DNA of 64,000 nucleotides from Desulfovibrio piger (GTDB lineage: Bacteria; Desulfobacterota; Desulfovibrionia; Desulfovibrionales; Desulfovibrionaceae), in contig NZ_LT630450.1 in NCBI RefSeq assembly GCF_900116045.1, positions 1,183,001 through 1,247,000 on the forward strand, given 5' to 3'. The notes under the pieces were generated by a model. It searched no databases. It was not told the DNA's origin and worked only from the letters and a program-made list of their open reading frames with translations. A program made the position numbers and the translations under genes. Below are positions 1-64,000 of this stretch, in pieces (within the stretch, counting starts at the first letter, position 1; the number at the start of each line of letters is the position of its first letter).

Positions 1-2
1 CC

Positions 3-698
3 TATGACGGCGTGAACTACGGCGTGTTCTACGACGATGCCCAGACCGCCCGCATCGCCCTGCAGCACATGCAGGCCGCCAAGGAACTGGGCGTCAAGAA
101 GATCGTCATCGGTGAATGCGGCCACGCCCACAAGGCCATGACCGTCATCGCCGACCGCGTCATCCCCTACGAATACCAGGTGCCCCGCGAATCCTGCTAC
201 GTGACCCTGCGCGACATCGTCATGTCCGGCCGCCTGAAGCTGGATCCCTCGCGCAACAACTTCCCCGTCACCCTGCACGACCCCTGCAACGCCGTGCGCC
301 TGATGGGCATCGTGCAGCCCCAGCGCGAGATCCTGCACAAGATCGCCCCGCAGTTCCGCGAAATGCCCTGCCACGGCGTGGACAACTACTGCTGCGGCGG
401 TGGTTCCGGCTTCGCCATCATGACCCGTCAGAACATCGACGAATGGCGCGGCAACATCTCCGGCCGTAAAAAGATGTGGCAGATCGCCCAGGCCTTCAAG
501 GACTGCCTTGGCCCCGAGACCAAGAAGTACATCTGCGCTCCCTGCTCCAACTGCAAGGGCCAGATCCGTGAAATGCTGGAACACAGCGACCTGTACACCA
601 AGAACAGCTTCGCCTACGGCGGCCTGGTGGAACTGATCGTCAACGCCATGGTCAACGTCAATCCCGGCTTCATCAAGTGGGAAGGCGACGAAGAGTAA
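3..698 (+). CDS. HdrD-like iron-sulfur subunit of a redox membrane complex (DsrK/HmcF/TmcB type), 5' end outside window
   Basis: About 231 C-terminal codons are visible; the reading frame is open to the left edge, so the start is missing. The sequence carries cysteine-rich CCG modules of heterodisulfide-reductase type: HDPC followed by CCGGGSG in the middle, and CAPCSNCKGQ near the end. In sulfate reducers this arrangement is found in the cytoplasmic subunits DsrK, HmcF and TmcB. These bind Fe-S clusters and exchange electrons with a membrane quinone or cytochrome module. The C-terminal part alone does not decide which of the three it is. A strong terminator follows 23 bases after the stop, so the gene is last in its operon. 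That fits less well with dsrMKJOP, where further genes follow K. Family assignment is firm; the exact member is open. Confidence 0.85.
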   Translation, partial: YDGVNYGVFYDDAQTARIALQHMQAAKELGVKKIVIGECGHAHKAMTVIADRVIPYEYQVPRESCYVTLRDIVMSGRLKLDPSRNNFPVTLHDPCNAVRLMGIVQPQREILHKIAPQFREMPCHGVDNYCCGGGSGFAIMTRQNIDEWRGNISGRKKMWQIAQAFKDCLGPETKKYICAPCSNCKGQIREMLEHSDLYTKNSFAYGGLVELIVNAMVNVNPGFIKWEGDEE

Positions 699-721
699 TC
701 TTCAACCATTGCAGCCTTTTG

Positions 722-750
722 GGGGGAGCAGTCATGCTTCCCCTTTTTTT
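722..750 (+). terminator. Rho-independent terminator
   Basis: A 9-bp stem with one G-U pair (GGGGGAGCA with TGCTTCCCC, loop GTCA) is followed by seven T residues, 23 bases after the stop of the HdrD-like gene. Confidence 0.85.
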
Positions 751-1146
751 GTGCCCGCAGAACGGGAGAAGCGGCACCACCTCCGCCGGCAGCAGCGTTT
801 TCCCTGTGCCCCGCGCGGGGGAGGCTTCCCTGTGATGCGCCAAAGGTGCGTCCTCCCCCTCGCACTCCCCTCCTCTCCCAAAAACGTTCTTCCGGGTCTG
901 CCCCTCTGTCCCGCGGTTGCCTTGTGCCACCTGGAAAGCCCCTGGACGATCGGAAGAACACATCCGGCGCCCTCGCCATCCACGGCTGCGGACCATGTCA
1001 TGCAGCGCACATACAGGGATCGCGAGGAGCCGCCGGTCATCTGCCCGGATCCCTGCTCCTGAAGGCATCATCAAAATCATCCGTCATGCGTTTTTTCATT
1101 CTCACGTCGTGGCACGCCCCGCTAACGCCCCGAACTAACCCCATAA

Positions 1147-1182
1147 TAGAAAAGGCCGCGGGATGTTTTCCCGCAGCCTTTC
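1147..1182 (-). terminator. Terminator of manC
   Basis: Arms AAAGGC-GCGGGA and TCCCGC-GCCTTT pair with one internal mismatch around a TGTT/T loop. On the minus strand the stem runs into a T-rich stretch (TTTTCTATT). It lies 34 bases past the manC stop. Confidence 0.8.
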
Positions 1183-1215
1183 TCTGTATTACCGGTCCTT
1201 CCGTTGTGTCAGGGC

Positions 1216-2631
1216 TCATCCACGGCCGTAACGGTCGTCGAACCGTTCGATATCGTCTTCTCCCAGGTAATCCCCGGTCTGGACCTCCACGATCTCCAGC
1301 GGCTGCGCCGAAGCATTGCTCAGACGGTGCATGGTCTTCTGGGGGATGTAGACAGACTGGTCCACATGCAGGTGCATCTCTTCGTCCCCCACGCGCACCA
1401 GGCCTTCCCCGGCAATGACGACCCAGTGCTCGGCCCGCTGCCGGTGCCGTTGCAGGGAAAGCGCGGCACCGGGATTGACCTGGATGCGCTTGACCTGGAA
1501 ACGCTCGCCCAGGGCCAGGGTCTCATACCAGCCCCAGGGCCGGTAGACGCGCAGATGGATATCCTGCTCGTGGCGCCCCTGGGCGGCAAGACGGGCCACC
1601 AGGGCCTTGACCTCCTGGCTGCGGGCCCTGTCGGCCACCAGGATGGCATCGCCGGTCTCCACCACCACAAGATCCTCCACCCCCAGGGTCGTCACCAGGC
1701 GGCTGGCGGCATGGATGTAACATCCCCGGCTGTCCTGGGCCAGCACGTCGCCCACGCAGGCATTGCCTTCCGCATCCCTGGCGCTGTTCTCGTAAACGGC
1801 TTCCCACGAGCCCAGATCGCTCCAGCGGCACGGCAGCGGCACCATGGCCACACGGGCGCTTTTTTCCATCAGGGCATAGTCCACAGAGTCGGAGGGGCAG
1901 CGGGCAAAGGATTCGCCATGCAGGCGGATGAAGTCGTAATCGGTCCGGCGCAGGGCCCAGGCCTTGCGCACCGCGGCCATGATGGCCGGTGCCTGGACCT
2001 CCAGCTCGGCCAGGTACTGGGAGGCACGGAACACGAACATGCCGCTGTTCCAGAAATAGCCGCCCTGCGCCAGCATGGCTTCGGCAGCCTCCCGCGCGGG
2101 CTTTTCCACAAAACGGCGGACAGCGAAACCGGAGGCCAGGGCATCGCCCTTTTCGATATAGCCGTAGCCGGTCTCGGGCCGGTCGGGCGTGACGCCGAAG
2201 GTGACCAGGGCCCCTTCGCGGGCGCAGTCCACCGCCCGGCTGACAGCGGCGGCAAAGGCCGGCAGATCTTCCAGCACATGGTCCGAAGGCAGGACCAGCA
2301 GGACAGGGTCGCCGTCTTCCACATCGCAGGCGGCCGTCACGGCCAGGGCGGCAGCGGCGATGGCCGGTGCCGTATTGCGCGGTTCCGGTTCCAGCAGGAT
2401 CCGGCCCTCCAGGCCCTGCCGCTGCAAGGCAGCAGCGGCCAGGAAGCGCTGCTCCTCATTGCAGATGACCACGGGCGCGGCCAGACCGGGCAGCGCGGCC
2501 AGGCGCTGCAGCGTGTCCCCGAACAGCGTATGACCGCCCAGGTCCATGAATTGCTTGGGATATTTACGGCGTGACAGGGGCCACAGGCGTGTGCCGGCGC
2601 CCCCGCAGAGGATGACGGGACAGATCTTCAT
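1216..2631 (-). CDS. manC: Bifunctional mannose-1-phosphate guanylyltransferase / mannose-6-phosphate isomerase
   Basis: The 471-residue protein is expected to make GDP-mannose from mannose-1-phosphate and GTP, and to interconvert fructose-6-phosphate and mannose-6-phosphate, supplying surface polysaccharide synthesis. The N-terminal nucleotidyltransferase part shows the pyrophosphorylase signature LCGGAGTRLWPLSR at residues 8-21, with YPKQF just after. The C-terminal cupin part, about residues 350-470, has RPWGWY and a zinc-type histidine cluster in QRHRQRAEHW, as in type II phosphomannose isomerases. Length is normal for the fused ManC/CpsB/AlgA family. No strong ribosome binding site precedes the ATG. 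A terminator at 2688-2718 separates it from the upstream rsfS-gpmI group, so it may have its own promoter. Confidence 0.95.
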   Translation of the reverse strand: MKICPVILCGGAGTRLWPLSRRKYPKQFMDLGGHTLFGDTLQRLAALPGLAAPVVICNEEQRFLAAAALQRQGLEGRILLEPEPRNTAPAIAAAALAVTAACDVEDGDPVLLVLPSDHVLEDLPAFAAAVSRAVDCAREGALVTFGVTPDRPETGYGYIEKGDALASGFAVRRFVEKPAREAAEAMLAQGGYFWNSGMFVFRASQYLAELEVQAPAIMAAVRKAWALRRTDYDFIRLHGESFARCPSDSVDYALMEKSARVAMVPLPCRWSDLGSWEAVYENSARDAEGNACVGDVLAQDSRGCYIHAASRLVTTLGVEDLVVVETGDAILVADRARSQEVKALVARLAAQGRHEQDIHLRVYRPWGWYETLALGERFQVKRIQVNPGAALSLQRHRQRAEHWVVIAGEGLVRVGDEEMHLHVDQSVYIPQKTMHRLSNASAQPLEIVEVQTGDYLGEDDIERFDDRYGRG

Positions 2632-2687
2632 GTCGTTTGCTCGCTGTGGTTGGAAGCGTGGATGGGAAGAGCCGCATCACCAGCAGA

Positions 2688-2718
2688 GGAAACGGCCGGA
2701 GGGATGCCCCTCCGGCCG
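2688..2718 (-). terminator. Terminator between the gpmI group and manC
   Basis: A perfect 11-bp stem (2693-2703 with 2708-2718) with a four-base loop is followed on the minus strand by a short T run (TTTCC). It lies just after the stop of the zinc-ribbon gene. The T run is short, so termination may be partial. Confidence 0.6.
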
Positions 2719-2729
2719 GATGTCGATGC

Positions 2730-2972
2730 TTACAGATAGTCGGGATCGGCAGCGGCCTTGCCGTTGGCCAGCATGATGCGCACGTAATGCAGGCCGTGCT
2801 CGTCCACCGGGATGATGGGGAACTGCTTGCCGCAGCCGTCGCAGCGCACGTTGCGCGGCTCCACCGGATTGACCAGCGGCACATGGCGCAGGCAGTGGGG
2901 ACAGCGGTAGAAGAACAGCAGCTCCATACCGTCAGGCGCCACGGGTTCCAGGGGTCTCTGGCTACCGGACAT
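2730..2972 (-). CDS. Small zinc-ribbon protein, function unknown
   Basis: An 80-residue protein with two CxxC knuckles, CPHC at residues 24-27 and CDGC at 44-47, which would bind one zinc ion in a rubredoxin-like ribbon. The tail (ANGKAAADPDYL) is polar. The ATG at 2972 overlaps the last 11 bases of gpmI, so translation is probably coupled and the gene belongs to the rsfS-gpmI operon. I do not recognise a named family. The placement suggests a conserved housekeeping accessory rather than a random frame. The gene is supported by the coupled start, the paired knuckles and the terminator right after it. Confidence 0.75.
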   Translation of the reverse strand: MSGSQRPLEPVAPDGMELLFFYRCPHCLRHVPLVNPVEPRNVRCDGCGKQFPIIPVDEHGLHYVRIMLANGKAAADPDYL

Positions 2973-4497
2973 GGACTTCCTCCACCAGCGGCGTCCCTGT
3001 CATGACATCGGGCCGGGCGATGCCCCACATGCGCAGCAGGGTCGGGGCCACATCGGCCAGCTTGCCGTCATGCAGGCGCCATTCCCTGCCGGAGGCGTCC
3101 AGCAGGATGCAGGGCACGGGATTGGTGGTGTGGGCGGTCTGGGGCCTGCCCTGTCCGTCCTTCATGACCTCGCAGTTGCCGTGATCGGCGATGAGCAGCA
3201 TCCGTCCTTTGCGGGCCTCCACGGCAGCCGCCATGCGGCCCACGCATTCGTCCACCACGGTGCAGGCTTCCACAGCGGCGGAAAGCACGCCCGTATGGCC
3301 CACCATGTCGCCATTGGCCAGATTGCAGACCACCAGATCGTACTGGCCGCTCTGCCAGGCTTCCACGAACTTGTCCGTGACCTCGCGGGCGCTCATGGCC
3401 GGTTTCTGGTCATAGGTCTGCACATCGCGCGGCGAAGGCACGAGGATGCGGTCTTCCAGCGGCAGGGGCTCTTCCACCCCGCCGTTGAAGAAATAGGTGA
3501 CGTGCGCGTATTTTTCCGTTTCGGCCAGACGCAGCTGGTGCATGCCCTGCCGCGAGACCACCTCGCCCAGGCCCATGCTCACGGATTCCTTGGGAAAGGC
3601 CACCGGCAGGGGAAAGTGGGCGTCATAGGCCGTCATGGAGGCCACGGCGGCCAGCTGCGGCACCCGGCCCCGCTCGAATCCGGTGAAGTCCGCATCCACG
3701 AACGCCTGGGAAAGCTCGCGCATGCGGTCGGCGCGGAAATTGAAGAAGAACAGGCCGTCGCCGTCCTGCAGGGTGGAGGCGTCCCCGCCTTCCAGCAGCA
3801 CGGGCTTGATGAATTCGTCGCTGACGCCCTCGGCATAGGAGTCTTCCACAGCCTGGACGGCATCCGCGGCATGGCGGCCCTTGCCGTGGACCATGAGGTC
3901 CCAGACCTCGGACACGCGCTCCCAGCGCTTGTCGCGGTCCATGGCGTAGAAGCGCCCCGCCAGGCTGGCCACGCGCACATCCTTCATGGGGACGATCTGT
4001 TCCAGGAGGCTGCGCACATAGGAGGCGCCGCTCCGGGGCGGGGTGTCGCGCCCGTCCATGAAGCAGTGGATGCGCACCGGCACCCCGGCGGCAAAGGCCA
4101 TGGCGCACAGGGCCACCAGATGGTTGATGTGGCTGTGCACGCCGCCGTCGGAGAGCAGGCCCGCCAGATGCAGGCGGCCGCCGCTGCGGCGCGTTTTTTC
4201 CAGCACGTCCAGCAGCACGGGGTTGTGGAGCAGGGAGCCGTCCTCAAGGGCCAGGTCGATGCGCGTCATGTCCTGATAGACGATGCGTCCCGCGCCGATG
4301 TTGAGGTGCCCCACCTCGGAGTTGCCCATATAGCCGGCAGGCAGGCCCACTTCGCGCCCAGAGGCGGCCAGGCGGCTGTGCGGACAGCGCGCCGTCAGGT
4401 CATCCAGATGGGGCGTGGCCGCCACCCAGGGGGCATTGCCTTCCCCTTTGTCCGCCAGGCCCCAGCCGTCAAGGATGAGCAACAGGGTGGGGGTCAT
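2962..4497 (-). CDS. gpmI: 2,3-bisphosphoglycerate-independent phosphoglycerate mutase
   Basis: A 511-residue cytoplasmic glycolytic/gluconeogenic enzyme that interconverts 3- and 2-phosphoglycerate using two manganese ions and a phosphoserine intermediate. It shows the metal-binding start LILDGWG, the catalytic serine motif MGNSEVGH, FFNGG in the middle and ADHGNCE near the end, all alkaline-phosphatase superfamily signatures of GpmI. Length matches the family (about 510). The frame stays open for 41 further codons upstream. The ATG at 4497 is preferred because MTPTLLLILDGWG aligns with family N-termini and it overlaps the rsfS stop as ATGA, the sign of translational coupling. Confidence 0.97.
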   Translation of the reverse strand: MTPTLLLILDGWGLADKGEGNAPWVAATPHLDDLTARCPHSRLAASGREVGLPAGYMGNSEVGHLNIGAGRIVYQDMTRIDLALEDGSLLHNPVLLDVLEKTRRSGGRLHLAGLLSDGGVHSHINHLVALCAMAFAAGVPVRIHCFMDGRDTPPRSGASYVRSLLEQIVPMKDVRVASLAGRFYAMDRDKRWERVSEVWDLMVHGKGRHAADAVQAVEDSYAEGVSDEFIKPVLLEGGDASTLQDGDGLFFFNFRADRMRELSQAFVDADFTGFERGRVPQLAAVASMTAYDAHFPLPVAFPKESVSMGLGEVVSRQGMHQLRLAETEKYAHVTYFFNGGVEEPLPLEDRILVPSPRDVQTYDQKPAMSAREVTDKFVEAWQSGQYDLVVCNLANGDMVGHTGVLSAAVEACTVVDECVGRMAAAVEARKGRMLLIADHGNCEVMKDGQGRPQTAHTTNPVPCILLDASGREWRLHDGKLADVAPTLLRMWGIARPDVMTGTPLVEEVHVR

Positions 4498-4886
4498 GCA
4501 CGGGGCTCCTTGTTGAGGGCAGCGGCGGCCGCGCCCCACAGGCTTTCCAGCTGGTAGAGGTCGCGCACGGACTGCTGGAAGATATTGACCACGATGTCGT
4601 TGCAGTCCACCAGGATCCACTGGCCGGTGGTGTAGCCTTCCATACGCAGATATTCGAAGTTCCGCTCATGGCACAGGGCGGAAACACCGTCGGCCAGGCT
4701 CTGGGCATGACGCACGGACGTGGCGCTGGCCACCAGCAGGGCGTCCGTGAAGGCCCCCTGGCCGGCAAGGTCGATCCCGGTCACGTCCACGGCCTTGTGT
4801 TCCTCAAGCCATGCCCTGATGACGGCCATTTTTTCCGCCGTGGGCAGTTCCGAATATTTTTTGGGGGTAGAGATAAGGTTTTGCAT
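4494..4886 (-). CDS. rsfS: Ribosome silencing factor RsfS (Iojap/DUF143 family)
   Basis: A 130-residue protein of the RsfS/Iojap family. It binds ribosomal protein uL14 and blocks joining of the subunits when nutrients are scarce. The family core is visible: AVDVTGIDLAGQ, TDALLVASATSVRHAQSLAD, then the motif around W-I-L-V-D and VVNIFQQSVRDLYQLESLW. A longer frame exists (to 4982), but the ATG at 4886 has a strong purine-rich site (GGGAGGGG) directly upstream and gives the usual family length. It is the first gene of the group with gpmI and the zinc-ribbon gene, coupled through an ATGA overlap. Pairing of rsfS with a metabolic gene is common in this lineage. Confidence 0.93.
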   Translation of the reverse strand: MQNLISTPKKYSELPTAEKMAVIRAWLEEHKAVDVTGIDLAGQGAFTDALLVASATSVRHAQSLADGVSALCHERNFEYLRMEGYTTGQWILVDCNDIVVNIFQQSVRDLYQLESLWGAAAAALNKEPRA

Positions 4887-5078
4887 GCCCCTCCCATACC
4901 CCAAAGCGTACCCGAGGGCAACAATCCCGCCGGGGCCGGAGACGCCGGAGCCTTGCGCGCGGCATAAAAAAAGCCATTGCATTGCAATATGTTATCCATG
5001 TTTTTCAAGGAGATATCTTGACCTTGGGGGGCTTTTGCGTCATCCATTATACTACTCAGGATTTCAAGGAGAGATGCC

Positions 5079-6383
5079 GTGATTTTCAACATCGAGAAAG
5101 AAACGCTGCCCCGCGAGGATATCGAAGCCCTGCAACTGCGCCGCCTGCAAAATCTTTGTGCCCGTGTCTATGCCAATGTGCCCTTCTACCGCAAACGCTT
5201 TGACGAGAGCGGCATCAAACCCGGCGACATCAAGAGCCTGGCCGATCTGAAGAACCTGCCCTTCACCGAAAAGCAGGACCTGCGCAACTATTACCCCTTC
5301 GGCCTGTTCGCCGTGCCCCGTGACAACATCGTCCGCCTGCACGCCTCCAGCGGCACCACCGGCAAGGCCGTGGTGGTGGGCTATACCGCCCGCGACCTGC
5401 ACAACTGGGCCGAACTGGCCGGCCGCAGCCTGTCCGCCGCCGGCGTCAACCAGACGGACATCGTGCACGTGGCCTACGGCTACGGCCTGTTCACCGGCGG
5501 CCTGGGCGCCCACGGCGGGGCCGAGCGCATCGGCGCCACGGTGGTCCCGGCCTCGGGGGGCGCCACGCGCCGCCAGGCCTACCTGCTGCGCGATTTCGGC
5601 GCCACGGCCCTGTGCTGTACGCCTTCGTACGCCCTGCACCTGTGGGAGGCCGGCCAGGAAGTGGGCATCGACTTCCGCGACCTGCCCCTGCGCACCGGCG
5701 TGTTCGGCGCCGAACCCTGGACCGAGGAGATGCGCCAGGACATCGAGCAGAAAATGGGCATCAACGCCCTGAACATCTACGGCCTTTCCGAAGTCATGGG
5801 CCCCGGCGTGGCCATGGAATGCGTGGAATCCAAATACGGCATGCACCTGTGGGAAGACCACTTCCTGCCCGAGATCATCGACCCCGTCACCGGTGAGCAG
5901 CTTCCCGAGGGCGAGGTGGGCGAACTGGTCATCACCACCCTCACCAAGGAAGGCATCCCGCTGATCCGCTACCGCACCCGCGACCTCACCAGCCTGGACT
6001 ACACCCCCTGCCGCTGCGGCCGCACCCATGTGCGCCTGACCCGCATCCGGGGCCGCAGCGACGACATGCTCATCATCCGCGGCGTCAACGTGTTCCCGCA
6101 GCAGATCGAGGCCCTGCTCATGGAAAACCAGAACCTGAGCCCCAACTACCAGATCATCGTGGACCGCGTGAACAACCTGGACACCCTGGAAGTCCAGGTG
6201 GAGATGAACGAGACCCTCTTCGCCGACGAGATCCGCAAGCTGCAGAGCCTGGAAAGCACCATCCAGAAGAACATCAAGGAATTCCTGGGCGTCACCACCA
6301 AGGTGCGCCTTATGGAGCCGCATTCCATCCAGCGCTCCGAAGGCAAGGCCAAGCGCATCATCGACAAGCGGCCTACGGAATAA
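5079..6383 (+). CDS. paaK: Phenylacetate-CoA ligase (AMP-forming)
   Basis: A 434-residue adenylate-forming enzyme that converts phenylacetate (or a related aryl acid), ATP and CoA to the CoA thioester. The P-loop-like motif [14 protein letters not shown] lies near residues 90-103, the A5-type motif [12 protein letters not shown] near 229-240, and the AMP-binding C-terminal part ([17 protein letters not shown]) near 324-340. Length equals the PaaK family. The start is GTG at 5079, with AAGGAG seven bases upstream. It stands alone: no indolepyruvate oxidoreductase or other phenylacetate gene is adjacent. In anaerobes of this type the enzyme is usually tied to aromatic amino acid breakdown, which is an inference here. 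Confidence 0.93.
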
Positions 6384-6447
6384 CTCCTTTAAAAGCAGTG
6401 CCTTGGGAAATACCCTTTTTATTTTCCGGCAAAATGGAAAAAGCTGC

Positions 6448-6477
6448 TTGACAGAAAGGGGGTCTCTAGCGTAGAAC
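6448..6477 (+). promoter_or_regulatory. Promoter of the tRNA array
   Basis: A perfect -35 TTGACA (6448-6453) is followed 18 bases later by TAGAAC (6472-6477). The first tRNA starts 13 bases further on, a typical stable-RNA layout. Confidence 0.55.
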
Positions 6478-6490
6478 CCTCTTTCGTTGA

Positions 6491-6566
<76 letters not shown>

Positions 6567-6573
6567 CAGATGA

Positions 6574-6648
<75 letters not shown>

Positions 6649-6679
6649 AAAAACGATCGGTGGATATGCCGTGCGTATG

Positions 6680-6755
<76 letters not shown>

Positions 6756-6763
6756 CAACATAA

Positions 6764-6838
<75 letters not shown>

Positions 6839-6868
6839 TAAAAAACGATCGCGATATACCGTATGCAT

Positions 6869-6943
<75 letters not shown>

Positions 6944-6962
6944 TAAAAAACTGCCCTTCCGG

Positions 6963-7037
6963 GCGGGAATAACTCAACGGTAGAGTGTCAGCTTCCCAAG
7001 CTGAAGGTTGCGGGTTCAAGTCCCGTTTCCCGCTCCA
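6963..7037 (+). tRNA. tRNA-Gly (CCC)
   Basis: The acceptor GCGGGAA pairs with TTCCCGC and the anticodon loop TTCCCAA in the TCAGC/GCTGA arm gives CCC. CCA is encoded. This is the only tRNA of the array reading GGG. Confidence 0.96.
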
Positions 7038-7094
7038 AAAGCCGACACGGACTTTTCTGAAGTCCTTATCCATAGCGGATCGTTCCGCATCCCG

Positions 7095-7170
<76 letters not shown>

Positions 7171-7179
7171 GCCATTCCG

Positions 7180-7211
7180 GGGGCTTTCTCTTTGGGGAAA
7201 GCCCCTTTTTT
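7180..7211 (+). terminator. Terminator of the tRNA array
   Basis: A 9-bp stem GGGGCTTTC / GAAAGCCCC with an eight-base loop is followed by six T, ten bases after the last tRNA. Confidence 0.9.
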
Positions 7212-7347
7212 CGTACCCGGACGTGCCCTCCCCGCCTGTGATCCCCTGTTGCAGGCCGCCCGAAAGACCACACCCTTCCGTGCGGGGCCGCAAAAACCCG
7301 TGTCATGCGGGCGGGTTCCCTCCCTTTTTCGCCCTCCAGGGGGCCAT

Positions 7348-7376
7348 TTGACATAATTTTATAAATTATTTATCAA
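7348..7376 (+). promoter_or_regulatory. Promoter of the GntR-family regulator
   Basis: TTGACA at 7348-7353 and TATCAA at 7371-7376 with a 17-base spacer, 27 bases before the ATG at 7404, in a conspicuously AT-rich patch. Confidence 0.65.
7353..7369. promoter_or_regulatory. Palindrome within the gntR promoter spacer, candidate operator
   Basis: ATAATTT and AAATTAT form a perfect inverted repeat around TAT, lying exactly between the -35 and -10 hexamers. This is where an autorepressor would block RNA polymerase. AT-rich composition makes chance symmetry easier, so it is a candidate only. Confidence 0.4.
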
Positions 7377-7403
7377 AATATGTACCTTACAGAAGGAGTT
7401 TCC

Positions 7404-8057
7404 ATGAGTACTGCTTCTACCATCAAATCGCTGGCGGCCTACGATTTGATCCGTGACATGATCCTGTCCGGCGAGGCCCTGCCCGGCACCCGTCTCGTCC
7501 TTGTGGATCTGGAAAAAAAGCTCGGCGTGGGGCGCGGTCCCATCCGGGATGCCCTCATGCGTCTGGACAAGTCCGGCCTGGTCCAGAACATCCCCTACAA
7601 GGGGGCCATCGTCATGATGCCGCCCTCCTCCAAGGAGATCGAGCACATCTTCAACCTGCGCATACAGGTGGAGTGTGCCCTGGCCAGGGAGGCCATGCAC
7701 CAGGCGACCGCCGAGGACATGCACAGGCTGGAGCAGCTGGCCGGCGACCTGGCCGATACCCGTGATGCCGACTTTTTCTTCCACAAGGACAGGGACTTCC
7801 ACCTGCAGCTCTATTCCCTTTCGCGCATGCATCATCTGCTGGCCGTAGACAGCCACCTGCTGGACTATGTGGAAGGTTTCCTCAATACCCGCCGCTACTC
7901 CCCCGAAGACATCTCGCTCTTCATCCAGCAGCACAAGGACATCCTCAGCGCCATGCGGGAGAAGGACGATGACAAACTCATGGAAGCCATGCGCCGCAAT
8001 ATCCTGGTGGGCCTCGAGCTCATGCAGGACGAGATGAAGCGCCTGAAGCGCCACTAG
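7404..8057 (+). CDS. GntR-family transcriptional regulator (FCD/FadR-VanR type)
   Basis: A 217-residue DNA-binding regulator. The N-terminal winged helix (about residues 8-75) includes LGVGRGPIRDALMRLDKSGLV, the GntR recognition-helix signature. The rest is an all-helical FCD ligand domain with metal-type acids and histidines (for example DRDFHLQLY and the terminal helix with RRNI). Such proteins sense small organic acids or sugar acids. The upstream ATG at 7380 lacks a ribosome site, whereas AGAAGGAG precedes the ATG at 7404. There is no adjacent co-directional metabolic gene, so its target is unknown. It may control itself through the palindrome inside its promoter. Confidence 0.9.
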   Translation: MSTASTIKSLAAYDLIRDMILSGEALPGTRLVLVDLEKKLGVGRGPIRDALMRLDKSGLVQNIPYKGAIVMMPPSSKEIEHIFNLRIQVECALAREAMHQATAEDMHRLEQLAGDLADTRDADFFFHKDRDFHLQLYSLSRMHHLLAVDSHLLDYVEGFLNTRRYSPEDISLFIQQHKDILSAMREKDDDKLMEAMRRNILVGLELMQDEMKRLKRH

Positions 8058-8433
8058 CCGCACGCCGCCGCACACAGCAAGCCACCTCCGGGTGGCTTTT
8101 TTCGTTCCGCGGGCAGGAAGGTGTTCCCCTCCTTGCCCAGGTGGCGAGCACCGTGGCTGGACGCCACGAAGGACGCGCGCCTCGCCGGATACGCGGCTGT
8201 GGGCATGGATGCCCCGCATGATCCTTGCCCCGTCTCTCCGGCAAAACGCTGCCAGCCCCCTGCGCCGGAGACAGGGCAGAACCCGCTGGCCTGATGCCCG
8301 CCTCTCCCGGCAGCCTCCCGGCGGGGAAAGCAGCCGGGCGCCCGTGCAACGCTCGCGCCGCCACGGAAAAAGGCGACATGCCGACGCACGCCGCCTTTCA
8401 CATCCCTTGTGTTCTTATCTGTAGCGCAGGGTA
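8058..8433. other. Convergent intergenic region, no gene seen
   Basis: About 376 bases between the gntR-type gene and queE. It holds the terminator at 8081-8102. The rest is GC-rich with only chance open frames; I see no clear terminator for queE. Confidence 0.6.
8081..8102 (+). terminator. Terminator of the GntR-family gene
   Basis: A GCCACC-TCCG-GGTGGC hairpin with six T after it, 24 bases past the stop codon. Confidence 0.9.
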
Positions 8434-9111
8434 TCAGCGCAGCTCCAGATATTTGTGCACCTGCACGCTCACACGCCACTGACGGGCAAAGGCCGCCTCC
8501 ACGCACAAGCGTGTGGCTTCCTTCCCCTGGCTCACGGGCTGCAGCCAGACCAGTTCCGTCAGCGGCCGGGCCGCCGCCCTGCGGGCCGCTGCCAGCGCCT
8601 GTTCGAAACGGACCAGGTCCTCGGCCGTGTCCACGGGGAACTTGATCTCGCCGGCCCGTTCCCAGGCATCCTGACGCACGTCCAGCCCGCCGGGCATGCC
8701 CAGCTTGGGGCTCAGGGTCACCCAGACCGCCGCATGGCAGCGGATGGGCATGGTACCGCTGGTCTCGATCTGCACACGAAAGCCCTCCGCCACCAGCCGC
8801 GAGGTCAGCTCCGTGAGGTCATGGCGGCAGGGCTCGCCGCCGGTCAGCACCACATGGCGCGGCCCGGCCTGCCGGATGGCCGCCAGCAGGGCGGCGGGCT
8901 CCACGTCGGCATAGCCCGCTCCCGGCCCCTGTTTGGCACGCACGGCGGCAAAGTCCAGCGTCGCGCCGTCCAGGCGGGCGGCATACTGCGTATCGCACCA
9001 CGGGCAGGCCACCGGGCAGCCCTGGAAACGGACGAACACGGCGGGCGTCCCGGCAAAGGCGGCCTCGCCCTGCAGGGTGACGAAAAATTCGTTGACCGCC
9101 AGGGTCCGCAT
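8434..9111 (-). CDS. queE: 7-carboxy-7-deazaguanine synthase
   Basis: A 225-residue radical-SAM enzyme of queuosine synthesis that contracts carboxytetrahydropterin to carboxydeazaguanine. The cluster motif reads CPVACPWC (C32, C36, C39) in GCPVACPWCDTQYA, and the SAM-binding TGGEPC follows near residue 95. The start codon at 9111 shares one base with the queD stop (TGATG). This fixes the start although the frame stays open further upstream. Together with queD it covers two consecutive steps. The other two genes of preQ1 formation (queC, queF) are not in this window. Confidence 0.95.
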   Translation of the reverse strand: MRTLAVNEFFVTLQGEAAFAGTPAVFVRFQGCPVACPWCDTQYAARLDGATLDFAAVRAKQGPGAGYADVEPAALLAAIRQAGPRHVVLTGGEPCRHDLTELTSRLVAEGFRVQIETSGTMPIRCHAAVWVTLSPKLGMPGGLDVRQDAWERAGEIKFPVDTAEDLVRFEQALAAARRAAARPLTELVWLQPVSQGKEATRLCVEAAFARQWRVSVQVHKYLELR

Positions 9112-9527
9112 CACAGGCTCCAGCGCGCCCTGCACTTGGCGGTCTCCTCCACCTCCACGGCCACCAGACGGGCCCCGGTGCCTTCCAGCTGCGCCGGGCC
9201 CACCACTTCGCCCAGGTAGCGGGCCATGTTCTCGGCGGACGGATTGCAGGGCAGGACGCTCACCGAAGGATCCAGCGCCCGCAGGCCCTCCAGCAGGGGG
9301 TCCTTGTCCCAGACCAGGAAGCGGTGATCCCAGTGGTCTTCCAGCCACCGGCACAGGCGCTCCTTGACCACCTGGAAGTCCAGCACGCGGCCCAGGGCGT
9401 CCAGCTCGTCGGCGGTGCAGGTGAAATGGATACGGTAATTATGCCCGTGCAGGCGGGCGCAGTGGGATTCGTGGCCGCAGATGCGGTGCCCCACGGAAAT
9501 GTCATGATAACGGCAGATACTGATCAT
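9111..9527 (-). CDS. queD: 6-carboxy-5,6,7,8-tetrahydropterin synthase
   Basis: A 138-residue pterin synthase-fold enzyme that converts dihydroneopterin triphosphate to carboxytetrahydropterin in the queuosine pathway. Zinc-ligand histidines are at H14 (VGHRI) and in LHGHNY (H27, H29). The catalytic cysteine is C23 in SHCARLHGHNY, which marks QueD rather than eukaryotic PTPS. Further acids lie in LDFQVVKE and PSAENMARYL. Length and order of motifs are normal for the family. A GAGAGGAG site sits just upstream of the ATG at 9527. It is translated ahead of queE with a one-base overlap. Confidence 0.95.
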   Translation of the reverse strand: MISICRYHDISVGHRICGHESHCARLHGHNYRIHFTCTADELDALGRVLDFQVVKERLCRWLEDHWDHRFLVWDKDPLLEGLRALDPSVSVLPCNPSAENMARYLGEVVGPAQLEGTGARLVAVEVEETAKCRARWSL

Positions 9528-9765
9528 CGTCTCCTCTCAACGCTCCGGCACGCCGGACGGCGTCGTCCATGTGCGGCACGGGCGGGTTCCGGGCCTCCGG
9601 CACTATAGGGCATCTTGACGCGGCTCGGCAACTCTCCCGGCAGGGCCCGGGCAGAGGGCCGCGCGCGGCGCGCTCCCGCCGCAGGGGCATGGGCCTGCCG
9701 CTCCCATGCGGGAAAAGCGCTCCCCTCCTCCGCGACATGCAGAGGCGGAGGGAAGGCGCCCCCGC

Positions 9766-10347
9766 CTAAAAGACGCCGCTCTCGTGCAGGATGTTCAGAC
9801 CGATGCCCAGCAGCACCACGCCGCCCAGCACTTCGGCCCAGCCGTTGAGCATGGGCAGCGAAGACAGCTTTTTGCCCAGGAAGAGCCCGCAGGCCGAAAT
9901 GCAGGCACAGACCACCCCGATGAGGCAGGAAGGCAGGAAGGCATTGGTATCCGTCATGGCAAAGGTCAGGCCCACGGCCAGGGCATCGATGCTGGTGGCC
10001 ACGGCCAGAAGGAGCAGGTTCCAGCCGGCGGTGGGGTCGCTCCGGGGGCAGGCGACAGGTTCGGCCTTGCGCAGGCCGCCGATGCCGGAGCGCAGCATGT
10101 TGCCGCCGATCCATGCCAGCAGCACGAACGCCAGCCAGTGGTCCCAGGCTTCGATGAAATGGTGCACCGACTGTCCCAGGAACCAACCCAGCACCGGCAT
10201 GAAGAACTGGAAAAAGCCAAAGGCCGCGCTGACCCGGACATACTGGCGCAGACGTATTTCGCGGATGGCGCATCCCGAGGCCAGCGCCACGGCAAAAGCA
10301 TCCATGGACAGGGCCACGGCCAGCAGAAAAACAGTAAAGAACGACAT
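9766..10347 (-). CDS. mntP: Manganese efflux pump MntP
   Basis: A 193-residue inner-membrane protein with about six transmembrane segments that exports manganese. The two repeated family motifs with membrane aspartates are visible: ALSMDAFAVALASG near the N-terminus and VATSIDALAVGLTFA in the second half. Length is typical of MntP/UPF0059. The ATG at 10347 gives the standard family start MSFFTVFLLAVALSMDAF; the frame upstream of it is proline- and arginine-rich shadow sequence. No convincing manganese riboswitch could be read in the 260 bases before it. It appears to be a single-gene unit. Confidence 0.94.
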   Translation of the reverse strand: MSFFTVFLLAVALSMDAFAVALASGCAIREIRLRQYVRVSAAFGFFQFFMPVLGWFLGQSVHHFIEAWDHWLAFVLLAWIGGNMLRSGIGGLRKAEPVACPRSDPTAGWNLLLLAVATSIDALAVGLTFAMTDTNAFLPSCLIGVVCACISACGLFLGKKLSSLPMLNGWAEVLGGVVLLGIGLNILHESGVF

Positions 10348-10607
10348 GGAGCATCCCGCAGGTTGACGGAGGTGAAACAGACGAGTCATACCCCAAGCGC
10401 ACGGCGGCGGCAAGCCTCCCGGCGGGCCTCCCCCGGCACGGCAGCGGACGGAGGACGGGGGGCCGCCCGGCAAAGGCCCGGCGCCATCACCCGGCCGCGC
10501 GGCAGGTCTCCCGTCCGGCGCGTGCCGCGGGAGACGACGGGGACGTGCGGGCCCTCCTCTTGCGGCCCGCACGGGCAACGCTTATATAGCGGGCAGGAGA
10601 GTGACCC

Positions 10608-11543
10608 ATGCAAACGACTTTCATCCTCATATACTGGCTGGGCAACCTGCAGGCCCTGCTCGCGCAGACGGCCCAGGCCCTGCCCTTCCTCATCCTCATG
10701 ACCCTGCTGGCCGGCCGCAGGGGCAACGCGGCCCTGTGCCTCTGGGGCGGCCGCCAGCTTCTGCGCCTGGGCCTGCTCTGTGCCGCCGTGGCCCTGCCCC
10801 TGTTCCCGCTCATGCTCCTGCCGGAGGCCCTGCGGCGACCGCAGATGCCTCCCCTGGCCGATCTCCTGGTCCAGCCCGCCATCGTGGCCCTGCTGGCCTG
10901 GCTGCCGGCCACCCTGCTGCTCTGGGCCCTGCTGCGCGCCTCCCGGCACTGGCCCGACACCGCGGACCCGGGCATCACGGCCTATCGCACCGGCGACCTG
11001 CGCCTGACGCTCTGGGGCTGCCTGCTGGCCCTGCTGCTCTTCCTTCTGGGCAGCCTGCTGTCCACGGGCCTGCTGCTGGACCCGCCGCAGGGCATGCAAC
11101 GCAGCGATTTCATCCTGCTCCAGATCCGCCAGGGCCTGCATCTGCTCTTCCGCTACCTCTCGCTGGCGGGCGGCGCTGCCCTGCTCCGGCTCTGGCAGCT
11201 GCGCCACCAGCGGCCGCTGACGGACGACAGGACGTTCAGCCTGGCCGTCCGCTGGTGCGCCGTCTGGGCCGTGGTGGGCTACCTGCCCTCCATCATCGAC
11301 CTCTGGAGCACCCTGCTGGCCGCCCTGCTGCGCAGTCTGCACAGCGGCATCCCCTTCGACATCCTGCCCCAGATGCACGCCCTTGTCCTCTCGGTGCTGG
11401 CGGCCCTGGCCATCATCGGCTGGAGCGTCTTCCTGTACCGGCCCCTGAAGGCCCGCAGCCTCGTGCTGCAACTCCTGCCCTGGGGCTTCCTCATCATCCG
11501 CATGGCCGTGCCGTTCGCCCAGCTGCAACTGACGCGGCCCTGA
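10608..11543 (+). CDS. Polytopic inner-membrane protein, function unknown
   Basis: A 311-residue, leucine-rich hydrophobic protein with roughly six to eight predicted membrane segments, the first near residues 15-35. Short polar loops contain Arg and Asp, for example RASRHWPDTADPG. No catalytic motif or transporter signature is recognisable. It may be a Yip1-like or other small membrane family, but that is not supported by a motif. A GGAGAG site precedes the ATG at 10608. It lies 71 bases ahead of a small secreted protein gene on the same strand, so the two may be co-transcribed. A competing longer frame that runs through this region lacks any protein character here. Confidence 0.75.
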   Translation: MQTTFILIYWLGNLQALLAQTAQALPFLILMTLLAGRRGNAALCLWGGRQLLRLGLLCAAVALPLFPLMLLPEALRRPQMPPLADLLVQPAIVALLAWLPATLLLWALLRASRHWPDTADPGITAYRTGDLRLTLWGCLLALLLFLLGSLLSTGLLLDPPQGMQRSDFILLQIRQGLHLLFRYLSLAGGAALLRLWQLRHQRPLTDDRTFSLAVRWCAVWAVVGYLPSIIDLWSTLLAALLRSLHSGIPFDILPQMHALVLSVLAALAIIGWSVFLYRPLKARSLVLQLLPWGFLIIRMAVPFAQLQLTRP

Positions 11544-11614
11544 CCCCGCTTGCCCCCGGCCCTGCCGCGGGCTATGCTGGCGGGGACCCCTCATCCCACT
11601 CCAAAGGATCTGCC

Positions 11615-12109
11615 ATGCGCCACATTCTTCTTGCTCTCGTGTTCCTGCTGGCCGCCGCCGTCAGTGCCCCGGCCGCCGAAAAGACCTTCAGCCAGTTCGC
11701 CGTGGACCTGCCCGACGGCTGGACCAGCGATGAACGTCCCGGTTTCCAGAGCGGCCACCCGGACGAGTACATGCTCCTGCTGGGCAAACGCGGCGAGGAA
11801 GCCGTGGAGGCCCACATCAGCATCTTCATCCTGCCCAACAAGGACGGGATGGACGCCAGGACCTTCGCCTCCCGCATGCGCGAGATGCAGGACGCGCCCA
11901 CCGAACTGCAGCAGGAAGGCACCATGTGGACCTTCCGCGGCACGCCCCGCAGCCGGGCCCTGGCCATGGAGACCCTGACCCGCGTCAGCGCCGATGATGC
12001 CCGCATCCTCATCATCATGGAACAGGACCCCGCCGGACTGGGCACGGCCAGGGTCGTGGACAGCCTGCGCGGCCTGACCCCGGCCAGCAAGGCCCTGCTG
12101 GGCCGCTAG
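11615..12109 (+). CDS. Small secreted protein with N-terminal signal peptide, DcrB/PsbP-like by appearance
   Basis: A 164-residue exported protein. A signal peptide (about residues 1-21, ending AAAVSAPAAE) is followed by FAVDLPDGW, then alternating beta-rich segments (MLLLGKR, AHISIFILPN) and a C-terminal helix RVVDSLRGLTP. The 'VDxPxGW' opening and the terminal 'VDSL' helix recur in the secreted protein at 61531-61956, so the two are probably distant paralogues. The general pattern resembles DcrB/PsbP-like periplasmic domains whose role is poorly known. The ATG at 11615 is chosen because it begins the signal peptide behind AAAGGA; the longer frame upstream overlaps the membrane protein gene and is not plausible. 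Confidence 0.8.
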   Translation: MRHILLALVFLLAAAVSAPAAEKTFSQFAVDLPDGWTSDERPGFQSGHPDEYMLLLGKRGEEAVEAHISIFILPNKDGMDARTFASRMREMQDAPTELQQEGTMWTFRGTPRSRALAMETLTRVSADDARILIIMEQDPAGLGTARVVDSLRGLTPASKALLGR

Positions 12110-12133
12110 CCTCCGCCCTTGCCGCAGCCATCC

Positions 12134-12165
12134 GGGCCATCCGCCATGCGGGTGGCCCTTTTTTT
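12134..12165 (+). terminator. Terminator after the secreted protein gene
   Basis: An 11-bp stem GGGCCATCCGC / GCGGGTGGCCC (one G-U pair, loop CAT) runs into seven T. Confidence 0.9.
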
Positions 12166-12186
12166 CATGCCCGCTTCCGGCAAAGC

Positions 12187-12215
12187 AAAAGGGAGGGCCC
12201 GCAGGCCCCCCCTCC
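12187..12215 (-). terminator. GC-rich hairpin, possible terminator of the TPR protein gene
   Basis: GGAGGGCC pairs with GGCCCCCCTCC-type arms. On the minus strand it is followed by TTTTGC. It lies about 250 bases beyond the stop at 12461, so its assignment is uncertain. Confidence 0.35.
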
Positions 12216-12460
12216 ACGATGCACGGCACGGATGATCCGTCCCCGCATCCTCTCCGCCGGACACACGAAGCGGAGAAATATCTTCCTGCCCTCCAGATGG
12301 CGGATGCCGCCCTCTTCGTTTCCTTCCCGCGTCCCGTTCGGAAGGAATGGCCTGGGGCCGCCGGCGGCGCCCCTGCCATGCGCAGGACGCGTCCCCGCCC
12401 GCACGGACACGGGGCGTGACGGTGCACGGGCTCCCTTCCCCGTCCTTCCGCGCCTTCCTG

Positions 12461-14962
12461 CTAGCCCACGGAGGCGTGCGCCTCGGCCAGGCTGGCTTCC
12501 TCTTCGCGGCCCAGAGCGCGCAGGGCCCGGGCCAGCACCTGCCAGCCTTCGGGCGTGTCGCGCAGGCCCACGCTCTTGCGGGCCAGCAGCTCGGCCATGG
12601 CCGGATCCTCGTCACCGTCCAGATACAGGCGGGCCAGCAAAAGCATGGCCGCCGCATCGAACGGATTGCGCAGCAGGGTATCGTGCAGCAGCTCGCGGGC
12701 CTCGCCGCCATGCCGCTGCCGGGCCGCGAGCCGGGCCAGATAGCGCCGGGCGAGGCTGGGCCGCTGTTCCCCGGCCTGCTCCGACTGCCTGTCCTCGATG
12801 GCGGCGGCCAGCTCGTAGAAGCGCCGGGCCTCGTTGCGGCGCCCGCCTTCCTCGCACAGCTGCCCCAGACGCAGATGGGCATAGACATGCTCCGGGGCGT
12901 CCTTGATGCATTCCCGGTAATAGCGGGCCGCGGAACGGCGCTCGCCCAGCTGCTGGCAGACCGTGCCCAGATTGTAATGGGTCTGGGCGATGCGCGCCTG
13001 GCGTTCCGGTCCGGCATCGCCCTTGTAGCGCAGGGCCTCCAGAAAGTGGCGCCGGGCCTCGTGATACCGGCCCAGGGCGGCCATGCAGACGCCCAGGGAA
13101 TTGCGGGCCAGCACGTTTTCCGCATCGGCCAGCAGGGCCAGCTTGTATTCGTCGATGGCGCCGAAGACGTCCCCCAGCGCATAGCGGCGGTCCGCGCTGA
13201 TGTTCAGGGCCAGGGAGTTGCACAGGCCCGCGCGCGGCGGGGGCAGCAGCTGGGCGTACTCCAGGGCCTTGAGGGCGCAGTCGGGCATCTCGCCCTTGCG
13301 GTAATGCAGGAAGGGATAGCCGGCAAGACCGGCCGAGACCGGCAGCCCGGCCGCTTCCAGGCGGGCGCACAGGGCCGTGTAGTGGGGCAGCAGGGCCTCG
13401 GCACTGCTGTCCGCATGGAAGAAGATCAGGGCATTGCTGCCGTACAGCCCGGCCAGAGGCTCTCCGGCGCACAGTTCGGGGATCTGCCGCCAGGCCGCGA
13501 GGCATTCGCCCAGGGCCGCTTCCTGCCGTGCGTCATGCGGGACATCCACCCGCACGATGGCCAGCACGAAACGCCCCGTGCGCTCTTTCTCCTGGGCGAA
13601 AAGATGCAAAAAATCCCCATGACCGTAGATGCCCGCGCAGGCGCCGTCCTCCAGCGCCGGGATGCGGGCGCGCCCTTCCCGCACGCTCCCGGCGGCGGGG
13701 GCCCCGTCCGGCTCCGTATCCGCCGCGGCGCTTCCTTCCTGCCCGGGCGTGCCGGGCACATCGGCGGCAGCGGCCCTGCCGCCCGGCGCATGAGGGAAAG
13801 CGGCAAGGGAGGGCACTTCCAGCAGGCTGAGCCTGTCACCGGCTTCCAGCGGCGCCGTGGCATCGGCCAGATGCACGGTCTCGGCCACGGAATGGAATTC
13901 CCGCACCTGCAGCAGCACCACTTCGCCCTTGTACGGATTGCCGGCCCCGTCCTGTCCCGAAGGGCCCCACACAGCGAAGCGCATGCCTTCCCGGGCCTTG
14001 GCCTGGGCCCCCAGGCCCACACGCACCCGACCCTGGGGCAGGGCCCGGAGCACGGTGCCGCCGTCCTGGAGGATGCGGGCAAAGGGCATGACGCGCGGCG
14101 CCCCGGGCTGGGAGGTCATGCGGGCCGCGAGCCGGGCGCGCTCCATGAGCATGCGGGCCTGCTCGAACATGGGCAGACGCAGTTCCGCGCCTTCCATGTC
14201 CTGCGGGTACACGGCATGACCGGCACTCAGGCGGGGACGTATGGTCCTGCCCGTCAGGGGCGCGGGCAGGGCGGCACCGGCCATGCGGGCCAGGGCGGCC
14301 TCGGCCGTCTTCTGGCAGGCGCTGCGGCCGCTCACCGAGGGCAGCAGCAGGGCCATGCCGAAGCGTCCCACGCGCGCGGCCACCACATCCGACGGCAGCT
14401 CCTCCCGCAGGGCTTCGGCCGCGCGGCGCATGAGCTCATCGGCGAAACGGAAGCCCATGCGGCCCACGATCTCGCGCCCGTTGGAAAAATGCAGCAGCAC
14501 CAGGCCCATGCACAGCCGGTGCAGGGGCGAGTGTTCGCCGTCCCCCCGGGAAGGGTCCGCGAAGAGCTCGCGCACCCGGGCGGCCTCGTCTTCCATGGCG
14601 CCGTAGAGCACGTTCTCCGTGGCCAGGCCGGTCACGGCATCCACGCGCGTGGCCTTGACCCGGGCCAGCAGCTCCAGGCAAAGGCCGGCGATGGCGGGCA
14701 GCTGCGGCAGCAGGGCACGGGCATCCCGCACCTTGACGCCGTGCAGCATGAGCACGCCCAGCAGGCTCCCCTGCCGGTACAGGGGCAGGAGCAGGCGGCG
14801 TTCGCGCGGCAGCAGTTCCGGCTGGCGCGGCGCATGGGCGGTGGGGAAATACAGGGCATGGTGCGAACACTGGATGAACTTGCCCAGTTCCTGCATCAGG
14901 AGGGCGTCCATGTCCATGAGGTCCCTGCGGGTCAGGTCACAGGCGGAAGGAGCGGTATTCAT
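12461..14962 (-). CDS. Large protein with GAF-like region, two degenerate GGDEF-like modules and C-terminal TPR repeats
   Basis: An 833-residue soluble protein. Residues 15-105 look like a small GAF-type sensor. Residues 105-280 have the fold landmarks of a GGDEF domain: DAVTGLATENVLYGAM at the entry, VGRFGMALLLPS where GGDEF should stand, and LSAGHAVYPQD near the end. The catalytic signature is lost. A second similar module appears around residues 455-600 (YGSNALIFF, then VSAGLAGYPFLHYRKGEMPDCALKALEYA). About five to six TPR units follow from residue 615 (for example ARNSLGVCMAALGRYHEARRH). It cannot be expected to make c-di-GMP. A scaffold or nucleotide-sensing role is inferred from the degenerate domains. 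The start at 14962 is the first ATG of the frame that encodes protein-like sequence. Confidence 0.8.
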   Translation of the reverse strand: MNTAPSACDLTRRDLMDMDALLMQELGKFIQCSHHALYFPTAHAPRQPELLPRERRLLLPLYRQGSLLGVLMLHGVKVRDARALLPQLPAIAGLCLELLARVKATRVDAVTGLATENVLYGAMEDEAARVRELFADPSRGDGEHSPLHRLCMGLVLLHFSNGREIVGRMGFRFADELMRRAAEALREELPSDVVAARVGRFGMALLLPSVSGRSACQKTAEAALARMAGAALPAPLTGRTIRPRLSAGHAVYPQDMEGAELRLPMFEQARMLMERARLAARMTSQPGAPRVMPFARILQDGGTVLRALPQGRVRVGLGAQAKAREGMRFAVWGPSGQDGAGNPYKGEVVLLQVREFHSVAETVHLADATAPLEAGDRLSLLEVPSLAAFPHAPGGRAAAADVPGTPGQEGSAAADTEPDGAPAAGSVREGRARIPALEDGACAGIYGHGDFLHLFAQEKERTGRFVLAIVRVDVPHDARQEAALGECLAAWRQIPELCAGEPLAGLYGSNALIFFHADSSAEALLPHYTALCARLEAAGLPVSAGLAGYPFLHYRKGEMPDCALKALEYAQLLPPPRAGLCNSLALNISADRRYALGDVFGAIDEYKLALLADAENVLARNSLGVCMAALGRYHEARRHFLEALRYKGDAGPERQARIAQTHYNLGTVCQQLGERRSAARYYRECIKDAPEHVYAHLRLGQLCEEGGRRNEARRFYELAAAIEDRQSEQAGEQRPSLARRYLARLAARQRHGGEARELLHDTLLRNPFDAAAMLLLARLYLDGDEDPAMAELLARKSVGLRDTPEGWQVLARALRALGREEEASLAEAHASVG

Positions 14963-15106
14963 GCCGCCAGTGTAGTTGTCCCCCTCCGTATTGTCTAGAA
15001 AAAATCAAGAAATGATGCCCGGGACATACCGCCCGGAGCGGGCTTGCCCCCCGCTCCCTCCTGCGCTACCAAGAAGAAAACCCCATCTCGCAAAAGGAAG
15101 GATCCC

Positions 15107-15730
15107 ATGCCGTATTCCGTCTATCCTCTGGGGCCGCTGGAGACCAACAGCTATCTCGTCCACAAGGACGGTCAGGCCGTGGTCATCGATGCCGGCGGCG
15201 ACCCCGCCCCCATCCTGCACGACCTGCGCGCCAAGGGCCTGACGCTGGCCGCCATCTGCCTCACGCACCGCCACTTCGACCATATGTACGGCGTGGCCAC
15301 GCTGGTGAAAGAGACCGGCGCCCCGGTCTACTCCCCCGTCCACGATGCCTGCCTGATCGGCACGGAATCCTCCGACGGCGGCATCTGGGGCTTCCCGCCG
15401 GTGCCCGCCTTCGAGAGCCGTGACCTGCCCACGGGACAACAGGTCTTCGGCGGCATGGCCTGCACCGTGCTGGACACTCCCGGCCACACCCCCGGCGGTG
15501 TCTCCTACTACTTCCCGGACGAAAAGGCCGTCTTCACCGGCGACGCCCTCTTCTACCGTTCCCTGGGCCGCACGGACTTCCCCGGCGGCGATCACGACAC
15601 CCTGCTGCGCTCCATCCGCAAGGTGCTCTTCGCCCTGCCGGAAGAAACGGCCGTCCTGCCCGGTCACGGCCCGGCCACCAGCATCGGCAACGAACGCCGC
15701 AACAACCCCTTCTGCGGGGACTTCGTCTGA
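15107..15730 (+). CDS. Metallo-beta-lactamase-fold hydrolase, glyoxalase II-like
   Basis: A 207-residue single-domain MBL protein expected to bind two metal ions. It shows the motif THRHFDHMYG (H-x-H-x-D-H) near residues 51-60, GHTPGGVSYY around residue 126, GDALF near 144 and PGHGP near the C-terminus. These are all ligands of the glyoxalase II/YcbL type. The substrate is not determined; small thioesters such as hydroxyacylglutathione analogues are the usual guess. The ATG at 15107 follows AAAAGGAAGG and gives the normal YcbL-like length, whereas an upstream in-frame ATG at 15044 has no such site. Its stop overlaps the next gene's ATG (TGATG). Confidence 0.9.
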   Translation: MPYSVYPLGPLETNSYLVHKDGQAVVIDAGGDPAPILHDLRAKGLTLAAICLTHRHFDHMYGVATLVKETGAPVYSPVHDACLIGTESSDGGIWGFPPVPAFESRDLPTGQQVFGGMACTVLDTPGHTPGGVSYYFPDEKAVFTGDALFYRSLGRTDFPGGDHDTLLRSIRKVLFALPEETAVLPGHGPATSIGNERRNNPFCGDFV

Positions 15731-16317
15731 TGCGCATCCTTTCCCTGCTGGGCAGCCCCCGCGCCAACGGCACCACCCACACCGTGGCCCGCCTCATCGC
15801 CGGAGGGCTGTCCTGCGGCGGGGCGGTGGAGGAGATCGCCCTGCGGGAAAAGCACATCCGCCCCTGCCGGGGCTGCCAGAGCTGTGCCGCCGCGCCCCAT
15901 GCCTGCCCGCTGGCACGGACGGACGATGCCGAGGCCGTCTTTGCGGCCATCGCCGCCGCGGACGTGGTCCTGTGGACATCGCCCGTCTATTTCTATGGCC
16001 TGCCCGCCCAGGCCAAGGCCCTGGTGGACCGCTCCCAGCGCATCTGGGCCGGGGTCGAGGCGGGCCGTCCCGCCGGGAAGGGACCCCTGGTGCTGGCGGC
16101 CCTGGCGGCGGCCCGTCCGCGCGGGGAGCAGCTCTTCACCGGCAGCCTGCTGGGCCTGAAATACTTTTTCGCCAGTTTCGGCGCCCGGATGGCGGATACC
16201 CGCACCCTGCGGGGCCTGTCCTGTCCCGGGGACCTGCTCTCCCGTCCCGACCTGTGCGCCGGTCTTGAGCGCTGGGGCCGGGACTGGGCCGCCCGCCTGG
16301 CGGAGGCCCGCCCGTGA
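15730..16317 (+). CDS. NAD(P)H-dependent FMN reductase-like flavoprotein
   Basis: A 195-residue flavodoxin-fold protein. The FMN phosphate loop is GSPRANGTTH (residues 8-17), and the cysteine-bearing segment CRGCQSCAAAPHAC near residues 45-60 is followed by DDAEAVFAAIAAADVVLWTSPVYFYGLPAQ. This is the signature of the iron-sulfur flavoprotein / NADPH-dependent FMN reductase family. It probably reduces a flavin or small quinone-like substrate. The cysteines could hold an Fe-S cluster or be redox-active. It starts on the base shared with the MBL stop and ends overlapping comF, so the three genes form one translationally coupled unit. Confidence 0.88.
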   Translation: MRILSLLGSPRANGTTHTVARLIAGGLSCGGAVEEIALREKHIRPCRGCQSCAAAPHACPLARTDDAEAVFAAIAAADVVLWTSPVYFYGLPAQAKALVDRSQRIWAGVEAGRPAGKGPLVLAALAAARPRGEQLFTGSLLGLKYFFASFGARMADTRTLRGLSCPGDLLSRPDLCAGLERWGRDWAARLAEARP

Positions 16318-17123
16318 TGCCCGCCGGGCAGGATGCCGCCGGGGAGAGGGACCGGGACGCGTCGCCGCGGCGGCCCTTCCCCCTGATACGGCTGGCCCGG
16401 CTGCTGGGATTCACCGAGCACCGCTGCCCGGTCTGCGGCACGCCCGTGGACGCTGCCGGAAAGGATCTCTCCGGCCCGGAGGCCGGGATGCTGGCCCACG
16501 GGCTCTGCCCCGCCTGCGCCCGGGCCCTGCGCCCTTCCGGCGGGGGGCGCTGCCGGGCCTGCGGACTGCCCCTGCCCTGGCCCGCCGCCGGACAGCCGCT
16601 GCTGTGCGGGGACTGTCTGGCCTCGCCGCCGCCCTGGCAGGGACTGGCGCTGCACGGCCAGTACCGCGGGGCCCTGCGCCGGCTCATCCTGCGTTTCAAG
16701 CACGGCGGCAGGCCGTCCCTGGCCTTCCTGCTGGCCGGTCTGCTGCTGGATGCCGCGTCCTGTCTGCCCCTGCCCGACGCTGTGCTGGGCATCCCCCAGC
16801 ATAAGGACCACCTGCGCCGGCGCGGCTACAACCAGGCACACGAGCTGGCCGTGGCGCTGGGGCTTATGCTCTCCCTCCCCGTCCGTCCCGGCCTGCTGCG
16901 GCGGCCGGCGGCCGTCCCGCACCAGACAGGGCTCACGGCCTCCCGGCGACGGCGCAACGCCGCCGGGACGTTCCGGGCCGACGGTGTCCGGGGGCTGCGC
17001 CTGTGGCTGGTGGACGACATCATCACCACCGGCAGCACCCTGCGGGCCGCCGGTGAAGAGCTGCGCCGTGCCGGGGCCGCGCGCGTGGACGTGCTGGCCC
17101 TGGCGCGCACGCCCCTGCCCTGA
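16317..17123 (+). CDS. comF: ComF-family phosphoribosyltransferase-like protein
   Basis: A 268-residue protein with an N-terminal double zinc-ribbon (CPVCGTP near residue 38, CPAC, CRACGLP, CGDC) and a C-terminal type I phosphoribosyltransferase domain. The PRPP loop VDDIITTGSTL lies about residues 224-234, and RRRGYNQAHELA is the family signature. ComF homologues are linked to DNA uptake and repair; the biochemical activity in this lineage is unknown. ATG at 16317 overlaps the stop of the flavoprotein gene (TGATG); a GTG one codon earlier is possible. Both zinc knuckles and the PRPP loop appear intact. Confidence 0.92.
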   Translation: MPAGQDAAGERDRDASPRRPFPLIRLARLLGFTEHRCPVCGTPVDAAGKDLSGPEAGMLAHGLCPACARALRPSGGGRCRACGLPLPWPAAGQPLLCGDCLASPPPWQGLALHGQYRGALRRLILRFKHGGRPSLAFLLAGLLLDAASCLPLPDAVLGIPQHKDHLRRRGYNQAHELAVALGLMLSLPVRPGLLRRPAAVPHQTGLTASRRRRNAAGTFRADGVRGLRLWLVDDIITTGSTLRAAGEELRRAGAARVDVLALARTPLP

Positions 17124-17203
17124 GCCCCCGGAAATGACGCATGACAAAAACGGGGAAAATTGCTACATCTTCCCTGTATTACCCATAAAATAAGGATTGA
17201 AGC

Positions 17204-18190
17204 ATGTCACTGCCACGTGCCGCCCTGCTGGGCTGTATGCTGTCCCTGGCCGTCTCCCTGACCGTCCCCGCCCCGGCCCGCGCCGAAGTCACCCTGCTCA
17301 TCCCCAGCCGTACCGTCATCGACGCTCCCGCCGCGAAGAAAGGAGCGGAAGGCCAGGCCGTCAAAGCGCCCGCCGCCAAGGAGGCCCGGAACGGGGAGAG
17401 CGGCACGGAAGCCCCCGCCGCGGCCGTCCCCGCGGACGGCGAGGACAAGGCCCAGGCGGCTGCCCAGCCCGCCCCGCCGCCGCTCGATGAGGAAGTGGAC
17501 ATGCTCATCAGCCTGATGCGTCCCCGGGAACATGCCGCCCAGCCCCTGGAGATGCCCCAGCTCTTCGCCGTGCTGCGGCATGATGCCGGGACACGCTTCG
17601 TCAACGGGACGCCCCAGCCCGAACGCCGCGACCTGCTGGGCGACATGGAAGAGAGCCTGTACCTGGATACCAGGGCCTGGGGCGCCAATGTGGCCATCGA
17701 CCGGCCCGGCCTCTACCAGTTCATCACCGAGACCCGCCCGCGCCTCAATGCGGAACGACAGTGCTTCGAACAGCAGTACGTCAAGAGCATCCTGCCGGTC
17801 TGCGGCGTGGAAGACGGCTGGGACCGGCCTGCCGGACTGCGCCTGGAGATCCTGCCCCTGACCCGGCCTTTCGGCCTGACCGCGGGCAGCAGCTTCACGG
17901 GCAGGGCCCTGGGGCCTGACGGTCCCCTGGCCCATGCCCGCGTCTACATGGACCGTATCCGCACGGAAAAAAAGACAGGCCCCCTGCCCTGGCAGCATGA
18001 CCTGGAAGCCCGCACCGGCGCCGACGGCCAGTTCACCTTCACCCCGGGCGCGCCCGGCTGGTGGTGCTGCGTGGTGGAGGTCCCCGGCCAGCCCCTCAAG
18101 GGGCCCGACGGCCAGCCCATGCCCCTGGTCCTGGGGAGCGTCCTCTGGCTGTATGTGGACGCGGCGGAGCAGCCCGACAAAAATCGCTAG
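17204..18190 (+). CDS. Exported protein with DUF4198/NikM-like appearance
   Basis: A 328-residue protein with a signal peptide (about residues 1-28, ending APARA). A low-complexity Ala/Lys/Glu/Pro linker follows up to residue 95. The C-terminal beta-rich half contains FGLTAGSSFTGRAL, HARVYMDRIRTEKK, TGADGQFTFTPGAPGWW and a terminal hydrophobic stretch. This pattern of Ig-like segments with 'TDADGxFxFTPxxPGxW' recalls DUF4198 periplasmic proteins, some of which accompany nickel or cobalt uptake. No transporter gene is beside it, so a metal role is only a guess. Two cysteines (RQCFEQQYV and PVCGVEDGW) could form a disulfide. RBS AAGGA precedes the ATG. Confidence 0.75.
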   Translation: MSLPRAALLGCMLSLAVSLTVPAPARAEVTLLIPSRTVIDAPAAKKGAEGQAVKAPAAKEARNGESGTEAPAAAVPADGEDKAQAAAQPAPPPLDEEVDMLISLMRPREHAAQPLEMPQLFAVLRHDAGTRFVNGTPQPERRDLLGDMEESLYLDTRAWGANVAIDRPGLYQFITETRPRLNAERQCFEQQYVKSILPVCGVEDGWDRPAGLRLEILPLTRPFGLTAGSSFTGRALGPDGPLAHARVYMDRIRTEKKTGPLPWQHDLEARTGADGQFTFTPGAPGWWCCVVEVPGQPLKGPDGQPMPLVLGSVLWLYVDAAEQPDKNR

Positions 18191-18361
18191 GGCCGGGAAA
18201 CACACTTTTTTTGACAGCTATTTCCCGTGATTATCCTCGGGAAGGCCCGGCCGTCCCTCCGGGAGAGCCCTGCGCCCCTTGCCTTTTTGACCAAGCCAGC
18301 TATAGTACATGCTATTGAGAAAAGAAGCACACGCGCATCTTTCACCCTTACGGAGACACCC

Positions 18362-19264
18362 ATGAAGATCAAAGCCATTCTGACCATGCTCATCATGCTG
18401 GGAGGCGCCTGTATGTACGCCCTGCCCGACACGGCCGATGCGGCCCGTCTGGGCGGCGGGCGCTCCTTCGGCAGCCGTCCCTCCATGTCCCAGCCTGCCC
18501 AGGCCCCCAGCGCCATGCAGCGCCAGTCCACGCAGCAGCGCCAGCAGGCGGCCCAGGCCCAGCAGCCCCAGCGCAAGGGCTTCCTCGGCGGTATGGGCGG
18601 CCTGCTGGGCGGCCTTCTGGCCGGTTCGCTCATCGGCTCCCTGCTCTTTGGCGGCGGCTTCTCCGGCGGCGGCATCATGGACATCCTGCTGCTCGGCATC
18701 CTGCTCTTCGTGGGCCTGAAGCTCTTCGCCCGTGCCCGCAACAAGACCGCGCCCGCGCCCGCCGGTGCCGGCACCGCCCCCGCGGGCGGCATGGAGCCCC
18801 CCCTGCAGCGCAGCGATACCGCGGCCACCGGCTGGGACAGCCTGAGCAGCCAGGGCAGCACCTACAACAGCCAGCCCGAAGTGGTCATCCCCATGCCCGC
18901 CGATTTCGATGCCGAAGAATTCCTGCGCGGCGCCAAGATGGCCTACAACCGCCTCCAGGCTGCCTGGGACAACCGTGACCTCAACGATATCGCCCAGTTC
19001 GCCAGCCCGGCCGTCATGGATGCCGTGCGCCAGCAGCTGGCCGAAGAGACCGAACCCAGCAAGACCGAGATCCTCCTGGTCAATGCCCAGCTCCTGAGCG
19101 TGGTCAACGAAGACAAGGAGCAGCGCGCCCAGGTCTACTTCGATGTCCTCATGCGCGAACGTCCTGACCAGACCACACCGTCCAACGTGCGCGAGATCTG
19201 GCATTTCGTGCGTGAGCTCGACGGCGGCACCTGGAAGCTGGACGGCATCCAGCAAGTGGCGTAA
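18362..19264 (+). CDS. Exported membrane-anchored protein with Tim44-like domain
   Basis: A 300-residue protein. Residues 1-28 form a signal peptide (ending ADAA). A Gln/Ala-rich segment (50-70), a glycine-rich hydrophobic stretch (73-103) and a membrane segment (104-123) follow. From about residue 180 the C-terminal part (FDAEEFLRGAKMAYNRLQAAWDNRDL ... VYFDVLMRE ... IWHFVRELDGGTWKLDGIQ) matches the Tim44-like fold. Bacterial members of this family are widespread but of unclear role. The ATG at 18362 starts the signal peptide behind a GGAGA site; the frame upstream is not protein-like. A terminator follows directly, so it is likely a single-gene unit. Confidence 0.85.
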   Translation: MKIKAILTMLIMLGGACMYALPDTADAARLGGGRSFGSRPSMSQPAQAPSAMQRQSTQQRQQAAQAQQPQRKGFLGGMGGLLGGLLAGSLIGSLLFGGGFSGGGIMDILLLGILLFVGLKLFARARNKTAPAPAGAGTAPAGGMEPPLQRSDTAATGWDSLSSQGSTYNSQPEVVIPMPADFDAEEFLRGAKMAYNRLQAAWDNRDLNDIAQFASPAVMDAVRQQLAEETEPSKTEILLVNAQLLSVVNEDKEQRAQVYFDVLMRERPDQTTPSNVREIWHFVRELDGGTWKLDGIQQVA

Positions 19265-19297
19265 GCTACGCAAAGAAGAACTGTTACTAGTCAATCG

Positions 19298-19322
19298 GGC
19301 CGGAAGTTCTTCCGGCCTTTTT
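19298..19322 (+). terminator. Terminator of the Tim44-like gene
   Basis: Perfect 8-bp stem GGCCGGAA / TTCCGGCC, loop GTTC, five T. It ends only about 30 bases before the next start codon. Confidence 0.9.
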
Positions 19323-19352
19323 CATGCCCGCCAGACGGGACAAGGAGTTCAC

Positions 19353-19748
19353 ATGGAATGTTATGTCCGCAAGCACGACAAGCTCGTGCGCTATCTTGAC
19401 ATGTGCATCGAAGAAGCCAGCCGCGAATATGCCCGCGTGACCATGCCCATCACCGAGAACCACAAGAACGGCATGGGCGTGGCCCACGGCGGCGCCATCT
19501 TCTCCCTGGCCGACGTGGCCTTCGGCTGCGCGGCCAATGCCGGCAACGAGCACGGCGTGGTCAGCCTGTCCACCACCATCGAATACCTGCGCCCCGGCAT
19601 GGTCAGCCCCCTCAAGGCCGAAGCCCGCCTGGTGCGCAACGGCGCCCATGTGCTCACCTACGATGTCAATGTCTATGACGGCAGCGGGGCCCATGTGGCC
19701 CGGTGCATGGCCACCGGCTTCCAGACCAACGTGCCCCTGCCCCGCTAG
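19353..19748 (+). CDS. PaaI-family hotdog thioesterase
   Basis: A 131-residue hotdog-fold protein expected to hydrolyse acyl- or aryl-CoA thioesters. The core motif NGMGVAHGGAIFSLADVAFGCAAN near residues 36-60 matches the PaaI/YdiI family, and the second half (STTIEYLRPGM, KAEARLV) gives the central sheet. Length is normal. The ATG at 19353 follows CAAGGAG by six bases; the frame upstream belongs to the Tim44-like gene region. Substrate cannot be read from sequence. The only CoA ligase in the window (paaK at 5 kb) is distant, so a shared pathway is not implied. Confidence 0.9.
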   Translation: MECYVRKHDKLVRYLDMCIEEASREYARVTMPITENHKNGMGVAHGGAIFSLADVAFGCAANAGNEHGVVSLSTTIEYLRPGMVSPLKAEARLVRNGAHVLTYDVNVYDGSGAHVARCMATGFQTNVPLPR

Positions 19749-19873
19749 GGCGCCCCTGGAAAACGCCGCGGCCCCGGCGCCACGCGGGCCAGCGCTCTCC
19801 GGCACGGGGACAAGCCCCCCCCCAGGCTGCCTTTCCGGGGGCGGCCCGCTCTCCGCGTCTTCCCCGGCATGCG

Positions 19874-19907
19874 AAAAGGGGACGGCTTCATGCCGTCCCC
19901 CTTTTTT
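19874..19907. terminator. Bidirectional terminator between thioesterase and pseudouridine synthase genes
   Basis: Perfect 9-bp stem GGGGACGGC / GCCGTCCCC around TTCAT. Plus strand continues with CTTTTTT; minus strand with TTTT. It serves two convergent genes. Confidence 0.85.
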
Positions 19908-19935
19908 GTCGTCGTCCCGGAGATGCCCCCGGGAT

Positions 19936-20937
19936 TCAGTGCCCCTGCCGGGCCGCTGCCTCGTCGATCTCGTCCGGCAGGGCCTGCGGCAGCCTGTCGG
20001 CGGGCCAGTCGGGCAGGCAGGCGAAACGCCGCCCGTCCGGCAGGATGACCCGCATGGCGTGCAGGTACATGGGCGTCCCGGCGGCGCGTCCCCGGGCCCC
20101 GTATTTGACATCGCCCTCGATGGGATGCCCCAGGGACGAGAGCTGCGCCCTGATCTGATGGGTGCGGCCGGTCAGCAGCCGCACCAGCAGCAGGCTGTGC
20201 CGCTGCTCCACGCGCACGGGCCGGACCAGCAGCAGGGCTTCCGTCTCGCCGTTGCCCGGCGCGCCCGTCTGCCGGACATGCATCTGTTCCCGGCCGTTCC
20301 CGGTCTCCTTGCGCAGCCAGTGCCGGAACAGGCGCACGCCGGCATGGGGCCAGCGGCCTTCCACCCAGGCCAGATATTCTTTTTTCATGCGCCGCTCGCG
20401 CAGGGCCGTGGTCAGCTCGCGCAGCACGGAAAAACTGGCGGCCACCAGCAGGATGCCCGAGGTGTCCTTGTCCAGGCGATGGACAGGCGTCGGCTTGAAG
20501 GGGGCATCGCCCGCCCGGGCCGCCAGGCGGCTGGACAGGCTGTCCTCATGCCCGGTGCCGGGATGGGTGGGCAGCCCGGCCGGTTTGCAGAAGACCCAGA
20601 GGTCCCCGTCCTGCAGCAGGGGACGGGGGAGGGGCGGCAGGGCCTGCGCCCGCGGGCGCGGCTCCTGGCCCGGTGCCGGGGAAGACAGGCTCCCCGCAGC
20701 CTTGCTCCTGCGGCTCATGCCCAGGGCGAAGGGGGGCAGGCGCACGGCGTCGCCCGCGGCCACCAGACCGAACGGTTTCGCCCGGCCTCCGTTGATGCGG
20801 ACCTGACCCGTGCGGATCCAGCGGTGCAGCAGCGACGGCGGCAAGTCCAGGCGCCGCTGCAGGAACTGCAGCAGCTTCTGCCCGCCTTCGCGGGGATCCA
20901 CGGTGACTGTATTGGGGTCGGGCGCTTCACCCATCAT
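19936..20937 (-). CDS. RluA-family 23S rRNA/tRNA pseudouridine synthase
   Basis: A 333-residue enzyme converting uridine to pseudouridine in structured RNA. An S4-type RNA-binding region occupies about residues 20-67. A proline-rich linker (82-108) leads to the catalytic domain with HRLDKDTSG, in which D156 is the nucleophilic aspartate. RTHQIRAQLSSLGHPIEGD is the C-terminal family signature. RluC or RluD specificity cannot be assigned. The ATG at 20937 overlaps the final 11 bases of the upstream PAS-GGDEF gene; an ATG three bases on is equally possible. The overlap implies co-translation with the cyclase, an unusual pairing. Confidence 0.92.
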   Translation of the reverse strand: MMGEAPDPNTVTVDPREGGQKLLQFLQRRLDLPPSLLHRWIRTGQVRINGGRAKPFGLVAAGDAVRLPPFALGMSRRSKAAGSLSSPAPGQEPRPRAQALPPLPRPLLQDGDLWVFCKPAGLPTHPGTGHEDSLSSRLAARAGDAPFKPTPVHRLDKDTSGILLVAASFSVLRELTTALRERRMKKEYLAWVEGRWPHAGVRLFRHWLRKETGNGREQMHVRQTGAPGNGETEALLLVRPVRVEQRHSLLLVRLLTGRTHQIRAQLSSLGHPIEGDVKYGARGRAAGTPMYLHAMRVILPDGRRFACLPDWPADRLPQALPDEIDEAAARQGH

Positions 20938-22624
20938 AGCGGCTCTCCTCCAGGGATACCACGCAATCCTTGCGTTTTTCTATCCAGGCCTTGATGGCAT
21001 GGCCGGAAACCAGCCGGCTGCCGTGCTTTTCGTGGAGCATCCGGCGGTCGGCCAGGGCCAGGGCCTCCCGCAGGGAGGGCGCCTCTTCCGCACCGGAAAG
21101 GCCAAAGGACATGATGACCGGCACATGGCCGGAATGTTCGTTGTAATGCCGGAAAACTTCCCTGATCTTCTCCAGGACCCGCGCGGCGTCGCGCAGGTTG
21201 CACCGGGGCAGCAGCACGGCGAACTCGTCGCCGCCCAGGCGGGCCACGCAGTCCGTGGAACGCAGCGAGCTCCGCAACAGGCGGGCGGCCGTCTGCAGCA
21301 TGCTGTTGCCGGTGTCGTGCCCCAGATAGTCGTTGATCAGCTTCAGCCCGTTGACATCGCAGCTGATGACGCTGACCTCCCTGTCGGGCTGCCTGTCCAG
21401 CCGGTCCAGCTCGTTGTGGAAATAGACCAGGCTGTGGACGTCCGTCAGGGAGTCATATTCGATCATCTCCGCCAGACGGTCACGTTCGCCCTGGGTGGCG
21501 GTAATGTCCGTATGCAGGCCGATAAGGCGTGTGGCACGGCCGTGGGCGTTGCGCCGCAGGACGCGGGCGCGGCTCAGGATCCAGCAGTATGTGCCGTCAG
21601 CCTTGAGCATGCGGAAGGACTGTTCGTAACTGTCCCCGTAACGGGGCGACATGATGATGTCCATCTGCCGCTTCAGCACCGCCGGCCGTTCATCGGGATG
21701 CAGCTTGTCCCGCCAGCTTTCGAAGGTATGCCCGAACCTGCGCTGGTCATAGCCCAGCATGGCGATATACCGGGGACTGTAATAGATGGTGTTGGTCTCC
21801 ATGTTCCAGTCCCACAGGCCGTCACCGCTGCCGAACAGGGCCATGAGGGAGATCTCGCAGTTTTTGCTGGAAAGGGCCTCCTGCCCTTCCTCCCCGCCCC
21901 GCGGCACAAGGTTCCCCGTCACATAGACGGGCGTGCCGCTGTCGTCATGGCCCACCAGGGTGCCGCAGGCCAGAAAGTCCTTGCGGCTGCCGTCCGGCAG
22001 GGTCAGCAGCACGCGCTCCACAAAGCTGCCGTCATGGTCACGGGCGGACAGGAGCCGGGAAAAACGGGTGGACAGGACCCGGACCGTCTCGGGCCCCATC
22101 ATGTCCCGGATGGCCTGCCGGGAAAGGCGCAGGGCGCCGCTGTCGGGCAGATGGAGCAGACGGGCGCAGTTCCTGTCCAGCGTGTACTCTTCCCGGGCAC
22201 GGTCATAGATCCACCGGCCCTCAGCGCCCGGCTGGTACCATCTGCCCCTGCCGTCCAGGCGTGTCAGCGCCCCCACCAGCAGACGGGGCGTACCGCAGGG
22301 GAAGCGTTCCAGCACGATGGCACGGCAGCAGATGATGTCTCCGCCCACGGCCTGCAGGATCTCCAGGGCGCTGCCGGAGGAGCGGCGCAGGGTGCCGAAA
22401 AGCTGCCGGCCCCCCTCCTGGCGGCCGGCGGCAAGACCGGCACAGAACGCAGCGGATCCGCCCCGGTAGCTCCCTGCGGTCCCGCCTTCCAGCAGGCTCG
22501 CGGCCTCCGGGCTCAGGACGACGCGGTCACTGTGGACACGCCACTGCCAAAGGGGATCTGCAGCATCCATGACATGAGATTCGAACCAGTCGGCCGGCAA
22601 CGGTACATCACTCATAGGGTCCAT
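20927..22624 (-). CDS. PAS-containing diguanylate cyclase
   Basis: A 565-residue cytoplasmic signalling protein. At least one clear PAS/PAC module spans residues 258-376 (LWDWNMETNTIYYSPRYIAMLGYD ... RATRLIGLHTDIT). The region 20-245 looks like one or two more divergent PAS-like sensors. The C-terminal GGDEF domain (about 388-545) has an intact GGDEF at 464-468. An inhibitory site RSTD (455-458) is placed five residues before it, so it should make c-di-GMP with product inhibition. No transmembrane segment is seen, so the signal is cytoplasmic. The first ATG (22624) or the one three codons later can be the start. It overlaps the pseudouridine synthase gene at its 3' end. Confidence 0.9.
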   Translation of the reverse strand: MDPMSDVPLPADWFESHVMDAADPLWQWRVHSDRVVLSPEAASLLEGGTAGSYRGGSAAFCAGLAAGRQEGGRQLFGTLRRSSGSALEILQAVGGDIICCRAIVLERFPCGTPRLLVGALTRLDGRGRWYQPGAEGRWIYDRAREEYTLDRNCARLLHLPDSGALRLSRQAIRDMMGPETVRVLSTRFSRLLSARDHDGSFVERVLLTLPDGSRKDFLACGTLVGHDDSGTPVYVTGNLVPRGGEEGQEALSSKNCEISLMALFGSGDGLWDWNMETNTIYYSPRYIAMLGYDQRRFGHTFESWRDKLHPDERPAVLKRQMDIIMSPRYGDSYEQSFRMLKADGTYCWILSRARVLRRNAHGRATRLIGLHTDITATQGERDRLAEMIEYDSLTDVHSLVYFHNELDRLDRQPDREVSVISCDVNGLKLINDYLGHDTGNSMLQTAARLLRSSLRSTDCVARLGGDEFAVLLPRCNLRDAARVLEKIREVFRHYNEHSGHVPVIMSFGLSGAEEAPSLREALALADRRMLHEKHGSRLVSGHAIKAWIEKRKDCVVSLEESRYDG

Positions 22625-22759
22625 CCGGGTATCATATGTTATTTCCTATCAAAAGCATATCGGGGGGGCAAGCCTTTCCCTCCCGGCCTTCCGCGTGTAT
22701 GACAGGGAGCAGCGGAGAGGCCGCGCCCGCCCGGCCGGCCTCCCGGACAGGAGGGACAT

Positions 22760-23458
22760 ATGCGCTGTTTTGTATTGCAACATCTTGATTTTGAAGACCT
22801 CGGGACCTTCGCGCCCGTACTCCGTGAAGCGGGCTGGACCATACGGGCCTGCCATGTGGCGGACGGGCTGCCCGCCGCACGGGACTGGCTCGATGCCGAC
22901 CTGTGTGTCGTCCTGGGCGGCCCCATGGGCGTCCACGACGGGGCGGCCTACCCCTTCCTTGCGCGGGAACAGGAACTCGTCCGCAGCCGTCTGGCCGAAG
23001 GCCGTCCCCTGCTGGGCATCTGCCTGGGCGCCCAGCTCATGGCGCAGGCCCTGGGCGCGGCCGTCTATGCCGGCAAGGCCAAGGAGATCGGCTGGGGCGG
23101 CCTGCACCTGACGGAGGCCGGGGAAGCCTCGCCCCTGGCCGCCCTGCGCGGGGCCCCCGTGCTGCACTGGCACGGCGATACCTTCGACCTGCCGCCCGGC
23201 GCCAGCCTGCTGGCCTCCACGGACATCACGCCCCACCAGGCCTTCCGGGCCGGGCCGGGACAGCTGGCCCTGCAGTTCCATGCCGAGGCCGACGCCGCCC
23301 GCATGGAGCACTGGCTCATGGGCCATGCCTGCGAACTGGCCGCCGCCCGCCTGGACGTGGCGGCCATCCGGCAGGATGCCCGCGACCTGGGCGGCCGTGC
23401 CGCTGCCGCCGGACAGAAGTTCTTCCGCCGCTGGCTGGACAGCGTCTTCGCCGCCTGA
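22760..23458 (+). CDS. Class I glutamine amidotransferase-like protein (GMP synthase GATase type)
   Basis: A 232-residue single-domain protein. The nucleophile elbow GICLGAQ holds the catalytic cysteine near residue 94. LQFHAEAD near residue 174 supplies the histidine, and VLGGPMGVHD is the oxyanion-strand motif. This is the stand-alone GATase1_GMP_Synthase-like family, often annotated as type 1 glutamine amidotransferase. The partner acceptor is unknown. In-frame ATG at 22760 follows AGGAGGGACAT. It lies 34 bases before cinA on the same strand and is probably co-transcribed with it. Confidence 0.9.
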   Translation: MRCFVLQHLDFEDLGTFAPVLREAGWTIRACHVADGLPAARDWLDADLCVVLGGPMGVHDGAAYPFLAREQELVRSRLAEGRPLLGICLGAQLMAQALGAAVYAGKAKEIGWGGLHLTEAGEASPLAALRGAPVLHWHGDTFDLPPGASLLASTDITPHQAFRAGPGQLALQFHAEADAARMEHWLMGHACELAAARLDVAAIRQDARDLGGRAAAAGQKFFRRWLDSVFAA

Positions 23459-23491
23459 GCCCCCGGCGCCCCCACAGACAAGGAGCAGCAC

Positions 23492-24748
23492 ATGAAAGCC
23501 GAGATCATTGCCGTGGGCACCGAGCTCCTGCTCGGCCACACCATCAATACGGACGCCGCCCATGTGGCCCGCGCCCTTTCCGCCCTGGGCGTCGACCTGC
23601 ACCATGCCTGCGTGGTGGGCGACAACGCCGCCCGTCTGGAAGCGTGCCTGCGCGCCGCCCTGCAACGCAGCGACCTGGTCATCACCACCGGCGGCCTGGG
23701 CCCCACCGGTGACGACCTCACCAAGGAGACCGTGGCCCGCGTGCTGGGCCTGCCCCTGGAAGAGCACGCGGACAGCCTGCGCAGGCTGCGGGAATACTTC
23801 GGTGACCGGCCCGTGGGCGAGAACCAGTACAAGCAGGCATGGCTGCCGCGCGGCAGTCATGCCTTCGCCAACAGCGTGGGCACGGCCCCGGGCTGCGCCG
23901 TGCCCGCGGAAGGGCACAAGCTGGTCATCCTGCTGCCCGGACCGCCGTCCGAGCTCCTGCCCATGCTGCATGACGGGGTCGTGCCCTGGCTCGCCCGCAA
24001 GACCGGGGCCTGCATCCAGTCCAGCATGGTGCGCACCTTCGCCCTGGGCGAAGGGGATGCCGAACTGCGGCTGCGCGACCTGACCGGCGGCGCCAATCCC
24101 ACGGTGGCCACCTACGCCACCGACGGCGAGATGTTCGTGCGCATCACGGCCAAGGCCGCCACCGCCGGAGAGGCCGCGGCACTGGTGGCCCCCGTGCGGG
24201 AGGACGTCTGCCGGCGCCTGGGCGACCACGTCTACGGCGTGGATGTGGAAAATCTGGAGAGCGTCGTCGTGCCCCTGCTGCTGCAACGCGGCGAGACCCT
24301 GACCACGGCCGAATCCTGCACGGGCGGCCTGCTGGCCAAGCGCATCACCGATGTGGCCGGTGCCTCGTCGGTATTCCATCAGGGCCTCGTGACCTATGCC
24401 AATGAGGCCAAGACCCGCCTGCTGGGCGTGCCCGAAGAGCTGCTGGCCAGGGTGGGGGCCGTCAGCCCCGAAGTGGCCCGCTGCATGGCCCAGCAGGCCT
24501 GCGCCCGCTACGGCAGCACCTGGGGCGTGGGCATCTCCGGCATCGCGGGGCCCGGCGGCGCCACGGCCACCAAGCCCGTGGGCCTGGTCTACATCGCCCT
24601 CAGCGACGGGGGGCGGACCTGGCTGCGCGTCATGCGCCCCCACGGCCGCTACATGGGCCGGGCCTGGACCCGCCAGCGCGCCGCCAGCCATGCCCTGGAC
24701 ATGCTGCGCCGCGCCATGCTCGGCCTGCCTGTGGAGATGGAGGCCTAA
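23492..24748 (+). CDS. cinA: CinA: ADP-ribose pyrophosphatase / nicotinamide-nucleotide amidase
   Basis: A 418-residue two-domain protein. The N-terminal MoCF-like domain (about 1-170) starts AEIIAVGTELLLGHTINTD and contains TTGGLGPTGDDLTKE. The C-terminal PncC domain (about 255-415) has TTAESCTGGLLAKRITDVAGAS with the catalytic serine, and GISGIAGPGGATATKPVGLVYIA. The enzyme recycles NMN to nicotinate mononucleotide within the pyridine-nucleotide cycle. Full length is as expected. The start is preceded by AAGGAG. Its upstream neighbour encodes a glutamine amidotransferase. Confidence 0.95.
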   Translation: MKAEIIAVGTELLLGHTINTDAAHVARALSALGVDLHHACVVGDNAARLEACLRAALQRSDLVITTGGLGPTGDDLTKETVARVLGLPLEEHADSLRRLREYFGDRPVGENQYKQAWLPRGSHAFANSVGTAPGCAVPAEGHKLVILLPGPPSELLPMLHDGVVPWLARKTGACIQSSMVRTFALGEGDAELRLRDLTGGANPTVATYATDGEMFVRITAKAATAGEAAALVAPVREDVCRRLGDHVYGVDVENLESVVVPLLLQRGETLTTAESCTGGLLAKRITDVAGASSVFHQGLVTYANEAKTRLLGVPEELLARVGAVSPEVARCMAQQACARYGSTWGVGISGIAGPGGATATKPVGLVYIALSDGGRTWLRVMRPHGRYMGRAWTRQRAASHALDMLRRAMLGLPVEMEA

Positions 24749-25084
24749 CAGCGGCCAGCCGGATGACGGGGGATGGCCCCTGGCCCTGCTGCCGGTGCCC
24801 CCGGCTCACCTCGCCGTGACGGGCACGGCCGCGCAGGCCGCCTGGAGATCCCCGCCCTTTCGTGCCGCCCTTCGCCGCCGCGGCTGCCGCTGCCGTCCCG
24901 CCGGAGGATGCCCCGTGATACGGCCGTGCCGTGCGCACGGTACGGCGGAAAAACGCCGTCACATCCTTTTCTTCCCGGAAACGGGATACCGCCCCGTTTG
25001 TCGGCGCAGGCCGGTGAACGGGGCGGCATGTCAGGACGGGTCGCTCCCGTCAAGCCGCGAGGTCCGGTCTGCCCCGGCCCGCGT
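24749..25084. other. Convergent intergenic region, no gene seen
   Basis: About 336 GC-rich bases between cinA and the exported hydrolase gene. The palindrome at 24924-24945 is the only structured element found; there is no clear terminator with a T run. Confidence 0.6.
24924..24945. repeat. 22-base near-perfect palindrome between convergent genes
   Basis: CCGTGCCGTGC is followed directly by GCACGGTACGG, symmetric except for one position per arm. It has no T run, so it is not a standard terminator. Purpose unknown. Confidence 0.5.
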
Positions 25085-26038
25085 CTAGTGTTCCAGGAAG
25101 GCCACCACCTTCTGGCGGAATTCCCTGTAATAGGGCTTTTCCATCATCATGGCATGGGCAGCGCCGGGCATGATCTCCAGCCTGGAGCCGGAAGGCAGCT
25201 TGCTCATGGCGGCCCGCATGCTGTCGAGGTTCAGGTACGGGTCCTTGTCTCCGCCGATGACCAGCGTGGGCACCTGGATGGAGGCAGGATCGATGAGGGG
25301 GGTCTCGGCGGAGACCAGCAGGTCGCGGCGGCCGCCGTTGGGGCTGGAATCCTTGTCATAGCGCCAGCAGTTGGACTGGAACACGGCCACCACCTGCGGA
25401 TCCACGATGCTGTAATCGATGGCGCCGTCCTTGGTGGTCTGGAAATCGCCCGCGGCATGCAGCCAGGTGTTGTGGTTGAACGGCACCTTCACGTCCGCCG
25501 CCCCCAGGCCCACCATGATGGGCGCGTACAGCACCAGCTTCTTCACCATCTCGGGATGGCGGGCCACGAAGCGGCTGCTGGTGACGGTGCCCCAGCTCCA
25601 GCCCAGCACATCCAGCTTCTTCTGGCCGGAGACCTTCAGGATCTCGGCAGCGGCCGCCGCAGCATCCTCGGCGGCATAGTCGGAATCGGGCATGAAGCCG
25701 TCCTTCACCTCCTGGGACTCGCCATAGCCCGCCACATCGAAGGTCCAGACGGCGAAGCCGCGCGCGGCAAGATAGCGGGCCAGGCTGTAATCGGCATAAT
25801 CCACGTCGAATTCATGCGAGGAATAGGTCAGGCCATGCACCAGCAGGATCTGGCGCTGCGGCTGCGTCCCGGCCACGGTCAGACGCTGCAGGTGCAGGGC
25901 CATGCCGTTGCGCTCCAGGGGAAAGGTCTGGATCCGGTATTCCGTGGCGGCATCCGCGCGGGCCTGGACCGTGGCGACCTGAAGGGAAAAAAGCAGCACC
26001 TGCAGCATCAGCAGGCAGGAAAGAAGTGAACGGATCAT
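25085..26038 (-). CDS. Exported alpha/beta-hydrolase
   Basis: A 317-residue protein with a signal peptide (about residues 1-27, hydrophobic LLSCLLMLQVLLFSLQVATVQARA). The mature part has the hydrolase landmarks: oxyanion HG in LLVHGLTYSSHEFD, the nucleophile elbow GWSWG near residue 148, the acid in GGDKDPYL and the catalytic histidine in GAAHAMMM. It is expected to act in the periplasm on an ester or amide, possibly a lipid or peptide; substrate unknown. The start at 26038 begins the signal peptide. It is oriented away from the AGCS symporter gene, and the AT-rich spacer between them can hold promoters for both. Confidence 0.9.
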   Translation of the reverse strand: MIRSLLSCLLMLQVLLFSLQVATVQARADAATEYRIQTFPLERNGMALHLQRLTVAGTQPQRQILLVHGLTYSSHEFDVDYADYSLARYLAARGFAVWTFDVAGYGESQEVKDGFMPDSDYAAEDAAAAAAEILKVSGQKKLDVLGWSWGTVTSSRFVARHPEMVKKLVLYAPIMVGLGAADVKVPFNHNTWLHAAGDFQTTKDGAIDYSIVDPQVVAVFQSNCWRYDKDSSPNGGRRDLLVSAETPLIDPASIQVPTLVIGGDKDPYLNLDSMRAAMSKLPSGSRLEIMPGAAHAMMMEKPYYREFRQKVVAFLEH

Positions 26039-26167
26039 GGTTCCCCCTGTGTCCGCTCCCCGGGACGTCCCCGCGGGAACGGCATTGGATGAAATGTGGA
26101 CGATGTGAACTTTTGCGGCTGAAACCCCTTTGCAGTCGCAAAAAAATTTTATAGCATGGTTTAATGT

Positions 26168-26196
26168 TTGTAAACAACGGCGTATTTATTTTAAAT
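26168..26196 (+). promoter_or_regulatory. Promoter candidate for the AGCS symporter gene
   Basis: TTGTAA (26168-26173) and TTAAAT (26191-26196) are 17 bases apart in an AT-rich patch. A TGTTT-GT-AAACA inverted repeat (26165-26176) covers the -35 and could be an operator. Confidence 0.45.
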
Positions 26197-26246
26197 CGAA
26201 AACGCCGGGAGGCGCGCAGGGCGCAGCCTCTTCTCCGGGAGGGAAC

Positions 26247-27599
26247 ATGCTGGATTTCTTGAACGTGGTCGCTGGTTATGTCTGGGGATGGCCCCTGATG
26301 ATCCTTCTGGTCGGCACGGGCCTGTGGCTGACCTTTTCCCTGCGTGCCCTGCAGTTCAGCCATCTGATCCACGCCTTCGGCCTCATCGTCCGCAAGACGC
26401 CCGACAAGAAGGCACAGGGCGACATCTCCAACTTCCAGGCCCTGATGGTGGCCCTTTCGGCCACGGTGGGCACCGGCAATATCGCCGGTGTGGCCACGGC
26501 CATCTACATCGGCGGGCCCGGCGCCCTGTTCTGGATGTGGATGACCGGCCTTGTGGGCATGGCCACCAAATACGCCGAAGCCGTGCTGGCCGTGAAGTAC
26601 CGCGTGCAGAACGAGAACGGCACCTTCAGCGGCGGCCCCATGTACTACATCTCGCGCGGGCTGGGCTGGAAATGGCTGGCCACCCTCTTCGCCTTCTTCG
26701 CCTCCATCGCCACCTTCGGCATCGGCAGCATGGTGCAGTCCAACTCCGTGGCTGACGCCCTCAACCACAGCTTCTCCATCGCTCCCGGCATCACCGGCAT
26801 CGTGCTCATGGGCCTGACCGCCGCCGTCATCATCGGCGGCGTGCGCAGCATCGGCCGCGTCACCGCCCTGCTGGTGCCCGTCATGATCGCCCTCTATGTG
26901 CTGGGGGCGCTGGCGGTGCTCATCATGCACATCACCGAGATCCCCGGCGTCCTGGCCATGGTCGTGTCCAGCGCCTTCGAACCGGTGGCGGCCACCGGCG
27001 GCTTTGCCGGCGCCACGGTGATGATGGCCATCCGTCTGGGCGTGGCCCGCGGCCTGTTCTCCAACGAATCCGGCCTGGGTTCGGCCCCCATCGCCGCCGC
27101 GGCCGCCCGCACCAGCCAGCCCGTGGTGCAGGCCCTCATCTCCATGACCCAGACCTTCATCGACACCCTGGTGGTCTGCTCCATGACCGGCCTGGTCATC
27201 CTCGTCACCGGGGTCTGGACCTCCGGCAAGAACGGCGCGCCCCTCACCTCCTATGCCTTCGAAACGGGCCTGCCCGGCGAACTGGGCGGCCTCATCGTGA
27301 CCATCGGCATCATCCTTTTCGCCTACTCCACCATCCTCGGCTGGAGCTATTACGGTGAAAAGGCCATCGAATACCTGCTGGGCAGCAAGGCCATCGTCCC
27401 CTACCGCTGGGCCTTCATCATCTCCGTGGGCCTGGGCTCGTCCATGAAGCTGGACCTGGTCTGGGTGCTGTCCGACATCTTCAACGCCCTCATGGCCTTC
27501 CCCAACCTCATAGGCCTCATCATGCTGACGCCCGTGGTCAAGGCCGAGACCATGGCCTACCTGCGCTCCCTGAGACAGGGGAGCAGCTCCGAGAGCTAG
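26247..27599 (+). CDS. Sodium:alanine (AGCS-family) amino acid symporter
   Basis: A 450-residue inner-membrane protein with about ten or eleven transmembrane segments that imports alanine or glycine with sodium. Family signatures are visible: [18 protein letters not shown] near residues 74-91, [12 protein letters not shown] near 130, and [23 protein letters not shown] near 268-290. Length is typical of AGCS. The ATG at 26247 follows GGGAGGGA. The upstream in-frame codons to 26130 are AT-rich promoter sequence and not part of the protein. Two hairpins follow the gene (27682 and 27786), indicating a single-gene transcript. Confidence 0.95.
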
Positions 27600-27681
27600 C
27601 CCCCGGGCGGGGGATCCCCCTCCTGCCCGGTGCGCCCCGCAGCGGCATCCGTCATATCCTGCCGCTGTCCGCTCTTGACCG

Positions 27682-27712
27682 GAAAGCCCCTGCTTACGCG
27701 GGGGCTTTCTTC
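27682..27712 (+). terminator. Terminator after the AGCS gene
   Basis: 9-bp stem GAAAGCCCC / GGGGCTTTC, followed by a weak T stretch (TTCTGT). Confidence 0.7.
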
Positions 27713-27785
27713 TGTCCCGCCTCCCGGGAGGACCCCGGCGCTATGGGGAGATTTCCCCATGTCCGGGGCCTCCTCCTAGGGCAGC

Positions 27786-27818
27786 CTCCCTCCCGTATAC
27801 GGGCGGGAGATGTTTTTT
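27786..27818 (+). terminator. Second terminator-like hairpin before the TauE gene
   Basis: CTCCC-T-CCCG-TATA-CGGG-C-GGGAG forms a nine-pair stem with one internal mismatch, then a TTTTTT run at about 27813-27818. It also contains the perfect palindrome CCCGTATACGGG. Confidence 0.6.
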
Positions 27819-27996
27819 GTGAAGAAAATAACCAAGCAAAAACAGAACCTTGTCCATCATTTCCCGGCCGCTGGCGGCTGTTTGCCCCAATTTCAGGATT
27901 CTCCTGATACCGGATGTCCCCCCGGGCGCGTAGGCTGGAGCCATCAAAAGGAATGCATGTGGGGCATCGCCCCACCAGACAGTAAAGGGGGATCAC

Positions 27997-29088
27997 ATGG
28001 CGCGCAACGCACTTGCAACGACGGCCCGTGCCGTCAAAGCCGCTGCCGGGCAGTGGCTCGTTCTGTTTTTCCTGACCTTCGCCCTGGCGTGTCCGGCCAT
28101 CAGCATGGCGGCCGACGCCGCCACGGCGGCTCCTGCCGCCCAGACGGGCGTCGTCACCACCGTGGCCGATGCCCAGGATGCGGCCGTGACGCCTTCGCCG
28201 GTGGCCGCCACCACGGGCGACGTGCAGACCGCCCCGGTCGTGGACAACCACCCGTGGTGGTTCTGGCCCGTGGCGCTGCTCTTCTTCTGCTTCATCCTCG
28301 GCATCATCGCCGTCATGGCCGGTGTGGGCGGCGGCGTGCTCTTCGTGCCGCTGGTCTCGGGCTTCTTCCCCTTCCACCTGGACTTCGTCCGCGGCGCGGG
28401 CCTGCTGGTGGCCCTGGCCGGTGCCCTGGCTGCCGGTCCCGGCCTGCTGCGCCGTAACTTCGCCAACCTGCGTCTGGCCCTGCCCGTGGCCCTCATCGCC
28501 TCGGCCTGCTCCATCGCGGGCGCCATGCTGGGCCTGGCCCTGCCCACCGACATCCTCCAGATCTGCCTCGGCGTGACCATCCTGGGCATCGCCGTGCTGC
28601 TCTTCTTCTCCAAGAACTCCGTGCGTCCCGAGGTCAGCAGGCAGGACGCCGTGGGCATGGCCCTGGGCATGAACGGCGTGTTCCTCGAACCCAGCACCGG
28701 CGAAGTGGTGGACTGGAAGACCCACCGCACCCTGGCCGGTCTGCTGCTGTTCATCGTCATCGGCATCATGGCCGGCATGTTCGGCCTGGGCGCCGGCTGG
28801 GCCAACGTGCCTGTGCTCAACCTGCTCATGGGCGTGCCGCTGAAGGTCAGCGTGGGCACCTCCAAGTTCCTGCTTTCCATCACCGACACCTCCGCCGCAT
28901 GGGTCTATCTGAACCAGGGCTGCGTGATCCCGCTGATGGCCATCCCGTCCATCGTGGGCCTGATGCTCGGTTCCGTGGTGGGCGTGCGCCTGCTGGCCAA
29001 GGCCAAGCCCAAGTTCATCCGCATCATGGTCATCGCCGTGCTGTTTTTCTCTGGCGCCAAGGCGCTGCTGAAGGGCCTGGGCTGGTAA
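27997..29088 (+). CDS. TauE/SafE-family anion (sulfite/sulfonate) exporter-like membrane protein
   Basis: A 363-residue inner-membrane protein with an N-terminal hydrophobic signal-like segment (about residues 17-40), an Ala/Thr-rich periplasmic stretch to residue 84, and about eight further membrane segments. The TauE motif appears twice: GIIAVMAGVGGGVLFVPLV near 100-120 and GIMAGMFGLGAGWANVPVLNLLMGVPLKVSVGTSKF in the second half. Members move sulfite, sulfoacetate or related anions. In a sulfate reducer sulfite export or sulfonate handling is plausible, but the substrate is not proven. It opens a run of seven same-strand genes ending at 34133. Confidence 0.88.
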   Translation: MARNALATTARAVKAAAGQWLVLFFLTFALACPAISMAADAATAAPAAQTGVVTTVADAQDAAVTPSPVAATTGDVQTAPVVDNHPWWFWPVALLFFCFILGIIAVMAGVGGGVLFVPLVSGFFPFHLDFVRGAGLLVALAGALAAGPGLLRRNFANLRLALPVALIASACSIAGAMLGLALPTDILQICLGVTILGIAVLLFFSKNSVRPEVSRQDAVGMALGMNGVFLEPSTGEVVDWKTHRTLAGLLLFIVIGIMAGMFGLGAGWANVPVLNLLMGVPLKVSVGTSKFLLSITDTSAAWVYLNQGCVIPLMAIPSIVGLMLGSVVGVRLLAKAKPKFIRIMVIAVLFFSGAKALLKGLGW

Positions 29089-29115
29089 GCGCCGGGCAGT
29101 GAAGGAGACAGAAAA

Positions 29116-29535
29116 ATGAACAAGAATGACATCCAGGCTTCGCCCGCGCAATTGCGCTATGCCGATACTCTGTTCTATGGTTCCCTCATCGGTTTCGTGA
29201 TCATGCTCATCACCTACATCCTGTATGTGACGGGCATCCTCACCCCGCAGATCCCCCTGGACGAGCTGCCGCACCTGTGGACCGGCAGCGCCGCCGATTA
29301 CCGCGCCGCCGGGCACATCCCGCAGGGCTGGGGCTGGCTGTCCCTCATCGGCAAGGGCGACATCTGCAACTTTGTGGGCATCATCATCCTGGCGGGCCTG
29401 ACCATCGTCTGTTTCGTCCAGCTGGCGCTCTCGCTGGCGCGTCGCAAGCAGTGGCTGCTGTGCGTCATCGCCATCCTCGAAGTGCTGGTGCTGGTGCTGG
29501 CCGCCTCCGGCATCCTGGTGGGCGGCGGCCATTAG
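29116..29535 (+). CDS. DUF1634-like membrane protein, partner of the TauE exporter
   Basis: A 139-residue protein with three hydrophobic segments (about 21-44, 89-108 and 114-134). The conserved loop holds PHLWTGSAADYRAA and GWGWLSLIGKGD. This matches the DUF1634 family, whose genes usually sit beside TauE-type transporters and are thought to form an accessory subunit. It lies 27 bases behind the TauE gene, with GAAGGAGA before the ATG. Its role in transport or in signalling to the kinase encoded next is not known. Confidence 0.82.
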   Translation: MNKNDIQASPAQLRYADTLFYGSLIGFVIMLITYILYVTGILTPQIPLDELPHLWTGSAADYRAAGHIPQGWGWLSLIGKGDICNFVGIIILAGLTIVCFVQLALSLARRKQWLLCVIAILEVLVLVLAASGILVGGGH

Positions 29536-29578
29536 GCCGACGGAGCACAGGCCGCGCCGATCCTGCGCGGGAGGTCGC

Positions 29579-31300
29579 ATGTTCTCTGCAATCAAAACGT
29601 ATTTCGGGCATCTGCTGGAAGTGCCGGATGCCGTATCACCAGCGCGTTACCGCTCACTGCGGCGCATCATGACCATCCTGATGGTCACGGTGTCGGTGAC
29701 GCCGCTGCTGATCCTCACCGGCATCAACCACGCCCAGTACATGAGCACCCTGGAACGGGAGATGGAAAACCCGCTCTACGCCATGGTGCGCAAATCGCAG
29801 GCCTCGCTGGAGCTTTTCCTCGGCGAGCGGGCCTCCACCGTCAGCCTGATCGCCCATGCCTACAGCTTTGACGATCTGACCAACGAGCAGACCCTCAACC
29901 GCGTCTTCCTGGCGCTCAAGAGCGAGTTCCAGGGCTTCGTGGACATGGGCCTGGTGGACGTGAACGGGCGGCAGGTGGCCTATGTGGGCCCCTACAAGCT
30001 CAAGGACGCCGACTACGCCGGGCAGCCCTGGCTCAGCGAGGCCCAGGTCAAGGGCCGCTACATCAGCGATGTCTTCCTGGGGCTGCGCGGCTTCCCGCAC
30101 ATGGTCATCGCCGTGCACCGCATGGAAGAGAGCGGCCGGGAATGGACCCTGCGCGTGACCATCGACACCTCCCGGCTGGAACGCCTGGTGGCCGCCGTGG
30201 GCCTGATGCAGGACACCGACGCCTTCCTCTGTGACAGCCGGGGCATCCTCCAGACCAACTCCCGTTTCTACGGCAAGGTGCTGGACAAGCTGCCCCTGAC
30301 CCTGCCGCCCCAGTCCTTCGAGACCACGGTGCGGCCCTGGAAGGATGACAGCGGACAGGACCTCATGGTGGCCTATACCAGCCTGACGGGCACGGACTTC
30401 ATGCTCCTGGCGGTCAAGCCCACCCTGGACATCTACAAACCCTGGACGGCCCTGCGCAGCGAACTGCTGCTGGTCTTCTGCGGCGGCATCGCCGTCATCG
30501 TGCTGGTCTCGCACCTGCTGATGAAGCATCTGGTGGGACGCCTGCAGGCCAGCGACGAACGCCGCGTGGCGGTCTTCGCCCAGATGGAGCACAACCAGAA
30601 GCTCTCCTCCATCGGCCGGCTGGCGGCCGGGGTGGCCCATGAGGTCAACAACCCCCTGGCCGTCATCAACGAGAAGGCGGGCCTTGGCCTCGACCTGCTG
30701 CACATGAGCGGCGACTTCGAGCGCAAGGACCGGCTCATCAACCTGCTGGAGGCCATCGAGAGCACCGTGGAACGCGCCCGCGGCATCACCCACCGTCTGC
30801 TGGGCTTTGCCCGGCGCATGGAGGCCAACCGCCAGGAACTGAGCGTGCCCGAAGTGCTGACCGAGACCATGGGCTTTCTGGAACGCGGTGCCAAGAACCG
30901 CGGCGTGAACATCGGCACGGACTTCGCCGAAGGCCTGCCGGACATCGTGTCCGACCGCGGCCAGCTGCAGCAGGTCTTCCTCAACATCATGGGCAATGCC
31001 CTGGATGCGGTGCCCGACGGCGGCAAGGTGGACATCGCCTGCACCCGGACGGACGGCGGCGGCCTGCTGGTGCGCGTCACGGACAACGGCAAGGGCATGA
31101 GCCCGGAAGTGATCAAGCACATCTTCGAGCCCTTCTATTCCACCAAAAAGGAGAAGGGCAACGGTCTGGGCATGTTTATCACCTACGGTATCGTGCGCCG
31201 TCTCGGCGGCGAGATCACCGTGGACAGCACCGAAGGCAAGGGCACGACGGTCAGCATCACGCTGCCGCTTACACCGCCGGAACGTCCTGTGGAGGCTTGA
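29579..31300 (+). CDS. Membrane-bound sensor histidine kinase
   Basis: A 573-residue kinase. Transmembrane segments at about 30-48 and 295-315 bracket a periplasmic Cache-like sensor of about 245 residues. The DHp helix shows GRLAAGVAHEVNNPLAVI with the phospho-accepting H354. The ATPase domain has the N box in NIMGNALDAVPDGG, a G1 motif DNGKGM, and G2 in GNGLGMFITYGIV. All catalytic boxes look intact. It would sense a periplasmic ligand, perhaps the anion moved by the neighbouring exporter (inference). The next gene (receiver) begins one base after its stop, so the two are co-expressed. Confidence 0.93.
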   Translation: MFSAIKTYFGHLLEVPDAVSPARYRSLRRIMTILMVTVSVTPLLILTGINHAQYMSTLEREMENPLYAMVRKSQASLELFLGERASTVSLIAHAYSFDDLTNEQTLNRVFLALKSEFQGFVDMGLVDVNGRQVAYVGPYKLKDADYAGQPWLSEAQVKGRYISDVFLGLRGFPHMVIAVHRMEESGREWTLRVTIDTSRLERLVAAVGLMQDTDAFLCDSRGILQTNSRFYGKVLDKLPLTLPPQSFETTVRPWKDDSGQDLMVAYTSLTGTDFMLLAVKPTLDIYKPWTALRSELLLVFCGGIAVIVLVSHLLMKHLVGRLQASDERRVAVFAQMEHNQKLSSIGRLAAGVAHEVNNPLAVINEKAGLGLDLLHMSGDFERKDRLINLLEAIESTVERARGITHRLLGFARRMEANRQELSVPEVLTETMGFLERGAKNRGVNIGTDFAEGLPDIVSDRGQLQQVFLNIMGNALDAVPDGGKVDIACTRTDGGGLLVRVTDNGKGMSPEVIKHIFEPFYSTKKEKGNGLGMFITYGIVRRLGGEITVDSTEGKGTTVSITLPLTPPERPVEA

Positions 31301-31301
31301 G

Positions 31302-31712
31302 ATGGCACTGCGTGTATTGTTGGCCGATGACGAGAAGGAATTCGTGGAGACCCTGGCCGAGCGCCTGGACCTGCGCGGCATCGACGTGCGGGTGGCCCTG
31401 GACGGCAAGGCTGCCCTGACCACCCTGGACGAGATGGCGGCCGCGGAAGCCCTGCCTGATGTGATGGTGGTGGACCTGCTCATGCCCGGCATGACCGGGG
31501 ACGCCGTCCTGCAGCAGGTGCGGCGGACCTATCCCGGCCTGCCGGTCATCGTGCTCACGGGGCATGACTCCGTGGACGATTCCGGCGACAGCCCCGTGGC
31601 CAGTGCCTTCGCCTGCCTGACCAAGCCGCTGAGCCTGGGCATGTTCCTGGAAACGCTGGAAGCCGCGGCCCGTTCCGGCGGCAACGGCACGAATCCGGCC
31701 AGGGGGGCGTAG
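31302..31712 (+). CDS. Single-domain response regulator (receiver), copy 1
   Basis: A 136-residue receiver with no output domain. Acid pocket D9/D10, phospho-accepting D58 (VVDLLMPGM), T86 (VLTGHD) and K108 (LTKPLS) are all present. It starts one base after the upstream kinase stop and ends one base before the next gene, so it belongs to the same transcript. Without an output domain it probably acts as a phosphate shuttle or sink. The N-terminal pattern 'DDEKEFVETLAERLDLRGI' closely resembles the receivers at 32412 and 32991, pointing to local duplication. Confidence 0.93.
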   Translation: MALRVLLADDEKEFVETLAERLDLRGIDVRVALDGKAALTTLDEMAAAEALPDVMVVDLLMPGMTGDAVLQQVRRTYPGLPVIVLTGHDSVDDSGDSPVASAFACLTKPLSLGMFLETLEAAARSGGNGTNPARGA

Positions 31713-31713
31713 C

Positions 31714-32370
31714 ATGACCGATTCGCAATGCATGGGACGCCTGCTGGCCTCGGCCACGCACGACATGCGCAACGTGCTGGCCGTGATCCGCGAATCCGCC
31801 GGGCTGGCGCAGGACATGGTGCAGCTGGCCGCCGGGCCGGACAAGCCCGCCGATCCGCGCGTCATCAAGGCCCTGAAGGAGGCCCAGCAGCAGATACTGC
31901 GGGGCGCGGCCCTGGCCGAGTGCATGGAGTACCTGGCCCAGATCAGCCACAGCGAGAACGAGAACGCGCCCTGCGACCTGGTGCGCGTGGCCGGCACGTT
32001 CTGCCTCATGGCGGCCCGACGGGCCCGCGCCGTGCAGATGGTGCTGGAATCCGCCGGCAGCGAGGAGCCCGTGTGGTCCGCCGTGCCCGCCCTGGCGGTG
32101 CTGCGTGCCCTGCTGGACATCTTCGACCTGTGCGCCTCCGTGGGCGGGCAGGTGAAACTCCGCTTTTCCGCCGGTCGCCAGAACAAGGTGGAAGGCATCA
32201 TCATCGAAGTCTGCGACGGCGCCAATCGCGACATGGCCCTGGCGGCCCTCACGGGCAGCCCCCTGCTCAATGCCCGGCCCCGGCCCGGCTGGCAGGCCCT
32301 GCTGATGCCCTGGCGCGATCCGGCACAGCGCTTTTTCCTCTCCATTTCCGCCTGCGGGAGTGAAGACTAG
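31714..32370 (+). CDS. Kinase-like phosphotransfer protein with H-box but degenerate ATPase part (ChpT-like candidate)
   Basis: A 218-residue protein between two receiver genes. The N-terminal helices carry LLASATHDMRNVLAVIRESAG, with H16 in an H-box of histidine-kinase type. The C-terminal half has the rough order of an ATPase fold (ALLDIFDLCASVGGQVKL, then IIIEVCDGANRDM), but no N box or glycine-rich lid is recognisable. It is therefore unlikely to bind ATP. That architecture resembles ChpT, a phosphotransferase that moves phosphate between receivers. Gene order suggests it links the first and later receivers; direct activity is inferred. Start ATG at 31714 follows AGGGGGG. Confidence 0.75.
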   Translation: MTDSQCMGRLLASATHDMRNVLAVIRESAGLAQDMVQLAAGPDKPADPRVIKALKEAQQQILRGAALAECMEYLAQISHSENENAPCDLVRVAGTFCLMAARRARAVQMVLESAGSEEPVWSAVPALAVLRALLDIFDLCASVGGQVKLRFSAGRQNKVEGIIIEVCDGANRDMALAALTGSPLLNARPRPGWQALLMPWRDPAQRFFLSISACGSED

Positions 32371-32411
32371 AACGACATTTTTCCCGGCATCACCGGGTGA
32401 AGGAGAATGGC

Positions 32412-32885
32412 ATGAGCAAGGAAGAGATCAAGATTCTGCTGGTAGACGACGAAAAACAGTTTGTGGACACGCTTGCCGAGCGCCTTGCCATGCGCGGTTT
32501 TTCAGCGCGCGTGGCCTATGACGGCCCGCAGGCCCTCAAAGCCGTTGAAGACCCCACCGACGTCATCGTCCTGGACCTGCGCATGCCCGGCATGGACGGT
32601 TTCGAAGTGCTGCGCAGCGTCAAGAAGAGCAACCCCCAGGTGCAGGTCATCATCCTGACCGGCCACGGCGGCGATGCCGAAGAACAGACGGCCTACCGCA
32701 TGGGCGCCTACAACTTCCTCAAAAAACCCATGGACATCGACGAACTGCTGAACAGCATCCGCATGGCCTACCGTGACAAGGTGGAGAACGCCATGGTGGC
32801 TGTCAGCCTGGCCGAAGGCGGTGATTTCGATTCCGCCCAGGATGTCCTCAACGAAAAAGACCTCCTGGCCGAGCACAAGCTCTAG
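32412..32885 (+). CDS. Single-domain response regulator (receiver), copy 2
   Basis: A 157-residue receiver with a 35-residue C-terminal extension (AVSLAEGGDFDSAQDVLNEKDLLAEHKL). Phospho-accepting D55 lies in VLDLRMPGM, with the T/K pair in ILTGHGG and FLKKPMD. Start ATG at 32412 lies six bases behind AAGGAG. A GTG frame start at 32397 is less likely. The extension is helical and acidic and might contact a partner. The N-terminus (LVDDEKQFVDTLAERLAMRGF) is almost a copy of that in the first receiver. Confidence 0.93.
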   Translation: MSKEEIKILLVDDEKQFVDTLAERLAMRGFSARVAYDGPQALKAVEDPTDVIVLDLRMPGMDGFEVLRSVKKSNPQVQVIILTGHGGDAEEQTAYRMGAYNFLKKPMDIDELLNSIRMAYRDKVENAMVAVSLAEGGDFDSAQDVLNEKDLLAEHKL

Positions 32886-32990
32886 GCCGCCATTGCCCCT
32901 GTCCGGCGGCAGCACCGCCGGACAGGAAAGACCCCGCACGGCCCCCGGCCGTGCCCCATGTTTCCGCATCGCCGCAAGGGGGAGGACGTC

Positions 32991-34133
32991 ATGCGTGTAC
33001 TCATCGTCGACGACGAACAGGCCTTTGCCGAACCGCTGGCACAACGCCTGGAGCTGCGCGGCATCGAGGCCGCCGTGGCCGGCGATGCGGAAACGGCCCT
33101 GGACATGCTCTCCCGGCAGGAGTGGGACCTGGTCTTCCTGGATGTCTGCCTGCCGGGCATGGACGGTGTCTCCCTGCTCAAGCTTTTGCAGGAGCATGAG
33201 CCCCGCCCCGACGTGGTCATGCTCTCCGGCGCCACGGAGATGAGCCAGGCGGTCAAGGCCATGCGGCGCGGCGCGCTCAACTGGCTGGCCAAGCCCGTCT
33301 CCCTGGACGCGGTGCTGGAAGAATGCCGCAAGGCCCGTGAACGGGCCGACGCCCGGCGCCAGGCCCGCCGCCTGGCCGAAGAGGCCCGCCTGCGCAGCCT
33401 GGGCCGCATCGCCGAAGGCGTGGCCCACGAAGTCAACAACCCCCTGAACATCATCGTCCAGGCCGCGGGCCTCATGAGCGACAGCCTGGACAGTCCCGAG
33501 GCCGGGGCCCTGCCCGACATCGAAGACCTGCGCGAGTCCCTCAGGACCATCGTGACCCAGAGCATGCGTGTGCGCGAGATCACCCGCAAGCTGCTCATGG
33601 CCGGTGTGGGCCTCGACCCCCGCAGCGCGCCCATGGACGTGCGGGCCGTGGTCTCCCGCGTCCTGACCCTGCTGCAGGGCCGCATGGACAGCCTGAAGGT
33701 GGCCTGCCGGCTGCATTTCCCGCCGGAATGGGGCGAGGACGGGCCCCGCCCCCTGGGGTCGGCGCTGGAACTGGAGCAGATCTGCCTGCATCTGGTGGAG
33801 AACGCCCTGGACGCCATGCCGGAGGGCGGCACGCTGGACATCGGCGCCCGGCTGCTGCCCGCCGATGCCGACGGCACCGCCTGGTACGAGCTTTGGGTGG
33901 CCGACAACGGCACCGGCATCGACGACGACATCATGCCCCATATTTTCGAGCCCTTCTTCACCACCCACCGCCAGGCGGGCCGGGCCGCCGGTCTGGGCCT
34001 GTCCGTGGCCACGGGCCTGGCCCACGGCCGCGGCGGCCGGATCACGGCGGCCAACCGCCCCGAAGGCGGGGCCCTGTTCCGCCTGCTGCTGCCCCTGCCC
34101 GCGGCCGGAGGCCGGAACGAAGACACCCCCTGA
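32991..34133 (+). CDS. Receiver-histidine kinase fusion
   Basis: A 380-residue soluble protein in which an N-terminal receiver (D51 in FLDVCLPGMDG, K101 in WLAKPVS) is joined to a histidine kinase core. H146 lies in GRIAEGVAHEVNNPLNIIV. The ATPase domain has HLVENALDAMPEGG, DNGTGI and GLGLSVATGL. With no sensor domain it would be controlled through phosphorylation of its receiver. This makes it a second kinase in a relay, able to receive from the ChpT-like protein or the membrane kinase. The ATG at 32991 is preferred because GGGGGAGGA precedes it; a start 11 codons earlier is possible. A clear terminator follows. Confidence 0.9.
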   Translation: MRVLIVDDEQAFAEPLAQRLELRGIEAAVAGDAETALDMLSRQEWDLVFLDVCLPGMDGVSLLKLLQEHEPRPDVVMLSGATEMSQAVKAMRRGALNWLAKPVSLDAVLEECRKARERADARRQARRLAEEARLRSLGRIAEGVAHEVNNPLNIIVQAAGLMSDSLDSPEAGALPDIEDLRESLRTIVTQSMRVREITRKLLMAGVGLDPRSAPMDVRAVVSRVLTLLQGRMDSLKVACRLHFPPEWGEDGPRPLGSALELEQICLHLVENALDAMPEGGTLDIGARLLPADADGTAWYELWVADNGTGIDDDIMPHIFEPFFTTHRQAGRAAGLGLSVATGLAHGRGGRITAANRPEGGALFRLLLPLPAAGGRNEDTP

Positions 34134-34213
34134 TCCCTTCCCGCGCCGCCGCGCTCACGGCCCCCCCTGCCGGGACCGGCATTCCGGCGCCCCCGGCGGA
34201 CACCGCCGCACAC

Positions 34214-34255
34214 GCAGCCCCTGCAGCCCCTCCGGCCGGCAGGGGCTGCTTTTTT
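34214..34255 (+). terminator. Terminator of the TauE-phosphorelay cluster
   Basis: GCAGCCCCTGC (34214-34224) pairs perfectly with GCAGGGGCTGC (34239-34249), followed by six T. It closes the seven-gene run. Confidence 0.9.
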
Positions 34256-34427
34256 CGCGCGGGCGCCCCGTCCCGTCCGCCGCACCGCCCGTCCCCTCGA
34301 AAAAACCTGTCATCCCGCCATGTTGCCAGCCCCTCTCCGGCCGTGCCCCCCGCTGGGGCCCGAAGGATATTTTTTTGCTTTTCAAACGGCCTCAAGGATG
34401 CTACACAAGCGCAGCGTGTGGCGCTCA

Positions 34428-34450
34428 CCCCGCTTGACGGGGCCTTTTTT
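34428..34450 (+). terminator. Weak terminator or attenuator in the der leader
   Basis: CCCCG-CTTGA-CGGGG, two C, then six T. The stem is only five pairs, so it may act as an attenuator or be chance. Confidence 0.3.
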
Positions 34451-34535
34451 CCATCCCGCTTCCCCGCGCCATGCCCGCCGCCCCTGCGCGGCCCCATTTC
34501 CGCAACAACGGCCTGTCATGGCCAAAGGGAGACCC

Positions 34536-35891
34536 ATGTCCTCATTACCCTGCATCGTTCTGGTGGGACGCCCCAACGTGGGCAAGTCCACCCTGTTCAA
34601 CCGCCTGATCCGCAGCAACCGCGCCATCACCCATGACCGTCCCGGCGTGACCCGCGACCGCATGGAAGGGGTGGTCCGCCGCAAGGGGCACCCTGACTTC
34701 GGCATCGTGGACACCGGCGGCATCACCCTGGACGCCCACGCCATGGTCACCGAAGGCCCCGAAGGCATCCGCGGTTTCGAGTCCGACATCCTGCGCCAGG
34801 CCGAGGCGGCCATGAAGGACGCCTGTGCCGTGGCCTTCGTGGTGGACGGCCGTGACGGCCTGCTGCCCCTGGACGAATATCTGGCGGCCCACATCCGCCG
34901 CATGGGCCTGCCCACCCTCTGCGTGGTCAACAAGGTGGACGGTCTGGAAAAGGAAGACGAGCTGCTGGCCGAGTTCCACAGCCTGGGCTTCCCCCTGCTG
35001 CCGGTCTCGGCCGAGCACGGGCACAACATCCGCGCCCTCACCGAAGAACTGGCCGCTCTGCTGCCCGAGGATTACGAGGCCGTGCACGAGCCCCCGGCCC
35101 TGCGCCTGGCCATGCTGGGCCGCCCCAACGCGGGCAAGTCCTCCCTGATCAACGCCCTGGCCGGCGAGGAACGCATGATCGTCTCCGATGTGGCCGGCAC
35201 CACCCGCGACAGCGTGGACGTGCGCTTCGCGCGCGACGGCCAGGATTACGTCTTCGTGGATACCGCCGGGGTGCGCCGCCGTACCAGGATCACGGACATC
35301 GTGGAAAAATATTCCGTCAATGCGGCCCTCAAATCCACCACCAAGGCCGACGTGACCCTGCTGACCCTGGACGCCACCGAAGGCGTGAGCCAGCAGGACA
35401 AACGCCTCATGGACCTGCTGGATACCCGCAAGATCCCCTTCATGGTGCTGGTCAACAAATGCGACCTGGTGCCCGCCGGCCAGCTCAGGCAGCTGCTGCA
35501 GAACGTGAGCGAGATGCTGGCCTTCTGCAGGCATGTGCCCATCCTCACGGTCTCGGCCCTCAAGGGCACGGGCCTGAACAGGATCCTGCCCCTGGCCCGC
35601 AAGATCCATGAGGAATGCGCCATCCGCGTGCCCACCGGCCAGCTCAACCGGGCCATGGAAGAAGTGCTGACCCGCCACCAGCCCCCGGTGGTCAAGCGCG
35701 TGCGCGCCAAGTTCTTCTATCTGACCCAGGCCGAGTCCCAGCCGCCGACCTTCGTCTTTTTCGTCAGTGACGCCGACCGCGTGCCGGAAAGCTATGCCCG
35801 CTATCTGGAACGCGCCCTGCGCCGCATCTTCGGCATCACGCATGCGCCCATGCGCCTGCACCTGCGTTCCAGCCACAAGAAATCACAGTAA
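34536..35891 (+). CDS. der: Ribosome biogenesis GTPase Der (EngA)
   Basis: A 451-residue protein with two tandem GTPase domains and a KH-like C-terminal domain; it helps mature the 50S subunit. The first P-loop is GRPNVGKST (residues 11-19), with DTGG and NKVD further on. The second is GRPNAGKSS near residue 193, with DVAGTTRDS and NKCD. The C-terminal part ends in IFGITHAPMRLHLRSSHKK. The ATG at 34536 is chosen because AAAGGGAGA lies five bases before it; an ATG six codons upstream is possible. Single-gene unit in appearance. Confidence 0.96.
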   Translation: MSSLPCIVLVGRPNVGKSTLFNRLIRSNRAITHDRPGVTRDRMEGVVRRKGHPDFGIVDTGGITLDAHAMVTEGPEGIRGFESDILRQAEAAMKDACAVAFVVDGRDGLLPLDEYLAAHIRRMGLPTLCVVNKVDGLEKEDELLAEFHSLGFPLLPVSAEHGHNIRALTEELAALLPEDYEAVHEPPALRLAMLGRPNAGKSSLINALAGEERMIVSDVAGTTRDSVDVRFARDGQDYVFVDTAGVRRRTRITDIVEKYSVNAALKSTTKADVTLLTLDATEGVSQQDKRLMDLLDTRKIPFMVLVNKCDLVPAGQLRQLLQNVSEMLAFCRHVPILTVSALKGTGLNRILPLARKIHEECAIRVPTGQLNRAMEEVLTRHQPPVVKRVRAKFFYLTQAESQPPTFVFFVSDADRVPESYARYLERALRRIFGITHAPMRLHLRSSHKKSQ

Positions 35892-36057
35892 AAAAAGCGG
35901 GATGCGGATGCCGGGACCTGTCTGTCCATCTGGCGGACCGCATTGACAGGAATCAGGTAAAGATGCAATAGAAAGGGCTTATACTGCCGCAAGGTAGACG
36001 TCGCTTTGCTGTTGTGCGGCGCGCGGCAGTGCATGGAGTCTCTCAAGGAGGGAGAAA

Positions 36058-37188
36058 ATGAAAAAGTGCATGACCTGGCTCATGGCCGCGCTGTGCAGCG
36101 TTGCCGTCGCGGCTCCCGCCGTGGCCGCCGACACCATCAAGATCGGCGTGCAGGGCGCCCATTCCGGCGACCTGGCCTCGTACGGCGTCCCCAGCCTCAA
36201 TGCCGCCAAGATCGTCATTGAAGAAGCCAACGCCAAGGGCGGCGTGCTGGGCAAGAAGATCGAACTGGTGTCCCAGGACGACCAGTGCAAGCCCGAACTG
36301 GCCACCAACGCCGCGACCAAGCTGATCTCCGACAAGGTCGTGGCCATCATGGGCCCCATCTGCTCCGGCGCCACCAACGCCTCCCTGCCCATGTTCGAAA
36401 GCGCCAACATCATCAGCATCTCTCCCACGGCCACCACGCCTGCCCTGACCCTGGAAGGCAAGCACCCCCTGTTCCTGCGCACCGTGGCCAACGACAATGC
36501 CCAGGCCCAGCTGACCAGCAGCTACATCACCGATGTGCTGAAGGCCAAGAAGGTCGCCTACCTGCATGACAACGGCGAATACGGCAAGGGCTTTGCCCAG
36601 CAGAACCGCACCATCCTCGAAAAGGCCGGCGTCGAGACCGTCCTGTTCGAAGCCGTGACCCCCGACGCCGTGGACTTCTCCGCTGTGGTGCGCAAGCTGC
36701 GTCGCGCCAAGGCCGACGTGCTGGTCTTCGGCGGCTACCAGAACACCGCCTCCAAGCTGGTGCAGCAGATGCGCCGCGACCGCGTCAAGACCCCCCTCAT
36801 CGGCCCTGACGGCGTGAAGGACGAGACCTTCCTCAAGATGACCGGCAAGGACAGCGAAGGCGTCATGGCCTCCTATCCCAAGGATACCAGCACCCTGCCC
36901 ATGTACAAGCAGGCCCGCGACGCCCACGTCAAGCAGTTCGGCAGCGAGCCCGGCTTCGGCTACTACAACGCCTATGCCGCCATCCAGGCCCTCCTCAAGG
37001 CCATCGAAGTGGCCGGCAGCACCGACACCGACAAGATCATGGCCGCTCTGAAGAGCACCGAAGTGGACACCCCCCTGGGCAAGATGTCCTTCAACAAGGC
37101 CGGTGACGCCACCGGTCTGGGCCTGTCCGTCTATGTGGTGAAGGACGGCAAGTTCGTCGAAAGCGACCACAGCATCACCCTGCATTAA
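36058..37188 (+). CDS. Branched-chain amino acid ABC transporter, periplasmic binding protein (LivJ/LivK type)
   Basis: A 376-residue exported binding protein. The signal peptide is about residues 1-24 (MKKCMTWLMAALCSVAVAAPAVAA), followed by IKIGVQGAHSGDLASYGVPSLN and the usual two-lobed LivJ fold with GYQNTAS, IGPDGVKD and YYNAYAAIQALLKAIE. It delivers leucine, isoleucine, valine or related amino acids to LivHMGF. GGAGGGAG precedes the ATG. It is first in the five-gene liv operon. A perfect TTGACA at 35943 lies 115 bases upstream, but a good -10 is not evident. Confidence 0.95.
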   Translation: MKKCMTWLMAALCSVAVAAPAVAADTIKIGVQGAHSGDLASYGVPSLNAAKIVIEEANAKGGVLGKKIELVSQDDQCKPELATNAATKLISDKVVAIMGPICSGATNASLPMFESANIISISPTATTPALTLEGKHPLFLRTVANDNAQAQLTSSYITDVLKAKKVAYLHDNGEYGKGFAQQNRTILEKAGVETVLFEAVTPDAVDFSAVVRKLRRAKADVLVFGGYQNTASKLVQQMRRDRVKTPLIGPDGVKDETFLKMTGKDSEGVMASYPKDTSTLPMYKQARDAHVKQFGSEPGFGYYNAYAAIQALLKAIEVAGSTDTDKIMAALKSTEVDTPLGKMSFNKAGDATGLGLSVYVVKDGKFVESDHSITLH

Positions 37189-37277
37189 TCGGATACGATG
37201 GCGCACGGGCGCGGGGGCACGGCCTCCGCGCCCTCTTGCCCGCTTGCGCCCGGGTAAACCGCAGCCCCTGTAACGGC

Positions 37278-38186
37278 ATGGACTTCCAGTACTTTATCGA
37301 ACTTTTCTTCGGCGGCCTCACACGCGGCAGCATCTATGCCCTCATCGCCCTGGGCTATACGCTGGTGTACGGCATCATCGAACTGATCAACTTCGCACAC
37401 GGCGAGATCTACATGCTGGGCGCCTTCACGGCCCTGCTGGTAGCCGGCGTGCTGGGCATCGTCGGTTTCCCCGCCGGAGGCATCCTCATCGTGGCGGCCC
37501 TCGCGGCCGTGGTCTGGAGCGCGGCCTACGGCTATACTCTGGAAAAGGTGGCCTACAAACCCCTGCGCGGCGCCCCGCGCCTGTCGCCCCTCATTTCGGC
37601 CATCGGCATGTCCATCTTCCTACAGAACTATGTGCTGCTGGCGCAGACCTCCGACTACGTCCCCTTCCCCCGCCTGCTGCCGGATATGGAATTTCTGGAT
37701 TACCTGGGCAACATCATGGGGCCCAGCGACTTCCTGATCCTCGTCACCAGCACGCTGGCCATGGTCTCCTTAAGCCTCTTCATCCGCTACACCCGCATGG
37801 GCAAGGCCATGCGCGCCACCGCGCAGAACCGCAAGATGGCCCTGCTGCTGGGCATCAACGCCGACCGCATCATCTCGCTCACCTTCATCGTCGGCTCGGC
37901 CCTGGCGGCCCTGGGCGGCGTGCTCATCGCCTCCCACATGGGGCAGGTCAACTTCGGCATCGGCTTCCTGGCCGGCCTCAAGGCCTTCACGGCCGCGGTG
38001 CTCGGCGGCATCGGTTCCATCCCGGGGGCCATGGTGGGCGGTCTCGTGCTGGGCATCGCCGAGAGCATGACCACCGGCTACCTGTCGGGCAACTATGAGG
38101 ATGCCCTGGCCTTCGCCCTGCTCATCCTCATCCTCATCTTCCGCCCCGACGGCATCCTCGGCAAAGCGAAAGTGCAGAAGGTGTAG
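37278..38186 (+). CDS. livH: Branched-chain amino acid ABC transporter permease LivH
   Basis: A 302-residue inner-membrane permease with about eight transmembrane segments. The start MDFQYFIELFFGGLTRGSIYALIALGYTLVYGIIELINFAHGE is the standard LivH opening. The cytoplasmic coupling loop is seen in AQNRKMALLLGINADRIISLTFIVGSALAALGG. It forms the channel together with LivM. It lies 89 bases after the binding-protein gene and six bases before livM. The ATG at 37278 matches family starts; an earlier in-frame codon would add non-conserved residues. Confidence 0.95.
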   Translation: MDFQYFIELFFGGLTRGSIYALIALGYTLVYGIIELINFAHGEIYMLGAFTALLVAGVLGIVGFPAGGILIVAALAAVVWSAAYGYTLEKVAYKPLRGAPRLSPLISAIGMSIFLQNYVLLAQTSDYVPFPRLLPDMEFLDYLGNIMGPSDFLILVTSTLAMVSLSLFIRYTRMGKAMRATAQNRKMALLLGINADRIISLTFIVGSALAALGGVLIASHMGQVNFGIGFLAGLKAFTAAVLGGIGSIPGAMVGGLVLGIAESMTTGYLSGNYEDALAFALLILILIFRPDGILGKAKVQKV

Positions 38187-38192
38187 CCAATC

Positions 38193-40910
<2,718 letters not shown>

Positions 40911-40928
40911 GACCAGCAGCTCATCATG

Positions 40929-40953
40929 ACTGCCCCCTGCCGGGCAGTGTTTT
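40929..40953 (+). terminator. Terminator of the liv operon
   Basis: 7-bp stem ACTGCCC / GGGCAGT, then GTTTT, 18 bases past livF. Confidence 0.65.
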
Positions 40954-41278
40954 GCGGGGGGAAGGGGCCGTGTTGCACAACGCTCCTTCCCCTTTGTCAT
41001 GGTCCCCGGAGAAGCGCGCCGCGGGCATGGCGCGGCCGTGCGCGGAGCGCGGCTCACCGCCTGTCATCCCGGCAGGGTGCGGAAGGGCATCCCCCGCAGG
41101 CAGGGATGGACTGAAAAAATACGGGCGTTGTCTGTCTGCCGATACGGGCCGCAGGCAGGGATGAGCCGGACAGGGAGCGCATCGTTGGGGTCGCGGGAAC
41201 GCCGCAAGGATCTTCATGCGAAGCTCGCGTCGCCCGCTGTTCTGTCCGCATGCCCCGCACGCGTGGGGCTCTTCAGCG

Positions 41279-41314
41279 AAAGAGCCTCTCCCGTACCGGA
41301 CGGAAGAGGCTCTT
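41279..41314 (-). terminator. Hairpin after the GT-B glycosyltransferase gene
   Basis: AAGAGCCTCT and AGAGGCTCTT form a perfect 10-bp stem with a 15-base loop, 54 bases after the minus-strand stop. The T run on the minus strand is short (CTTTCG). Confidence 0.45.
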
Positions 41315-41367
41315 GGACATCATGGAACGCAGGGATGGGCCCCTGCCCTGGACAGGTGGCGTCTTTC

Positions 41368-42453
41368 CTACTCCACCACCTTTGGCGTGCCCGAGACCGG
41401 CAGGGTGCCGGTGCGGATGAAGGTGTCCACCAGGCCGAAGACCAGGTCGTTGCCGCAAAAATGCCCGCGCGCGATGGCGGCCCGGAACTCGGGCAGGCGT
41501 TCCTCAAAGCGGCGCAGCAGGGCGGGCTCCAGGGTCATCATGTCGGCCTGCATGCCGTAGTGCAAACGTTCGAGGTACAGGGCGTTGAAGCACTGTTCCA
41601 CCATGGCCTTGAGCGGCAGGCTCAGGATGGGCTTGCCCAGGTGCAGGGCCTCGGTCATCAGGGTGTGGCCGCCGCCCTGGATGACGTAGGAACAGCCTTC
41701 CAGCAGCTTGAGGAAGCCCTCCTCGCTCTTCTTCATGAAGATGACGTTGCCCTCCCGGCCTTCCGTCCGGCCATAGCCGAAGACGTAGCAGGGCCTGTCC
41801 GTGGCCTGGAGCAAAAAGTCCACCAGCTTGCGGTGCGTGGAATTGCTCTGGTAGACCACCACATGACCGTCGTCACGGGGGTTGAGGCGCAGCACGCTCT
41901 CGCGCAGGATGGGCGGCACCACACGGGCATGGTAGCGGGGCTGCACCGGCGGCGCATAGAAGGAGACCAGCAGGTTCTGCTCCGTGGGCCGGAACAGGTA
42001 GCGGGGCGTGATGCCCTGCAACAGGTGATCCCACCACATGCGCGGCGGCAGCCAGCCGTGGCGGCAGCAGGTGATGACGTGCTGGTGGTCGAGGGTCAGG
42101 CAGGGCAGACCGGCCTTTTCGGCCGCACGCGGCACGAAGTATTCCAGGTCCGTCATGCAGACATCGGGCCTGAACTGGTCGATGAGGCGCAGCACTTCAT
42201 CCACATAGCGCCGGCGGTGCCAGAGCAGCGGGATGGCCTTGCGCACCGTGGCCCCCACATCCACCTGATAGTTGCGGAACACCGTGCCCAGGTTGGGGAT
42301 GCGGTGCACCCGGAATTCGGGCTCCAGTATCTTGGGGGCGTCGTCATTGGCCACGAACAGGAATTCGTGTGCGCCCAGACGGCGGGCGATGGTCAGCCCG
42401 CGCATGGCATGGCCATGCCCTGTCCCGTGGATGCCGTAAAGGATTCGCGCCAT
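41368..42453 (-). CDS. GT-B glycosyltransferase-like protein (MJ1255/VC2487 type)
   Basis: A 361-residue protein of the MurG/UDP-glycosyltransferase superfamily. The glycine-rich start ILYGIHGTGHGHAMRGLTIARRL binds the acceptor side, and VIQGGGHTLMTEALHLGKPILSLP in the C-terminal half is the nucleotide-sugar motif. The middle portion (CLTLDHQHVI, RPTEQNLLVSFY) matches what is seen in the MJ1255/VC2487 family. Sugar and acceptor are unknown. A single-gene unit diverging from the YhaO-like gene 137 bases away. Confidence 0.85.
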   Translation of the reverse strand: MARILYGIHGTGHGHAMRGLTIARRLGAHEFLFVANDDAPKILEPEFRVHRIPNLGTVFRNYQVDVGATVRKAIPLLWHRRRYVDEVLRLIDQFRPDVCMTDLEYFVPRAAEKAGLPCLTLDHQHVITCCRHGWLPPRMWWDHLLQGITPRYLFRPTEQNLLVSFYAPPVQPRYHARVVPPILRESVLRLNPRDDGHVVVYQSNSTHRKLVDFLLQATDRPCYVFGYGRTEGREGNVIFMKKSEEGFLKLLEGCSYVIQGGGHTLMTEALHLGKPILSLPLKAMVEQCFNALYLERLHYGMQADMMTLEPALLRRFEERLPEFRAAIARGHFCGNDLVFGLVDTFIRTGTLPVSGTPKVVE

Positions 42454-42590
42454 TCTTTCCCCCTGTGATATGAACGCTAGTCATACCAACGGGCTGTGGC
42501 AGCGTCAACCGCATGCCCTGCCACGGGCACCTTGTCCTGCTGCCGGAAAAAACATATCTCTGCCGGAGGAGCCCACGCCGAGGACACGCC

Positions 42591-43862
42591 ATGAACAGCC
42601 TCCGATACATCCACGCCGCCGACCTGCATCTGGACACCCCCTTCCTGGGCCTGACCCGCAGCGATGCCGGAGAGGCCCTGCAAGCGCAGCTGCGCGACGC
42701 CACCTTCACGGCCCTGCAACGCCTGTTCGACCTGTGCGAACAGCTGCGGCCGGACTTCCTCGTCCTGGCCGGGGACATCTACAATCAGGAAGAACACAGC
42801 GTCAAAGCCCAGCTGGCCCTGCGCGACGGCTGTTTGCGCCTGCAGGCCTGCGGCATCCCCGTCTTCTGGGCCCACGGCAACCATGATCCGCTGGATTCGC
42901 GTCTGAAGACCGTGGACTGGCCCGGCAACGTGACCATCTTCGGCCCGGAGCCCGGGCAGCATGTGCTGTACCGGGACGGGGCCCCCGTGGCCGTGATCCA
43001 CGGCATCAGCCATGCCCGCATCAGGGAGGCCCGCAACCTGGCGCTCCTCTTCCACCGTCAGCCGGATATGGCGTGCTTCCAGCTGGGCGTGCTGCATTGC
43101 AGCGTGGAAGGCAGCCCCGCGCAGGACAGGTACGCCCCCTGCGCGCTGGCCGACCTGCGCGCCGCCCGTCTGGATGCCTGGGCCCTGGGCCATGTGCACG
43201 AACGCCGCGTCCTGTCCCGCCGCCCCTTCATCGCCTATCCCGGCAACACCCAGGGGCGGCACATCCATGAGGACGGCCCGCGCGGCTGCCTGCTGGTCAC
43301 TGCCGAGGCCTGCGACGGCGGCTTCGCCTGCCGGGAAACATTCCTGCCGCTGGGGCCGGTGCAGTGGCGGCGTCTGGTCATCGCTCTGGAGGCCGTGGAC
43401 CGGCTCGATGCCGTGGAAGACAGGCTGCTGGAGGCCCTGGGCACGGCCACGGAAGCCGCTGACGCTTCCTGCACGCTCCTGGTCGTGCGCCTCTGCCTGC
43501 GGGGCCGCACGCCCCTGGACAGCCTGCTGCGCCGCCCGGAGACCTGCCGCGACCTGCGGGAGCGCCTGCATCAGGCTCCGCTGCCCCTGCCCGTCCATAT
43601 CAAGGATCTGTGCGTGGAGACGGCCCCCGCTGTGGACATGGCCGCCTGCCTGCAACGCCAGGATCTGCTGGGCGAGGCCCTGCGCCTGGCGGAAGGACTT
43701 GAACGGCAGCCCGAAGCGCTGGCCGCCTTTGCCGAGGAGGAGCTGGCCCCCCTGTTCCGGCACTGCCCCGCCGGGATGCTCACCATGCCGGAAGGGGAGG
43801 AACTTGAGCGCCTGCTGGATGAGGCCCGCTATCTCTGCCTGGACATGCTGGAGGGGAAGTGA
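42591..43862 (+). CDS. Metallophosphoesterase, DNA repair exonuclease SbcD/YhaO-like
   Basis: A 423-residue calcineurin-like phosphoesterase. Metal-binding motifs are intact: HAADLHLDTPF near the start, GDIYNQEE, HGNHDPLDS, and GHVHERRVL, with a further histidine in LHCSVEG. The C-terminal 160 residues form a capping domain. It resembles YhaO, a shorter SbcD relative. Together with the large ATPase after it, it would form an SbcCD-like nuclease for DNA ends or hairpins. The ATG at 42591 follows a GGAGGAG-type region; the frame to 42513 lacks protein character. The TGATG overlap couples it to the ATPase gene. Confidence 0.9.
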   Translation: MNSLRYIHAADLHLDTPFLGLTRSDAGEALQAQLRDATFTALQRLFDLCEQLRPDFLVLAGDIYNQEEHSVKAQLALRDGCLRLQACGIPVFWAHGNHDPLDSRLKTVDWPGNVTIFGPEPGQHVLYRDGAPVAVIHGISHARIREARNLALLFHRQPDMACFQLGVLHCSVEGSPAQDRYAPCALADLRAARLDAWALGHVHERRVLSRRPFIAYPGNTQGRHIHEDGPRGCLLVTAEACDGGFACRETFLPLGPVQWRRLVIALEAVDRLDAVEDRLLEALGTATEAADASCTLLVVRLCLRGRTPLDSLLRRPETCRDLRERLHQAPLPLPVHIKDLCVETAPAVDMAACLQRQDLLGEALRLAEGLERQPEALAAFAEEELAPLFRHCPAGMLTMPEGEELERLLDEARYLCLDMLEGK

Positions 43863-46800
43863 TGCGCCTGCTGTCATTCCATGCGGACGGTTTCGGCATC
43901 CTCGCCCGAACGGGCGCCGAGGGCCTCGGCCCGGGCATCAACATTTTTCTGGGCGACAACGAAGCCGGCAAATCCACCTGTCTGACCTTCCTGCGGGCCA
44001 TGCTCACCGGCTATCCCTCCGGGCGCAAGGAACGGCAGGCAGGCCAGCCCCTGCGCGGCGGCCAGGCCGGGGGCAGCCTGATACTGGAAGGCGGCCCCCA
44101 CGGCCTGCTGCACCTGCATCGCCGCCCGGGCCCGGGCAGCGGCCGTTTGCAGCTCACCGGCCCTGACGGCTCCCCTGTGCCGGAAAGCCTGCTGGAACAG
44201 CTCTTCCGGGGCATCGACCGTCAGGTCTACCGCAATGTGTTCGGCTTCAGCCTGGGGGAATTGCAGCGCTTCGAGAGCCTGGACGACGAGGCCGTGCGTC
44301 ACGCCCTCTACGGGGCCAGCTTCGGCACGGGCCTGCGCTCCCCGGCCGATGTGCTGCGTGCGTTGCAACAGCAGGCCGATGCCATCTATCGCCCGCAGGG
44401 CCGCAAGCTGCCCCTCAACGTCCAGGCGGGGAGCTGGCAGGAGCTGCGGGCCCGCATCCGTCAGGCCGACGCCCGGAGCAGCCGCTACGATGACCTGTGC
44501 GCCCGGTGGCAGCAGCGCAAACAGGATCTGGAGGGCCTCCGCCGCCGCAAGACGGAGCTGGAGACCGGCCTGCGCCGTACGGAGCGGCGCCTTTCCGTCT
44601 GGGAACAGTGGCGGGAGTGGCATCTGCTGGGGATGCGGCTGGAGCGTCTTTCCGGCCTGCCGCAGGATTTCCCGCCGCAGGGACGCGAGCGTCTGGCCCG
44701 CCTGCGGGAACGGGAGGAGGATAACCGGCGTGCCCTGCAGGGCCTGCGGGAACAGTGCGCCCGGACGCGCGGACAGCTCCGGGAACTGTGCCCGGATCAG
44801 GCCCTTGCGGCGGTCCTGCCCCGCCTGCGCGCCCTGACGGAACAGAGCGCCACCTACCGGCAGGCCCTGGCCGACCTGCCGCTGGCACACCTGCGCAAGG
44901 AACAGCTCTGCCGCCGTCTGCAGGAAGGGCTTTCCCGTCTGGGCCCCGGCTGGGACTGCGCCCGCATCCGGGCCGCAGACCGCTCTGTCTTCGGCCGGGA
45001 GGCGCTGGAACGGCAGGCCGCCACGCTGGCGACCGGCACGACGGCCCTGCAGATGGCCCGCCGGCGGGAAGACGAGGCCGCCGCCGCGCTGGCACAGGCG
45101 GAGGAGACCCGTCAGGCGCAGCTGCAACGCCTTGCGGCCCTGCCCCACCGCCAGCCGCCTCTGGACAGCGACCAGCAGCAACGCCTGCAACGCCTGCTGG
45201 AGAGCCGGCAGGAAAAACAGGACGATCTCCCCCGCTGGCAACGGCGGCAGCAACGGGCCCGGGAAGCCTTTTGCCGCGCCTGCGCGCCGCTGCACCTGGA
45301 TGAAAACGATCTTGCCGGGCCGGAGCGGCTGCTCCGCCACAGGGACGAGGCCCTGTCCCTGTCGGCCCGCCTGCACAGGCTGGAAGAGGAGCTGCACAGC
45401 CTCCGGGCCCGTCAGGATCGCGCACGCCGGGAGCAGGAGGCCCTGCAGCAGCGCGAGGCAGCCCTTGTCCCGTCCATCGACCACCACCCGGCCCCGGAGC
45501 AGGAGGCCCTTGAAAGCTTTGCCGCTGCCGTGCGGCAGTGCCGTACGCTCCGGGCCGGCATCGCCGCCGAGACGGTCCGGCAGGAAGGCCTGGCCCAGCA
45601 GGCCCGGCAGCTGGCACGTCCCCTGACAGGCGGCAGCCTGCCCCTGCTCTGCATGGGCATCGTCTTCCTGCTCTCCGGTCTGGCCCTCCTGCTGGCCGGG
45701 CACTGGGCCCCGGAGCTGCTCCCCTGGCCCGGGCCGGCGGCCCCGCCCTGGACAGGCGGGCTGGCCGCGCTCTGCGGGCTCGCCCTGCTGGCGGGCGGCA
45801 TGCCCCATGCCGGAAAGGAGGAACGCCGACGCCGGGAAGAAGCGGAACGCCTCCGGCAGCTGCTGGAAGCCTGTTCCGGCCGCCTGCGGGAACAGCAGCG
45901 CCGCCTTGCCCAGCTGCCCCTGCCGCGCACCGTGGCCGATGACATCCCGGATGCCGACGAACTGGAAGCCCGGCTGGAAAAACAGCAGCTCCTGCGCCGC
46001 CAGCTGGACCAGCTCCTGCTGGAGCATGACAGCCTGCGGCAGGAACTGAGAAGCGTCAGGCAAACGCTGGCCCGCCTGGCCGAACAGGAGCAGGAGCTCC
46101 TCGCCGCCGTGCAGGAAGGGGAAAAACGCTGGCAGGCCATGCTGCCCGCAGCCACCGCGGCGGCCTTTGCACCGGCAGCGGCGGGACTGCTTTTCGAACG
46201 GGCGGCCACCGCCGCCACGCTGGCGGAGGCCCTGCGCACGGCCGGGGACGATGCCGGACATGCGGCCTTGTCCCTGCAGCAGACGGAAACAGCCGTGCGC
46301 GACCTGCTGGCCCTGCTTCCTCCCGATGCCGCCTGCCCCGACCTGCCGGAGGCCGTCCGCCGCGCTCTTGCCCTCTGCCGGGAGGTGGAAGAGGCCGGCA
46401 CCAGGCATCAGCAGGCAGCCGCCGAGGCCACGGCCGGTGCCGGGCTGCTGGAACGCTGCCGCAAGGCCCTGGAGGACAGCCGCTGCCGCACGCGGGAAGC
46501 GGCCCGCAAGCTGGAGACGGCCCGGACAGGCTGGGCAGCGGGCCTGCGCTCCCTGGGCCTGCCGGAAGATCTGGCCCCTGGCACCGTCCATGCCGCCCTG
46601 GACGGCATGGACGCCTGTCTGCGCCTTGAGGCGGAGCTGCAGCAGGAGGACTCGCGCCTGCAACGCCTGCACCACGACGTGGAGGCCCTGCGGGCACCGC
46701 TGGCGGCCCTGCTGACGGAGCTGGGGCGGCCCGTGCCGCCGCAGGACGCCGACTGGCTCCGGCACCTGGACATGCTGGCCGAGGCGGCGGAAGAGGCCCG

Positions 46801-47812
46801 CCATCATGCCGCGGAACAGGCCCGCCTGCGTCGGCTGCTGGCTGAGCAGGAAACGGCCTGCCAGCGTGCGGAAAACGATCTGGATGGCATCCGTGCCGAC
46901 CTGGCGGCCCTGCTGCGTCAGGGAGAAGCCCGGGACGACGGCGCGTTCCTGCAGACAGCGGACCTGCTGGAAGAACGGCACCAGGCGGAACAGCGCCGCC
47001 TGCTGCTGGAGGACAGCCTGCGCCTGGTGGCCGGGGACCAGCCGCTGGAGACCTTTCTGGCCGCTTTCCGGGAAGAGGCCCGGGAGGAAGAGGAACAGGG
47101 CCGCGACGAGCAGCAGCGCCTGCTGGCAGAACTGCGGCAGGAAGAAGACGCGCTGGCGGAAGATGTCGCCGCTCTGGGCGTGCGCGTGGAGGCCATGCAG
47201 CAGGACGGAACCCTGGCCGACCTGCTGCAGCAGGAAGCCGGCCAGCGGGAGGAACTGCAGCGCCAGGCCCGCGCCTGGTGCCGCCTCCGTCTGGCCCACG
47301 CCCTGCTCCACAGGGCGAAACTGGCCTTCGAGAAGGAACGCCAGCCCCGTGTCATCCGCCGTGCCGCGGCCATCTTCCGGGACATCACCGCGGGCGCCTG
47401 GCAGGACGTGGGGGCCGTGGTGGGCGATTCCGGCCTGCGGGTCATGCCGCCGCAGGGCGAGCCCGTCAGCCCGGAACAGCTGAGCCGGGGCACACAGGAG
47501 CAGCTCTATCTGGCCCTGCGCCTGGCCTATATCCAGGATCACGCGGCACAGGCCGGCCCCCTGCCCGTCATCATGGACGATGTGCTGGTGGACTTCGATC
47601 CCGGCCGGGCACGGCGCACGGCCCGCATCCTGGGGGACTTCAGCCAGGGGAAATACGGTGTCCGGCAGCAGCTGCTCTTCTTCACCTGCCATCCCCATAC
47701 GGCGGCCCTGCTGCGCGAGATGCAGCCCGGCGCCCCCTTCTTCCTCCTGGACAAGGGCCGGATCCGCCCCGCCGGGCCGGAGGAGACGCCAGAAGGGCCC
47801 TCACGTCCCTGA
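43862..47812 (+). CDS. SMC-like AAA ATPase of YhaN type, partner of the nuclease
   Basis: A 1316-residue ATPase. Walker A GDNEAGKST lies at residues 36-44. Two very long Glu/Arg/Leu/Gln-rich coiled coils surround a hydrophobic hairpin of two predicted membrane segments (LLCMGIVFLLSGLALLLAG and WTGGLAALCGLALLAGG, about residues 595-650). The C-terminal lobe has the signature LSRGTQEQLYLALRLA and Walker B LPVIMDDVLVDFD. A membrane hairpin at the tip of the coiled coil separates YhaN-like proteins from SbcC/Rad50, where a zinc hook sits instead. The start overlaps the upstream stop; a GTG one codon earlier is an alternative. It would tether DNA-end processing to the membrane (inference). Confidence 0.88.
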   Translation: MRLLSFHADGFGILARTGAEGLGPGINIFLGDNEAGKSTCLTFLRAMLTGYPSGRKERQAGQPLRGGQAGGSLILEGGPHGLLHLHRRPGPGSGRLQLTGPDGSPVPESLLEQLFRGIDRQVYRNVFGFSLGELQRFESLDDEAVRHALYGASFGTGLRSPADVLRALQQQADAIYRPQGRKLPLNVQAGSWQELRARIRQADARSSRYDDLCARWQQRKQDLEGLRRRKTELETGLRRTERRLSVWEQWREWHLLGMRLERLSGLPQDFPPQGRERLARLREREEDNRRALQGLREQCARTRGQLRELCPDQALAAVLPRLRALTEQSATYRQALADLPLAHLRKEQLCRRLQEGLSRLGPGWDCARIRAADRSVFGREALERQAATLATGTTALQMARRREDEAAAALAQAEETRQAQLQRLAALPHRQPPLDSDQQQRLQRLLESRQEKQDDLPRWQRRQQRAREAFCRACAPLHLDENDLAGPERLLRHRDEALSLSARLHRLEEELHSLRARQDRARREQEALQQREAALVPSIDHHPAPEQEALESFAAAVRQCRTLRAGIAAETVRQEGLAQQARQLARPLTGGSLPLLCMGIVFLLSGLALLLAGHWAPELLPWPGPAAPPWTGGLAALCGLALLAGGMPHAGKEERRRREEAERLRQLLEACSGRLREQQRRLAQLPLPRTVADDIPDADELEARLEKQQLLRRQLDQLLLEHDSLRQELRSVRQTLARLAEQEQELLAAVQEGEKRWQAMLPAATAAAFAPAAAGLLFERAATAATLAEALRTAGDDAGHAALSLQQTETAVRDLLALLPPDAACPDLPEAVRRALALCREVEEAGTRHQQAAAEATAGAGLLERCRKALEDSRCRTREAARKLETARTGWAAGLRSLGLPEDLAPGTVHAALDGMDACLRLEAELQQEDSRLQRLHHDVEALRAPLAALLTELGRPVPPQDADWLRHLDMLAEAAEEARHHAAEQARLRRLLAEQETACQRAENDLDGIRADLAALLRQGEARDDGAFLQTADLLEERHQAEQRRLLLEDSLRLVAGDQPLETFLAAFREEAREEEEQGRDEQQRLLAELRQEEDALAEDVAALGVRVEAMQQDGTLADLLQQEAGQREELQRQARAWCRLRLAHALLHRAKLAFEKERQPRVIRRAAAIFRDITAGAWQDVGAVVGDSGLRVMPPQGEPVSPEQLSRGTQEQLYLALRLAYIQDHAAQAGPLPVIMDDVLVDFDPGRARRTARILGDFSQGKYGVRQQLLFFTCHPHTAALLREMQPGAPFFLLDKGRIRPAGPEETPEGPSRP

Positions 47813-48138
47813 ATGCCCGCCCACGCACGGCAGGCACCGGGGAGGACAGCGCCCGGCGACGGGGCCACCGGCAGGAGGGCACATCCCCGGCAAGGGGGCC
47901 TTGCCTTTCCCCGCCATGCAACGCGTCGTGCGGCTCGTGATGCCTGATGGTTCACGGGGCCTGCGCTTTCCGCCCTGCCGTCCCTGCGGCAGCGGGCTGC
48001 CTGTCCCTTCCCTTCAGCGCGGGCATCCCGGGACAGGCTGTTCCCGCGCGTCCCTTGTGCCGCACGCCTGTCCGTCCGTCTTGCGCCCCGGCGGGGAACA
48101 GGGTAAGTCAGGGCAGCCCCCATCCCAAAGGAGTCCTT
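47813..48138 (+). other. Intergenic region before gtrA, nothing found
   Basis: About 326 bases of GC-rich sequence. No terminator with a T run, no clear promoter and no gene were seen, apart from the AAAGGAG site just before gtrA. Confidence 0.5.
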
Positions 48139-48519
48139 ATGTCCCTTGCCAGCCGCGGCGCGGAATTCTTCCGCTTCTGCATCGTGGGCGGCCTGACCTT
48201 TCTGGTGGACTACGGCCTGCTGTTCCTGCTGACCAGCGTGCTGGACGTCCACTACCTCTGGTCGTCCGCCTGGGCCTTCATCGTGGCCGTCATCGTCAAC
48301 TACTATCTCTGTGTGTTCTTCGTCTTCCATCAGGCGGCACGCAGCTTTGCCCGGCAGGTTGTCTTTGCGGGTTCGAGCCTGGCCGGTCTGGGCATCAACC
48401 AGATCTGCATGTGGCTGCTGGTGGACAGGCTGGCCCTGCACTACATGCTGGCCAAAGTGGTGGCCACGGGCGTGGTCATGATCTGGAACTACATCATGAA
48501 GCGCAAGGCCCTCAGCTAG
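48139..48519 (+). CDS. GtrA-family membrane protein
   Basis: A 126-residue inner-membrane protein with four hydrophobic segments. The opening FFRFCIVGGLTFLVDYGLLFLLT and the closing AKVVATGVVMIWNYIMKRKAL are the GtrA signatures. These proteins help move polyprenyl-phosphate-linked sugars across the membrane for glucosylation of surface polysaccharide. Its stop faces the end of a GT2 gene, and both are followed by the same hairpin. Start at 48139 follows AAAGGAG. Confidence 0.92.
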   Translation: MSLASRGAEFFRFCIVGGLTFLVDYGLLFLLTSVLDVHYLWSSAWAFIVAVIVNYYLCVFFVFHQAARSFARQVVFAGSSLAGLGINQICMWLLVDRLALHYMLAKVVATGVVMIWNYIMKRKALS

Positions 48520-48580
48520 ACGGCAGGGAAAGGCGCCCGCCTGCGCGGCCTTCCCTGCGCGGCCTTCCCCGCGCTGCCGC

Positions 48581-48619
48581 AAAATGACGAAAGCCGGGCT
48601 CCCCGCCCGGCTTTCGTCA
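48581..48619 (-). terminator. Terminator between gtrA and the GT2 gene
   Basis: Perfect 15-bp stem (48585-48599 with 48605-48619), loop TCCCC. The minus strand continues with TTTT; the plus strand has no T run, though the hairpin may also stop gtrA transcripts. Confidence 0.85.
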
Positions 48620-48620
48620 G

Positions 48621-49628
48621 CTATGCCTGTTCGTCCCGCGCCGGCCTGTCCCCGCCGGAGGCCGCTGCCGTCCTTTCCTGGCGCAGCAGGAGCGTCAGCA
48701 CATTGAGCTGGATCTCGAACGCCTGCCGGGCCCGCTTGCGCTGGCAATCCAGGATCAGGCCGGAGACAAAGCTCAACAGGGCCGCCAGCATGCAGAAACC
48801 GGACACGATCAGGGAAGGGAAGCGGGGCACGAGCCCGCTGGACATGTATTCCCCCAGCACGGGCAGGAACAGCCCCAGGGAGAACACGGCCAGCAGACAG
48901 GCCAGTGACCAGAAGACCAGCAGGGGGCGATAGTCCTTGAACAGGACGGCGATGGTCCGCAGGACCCGGAAGCCGTCCCGGAACGTGCTCAGTTTGGAAA
49001 AGCTGCCTTCCGGCCTGTCACGGTACTGGATGGGCATGGACGTGATGCGGAAGCTGTTGGCCAGGGAAAAGATGGTCATCTCCGTCTCGATCTCGAAGCC
49101 CTGCGAAAGGATGGGGAAGGACTTGACGAACAGGGGCGACATGGCCCGCATGCCCGTCATGACGTCCTCCACATGCCGGCCGCGCTTCCAGAACATGTTG
49201 ATGCAGCGGCGCACCAGCATGTTGCCGCTGTTGTGGAAGGGACGCTTGTTCTCCGTGAAATAGGTGGAGGACAGGCGGTCACCGATGACCATGTCCGCAC
49301 GCCCCTCCAGCACGGGCGCGCACAGGGCCGCCGCCTGGGAAGCCGGATAGGTATCGTCCCCGTCCACCATCAGATAGCAGTCGGCCTCGATATCGCGGAA
49401 CATGGTCCGCACCACGTTGCCCTTGCCCTGACGGGGCTCGGGACGCACGATGGCTCCGGCCTCGCGGGCCAGGCGGGCCGTTTCATCGGTGGAATTGTTG
49501 TCGTACACATAGATATCGGCATCCGGCAGGGCCTGCCGGTAGTCCCTGACCACCTTCCCGATGGTCAGCGCCTCGTTATAGCAGGGGATCAGGACCGCGA
49601 TCCTGTCGCGTTTTTTTTCAGTCTGCAT
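48621..49628 (-). CDS. Family 2 glycosyltransferase with C-terminal membrane segments
   Basis: A 335-residue enzyme, probably a polyprenyl-phosphate sugar transferase. IAVLIPCYNEALTIGKVVRDY opens the nucleotide-binding fold, NNSTDETARLA follows, and the catalytic metal motif is in LMVDGDDTYPAS. GRHVEDVMTGMRAMS and EIETEMT are acceptor-site motifs of DPM1-like enzymes. Two membrane segments (about 240-265 and 275-300) anchor it. The ATG at 49628 follows GAGGAG and overlaps the 3' end of the upstream membrane protein gene by 11 bases. It likely feeds the GtrA/membrane glycosylation module. Confidence 0.92.
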   Translation of the reverse strand: MQTEKKRDRIAVLIPCYNEALTIGKVVRDYRQALPDADIYVYDNNSTDETARLAREAGAIVRPEPRQGKGNVVRTMFRDIEADCYLMVDGDDTYPASQAAALCAPVLEGRADMVIGDRLSSTYFTENKRPFHNSGNMLVRRCINMFWKRGRHVEDVMTGMRAMSPLFVKSFPILSQGFEIETEMTIFSLANSFRITSMPIQYRDRPEGSFSKLSTFRDGFRVLRTIAVLFKDYRPLLVFWSLACLLAVFSLGLFLPVLGEYMSSGLVPRFPSLIVSGFCMLAALLSFVSGLILDCQRKRARQAFEIQLNVLTLLLRQERTAAASGGDRPARDEQA

Positions 49629-51309
49629 GTCCACTCCTCGTGGCCTGTGCATCGCCGTCCGCGGCAGCAGACGGCGAACGCCGCAACAACAGCCAGTCTT
49701 CATTTTCAAAAAGCAGGGAGCCGTGGCGCAGCAGCTGCGCCTTGTGCTCCACATGGCGCGTCAGCAGCAAGGCGGCCTGCCCTGTGCGCCAGACTTCCAC
49801 ATAACCGGCGGCATCGGCCGCCATGCGCCGCTGCATGGCCAGCCAGCGCCGGGCCAGGGCAGGATCGCCCGCATAATAGATGATGTTCCCGTCCTTGTGC
49901 ACGGGCAGCATGGGCATACGGGCCACAAAACGCACGGCCATGCAATCCCCGTCACTGAAAACGATCTCGTCCGGCCCCGCCTGCGCGCGCAGGGCCTGCA
50001 GGGCCTCCTGCAGCCTCAGGGAACGCGCCCTGATCTGCCGGGCCTCCTCCGTATCCAGCCAGCTCATGCCGGTCGCGTCCGCCAGGGCGTGCCGGGCCGC
50101 CACCACCTGCTTGCCCTGGCCCAGGGCCAGCAGGACGAGGACCAGCAGGACGACGAGGCCCCGGCGCAGCAGGGGAGCGGCACGCCGCCAGTACAGGGAT
50201 AAAAGGCAGGTCAGCAGCAGCCAGGACAGCGGCACCAGAAAGCGCGTGCCCCGCAGGATCTCCTGGCTCATGTTCTGCCGCCCCAGATGGCGGGCCAGCC
50301 ACATCTCCAGCGCGCAAAGCACGCAGCCGCCCGCGATGCCCAGCACCATGCCCGGCATGAGCCGCAGCAGGGTGCGCACCGGCCCGGCCAGCTGCTGCCG
50401 TTTTCTGAACAGCACCACGGCCGCCGCGGCCGCCGCGGGAAAGATGGGGATCACGAACGTATAGTAGCGCAGGATGTCCGCGAGGCTCTGCCAGACATCA
50501 TGCCAGTCCTTGCTGTAGCGCAGGGCGCGCACCCCGGCGAAAAGCCCGGCGTGTTCGGCCGGCGGCGCGGGCGTATCCGAAAGGAAGAGCACCCCGTATA
50601 TACCAACGGGGACCGCGAAGCTCAACAGGTTAAGCAGGCTCAGGCCCGCATGGCGCCACAGCCCTCTGCCCTGCCAAAGCAGGAAGAAGGCCATGAAGAA
50701 CATGGCCCCGCCCATGAGGGCGCTGACCGTGTGCACCAGCATGGCGCAGCCCGCCAGGAACATAGTCACGGGCTGCAGCAGGGGGCGCTTGACGGCCGCG
50801 CAGGCCAGCAGCAGGAGAAAGGGCCAGAGGTCGGCGTAAAAGATGCGCGGCACCGGGTCGGAGCGCATGCTGCCCCAGAAGGTGCCGAACGACCAGTGCA
50901 CGGCGATGCCCATCAAAATCGAGAGCAGGGCCGCCAGAGACGGGCTGCGGAACAGGCAGCGGCCCAGGACATAATAGGCGAGGAAGTGCAAGAAGACGCC
51001 CAGCGCGCCCACGCGCAGCATATCCGTGGCCGCGTTGTCCCTACCGGGGAAGAGGCCCGCCAGGGCGGTCAGCAGGTTGGGGACGCCCGGATCCTGCGGG
51101 AAAAAAGGCGCCACGGAGTCCAGCGCGAAAGCGGCGGGGCATTCCGCGGCCTCCAGGATCTGCGCATAGTTCTGCAGGTCGCTGTCCATGCCGATGCCCC
51201 GGGGGTTGAGATCCAGCGTCCCCTGCAGGGCGCACCAGCAGAACAGCCCCGCCAGCAGGACCAGGACCAGGTCCGTGGACCGGTATGTTTCCGATGCCGT
51301 ATCTTTCAT
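49618..51309 (-). CDS. Large polytopic membrane protein, GT-C-like, function unknown
   Basis: A 563-residue protein with around ten or eleven transmembrane segments in residues 10-410, then a soluble C-terminal domain (SDGDCMAVRFVARMPMLPVHKDGN, EVWRTGQAALLLTRHVEHKAQ). The layout of a first membrane segment, a luminal loop with acidic residues (GMDSDLQNYAQILEA) and many later segments resembles GT-C glycosyltransferases. No family motif is certain. Its coupling to a GT2 gene and nearness to gtrA support a role in lipid-linked sugar transfer. Compare the cut-off membrane protein at 63235, which has the same gene order. Confidence 0.75.
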   Translation of the reverse strand: MKDTASETYRSTDLVLVLLAGLFCWCALQGTLDLNPRGIGMDSDLQNYAQILEAAECPAAFALDSVAPFFPQDPGVPNLLTALAGLFPGRDNAATDMLRVGALGVFLHFLAYYVLGRCLFRSPSLAALLSILMGIAVHWSFGTFWGSMRSDPVPRIFYADLWPFLLLLACAAVKRPLLQPVTMFLAGCAMLVHTVSALMGGAMFFMAFFLLWQGRGLWRHAGLSLLNLLSFAVPVGIYGVLFLSDTPAPPAEHAGLFAGVRALRYSKDWHDVWQSLADILRYYTFVIPIFPAAAAAAVVLFRKRQQLAGPVRTLLRLMPGMVLGIAGGCVLCALEMWLARHLGRQNMSQEILRGTRFLVPLSWLLLTCLLSLYWRRAAPLLRRGLVVLLVLVLLALGQGKQVVAARHALADATGMSWLDTEEARQIRARSLRLQEALQALRAQAGPDEIVFSDGDCMAVRFVARMPMLPVHKDGNIIYYAGDPALARRWLAMQRRMAADAAGYVEVWRTGQAALLLTRHVEHKAQLLRHGSLLFENEDWLLLRRSPSAAADGDAQATRSGHAD

Positions 51310-51529
51310 GGCCGCAGCCCATCCCTTGCTAAAGGTCTATCCCGTCAGCCCCGGCGGGATGCCCGTTCCGCCGCCTGGTGCCGGGCGGCCTTCGGGGCAG
51401 GCGAGGCAGGCGGCTGTCGCCATGATCTTCCCCGAGGCCTTCCTGTGGCGCACCATAGCGCAAAGTGAAAGATTTTTCGAGCCGCCCGCACGGCGGGGCC
51501 CCGCTGGCCATCCCGGCCCGGCTCCAATG

Positions 51530-51558
51530 TTGACATCCGTGATGACAATGGCTAAAAA
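51530..51558 (+). promoter_or_regulatory. Promoter-like element without a downstream gene
   Basis: TTGACA (51530-51535), 17-base spacer, TAAAAA (51553-51558). It points to the plus strand, but the next gene on that strand starts 270 bases later and has its own promoter. Confidence 0.45.
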
Positions 51559-51690
51559 GTAGCACGTTTTTTAAAAAAGTATTACAACCATCCTGCACCG
51601 CCGCTGCCCTCCCCGTAAAAAACAGCCGGAGGACAGGACGGCGTTCCGGTGTGATGGCCTGCATCCCGGAAGACGAGGATCAGCAGCATG

Positions 51691-51727
51691 GCTTTCATTC
51701 TTTTGATATGATTGCTTTTTTATTTTT
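51691..51727 (+). terminator. Weak hairpin with long T run, possible end of a small transcript
   Basis: GCTTTCAT (51691-51698) pairs with ATGATTGC (51708-51715) apart from two T-T mismatches, then TTTTTTATTTTT. It lies between the promoter-like element at 51530 and the Fur-box palindrome. Confidence 0.35.
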
Positions 51728-51740
51728 AAGAAGCAGACTA

Positions 51741-51759
51741 ATTGAAAATAATTTTCAAT
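51741..51759. promoter_or_regulatory. Fur-box-like perfect palindrome
   Basis: ATTGAAAAT-A-ATTTTCAAT is a perfect 19-base inverted repeat immediately upstream of a -35 hexamer. It matches the TGAAAATnATTTTCA form I recall being described for Fur sites in Desulfovibrio. A further half-site GTTTTCAAT lies at 51773-51781. Confidence 0.75.
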
Positions 51760-51763
51760 TCCG

Positions 51764-51792
51764 TTGACATTTGTTTTCAATCATGACATGTT
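51764..51792 (+). promoter_or_regulatory. Promoter of the cysteine-tail protein/porin genes
   Basis: Perfect TTGACA (51764-51769) and, 17 bases on, CATGTT (51787-51792), a poor -10. It overlaps the second Fur half-site, so a bound repressor would block it. Confidence 0.5.
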
Positions 51793-51826
51793 GTCCCCAA
51801 CAAAACACCTCATCACAGGAGCCACC

Positions 51827-52264
51827 ATGCCGAGATTGGAAAACCTTCCCCGGAACCAGCTTTCTTTCCGCCGCAGCGCCAACAACCTGCACATCGCCAC
51901 CGGTGAGGATCTGGATCTGGAACAGGCCCGTGCCATCCTGAACCTCATGCGCTGCCACAGTAGCGACTGCAACAAGTTTTTCATCGACGTGCGTCACGTG
52001 ACCCGCATCCAGCCCGCTGCGGCAGCCGCCCTGCGCGGCGCGCCCCAGCCTTGCATAGCACCGCAGCGCATCCACTATAAAGGCTCCCGCGGCTTCGAGC
52101 TGGCGGCGAGCGGCAACAAGGTCCTCATCGTTCCTGAAAGGGCAAAGCATGTCTGCAAGGGCACCTGCCCCAACTGCCGCTGCAAGGACAAAAAGGCCCG
52201 CGCCAGGGCGCGGAATACGGCCCGGGCGGCGGCCACGGCGTCGGGGGGCGCCGCTGTCGCCTGA
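51827..52264 (+). CDS. Small STAS-like protein with cysteine-rich basic tail, Fur-box controlled
   Basis: A 145-residue protein of no family I can name. Residues 10-105 alternate strands and helices (LHIATGEDLDLEQARAILN, KFFIDVRHVTRIQPAAAAALR, then NKVLIVPERAK), reminiscent of a STAS or sulfate-transporter-antagonist fold. The tail has a cysteine cluster C110-x3-C114-x2-C117-x-C119, then a run of Lys/Arg/Ala. Further cysteines are at 43, 48 and 76. The cluster could hold an Fe-S centre or metal. There is no signal peptide. ATG at 51827 has an AGGAG site; an earlier frame start at 51764 lies within the promoter. It sits 34 bases ahead of the porin gene, so they are one transcript. Confidence 0.8.
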   Translation: MPRLENLPRNQLSFRRSANNLHIATGEDLDLEQARAILNLMRCHSSDCNKFFIDVRHVTRIQPAAAAALRGAPQPCIAPQRIHYKGSRGFELAASGNKVLIVPERAKHVCKGTCPNCRCKDKKARARARNTARAAATASGGAAVA

Positions 52265-52298
52265 TGGATGTGAACCTCAAACAGTAAGGAAGAAGGTC

Positions 52299-53828
52299 AT
52301 GAAAAAAATTCTTACCCTCATGCTGGCCGCCGGCATGCTCCTGGGGGCCGCAAGCGGCGCCCGGGCCATCGATTTCAAGGCTTCCGGCGAATGGCTGGTG
52401 GGCTTCGGTCTGGGTGACGGCAGCCTCATCAAGGATGTGGACAACAAAAAGCGCCACCATGAGGATACGTTCAATGCCGGTCAGCGCGTCCGCCTGCAGC
52501 TGGATGCCGTGGCCTCCGAGACCCTGTCCGGCACGGTGTTCTTCGAGATCGGCGACCAGATGTGGGGCCAGTCCGAAAGCGGCGGCGCCCTGGGGGCCGA
52601 CTCCACCAGCGTGGTGAAGCTCAAGAACGCCTACATCGACTGGATGGTCCCCAACACCGACCTCAAGCTCCGCATGGGCCTGCAGGCCGTGGCCCTGCCC
52701 AACGTGGCCGGCGGCTCGGCCATCATGGACGGTGACGCCGCCGCCGTGGTCGCCAGCTACCAGTTCAACGAGAACGTGGGCCTCACCGCCCTCTGGATGC
52801 GCCCGCTCAACGATAACTACACCGGCACCAATGCCGATGGCGAAGCCTACGGCAACGGCTACAAGAATTATCTGGACAACATGGATCTCTTCGCCCTCAT
52901 GCTGCCCCTGAAGTTCGACGGCGTGGAGCTGACCCCCTGGGCCATGTACGGCCTGCAGGGCAAGAACACCCGCTTCAACGAAGGCGGCGTGGAGACCGCC
53001 GACGGCGCCCTGAACGTGACCCTGCCCGGCTACTACCCCGGCATGAACTTCGGCCCCGGCGGCCTCGGCCACACCGGCAAGTCCTACGGTTCCATGTTCT
53101 GGGCCGGCCTGCCCGTGGCCATCACGGCCTTCGATCCCCTGAACATCGAATTCGACATCAACTACGGCTATGTGGAAGCCATGGGCCGCTACGACGTGCT
53201 CAAGCGCGGTGTGGAATCGGTACTGGGCAACAGCAAGCGTGAAGGCTGGCTGGTCAAGGCCCTGGTGGAATACAAGATGGACTGGGGCACCCCCGGCATC
53301 TTCGGCTGGTATGCCTCCGGTGACGACGGCAACGTCAAGAACGGGTCCGAACGCCTGCCCTCCATCGCCGGATCGGGCAACTTCACGTCCTTCATGGGTG
53401 ACGGCAACCTGGCCTGGGGCACCGGCTACAACTTCTACGACAACAACCTGACCTACGCCGGTACCTGGGGCATCGGCCTGCAGATCGCGGACGTGAGCTT
53501 TGTGGAAGACCTCAAGCACACCTTCCGCGTGGCCTACTGGGGCGGCACCAACAGCCCCTCCATGGTCAAGTACATGGGTTCCGCCGTGGCCTGGGACGAC
53601 ACCACGGCCGTCCAGGACGGCCCGTACCTGACCACCAACGACGGCCTGCTGGAATTCAACCTGGTCAACTCCTGGCAGATCTACGAGAACCTGGAGGCCA
53701 ACCTCGAGCTCGGCTACATCATCAACATGATGGACAGGGACACCTGGGACAAGAGCTACGTCAGCGACCGTAACTGGTCCAAGCAGGACGCCTGGAAAGC
53801 CCAGCTGATCTTCGCCTACTCCTTCTAG
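52299..53828 (+). CDS. Outer membrane porin (Desulfovibrio homotrimeric type)
   Basis: A 509-residue beta-barrel protein. Signal peptide residues 1-24 (MKKILTLMLAAGMLLGAASGARA) are followed by IDFKASGEWLVGFGLGDGS. Alternating aromatic-rich strands (NAYIDWMVPNTDLKLRMGLQAV, FTSFMGDGNLAWGTGYNFYDNN, TYAGTWGIGLQIADVSFVEDL) follow, and it ends in the typical outer-membrane C-terminus FAYSF with a terminal phenylalanine. It should form a diffusion channel for small solutes. It is second in the transcript from the Fur-box promoter, which suggests that its level depends on iron. RBS AAGGAAGAAGG precedes the ATG, and a strong terminator follows. Confidence 0.9.
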   Translation: MKKILTLMLAAGMLLGAASGARAIDFKASGEWLVGFGLGDGSLIKDVDNKKRHHEDTFNAGQRVRLQLDAVASETLSGTVFFEIGDQMWGQSESGGALGADSTSVVKLKNAYIDWMVPNTDLKLRMGLQAVALPNVAGGSAIMDGDAAAVVASYQFNENVGLTALWMRPLNDNYTGTNADGEAYGNGYKNYLDNMDLFALMLPLKFDGVELTPWAMYGLQGKNTRFNEGGVETADGALNVTLPGYYPGMNFGPGGLGHTGKSYGSMFWAGLPVAITAFDPLNIEFDINYGYVEAMGRYDVLKRGVESVLGNSKREGWLVKALVEYKMDWGTPGIFGWYASGDDGNVKNGSERLPSIAGSGNFTSFMGDGNLAWGTGYNFYDNNLTYAGTWGIGLQIADVSFVEDLKHTFRVAYWGGTNSPSMVKYMGSAVAWDDTTAVQDGPYLTTNDGLLEFNLVNSWQIYENLEANLELGYIINMMDRDTWDKSYVSDRNWSKQDAWKAQLIFAYSF

Positions 53829-53887
53829 TCCTCCCGGGGCGGGTCCCCGCCCCCCTCCCGCGCGTGCTTCTCCTTCCCGCGCGCCCC

Positions 53888-53929
53888 GCCGCCGCTGTTT
53901 TTTGCAGGAACAGCGGCGGCCCCTTTTTT
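53888..53929 (+). terminator. Terminator of the porin gene
   Basis: 12-bp perfect stem GCCGCCGCTGTT / AACAGCGGCGGC, nine-base loop, CCC then six T. Confidence 0.92.
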
Positions 53930-53995
53930 CCCTGCCCCGGGGCGGCACGGCGGGCTCACGCGGCGCCGCGGGCACCGGACGCAAGGCGCCCCTGC

Positions 53996-54403
53996 CTAGG
54001 GCAGACGGGCATACTCCTCTTCACTGACAGGCTCCAGCCACCGGGAGCGGCAGTCCTCACCGGGGACTTCCACGGCCAGATGCACGAACCAGCTGTCCCG
54101 GGCCGCGCCGTGCCAGTGCCTGACCCCGGCGGGGATGTGGACCACGTCGCCCGCATGCAGTTCGCGTGCGGGCCTGCCCCACTCCTGGTACCAGCCGCGC
54201 CCGGCTGTGCAGAGCAGTATCTGCCCGCCGCCGCTGGCGGCCTCATGGATGTGCCAGTTGTTGCGGCATCCCGGTTCGAAGGTCACGTTACCGATGATGA
54301 CCCCTTCGGTGGAAAGCATGTTCAAGTAACTGTTGCCGACAAAATAGCGGGCATAGGCCGTGTTGGCACCGCCCCGGGCGAAAGGCCCCCTGTTCTCCTG
54401 CAT
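53996..54403 (-). CDS. Cupin-domain protein
   Basis: A 135-residue single-cupin protein. The metal-binding motif 1 is NNWHIHEAASGGGQILLCTAG, and motif 2 is HIPAGVRHWHGAARDSWFVHLAVE, with histidines in place. Such proteins occur beside carboxymuconolactone-decarboxylase and AraC genes in many bacteria, often in clusters handling reactive carbonyl or aromatic compounds. Its start at 54403 faces away from the AraC gene at 54695, with a cluster of GGACAT half-sites between them. The C-terminus ends SEEEYARLP. Function is inferred from family only. Confidence 0.88.
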   Translation of the reverse strand: MQENRGPFARGGANTAYARYFVGNSYLNMLSTEGVIIGNVTFEPGCRNNWHIHEAASGGGQILLCTAGRGWYQEWGRPARELHAGDVVHIPAGVRHWHGAARDSWFVHLAVEVPGEDCRSRWLEPVSEEEYARLP

Positions 54404-54429
54404 GATCGTTTCCTTGTGTTGCGTGTTAC

Positions 54430-54516
54430 GGACATGTCCGGCCGCATCGGCCTTGCGGACATCCCGCCATACCGGCGATGTCCGGGCCGCCGTGCCGGTG
54501 TTCCTGCCGCATGTCC
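54430..54516. promoter_or_regulatory. Cluster of GGACAT half-sites, candidate AraC-type operator
   Basis: The palindrome CGGACATGTCCG lies at 54429-54440. Further GGACAT or ATGTCC copies occur at 54457-54462, 54478-54483 and 54511-54516, all between the divergent cupin and araC genes. Base composition predicts well under one such word in this length. Confidence 0.55.
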
Positions 54517-54694
54517 AGCCTCACCAGGGCCGGGACAGCGCGCGGCCCCGGGGCACGGAGCCTCCTCAGGGAAGACAGACGGCCTCCTCCGGCCATTTGC
54601 CCGTTTGTGCCATCTGCCTGCGGGCACCATCCGCGGCATCTTCTCTCCATGCCGTCTTTTGGTTACACTGGACACACAGAACCGGGAGGATCCC

Positions 54695-55636
54695 ATGCCG
54701 TCTCCAGCCCTGCCCACCACCGAAACGCTCCTTGCCGCACTGAAAGACATCCTCTTGCGGCACCTTCCCGCCCCGGAGATCCGCCCCAGCCCCATCGACG
54801 GCCTGGTGCTCGTCCGGCGCGAGGACCCGCCCGCGCCTGACCGCTGTTTCGAAAAGCCCCTGGCGTCCGTCATCGTCCAGGGGAGCAAGCGCTCGCTCAT
54901 CGGCTCGCAGGAATTCATCTTCCGGCGGGGGCAGTTCCTGGTCTCCGGCATCGACATGCCCAGCTCGTCTTCCTTTTTCGATACGGCCCCCGGGCAGCCC
55001 TTCCTCTCGCTCTTCTTCCATCTGGACAGGCAGATCCTGACGGACCTCATGCTCAGGATGCGGCCTGCCGGCAAAGCGCCGCAGGAAGGCGGCCCCGGCG
55101 TCGCCGTGGCGGATGCCGAACCGGAATTCCTGGAAGCGGTGCTGCGCCTGGCCGAACTGCTGGACAAGCCGGAGCAGATCGCCATCCGCGCGCCCATGAT
55201 CATGCAGGAACTGCACTACCTTCTGCTGATCGGGCCCCTGGGCCATGTGCTGCGCGGGCTCTATGCCCAGGGATCGCAGAACAGCCAGGTGCTGCAGGCC
55301 GTCTCCATCCTGCGCCGGGACCTGGGCGCCCCGGTACGCATGGAGACGCTGGCACGGCAGGTGGGCATGTCCCTGTCCACGCTCCACCGCCATTTCAAGA
55401 CCGTCACCGGCCTGAGCCCCCTGCAATACCTCAAGCAGCTCAGGCTCCACGAGGCCCAGCGCCTGATGCTCATGGAGGACATGCGGGCGGCCTCGGCGGC
55501 CCTTTCCGTGGGCTACGAGAGCGTGACCCAGTTCAGCAGGGAGTACAAGCGCCTGTTCGGCGAGCCGCCCCACAGGGACATCCGCCGGAAACGCACGCTT
55601 CTGCCCCTGGGCGAAACCGGGGCAGGCGGTCTTTAG
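54695..55636 (+). CDS. AraC-family transcriptional regulator
   Basis: A 313-residue regulator. An N-terminal cupin-like AraC_N domain (about 20-190, VIVQGSKRSLIGSQEFIFRRGQFLVSGIDMPSSSSF) precedes two helix-turn-helix motifs near the C-terminus: VGMSLSTLHRHFKTVTGLSPLQYLKQLRLHEAQRLM and AASAALSVGYESVTQFSREYKRLFGEPPHRDIRR. The AraC_N form with GSKRSLIG is typical of regulators sitting next to short-chain dehydrogenase, aldo/keto reductase or CMD genes. ATG at 54695 follows GGGAGGA; a longer frame back to 53864 lacks protein character. Likely target is the divergent cupin gene. Confidence 0.93.
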   Translation: MPSPALPTTETLLAALKDILLRHLPAPEIRPSPIDGLVLVRREDPPAPDRCFEKPLASVIVQGSKRSLIGSQEFIFRRGQFLVSGIDMPSSSSFFDTAPGQPFLSLFFHLDRQILTDLMLRMRPAGKAPQEGGPGVAVADAEPEFLEAVLRLAELLDKPEQIAIRAPMIMQELHYLLLIGPLGHVLRGLYAQGSQNSQVLQAVSILRRDLGAPVRMETLARQVGMSLSTLHRHFKTVTGLSPLQYLKQLRLHEAQRLMLMEDMRAASAALSVGYESVTQFSREYKRLFGEPPHRDIRRKRTLLPLGETGAGGL

Positions 55637-55752
55637 GGCGCAGGCCGCGCCATGTGCCTGCGGGCCTCTCCATGTCCGGGAAAGGCGTGGGGATGCACCC
55701 GGCCCTTCGCCCGGCAGGGAAGGCGGGCCACCGCAGCAGGCGCCCTTTTTCC

Positions 55753-55772
55753 CGGGGACGGCGCCGTCCCCG
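55753..55772. repeat. 20-base perfect palindrome downstream of araC
   Basis: CGGGGACGGC is followed directly by GCCGTCCCCG with no loop. A TTTTT run precedes it on the plus strand, and no T run follows on either strand. It lies between convergent genes; role unknown. Confidence 0.55.
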
Positions 55773-55861
55773 CCGCTCCGCCCCGGTGACCGTTCCCCGG
55801 TGTCCCCGGAGACCGCCACGGGAAAGCGTCCGGCACGCCCGGGCCCGCCTGCCAGGGCGCT

Positions 55862-56620
55862 CTAGGCCTCGGGCAGCACGCTGTTGACGCAGGCAAGGGC
55901 ATTGAGCGTGCGGGGGAAGCCGATGCAGGGCAGCATCTGCAGCAGGGCGTCCACCAGCAGCTGCTTGCCGTTGCCCACGGCGGCATTGCCCTGTACATGG
56001 GCCCTGACCTGGGCCTCGCAGCCCCCCAGCGCGCTGATGATGCAAAAGGTCAGCAGCTCCCGCAGCGGCAGGTCCAGCCCCGTGCGCGTATAGATGTCGC
56101 CGAAGCAGAAGGCGGAAAGATGGCGGACGAGGATCTCCCGCTGCCCTTCGGGGGCCGACGCGTGCATCTTGCTGATGGCGTCCCCGAAAATCCCGGTCTG
56201 GACGGCGAGCCCCTTCTCAAAGCGGTCTTCTTCACTCACCGTGCCGCCTTCAGGCAGGGGCAGGGCCATCCCCGCCGCCTCCAGGGCCGCATCGGCGTGA
56301 CGCAGGGCCGCCTCCGTCCTCGGGAAGCCGATATAGGGAGCGCACTGGTACAGGGCCTCGCGGATCTCTTCGGGACGCACCCCCTGATGCAGGGCGGCCC
56401 GTGTCTCCTCCCCTATGCCCTCCGGCGTCTGGATGGCGGCCAGGACCACCAGCGTGATGAGGCGGCGCTGGCGTGCATCCAGGCAGCCCTGCCCGGCGAT
56501 CTCGCCATATTCCAGGCGGTCCCGGATGGCCGCCAGTTCGGGGTCGGTGCCGGCCAGTGCCGACGCCCCCGTCCTTCCCTGTTCCTTCCTGTACGCCTCT
56601 GCTTTCCGTATCCTGTCCAT
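55862..56620 (-). CDS. Carboxymuconolactone decarboxylase-family protein (two CMD domains)
   Basis: A 252-residue protein with two repeats of the CMD fold. The first is around residues 35-120 (RRLITLVVLAAIQTPEGIGEETRAALHQGVRPEEIREALYQCAPYIGFPRTEAALRHADAALE). The second covers about 165-250 (RELLTFCIISALGGCEAQVRAHVQGNAAVGN, then QMLPCIGFPRTLNAL). The redox CxxC of AhpD is absent, so it is probably not a peroxidase of that type. It lies near the AraC and cupin genes and is oriented toward araC. The ATG at 56620 follows GGGAAGAG; a longer frame upstream is not conserved in character. Confidence 0.88.
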   Translation of the reverse strand: MDRIRKAEAYRKEQGRTGASALAGTDPELAAIRDRLEYGEIAGQGCLDARQRRLITLVVLAAIQTPEGIGEETRAALHQGVRPEEIREALYQCAPYIGFPRTEAALRHADAALEAAGMALPLPEGGTVSEEDRFEKGLAVQTGIFGDAISKMHASAPEGQREILVRHLSAFCFGDIYTRTGLDLPLRELLTFCIISALGGCEAQVRAHVQGNAAVGNGKQLLVDALLQMLPCIGFPRTLNALACVNSVLPEA

Positions 56621-56957
56621 ACTCTTCCCACCCTGTGGTGCCACGGTTGTGCCGGATACCCGGCATGGAAGGCCCGCTGCCGCCATGCCCGGGAAGGGAG
56701 CCCAGCGATGCGCTCCGCTTCCCGTCGGCGCAGCCCGGCAGTGCCCGCCCGCTCCGGCAGATCACGGCCGGGGGACGGACCGTTGTCCTGTGCATCCCGG
56801 GATACGCCGCCACGGCTGCCGGGTACAGACCCGTTCCTGGCAAATTGTTGCCCAAAACTGTCGCGGTATGCCCCACGAAAAAGGGGACACCGTGCGGTGT
56901 CCCCTGCGTCTTTCCCCGGCGGAAAAAGGCCGTGCCACGGCAGCCCGGCATTCCGGG
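56621..56957. other. Intergenic region between the CMD gene and rel
   Basis: About 337 bases. It contains the rel terminator at 56878-56904. No gene is seen and no clear promoter was identified for the CMD gene. Confidence 0.6.
56878..56904 (-). terminator. Terminator of rel
   Basis: 10-bp perfect stem GGGGACACCG / CGGTGTCCCC with a two-base loop. On the minus strand it is followed by TTTTTCG. Confidence 0.9.
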
Positions 56958-59117
56958 CTAGGCCTCTTCGGTATCGCGCACCACTTCCAGGATGCCGGAC
57001 TGGCCCCGGATGGCCTCGATGACATCGTAGAGCTGGGTGGCGTTGCACACTTCCACGGTCAGGCGCAGCTCGGCACGCCCGTCCACCAGCGCCCGCGACG
57101 AGAGCGCCGTGATGTTGATGCCCTGCAGGGCCAGCAGCTGGGCGATGCCCGCCAGCACGCCGCTGCGGTTCTGGGCCAGGATGAAGATGCCGGCCTCGTA
57201 GGGCTTTTTCTCCTCGCCGTCCCAATGGACGGAGATGAGGCGCTCCGGCTCCATATTGCTCACATTGGGACAGTCCGCGCGGTGGACGGTGACCCCCATG
57301 CCGCGGCTGATGTAGCCGATGATGGGATCCCCGGGCACCGGGTTGCAGCACTTGGCGAAGCGCATGAGCACGCCGTCGCAGCCGGAGATGCCCACCCCGT
57401 CGCTCTTGCGCTTGGCGGCTTCCTTGCTTTCCTTGATGGTGGGCGTGGCCGGTTCCGCGGCCGCGGCATTGTCGGGGTGCAGGACGGCATAGAGCTTGTT
57501 GAGCACGCGGCGCGGCGTGATGTGCGCGTACCCCACCGAGGCCACCAGCTCGTCCACGTTCTCGAAGTTCATCTCCTGTGCCACGATGGCCAGCTGTCCG
57601 TCCTTCAGGGCGCGCGCCACGTTGAGGCTGACCTTGCGGCCTTCCTTTTCCAGCATGTCCCGGCCCAGGGCCAGGGCGTGGGCGCGCTCCTCGGTGCGCA
57701 GGTAGCGCTGGATGCGGCTGCGGGCGCGGGCCGTCTTGACGATCTTGAGCCAGTCGCGGTTGGGGTTGCGCGAAGGATCGGTGATGATCTCCACGATGTC
57801 GCCGTTCTTGAGCGGCGTGCCCAGCGGCATGAGCCGGCCGTTGATCTTGGCCCCGGCGCAGTGGTGCCCCACCTTGCTGTGGATGTGGAAGGCGAAGTCC
57901 AGCGGCGTGGCGCCTTCGGGCAGCTCCTTCACGTCACCGGCAGGGGTGTAGACGTAGACCTCGTCCTTGAACAGGTCCAGCTTGAGCGAATGCATGAACT
58001 CGCGCGAATCCGCCTCGTCGCTCTGGCGCTCGAAGATCTCGCGCAGCCAGGAGAACTGCTCCAGGTCCTTGGAGTTGACCCGTCCCTTCTCCTTGTACAG
58101 CCAGTGCGCGGCCACGCCGTGCTCGGCCTGCCGGTGCATCTCTTCGGTACGGATCTGGATCTCGATGCGCTCGCCCTCGGGCCCGATGACCGTGGTGTGC
58201 AGGCTCTGGTAGCCGTTGGCCTTGGGCATGGAGATGTAGTCCTTGAAGCGCCCGTGCACCGGTTTCCACTGCGAGTGCACCAGACCGAGCACCGCGTAAC
58301 AGTCGCGGATGTCCTTGACCAGCACACGGAAGGCCATGATGTCGTGCATCTCGTCCAGGGTCAGGGACTGGGACTGCATCTTCTTGTAGATGCTGTACTT
58401 GTGCTTGATGCGCCCGTAGACCTGCCCCTCCAGGCCGTTGGAGGCCAGCAGGTCCTGGATGAGGGAGACCACCTTTTCGATGATCTGCTTTTCCACCACC
58501 TGATGCGCGTCCAGCCAGTGGTCGATCTGGTTGTAGATGTCCGGCCGCAGGTATTTGAAGCTCAGGTCCTCCAGCTGGCGCTTGAGCAGGTACAGGCCCA
58601 GGCGGTTGGCCAGGGGCGCGTAGATGTCCATGGTCTCCTGGGCGATGCGGCGCTGCTTGTGGGGCTTCTGGAAATCAAGGGTGCTCATGTTGTGCAGGCG
58701 GTCGGCCAGCTTGACCATCAGCACGCGCATGTCATGGCTCATGGCCAGGATCATCTTGCGGATGTTCTCGGCCTGCGCCTCTTCCTTGTTCTCGAAGACG
58801 ATCATGCTGATCTTGGTGACACCGTCCACGATGTCGGCCACATCTTCGCCGAACTTGTCGTCGATCTCTTCGATGGTGGTGCCGGTGTCCTCCACCGTAT
58901 CGTGCAGCAGGCCCGCCGCCACCGTGGGCTCGTCGAAACCCATGTCGGCCAGGGTATAGGCCACGGCCAGCGGATGGGACAGATAGGGCTCGCCCGAAAG
59001 GCGCGTCTGCCCCGCGTGGGCTGTGGCGGCGAACACATAGGCCTTCTGGATCAGCTCCAGATTGGCGTCATGGTTGTTGGCCGCCACCTTGTCGAGAATT
59101 TCCTGAATGCGAATCAT
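56958..59117 (-). CDS. rel: Bifunctional (p)ppGpp synthetase/hydrolase (RelA/SpoT family)
   Basis: A 719-residue enzyme that makes and degrades the alarmone ppGpp. The hydrolase HD domain shows LLHDTVEDTGTT with H72-D73. The synthetase domain (about 230-345) has RFKDYISMPKANGYQSLHT, whose RFKD form is typical of bifunctional enzymes, and EIQIRTEEMHRQAEHGVAAHW. A TGS domain (about 390-450) and a C-terminal ACT domain (640-719) follow. All catalytic residues appear intact. The ATG at 59117 gives the standard family start MIRIQEIL; the longer frame to 59465 is shadow sequence. Confidence 0.96.
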   Translation of the reverse strand: MIRIQEILDKVAANNHDANLELIQKAYVFAATAHAGQTRLSGEPYLSHPLAVAYTLADMGFDEPTVAAGLLHDTVEDTGTTIEEIDDKFGEDVADIVDGVTKISMIVFENKEEAQAENIRKMILAMSHDMRVLMVKLADRLHNMSTLDFQKPHKQRRIAQETMDIYAPLANRLGLYLLKRQLEDLSFKYLRPDIYNQIDHWLDAHQVVEKQIIEKVVSLIQDLLASNGLEGQVYGRIKHKYSIYKKMQSQSLTLDEMHDIMAFRVLVKDIRDCYAVLGLVHSQWKPVHGRFKDYISMPKANGYQSLHTTVIGPEGERIEIQIRTEEMHRQAEHGVAAHWLYKEKGRVNSKDLEQFSWLREIFERQSDEADSREFMHSLKLDLFKDEVYVYTPAGDVKELPEGATPLDFAFHIHSKVGHHCAGAKINGRLMPLGTPLKNGDIVEIITDPSRNPNRDWLKIVKTARARSRIQRYLRTEERAHALALGRDMLEKEGRKVSLNVARALKDGQLAIVAQEMNFENVDELVASVGYAHITPRRVLNKLYAVLHPDNAAAAEPATPTIKESKEAAKRKSDGVGISGCDGVLMRFAKCCNPVPGDPIIGYISRGMGVTVHRADCPNVSNMEPERLISVHWDGEEKKPYEAGIFILAQNRSGVLAGIAQLLALQGINITALSSRALVDGRAELRLTVEVCNATQLYDVIEAIRGQSGILEVVRDTEEA

Positions 59118-59403
59118 AGCGTCCTGCCAGACGGTAAAAAGTTGGCGATACCGGTTTTGTCCATGTTCGGCCAACTGTCCCGGCTTGTCAATGACGACGG
59201 GACGGCTGCCGGGGAGGGCCGGGACAGGTCCCGTACAGCCTGCGGCGCGCGGCCGCGGCCATTCCGGCGGCGCCGGACCTGCCCTGCGCCGCGGCATGGA
59301 AGCTCCGCCCCGGCCCCCGTGCCTCCGGCCTCCCAACGGCAGGAGGCCGCCCCCGAAGGAACGGCCTCCTGAACACGGAACGGTCTGCCCGTGCGGACCG
59401 GCA

Positions 59404-60945
59404 TCAGTTGTCGTGATGCCAGCCCAGGAACATCTTGTAGGCCGGGTTGTCCGTCTCGTCCACATGCGGATAGCCCATGCGTTCCACGCGGGCCAGGAAC
59501 TCCTCGAAGTCCTCGCGCCGTTCCTCGGGCACCTCCACCCCCAGCAGCACGCGGCCGAAGTCCGCCCCGTGATAACGGTACTGGAACAGGGTGAAGTTGT
59601 AGGTCACGCGCATGGCGTCCATGAAATTGAGCAGGGCACCGGGCCGCTCGGGGAAGAAGAAGCGGATCAGGCGTTCGTTGTGCACCTGGGGCGCGTTGCC
59701 GCCCACCATGTGGCGCAGGTGCAGCTTGGCCAGTTCGTTGTCCGTGAGGTCGCAGGCGGTGAAACCGGCGGCCCGCAGGTCTTCCAGCACGGAGGCCACC
59801 TCGTCGCTGTTCTTGATGTCGATGCCCACCAGCACATGGGCGTTGACCGGGTCGGCGAAGCGGGTGCACAGCTCGGTGATGTTGCGGTTGCTGATGGCCT
59901 GCACCAGCTGGCGGAAGCTGCCCGCCTTCTCGGGGATGGTCACGCCCAGCAGGGCTTCGCGGTTGGCGCCGAAGCGCGCCCGCTCGGCCACATGGCTCAG
60001 GCGGTCGAAGTTCATGTTGGCGCCGCTGACCACGGCCACCAGGGTGGTGTCGCGCAGATTGCCCGCGCGGGCATAGGCGCGCAGACCGGCCAGGGCCAGC
60101 GCGCCGGCCGGTTCGGCCACCACGCGGGTATCTTCGAAAATGTCCTTGATGGCGCCGCAGATGGCGTCCGTGTCCACGGTGATGATGTCGTCCAGCAGGT
60201 CACGGCAGAGGACGAAGGTCTCCTCGCCCACCAGCTTCACGGCCACGCCGTCGGCGAACAGGCCCACGTCCTTGAGCTCCACGCGGTGCCCGGCCATGAT
60301 GGAACGGCGCATGGCGTCGGAGTCCACAGGTTCCACACCGATGACGCGGATCTCGGGCCGCAGGTTCTTCACATAGGCGGCCACGCCGGCGGCAAGCCCG
60401 CCCCCGCCGATGGGCACGAAAATGGCGTGAATGGGGTCGGGATGCTGACGCAGGATCTCCATGCCGATGGTACCCTGTCCGGCGATGACATCGGGGTCGT
60501 CAAAAGGCGGGATGAAGACGTAGCCGGTCTCCTTGATGAGGTCCAGCGTATGCCGCCAGGCGTCGCTGAACGACTCACCGAACAGCACCACCTGTCCGCC
60601 CAGGCGGCGCACGGCGTCCACCTTGATGGCGGGCGTGGTCACGGGCATGACGATGACGGCCTCACAGCCCAGACGGCGGGCGGCCAAGGCCACCCCCTGG
60701 GCATGGTTGCCGGCCGAGGCGGCGATGACGCCGCGGCGCAGCTCCTCGGGGGAAAGACGGGCCATCTTGTTGTAGGCGCCGCGCAGCTTGAAGGAAAACA
60801 CAGGCTGCAGGTCGTCCCGCTTGAGCAGCACGCGGTTGCCCAGGCGGCGGGAAAGGCTCACGGCCTCATCCAGCGGGGTCTCGACGGCCACGTCGTAGAC
60901 CCGGCTCAACAACACCTTGTTCAGGTACTCGCTATGATTCGACAT
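59404..60945 (-). CDS. ilvA: Threonine ammonia-lyase (biosynthetic)
   Basis: A 513-residue PLP enzyme that deaminates threonine to 2-oxobutanoate, the first step to isoleucine. The PLP lysine is K53 in SFKLRGAYNK, and the phosphate-binding glycine loop is PIGGGGLAAG. Two ACT-like regulatory modules (residues 325-513) contain REALLGVTIPEKAGSFRQL and RLIRFFFPERPGALLNFMDAM. They give feedback control by isoleucine in the long family form. The ATG at 60945 lies nine bases behind AAGGG; an ATG at 60954 abuts that site and is less likely. Confidence 0.95.
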   Translation of the reverse strand: MSNHSEYLNKVLLSRVYDVAVETPLDEAVSLSRRLGNRVLLKRDDLQPVFSFKLRGAYNKMARLSPEELRRGVIAASAGNHAQGVALAARRLGCEAVIVMPVTTPAIKVDAVRRLGGQVVLFGESFSDAWRHTLDLIKETGYVFIPPFDDPDVIAGQGTIGMEILRQHPDPIHAIFVPIGGGGLAAGVAAYVKNLRPEIRVIGVEPVDSDAMRRSIMAGHRVELKDVGLFADGVAVKLVGEETFVLCRDLLDDIITVDTDAICGAIKDIFEDTRVVAEPAGALALAGLRAYARAGNLRDTTLVAVVSGANMNFDRLSHVAERARFGANREALLGVTIPEKAGSFRQLVQAISNRNITELCTRFADPVNAHVLVGIDIKNSDEVASVLEDLRAAGFTACDLTDNELAKLHLRHMVGGNAPQVHNERLIRFFFPERPGALLNFMDAMRVTYNFTLFQYRYHGADFGRVLLGVEVPEERREDFEEFLARVERMGYPHVDETDNPAYKMFLGWHHDN

Positions 60946-61006
60946 GGAAAACATCCCTTGTAAAAACGGTGCGCCTGCTCACGCCAGAGGCAGGCGGAAT
61001 CTTTGG

Positions 61007-61035
61007 AGCATATACCCATTGCAGCCGCCCCACAA
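61007..61035 (-). promoter_or_regulatory. Promoter candidate for ilvA
   Basis: On the minus strand TTGTGG (61035-61030), 17-base spacer, TATGCT (61012-61007). A leader of about 55 bases follows with a GCCTGC / GCAGGC hairpin (60973-60995). Confidence 0.4.
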
Positions 61036-61286
61036 GGGGCCGGCAGCCGCATCCTGCGCGTGGCAGCGGCCTTTCCGGCCCCGGCCGCGCCTGTGGTGCG
61101 ACCCGCCATCCCTGCCATGTCCTCCCGGCCCGCCCGACACGGCCGGTCCCGTGCCAGACCCCTCACGTCCTCCCGCCCCTGATGCCGGCGGCGGGCATGG
61201 TCCCAGGCCCGGGACCGCGCCATCTTTTCCCTGCACGGACAGCCGCCTGCCGGGGCAGCCGTACGCGTCGCCTTTCTCCTTGCCAT

Positions 61287-61321
61287 AAAAAAAGACCGCC
61301 ATCCCAGGGACGACGATCTTT
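61287..61321 (-). terminator. Terminator candidate for the secreted-protein gene at 61531
   Basis: On the minus strand a hairpin of AAAGA...TCTTT with an imperfect inner stem runs into seven T. It lies 210 bases beyond the stop. Confidence 0.45.
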
Positions 61322-61530
61322 CTTCACGCAAGGTCCGCTCCTCTCCCATGCGGGACGGACGCTTCCATTTGAAATTTTCAGTTGGCAGGACAGACGGCCC
61401 CCCATGCGGGACGGGCTCTCCCCCGGCGCCCATGCCGGGGGGATGCCGCTCCGTCCCCGCGAGGGACAGATGCGTTTTCAGGATCAGGGCCGGTGCCCCG
61501 CCCCCGCAAGGAAGCGGAACGGCCCGCACG

Positions 61531-61956
61531 CTATTTTTTCAGGGCCAGCGAATCCACGATGGCCTGGGCCCGGGCATCGTCCACCTTCCCGGCCAGCAGG
61601 ACGAGCACATGCCGGTCGGCCCCCAGCGCCAGCACGCCCCGCATGGGGATCTCCCCCGCATGGCCCTGCAGCTCGTAGACATCATCGGCCCGGGGGCGGA
61701 CATCCGGCGCATCCAGCATCTTGCGGTACGCTTCCACGATATCGGCACGGCTGCGCCCCCCGTTGAGGCCCGTCACCAGGCTCACCATGATGCCGGCATC
61801 CGGGGAAAGCAAGGTCACGGAGCCCTTGTCCCGGGCCTCGATGCTCCAGCCTTCAGGGATGTCCACGGTGAAGAAGCTGTCCGCATCCAGGGGGGAGGCG
61901 ACGACGGTCAGGGCCCCCCAGAGGAGGCAGCACAGCAAGAGAGCGCAGTATCTCAT
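61531..61956 (-). CDS. Small secreted protein, DcrB/PsbP-like by appearance
   Basis: A 141-residue exported protein. The signal peptide is residues 1-20 (MRYCALLLCCLLWGALTVVA). FFTVDIPEGWSIEARDKGSVTLLSPD follows, then beta-rich segments and a helix DDARAQAIVDSLALKK at the end. The opening 'VDIPEGW' and the closing 'VDSL' echo the protein at 11615-12109, suggesting a shared fold. Function unknown. The ATG at 61956 begins the signal peptide behind GGTAGGGGATC; upstream residues in the frame are not signal-like. It lies 79 bases after the GT2 gene on the same strand. Confidence 0.8.
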   Translation of the reverse strand: MRYCALLLCCLLWGALTVVASPLDADSFFTVDIPEGWSIEARDKGSVTLLSPDAGIMVSLVTGLNGGRSRADIVEAYRKMLDAPDVRPRADDVYELQGHAGEIPMRGVLALGADRHVLVLLAGKVDDARAQAIVDSLALKK

Positions 61957-62035
61957 GCTTGATCCCCTACCTGTTTTGATGATGGCAGGCAAGGCCCCGG
62001 CTCCGGCCCTCTCTCTTTCCCGCGCCTGCCGGGGC

Positions 62036-63187
62036 TCACTGCCGCATGCCGAATTCCTTGCACACGGCGATGATGAACGCCAGCATGAAGGAAAAAACAG
62101 CCATGGCGCCGAAGACGATGGCGAGGATGCTCAGATTGTCCACAAAGGGCGATGCCATATCACCGTAACCGGCACCTGACCAGGCGGAGAAGCAATAGCC
62201 GTAGCTGACCCCGAACAGGACCAGGAAGGCCAGGGCCACGAACGCCAGCCTGTCACGGGAGGCCAGGCGTGCCAGCAGGCTGACGCCCCGGCCCGGCAGA
62301 TGCGTCCCGGCCAGCCCGGCCGCCACGACCCCCAGCCCCATGACCTGCATGCCCAGCATGAGCAGCATGGCGAAGGTCACGAAACTTTTGTTGGCAAAGG
62401 TCACGCTGCCCACGGACAGGGGACCGGAGAGCAGGAGCAGCACGCCCAGCAGGCCCACGCCCATCAGGGCCAGCGCCGGATACATGTACAGCCAGTGCGG
62501 CGCATAGGTCAGCAGAAAGCACAGATGACGCCAGCCATCGCGCCAGGTACGCAGATGCGGCGGGCGGCTGCGGCCATCCCTGGCCAGAGTGGTGGGCACC
62601 TCGGCCATGCTGAGGCCGTAGAGGGAGGCCTTGACCACCATCTCGGAGGCGAACTCCATGCCTGTGGTCTTCAGGCCGCAGCGCCGGATGGCCTCGGTAT
62701 TGAAACCACGCAGCCCGCAATGGAAATCCCCGATACTGATACGGAAGAACAGGCGCCCGATCCAGCTCAGGACCGGATTGCCCAGATAACGGTGGAGCGG
62801 CGGCATGGCCCCGGGAGCGATCCCGCCCCTGAAGCGGTTGCCCATGACCAGATCCACGCCCTGGCGCAGCTTGTCCACAAAGACCTGGAGGCTGGAGAAA
62901 TCGTAACTGTCATCGGCATCACCCATGATGATGTATTTGCCGCGCGCCGCGGCGATGCCTCCCAGCAGGGCCGCACCGTAGCCTTTCTGCGCCACATCCA
63001 CCACCCGGGCCCCCAGGCCGCGGGCTATCTCCCGGGATCCGTCCGTGCTGCCGTTGTCCGCTATCAGCACCTCTCCGTCGACGCCGGAGCGCTCCAGATA
63101 GGCCTTGGCCTTCATGATGCAGGTGGCCAGTGTCTCGGATTCGTTCAGGCAGGGCATCAGGATAGTCAGTTCACACGTATGTTCCAT
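62036..63187 (-). CDS. Family 2 glycosyltransferase with C-terminal membrane segments (DPM1-like)
   Basis: A 383-residue enzyme. The catalytic fold shows LTILMPCLNESETLATCIMKAK, NGSTDGSREIARGLG, the metal motif IIMGDADDSYDFS and a second acceptor motif GDFHCGLRGFNTEAIRR. About four membrane segments occupy residues 238-380. It probably makes a polyprenyl-phosphate sugar donor, as ArnC/DPM1 relatives do. ATG at 63187 follows AGGGGAAA. It lies 47 bases after a polytopic membrane protein gene, the same order as at 48.6-51.3 kb, but the two GT2 proteins are not close copies (the metal motifs and tails differ). Confidence 0.92.
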   Translation of the reverse strand: MEHTCELTILMPCLNESETLATCIMKAKAYLERSGVDGEVLIADNGSTDGSREIARGLGARVVDVAQKGYGAALLGGIAAARGKYIIMGDADDSYDFSSLQVFVDKLRQGVDLVMGNRFRGGIAPGAMPPLHRYLGNPVLSWIGRLFFRISIGDFHCGLRGFNTEAIRRCGLKTTGMEFASEMVVKASLYGLSMAEVPTTLARDGRSRPPHLRTWRDGWRHLCFLLTYAPHWLYMYPALALMGVGLLGVLLLLSGPLSVGSVTFANKSFVTFAMLLMLGMQVMGLGVVAAGLAGTHLPGRGVSLLARLASRDRLAFVALAFLVLFGVSYGYCFSAWSGAGYGDMASPFVDNLSILAIVFGAMAVFSFMLAFIIAVCKEFGMRQ

Positions 63188-63234
63188 AGCATTTTCCCCT
63201 GGCCGGGATGCGGCCGCACCGCATCCCGCCTCCA

Positions 63235-64000
63235 TCACCGGCCGTTCCCCGCCGGCAGGACGATCTTCTCAGGAAAGTCCCGTGCTCCCTCGCGCCAGGC
63301 ATCAAGACGCAGGAGGAGCGGGAACCCCTCACCTTCATGCAAGCCCAGCTCCTTGCCGTAGCGCGCCACGAAATCGTCGGGGACACGCCACAGGAGCAGA
63401 TAATCCACATTCTGCCGCCGGGCTGTTTCCCGCAAATCGGCAGGCAGCCTGCCGCCGAGCAACTGTTCCTCCAGGGAATCCACGGGATTGAATTCCACCC
63501 GCTCGCTCACACGACCAGCGCTGCGTTCCGGCATTACCAGATAACGGCAGATCATGCCATATTCATAGGAAGCCTCTCCGGCCACGAGCCACCAGGAAGC
63601 CCCCTCCGGCGTAGATCGCTGCAGGAGCCGGGCGGCCTGTTCCATCTCGGCCAGATGTCCGGGGACACCCGCAGGCCGTTGCAGCGAAAAATACATGACC
63701 ACGGCCATGAGCACCACAGTGAGGCAGCGGACGAGCCTGGCCTGCCACAGATGCCCCTGTTGTGCGGCATGCAGCAGAAAAAGAAAGACCGTCCCGACCA
63801 GCAAAGGCCCCATGCCGACAGCGGCATAACGCTCATAGCTGGCCGCGGAAGCCAGCTCCCGCGCATCCATAAAGGCCATGGTCGCATAGGCATGGGCTGC
63901 CACCCAGGCCAGAAAACCTGCCGCCAGAAGAAGTGCGGCAAGGCCCCTGCCCCCCGGCAGCAGCCGGGGATCCTTGCGCAGCAGGTACCAGCTCCCGCCG
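63235..64000 (-). CDS. C-terminal part of a polytopic membrane protein, start outside window
   Basis: About 254 codons are visible and the frame is open to the right edge, so the N-terminal part is missing. The visible part has hydrophobic segments (LAALLLAAGFLAWV, MGPLLVGTVFLFLLHAAQ, CLTVVLMAVVMYFSL). A soluble end follows with SEEEL-type acids, ASYEYGMICRYLVMPER and VDYLLLWRVPDDFVARYG. It resembles a GT-C-like glycosyltransferase tail of the kind that precedes a GT2 gene at 49618-51309, without a confident family. The stop lies 47 bases before the GT2 start. Confidence 0.75.
   Translation of the reverse strand, partial: GGSWYLLRKDPRLLPGGRGLAALLLAAGFLAWVAAHAYATMAFMDARELASAASYERYAAVGMGPLLVGTVFLFLLHAAQQGHLWQARLVRCLTVVLMAVVMYFSLQRPAGVPGHLAEMEQAARLLQRSTPEGASWWLVAGEASYEYGMICRYLVMPERSAGRVSERVEFNPVDSLEEQLLGGRLPADLRETARRQNVDYLLLWRVPDDFVARYGKELGLHEGEGFPLLLRLDAWREGARDFPEKIVLPAGNGR

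Follow-up and report, generated by a model that had tools for sequence, protein, structure and literature searches.

The locus raises the question of why a gene for an outer-membrane porin and a gene for a small cysteine-tailed protein stand together behind a palindrome of the Fur type, and whether the small protein serves the porin. It lies in a stretch of 64,000 nucleotides from Desulfovibrio piger (contig NZ_LT630450.1, positions 1,183,001 to 1,247,000), which is called the window here and to which all plain coordinates refer. Sulfate reducers live amid sulfide, which removes iron, and to our knowledge the entry of iron across their outer membrane is little understood. From comparison of the promoter, the two genes and their relatives, the window probably holds a Fur-controlled two-gene operon for iron shortage. 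The recurrence of the predicted Fur switch in relatives, before porin genes and before iron-uptake genes, suggests that the pair helps the cell to cope with such shortage.

The earlier note on this DNA had described a perfect 19-base palindrome upstream of a TTGACA hexamer and two genes with 34 bp between them and a strong terminator behind them, and both descriptions are accurate. Box 1, ATTGAAAATAATTTTCAAT, occupies positions 51741-51759 as a perfect 19-bp palindrome (9+1+9, with no strand assigned), and its 17-bp core is at 51742-51758. The -35 hexamer TTGACA (51764-51769), a TGn extension (51784-51786) and the -10 hexamer CATGTT (51787-51792) follow on the forward strand, on which the genes and further signals of this operon also lie. 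The -10 hexamer, separated from the -35 by a 17-bp spacer, agrees with TATAAT in 3 of 6 positions and is absent from the output of the consensus promoter scan, and the TGn extension may compensate for this weakness. The second half-site that had been noticed inside the promoter, TTTTCAA at 51774-51780, is present, and it is actually the right arm of a weaker site, box 2 (TTGACATTTGTTTTCAA, 51764-51780, no strand assigned), which has 3 mismatches, lies 22 bp from box 1 and has the -35 hexamer as its left arm. A ribosome-binding site AGGAG (51817-51821) precedes the small gene (145 aa, 51827-52264), whose open reading frame opens earlier, at TTG 51764, and a second one, AAGGAAG (52286-52292), precedes the porin gene (509 aa, 52299-53828). 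Folding of the gap between the two genes found no stable hairpin there, and an intrinsic terminator at 53888-53920 ends the unit with a 15-pair stem and a T6 tail (-26.5 kcal/mol, z -3.8).

The dFUR consensus WTGAAAATNATTTTCAW is a 17-bp motif derived from the feoAB and fur promoters of delta-proteobacteria (Rodionov 2004, PMC545781). Box 1 has 0 mismatches to it, so the earlier reading of the palindrome as a Desulfovibrio-type Fur form fits the published box. The core of box 1 is the sole 0-mismatch match to TTGAAAATNATTTTCAA in the whole 2.81-Mb single-contig genome, and a search of the window for TTGAAAATCATTTTCAA with up to 3 mismatches gives one place (reported on both strands), against 0 in 100 shuffles. 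With up to 3 mismatches, TTGAAAATNATTTTCAA is found at 13 places in the genome versus 8 for the reversed pattern, so the weakest of the 13 sites are in part due to chance. A 91-aa DUF2325 gene immediately ahead of feoB (G000:C1:495501-496600; L036, L037) has a box with 2 mismatches on either side, an arrangement that connects the motif with iron in the window's own genome. Two Fur-family proteins are encoded in this genome: a Fur-type regulator, encoded at G000:C1:1419341 in a frame of 206 aa, with a PF01475 match of 115.4 bits, which scores best against the Fur models and under their equivalog cut-offs, and another protein whose best scores are against PerR models, below cut-offs. Further Fur-like boxes lie near a metal-type ABC substrate-binding protein (G000:C1:546003, L038), a MoxR-like ATPase/methyltransferase pair (G000:C1:2032997, L039) and a CopZ-like/P-type ATPase divergent pair (G000:C1:2412638, L046), all named by eye.

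The homologue loci that were read number 77 (76 fetched and the window), of which 76 contain the small gene, in 81 copies or pieces, while L063 contains none. Starting at most 450 bp downstream of the small gene there is a porin gene in 33 of the 81 copies, a flavodoxin gene in 20 and neither in 28, a distance that need not mean the next gene, since the flavodoxin gene is 350-355 bp away in L105, L112 and L113 and a DUF2325-like frame stands between in L112; the 81 copies also include short tail-less paralogues, which are the first copies in L105, L106, L111 and L112. In these last four loci two diverged small-protein copies are found about 2 kb apart, the first of them short and without the Cys tail. 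In L107, L111 and L112 the small gene is followed by frames that resemble DUF2325 when judged by eye.

Upstream boxes were counted over 78 of the 81 copies, with L060, L066 and L113 left out for having less than 150 bp upstream at contig ends. Boxes of 2 mismatches or fewer precede 30 of the 32 copies linked to a porin, 4 of the 19 linked to flavodoxin and 9 of the remaining 27; the reversed pattern at the same threshold gives 0 of 78, and the 300-bp background windows from the same loci give 12 of 2778. Loss of the palindrome in relatives that keep the gene pair, which the earlier note had named as a sign against its reading, is therefore not what these loci contain. Loci L105-L114 come from other families of the order; of these, L114 alone has a box within 3 mismatches, so Fur control may not extend to the small-protein family as a whole.

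The distance from the start of the box to the start of TTGAC is exactly 22 bp in 29 of the 32 porin-linked copies, a spacing that the count did not impose. The exceptions are L065 (offset 0), L114 (no TTGAC) and the second piece of L117; this piece, the downstream part of a gene that is split, was counted as porin-linked, while the upstream half, with a +22 box, was counted as "other". The spacing is constant despite a distance from box to start codon that ranges from 81 to 255 bp in the porin-linked copies. Promoters with this spacing number 34 and share one alignment, in which the box is followed by 5 bp, TTGAC, a 17-bp spacer and a weak -10; they comprise 29 porin-linked, 1 flavodoxin-linked and 4 other copies, so the spacing is not restricted to porin operons. 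Among these 34 promoters, 11 (the window's included) have the -35 overlaid by a second box of up to 4 mismatches. In 20 small-gene copies without the 22-bp spacing, which come from other genera and from non-porin copies of the genus, the offset of TTGAC from the box is -9 to +6, and this is the layout expected for repression. Boxes near feoB in the genus have TTGAC at offset -6 (20 boxes), at 0 (3) or at other positions (6, one of which is +22), as counted in 30 loci taken from a longer list; of these 30, L166-L169 lack a FeoB start motif and L162 and L170 lack a box with at most 3 mismatches.

A search of the genus for the box plus the 22-bp spacing, with at most 3 mismatches, is positive in 53 of 61 genomes, against 2 of 61 with the reversed pattern. 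The first recognised gene behind such composite promoters is feoA in 9, porin in 8, DUF2325-feoB in 1 and something else in 2 of 20 fetched loci, which were hand-picked by porin proximity or box type and in which the pattern imposes the spacing, so that 8 and 9 of 20 are not frequencies. The feoA loci include that of the window's own genome, where an insertion stands between promoter and gene. The presence of the same composite promoter before porin genes that lack the small gene and before feoA places the porin in a predicted Fur/Feo-type regulon, most likely one repressed by iron.

The insertion at the feoA promoter (G000:C1:1367500-1373500; L264, also L221) resembles an insertion sequence: it is about 850 bp long and has inverted ends and a CTAG repeat. 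It starts 16 bp downstream from where the -35 hexamer begins and is missing in the relative L262 (G196).

The porin of the window is an outer-membrane homotrimeric porin of the DESULF_POR1 family (NCBIfam NF033939, E 1e-137, 459.6 bits versus a cut-off of 250, profile positions 1-454). It is one of 7 paralogues in the genome and is 97% identical to its homologue in D. piger ATCC 29098 (L003). The other six paralogues are not found immediately behind any of the 13 genome boxes, and the best match to the box upstream of each has 4-6 mismatches. In a midpoint-rooted porin tree, built from frames chosen by tblastn with FastTree local supports and containing two duplicates (L070, equal to the window porin, and L203, equal to L145), one clade of 41 members with local support 0.95 unites 32 small-gene-linked porins of the genus (the 2 duplicates among them), 8 promoter-only porins and L219, whose composite promoter is degenerate with 3 mismatches. 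The small-gene-linked porins L065, L066 and L114, from other genera or families, fall outside this clade. The other porins of the genus that were compared, 33 in number and consisting of the best-scoring porin loci plus the genome's own paralogues rather than every porin of the genus, include 1 with a box of 2 mismatches or fewer (L217) and 4 more with a box of 3 mismatches (L191, L192, L200 and L210), three of which are barely more than A/T runs. At the 8 promoter-only loci no intact small gene stands between composite promoter and porin, and an 18-residue remnant of the small-protein start is left in L252, with none in the other 7. A single clade that carries the promoter, together with a box in 1 of 33 other porins, indicates by sequence comparison that an iron-type porin subfamily exists, and that the small gene is an optional cistron between its promoter and the porin.

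The porin of L217 (G269) lies outside the main clade and has a box, TTGACATTCATTTTCAA, at -85 with the -35 inside the box; G269 has no small-protein match.

The small protein itself has no match in Pfam or NCBIfam, and a sequence search of the PDB with the small-protein profile gave nothing credible. A profile of 21 relatives detects the family in 78 of 348 Desulfovibrionia genomes, about a fifth, and the protein is 90% identical to its homologue in D. piger ATCC 29098 (L003). The AlphaFold model (pLDDT 85.8) predicts a STAS-like domain at about residues 10-102 followed by a Cys-containing tail, and two models give STAS structures as matches (4xs5 and 6jhk in one, 1tid and 6m36 in the other). 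A STAS profile search with a limit of E 0.1 finds nothing in the window protein, STAS_2 in 5 of 59 relatives (best E 1.4e-4) and STAS in 1 of 59 (0.044). The tail contains the motif H-V-C-K-G-T-C-P-N-C-R-C (residues 108-119, positions 52148-52183), whose Cys and His residues are probable metal ligands. The pattern CxGxCxxCxC is present in 65 of the 81 copies and missing in exact form in 16, broken and short ones counted, while the four Cys positions are kept in 55-57 of 59 aligned proteins and His-rich tails occur in the family. Metal binding through the Cys/His tail is thus likely for this presumably cytosolic protein. The column that we equate, by our own reading of the SpoIIAA sequence, with the SpoIIAA-type phospho-acceptor serine where helix 2 begins holds Ala-64 in the window protein and Ser in 21 of 59 proteins. 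A STAS-like fold, as predicted, would be shared with SpoIIAA/RsbV, RsbS and MlaB, whereas the Cys/His tail, the lack of the SpoIIAA-type phospho-serine, the predicted Fur control and the iron-stress neighbours distinguish the small protein from them. The flavodoxin-linked members L142, L143, L144 and L159 have a longer, metallothionein-like tail with two CC pairs.

Some of the 28 copies with neither porin nor flavodoxin have feoB nearby by eye (L051, L060, L064, L108 and L109). Flavodoxin is an iron-sparing carrier, and the contexts that can be named, namely the Fur box, the feoA-type promoter, flavodoxin and Feo, point to iron shortage, while other copies have neighbours not tied to iron. Because a porin follows 33 and a flavodoxin 20 of the 81 copies, the small gene, judged by its contexts, is an iron-stress gene and not a partner dedicated to the porin. 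The earlier idea of a two-gene iron unit holds in so far as the same Fur box is kept with the pair; it does not hold as an obligate pairing, as the family also occurs beside flavodoxin or near feoB and the porin also occurs without an intact small gene.

In the proposed mechanism, Fe-Fur in iron-replete cells would occupy box 1 (together with box 2 over the -35 in the D. piger group and some others) and would exclude RNA polymerase from the promoter. When iron falls, the operon would be transcribed as far as the terminator. The porin would then most likely raise the permeability of the outer membrane to Fe2+ or small iron complexes, which are the presumed solutes, and the inner-membrane Feo system would take the iron up. 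The small protein would stay in the cytosol, where its STAS-like domain, if the predicted fold is right, would probably act as a protein-docking module and its Cys/His tail would bind metal, whether Fe2+, Zn2+ or an Fe-S cluster; it may be a metal chaperone or an iron-status adaptor. In E. coli the general porin OmpC supplies FeoB with Fe2+ (PMC7315122). Against this mechanism count the position of the box in most porin-linked promoters, just upstream of the -35 (at about -58 to -42 by our reckoning) and not over it, the weak -10, the many homologues without a good box and a tail that is not universal.

The upstream position of the box is also the ground for the opposite sign of control, in which Fe-Fur bound just upstream of the -35 contacts RNA polymerase and activates the operon, so that the porin is made when iron is plentiful. 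The 22-bp spacing in 29 of 32 porin-linked copies differs from the overlapping layout at most feoB boxes, and there is a precedent in the Vibrio cholerae porin OmpT, which is activated by Fur, as upstream Fur boxes can activate (PMC3788343). The activating boxes that this review names lie about 90-200 bp from the start site, however (PMC3788343), and the 22-bp spacing also fronts feoA operons, which are normally iron-repressed. The second box over the -35 in 11 of 34 promoters, that of the window among them, and the 20 small-gene copies whose -35 has an offset of -9 to +6 relative to the box speak against activation too, and we regard it as unlikely. The promoter type that the porin has in common with feoA favours ordinary iron repression.

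It is quite improbable, too, that the small protein works specifically as a regulator or sensor of the porin, or of an envelope response, as the earlier note had supposed. The porin within 450 bp of 33 of 81 copies would agree with such a role, as would the regulators SpoIIAA and RsbS and the protein MlaB among the STAS proteins that the models match, but the flavodoxin after 20 copies, the copies near feoB and the 8 fetched loci that have porin and promoter with no intact small gene between them do not; in addition, the SpoIIAA-type phospho-serine position is not kept, being Ala in the window protein, and no anti-sigma kinase was recognised by eye in the neighbourhood lists. The non-obligate pairing makes a dedicated porin-coupling or envelope-sensor role unlikely, while the other part of the supposition, a soluble metal sensor or chaperone, is in keeping with the likely metal binding of the Cys/His tail. 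The box could also belong to another Fur-family protein, of the PerR-like kind, or answer to another metal, given that one of the two Fur-family proteins scores best against PerR models, although below cut-offs. This is very unlikely in view of a motif that equals the Fur box of feoAB and fur promoters (PMC545781) and that fronts feoB in the window's genome.

The small proteins could form a new class of Fur-regulated metallochaperones or iron-status adaptors, in which the STAS module docks on a client, be it FeoB, flavodoxin-dependent enzymes or some other partner, and iron is handed over or sensed through the CxGxCxxCxC/His tail. Such a protein would be placed beside the iron-stress gene of each lineage, and in Desulfovibrio it would accompany the iron-starvation porin; we offer this proposal tentatively. 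The family is unnamed and linked to iron by context, and the protein is small enough for purification and testing. A porin clade with the feoA promoter type would supply the half of ferrous uptake that takes place at the outer membrane of gut Desulfovibrio, and the constant 22-bp spacing between box and promoter makes a clean test case for Fur acting just upstream of a promoter. A study of a D. vulgaris fur mutant reportedly exists and may contain an earlier report.

The window porin is of the same kind as DVU0799 of D. vulgaris and Omp-DP of D. piger, which we take to be members of NF033939. These two are trimeric beta-barrel pores of the Desulfovibrionaceae, and the portion of the source available here describes no iron link for them (PMC5686591), whereas here one porin clade carries a predicted Fur promoter. 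The 17-bp dFUR box is common to the delta-proteobacterial Fur regulon and to the window operon (PMC545781). That regulon includes Fur-predicted porins in Geobacter/Desulfuromonas, one of them followed by feoAB, which are PF07396- or OprB-like, while the window porin belongs to DESULF_POR1; in the available portion of the same paper neither a Desulfovibrio porin nor a small STAS-like protein is described, nor is a constant distance between box and promoter (PMC545781). The E. coli ompC gene is run by EnvZ/OmpR (PMC7315122), in contrast to the window porin, which itself has a predicted Fur promoter of the feoA kind.

Two minor observations concern the small-protein family. The public record of one member, protein P0026, names it "squalene cyclase", which is probably a misannotation. 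In L117 (G263:C1:3315000-3328000) the small gene is split by about 1.3 kb that overlap a reverse-strand frame of 401 aa, and the promoter piece and the porin remain on the two sides of this stretch.
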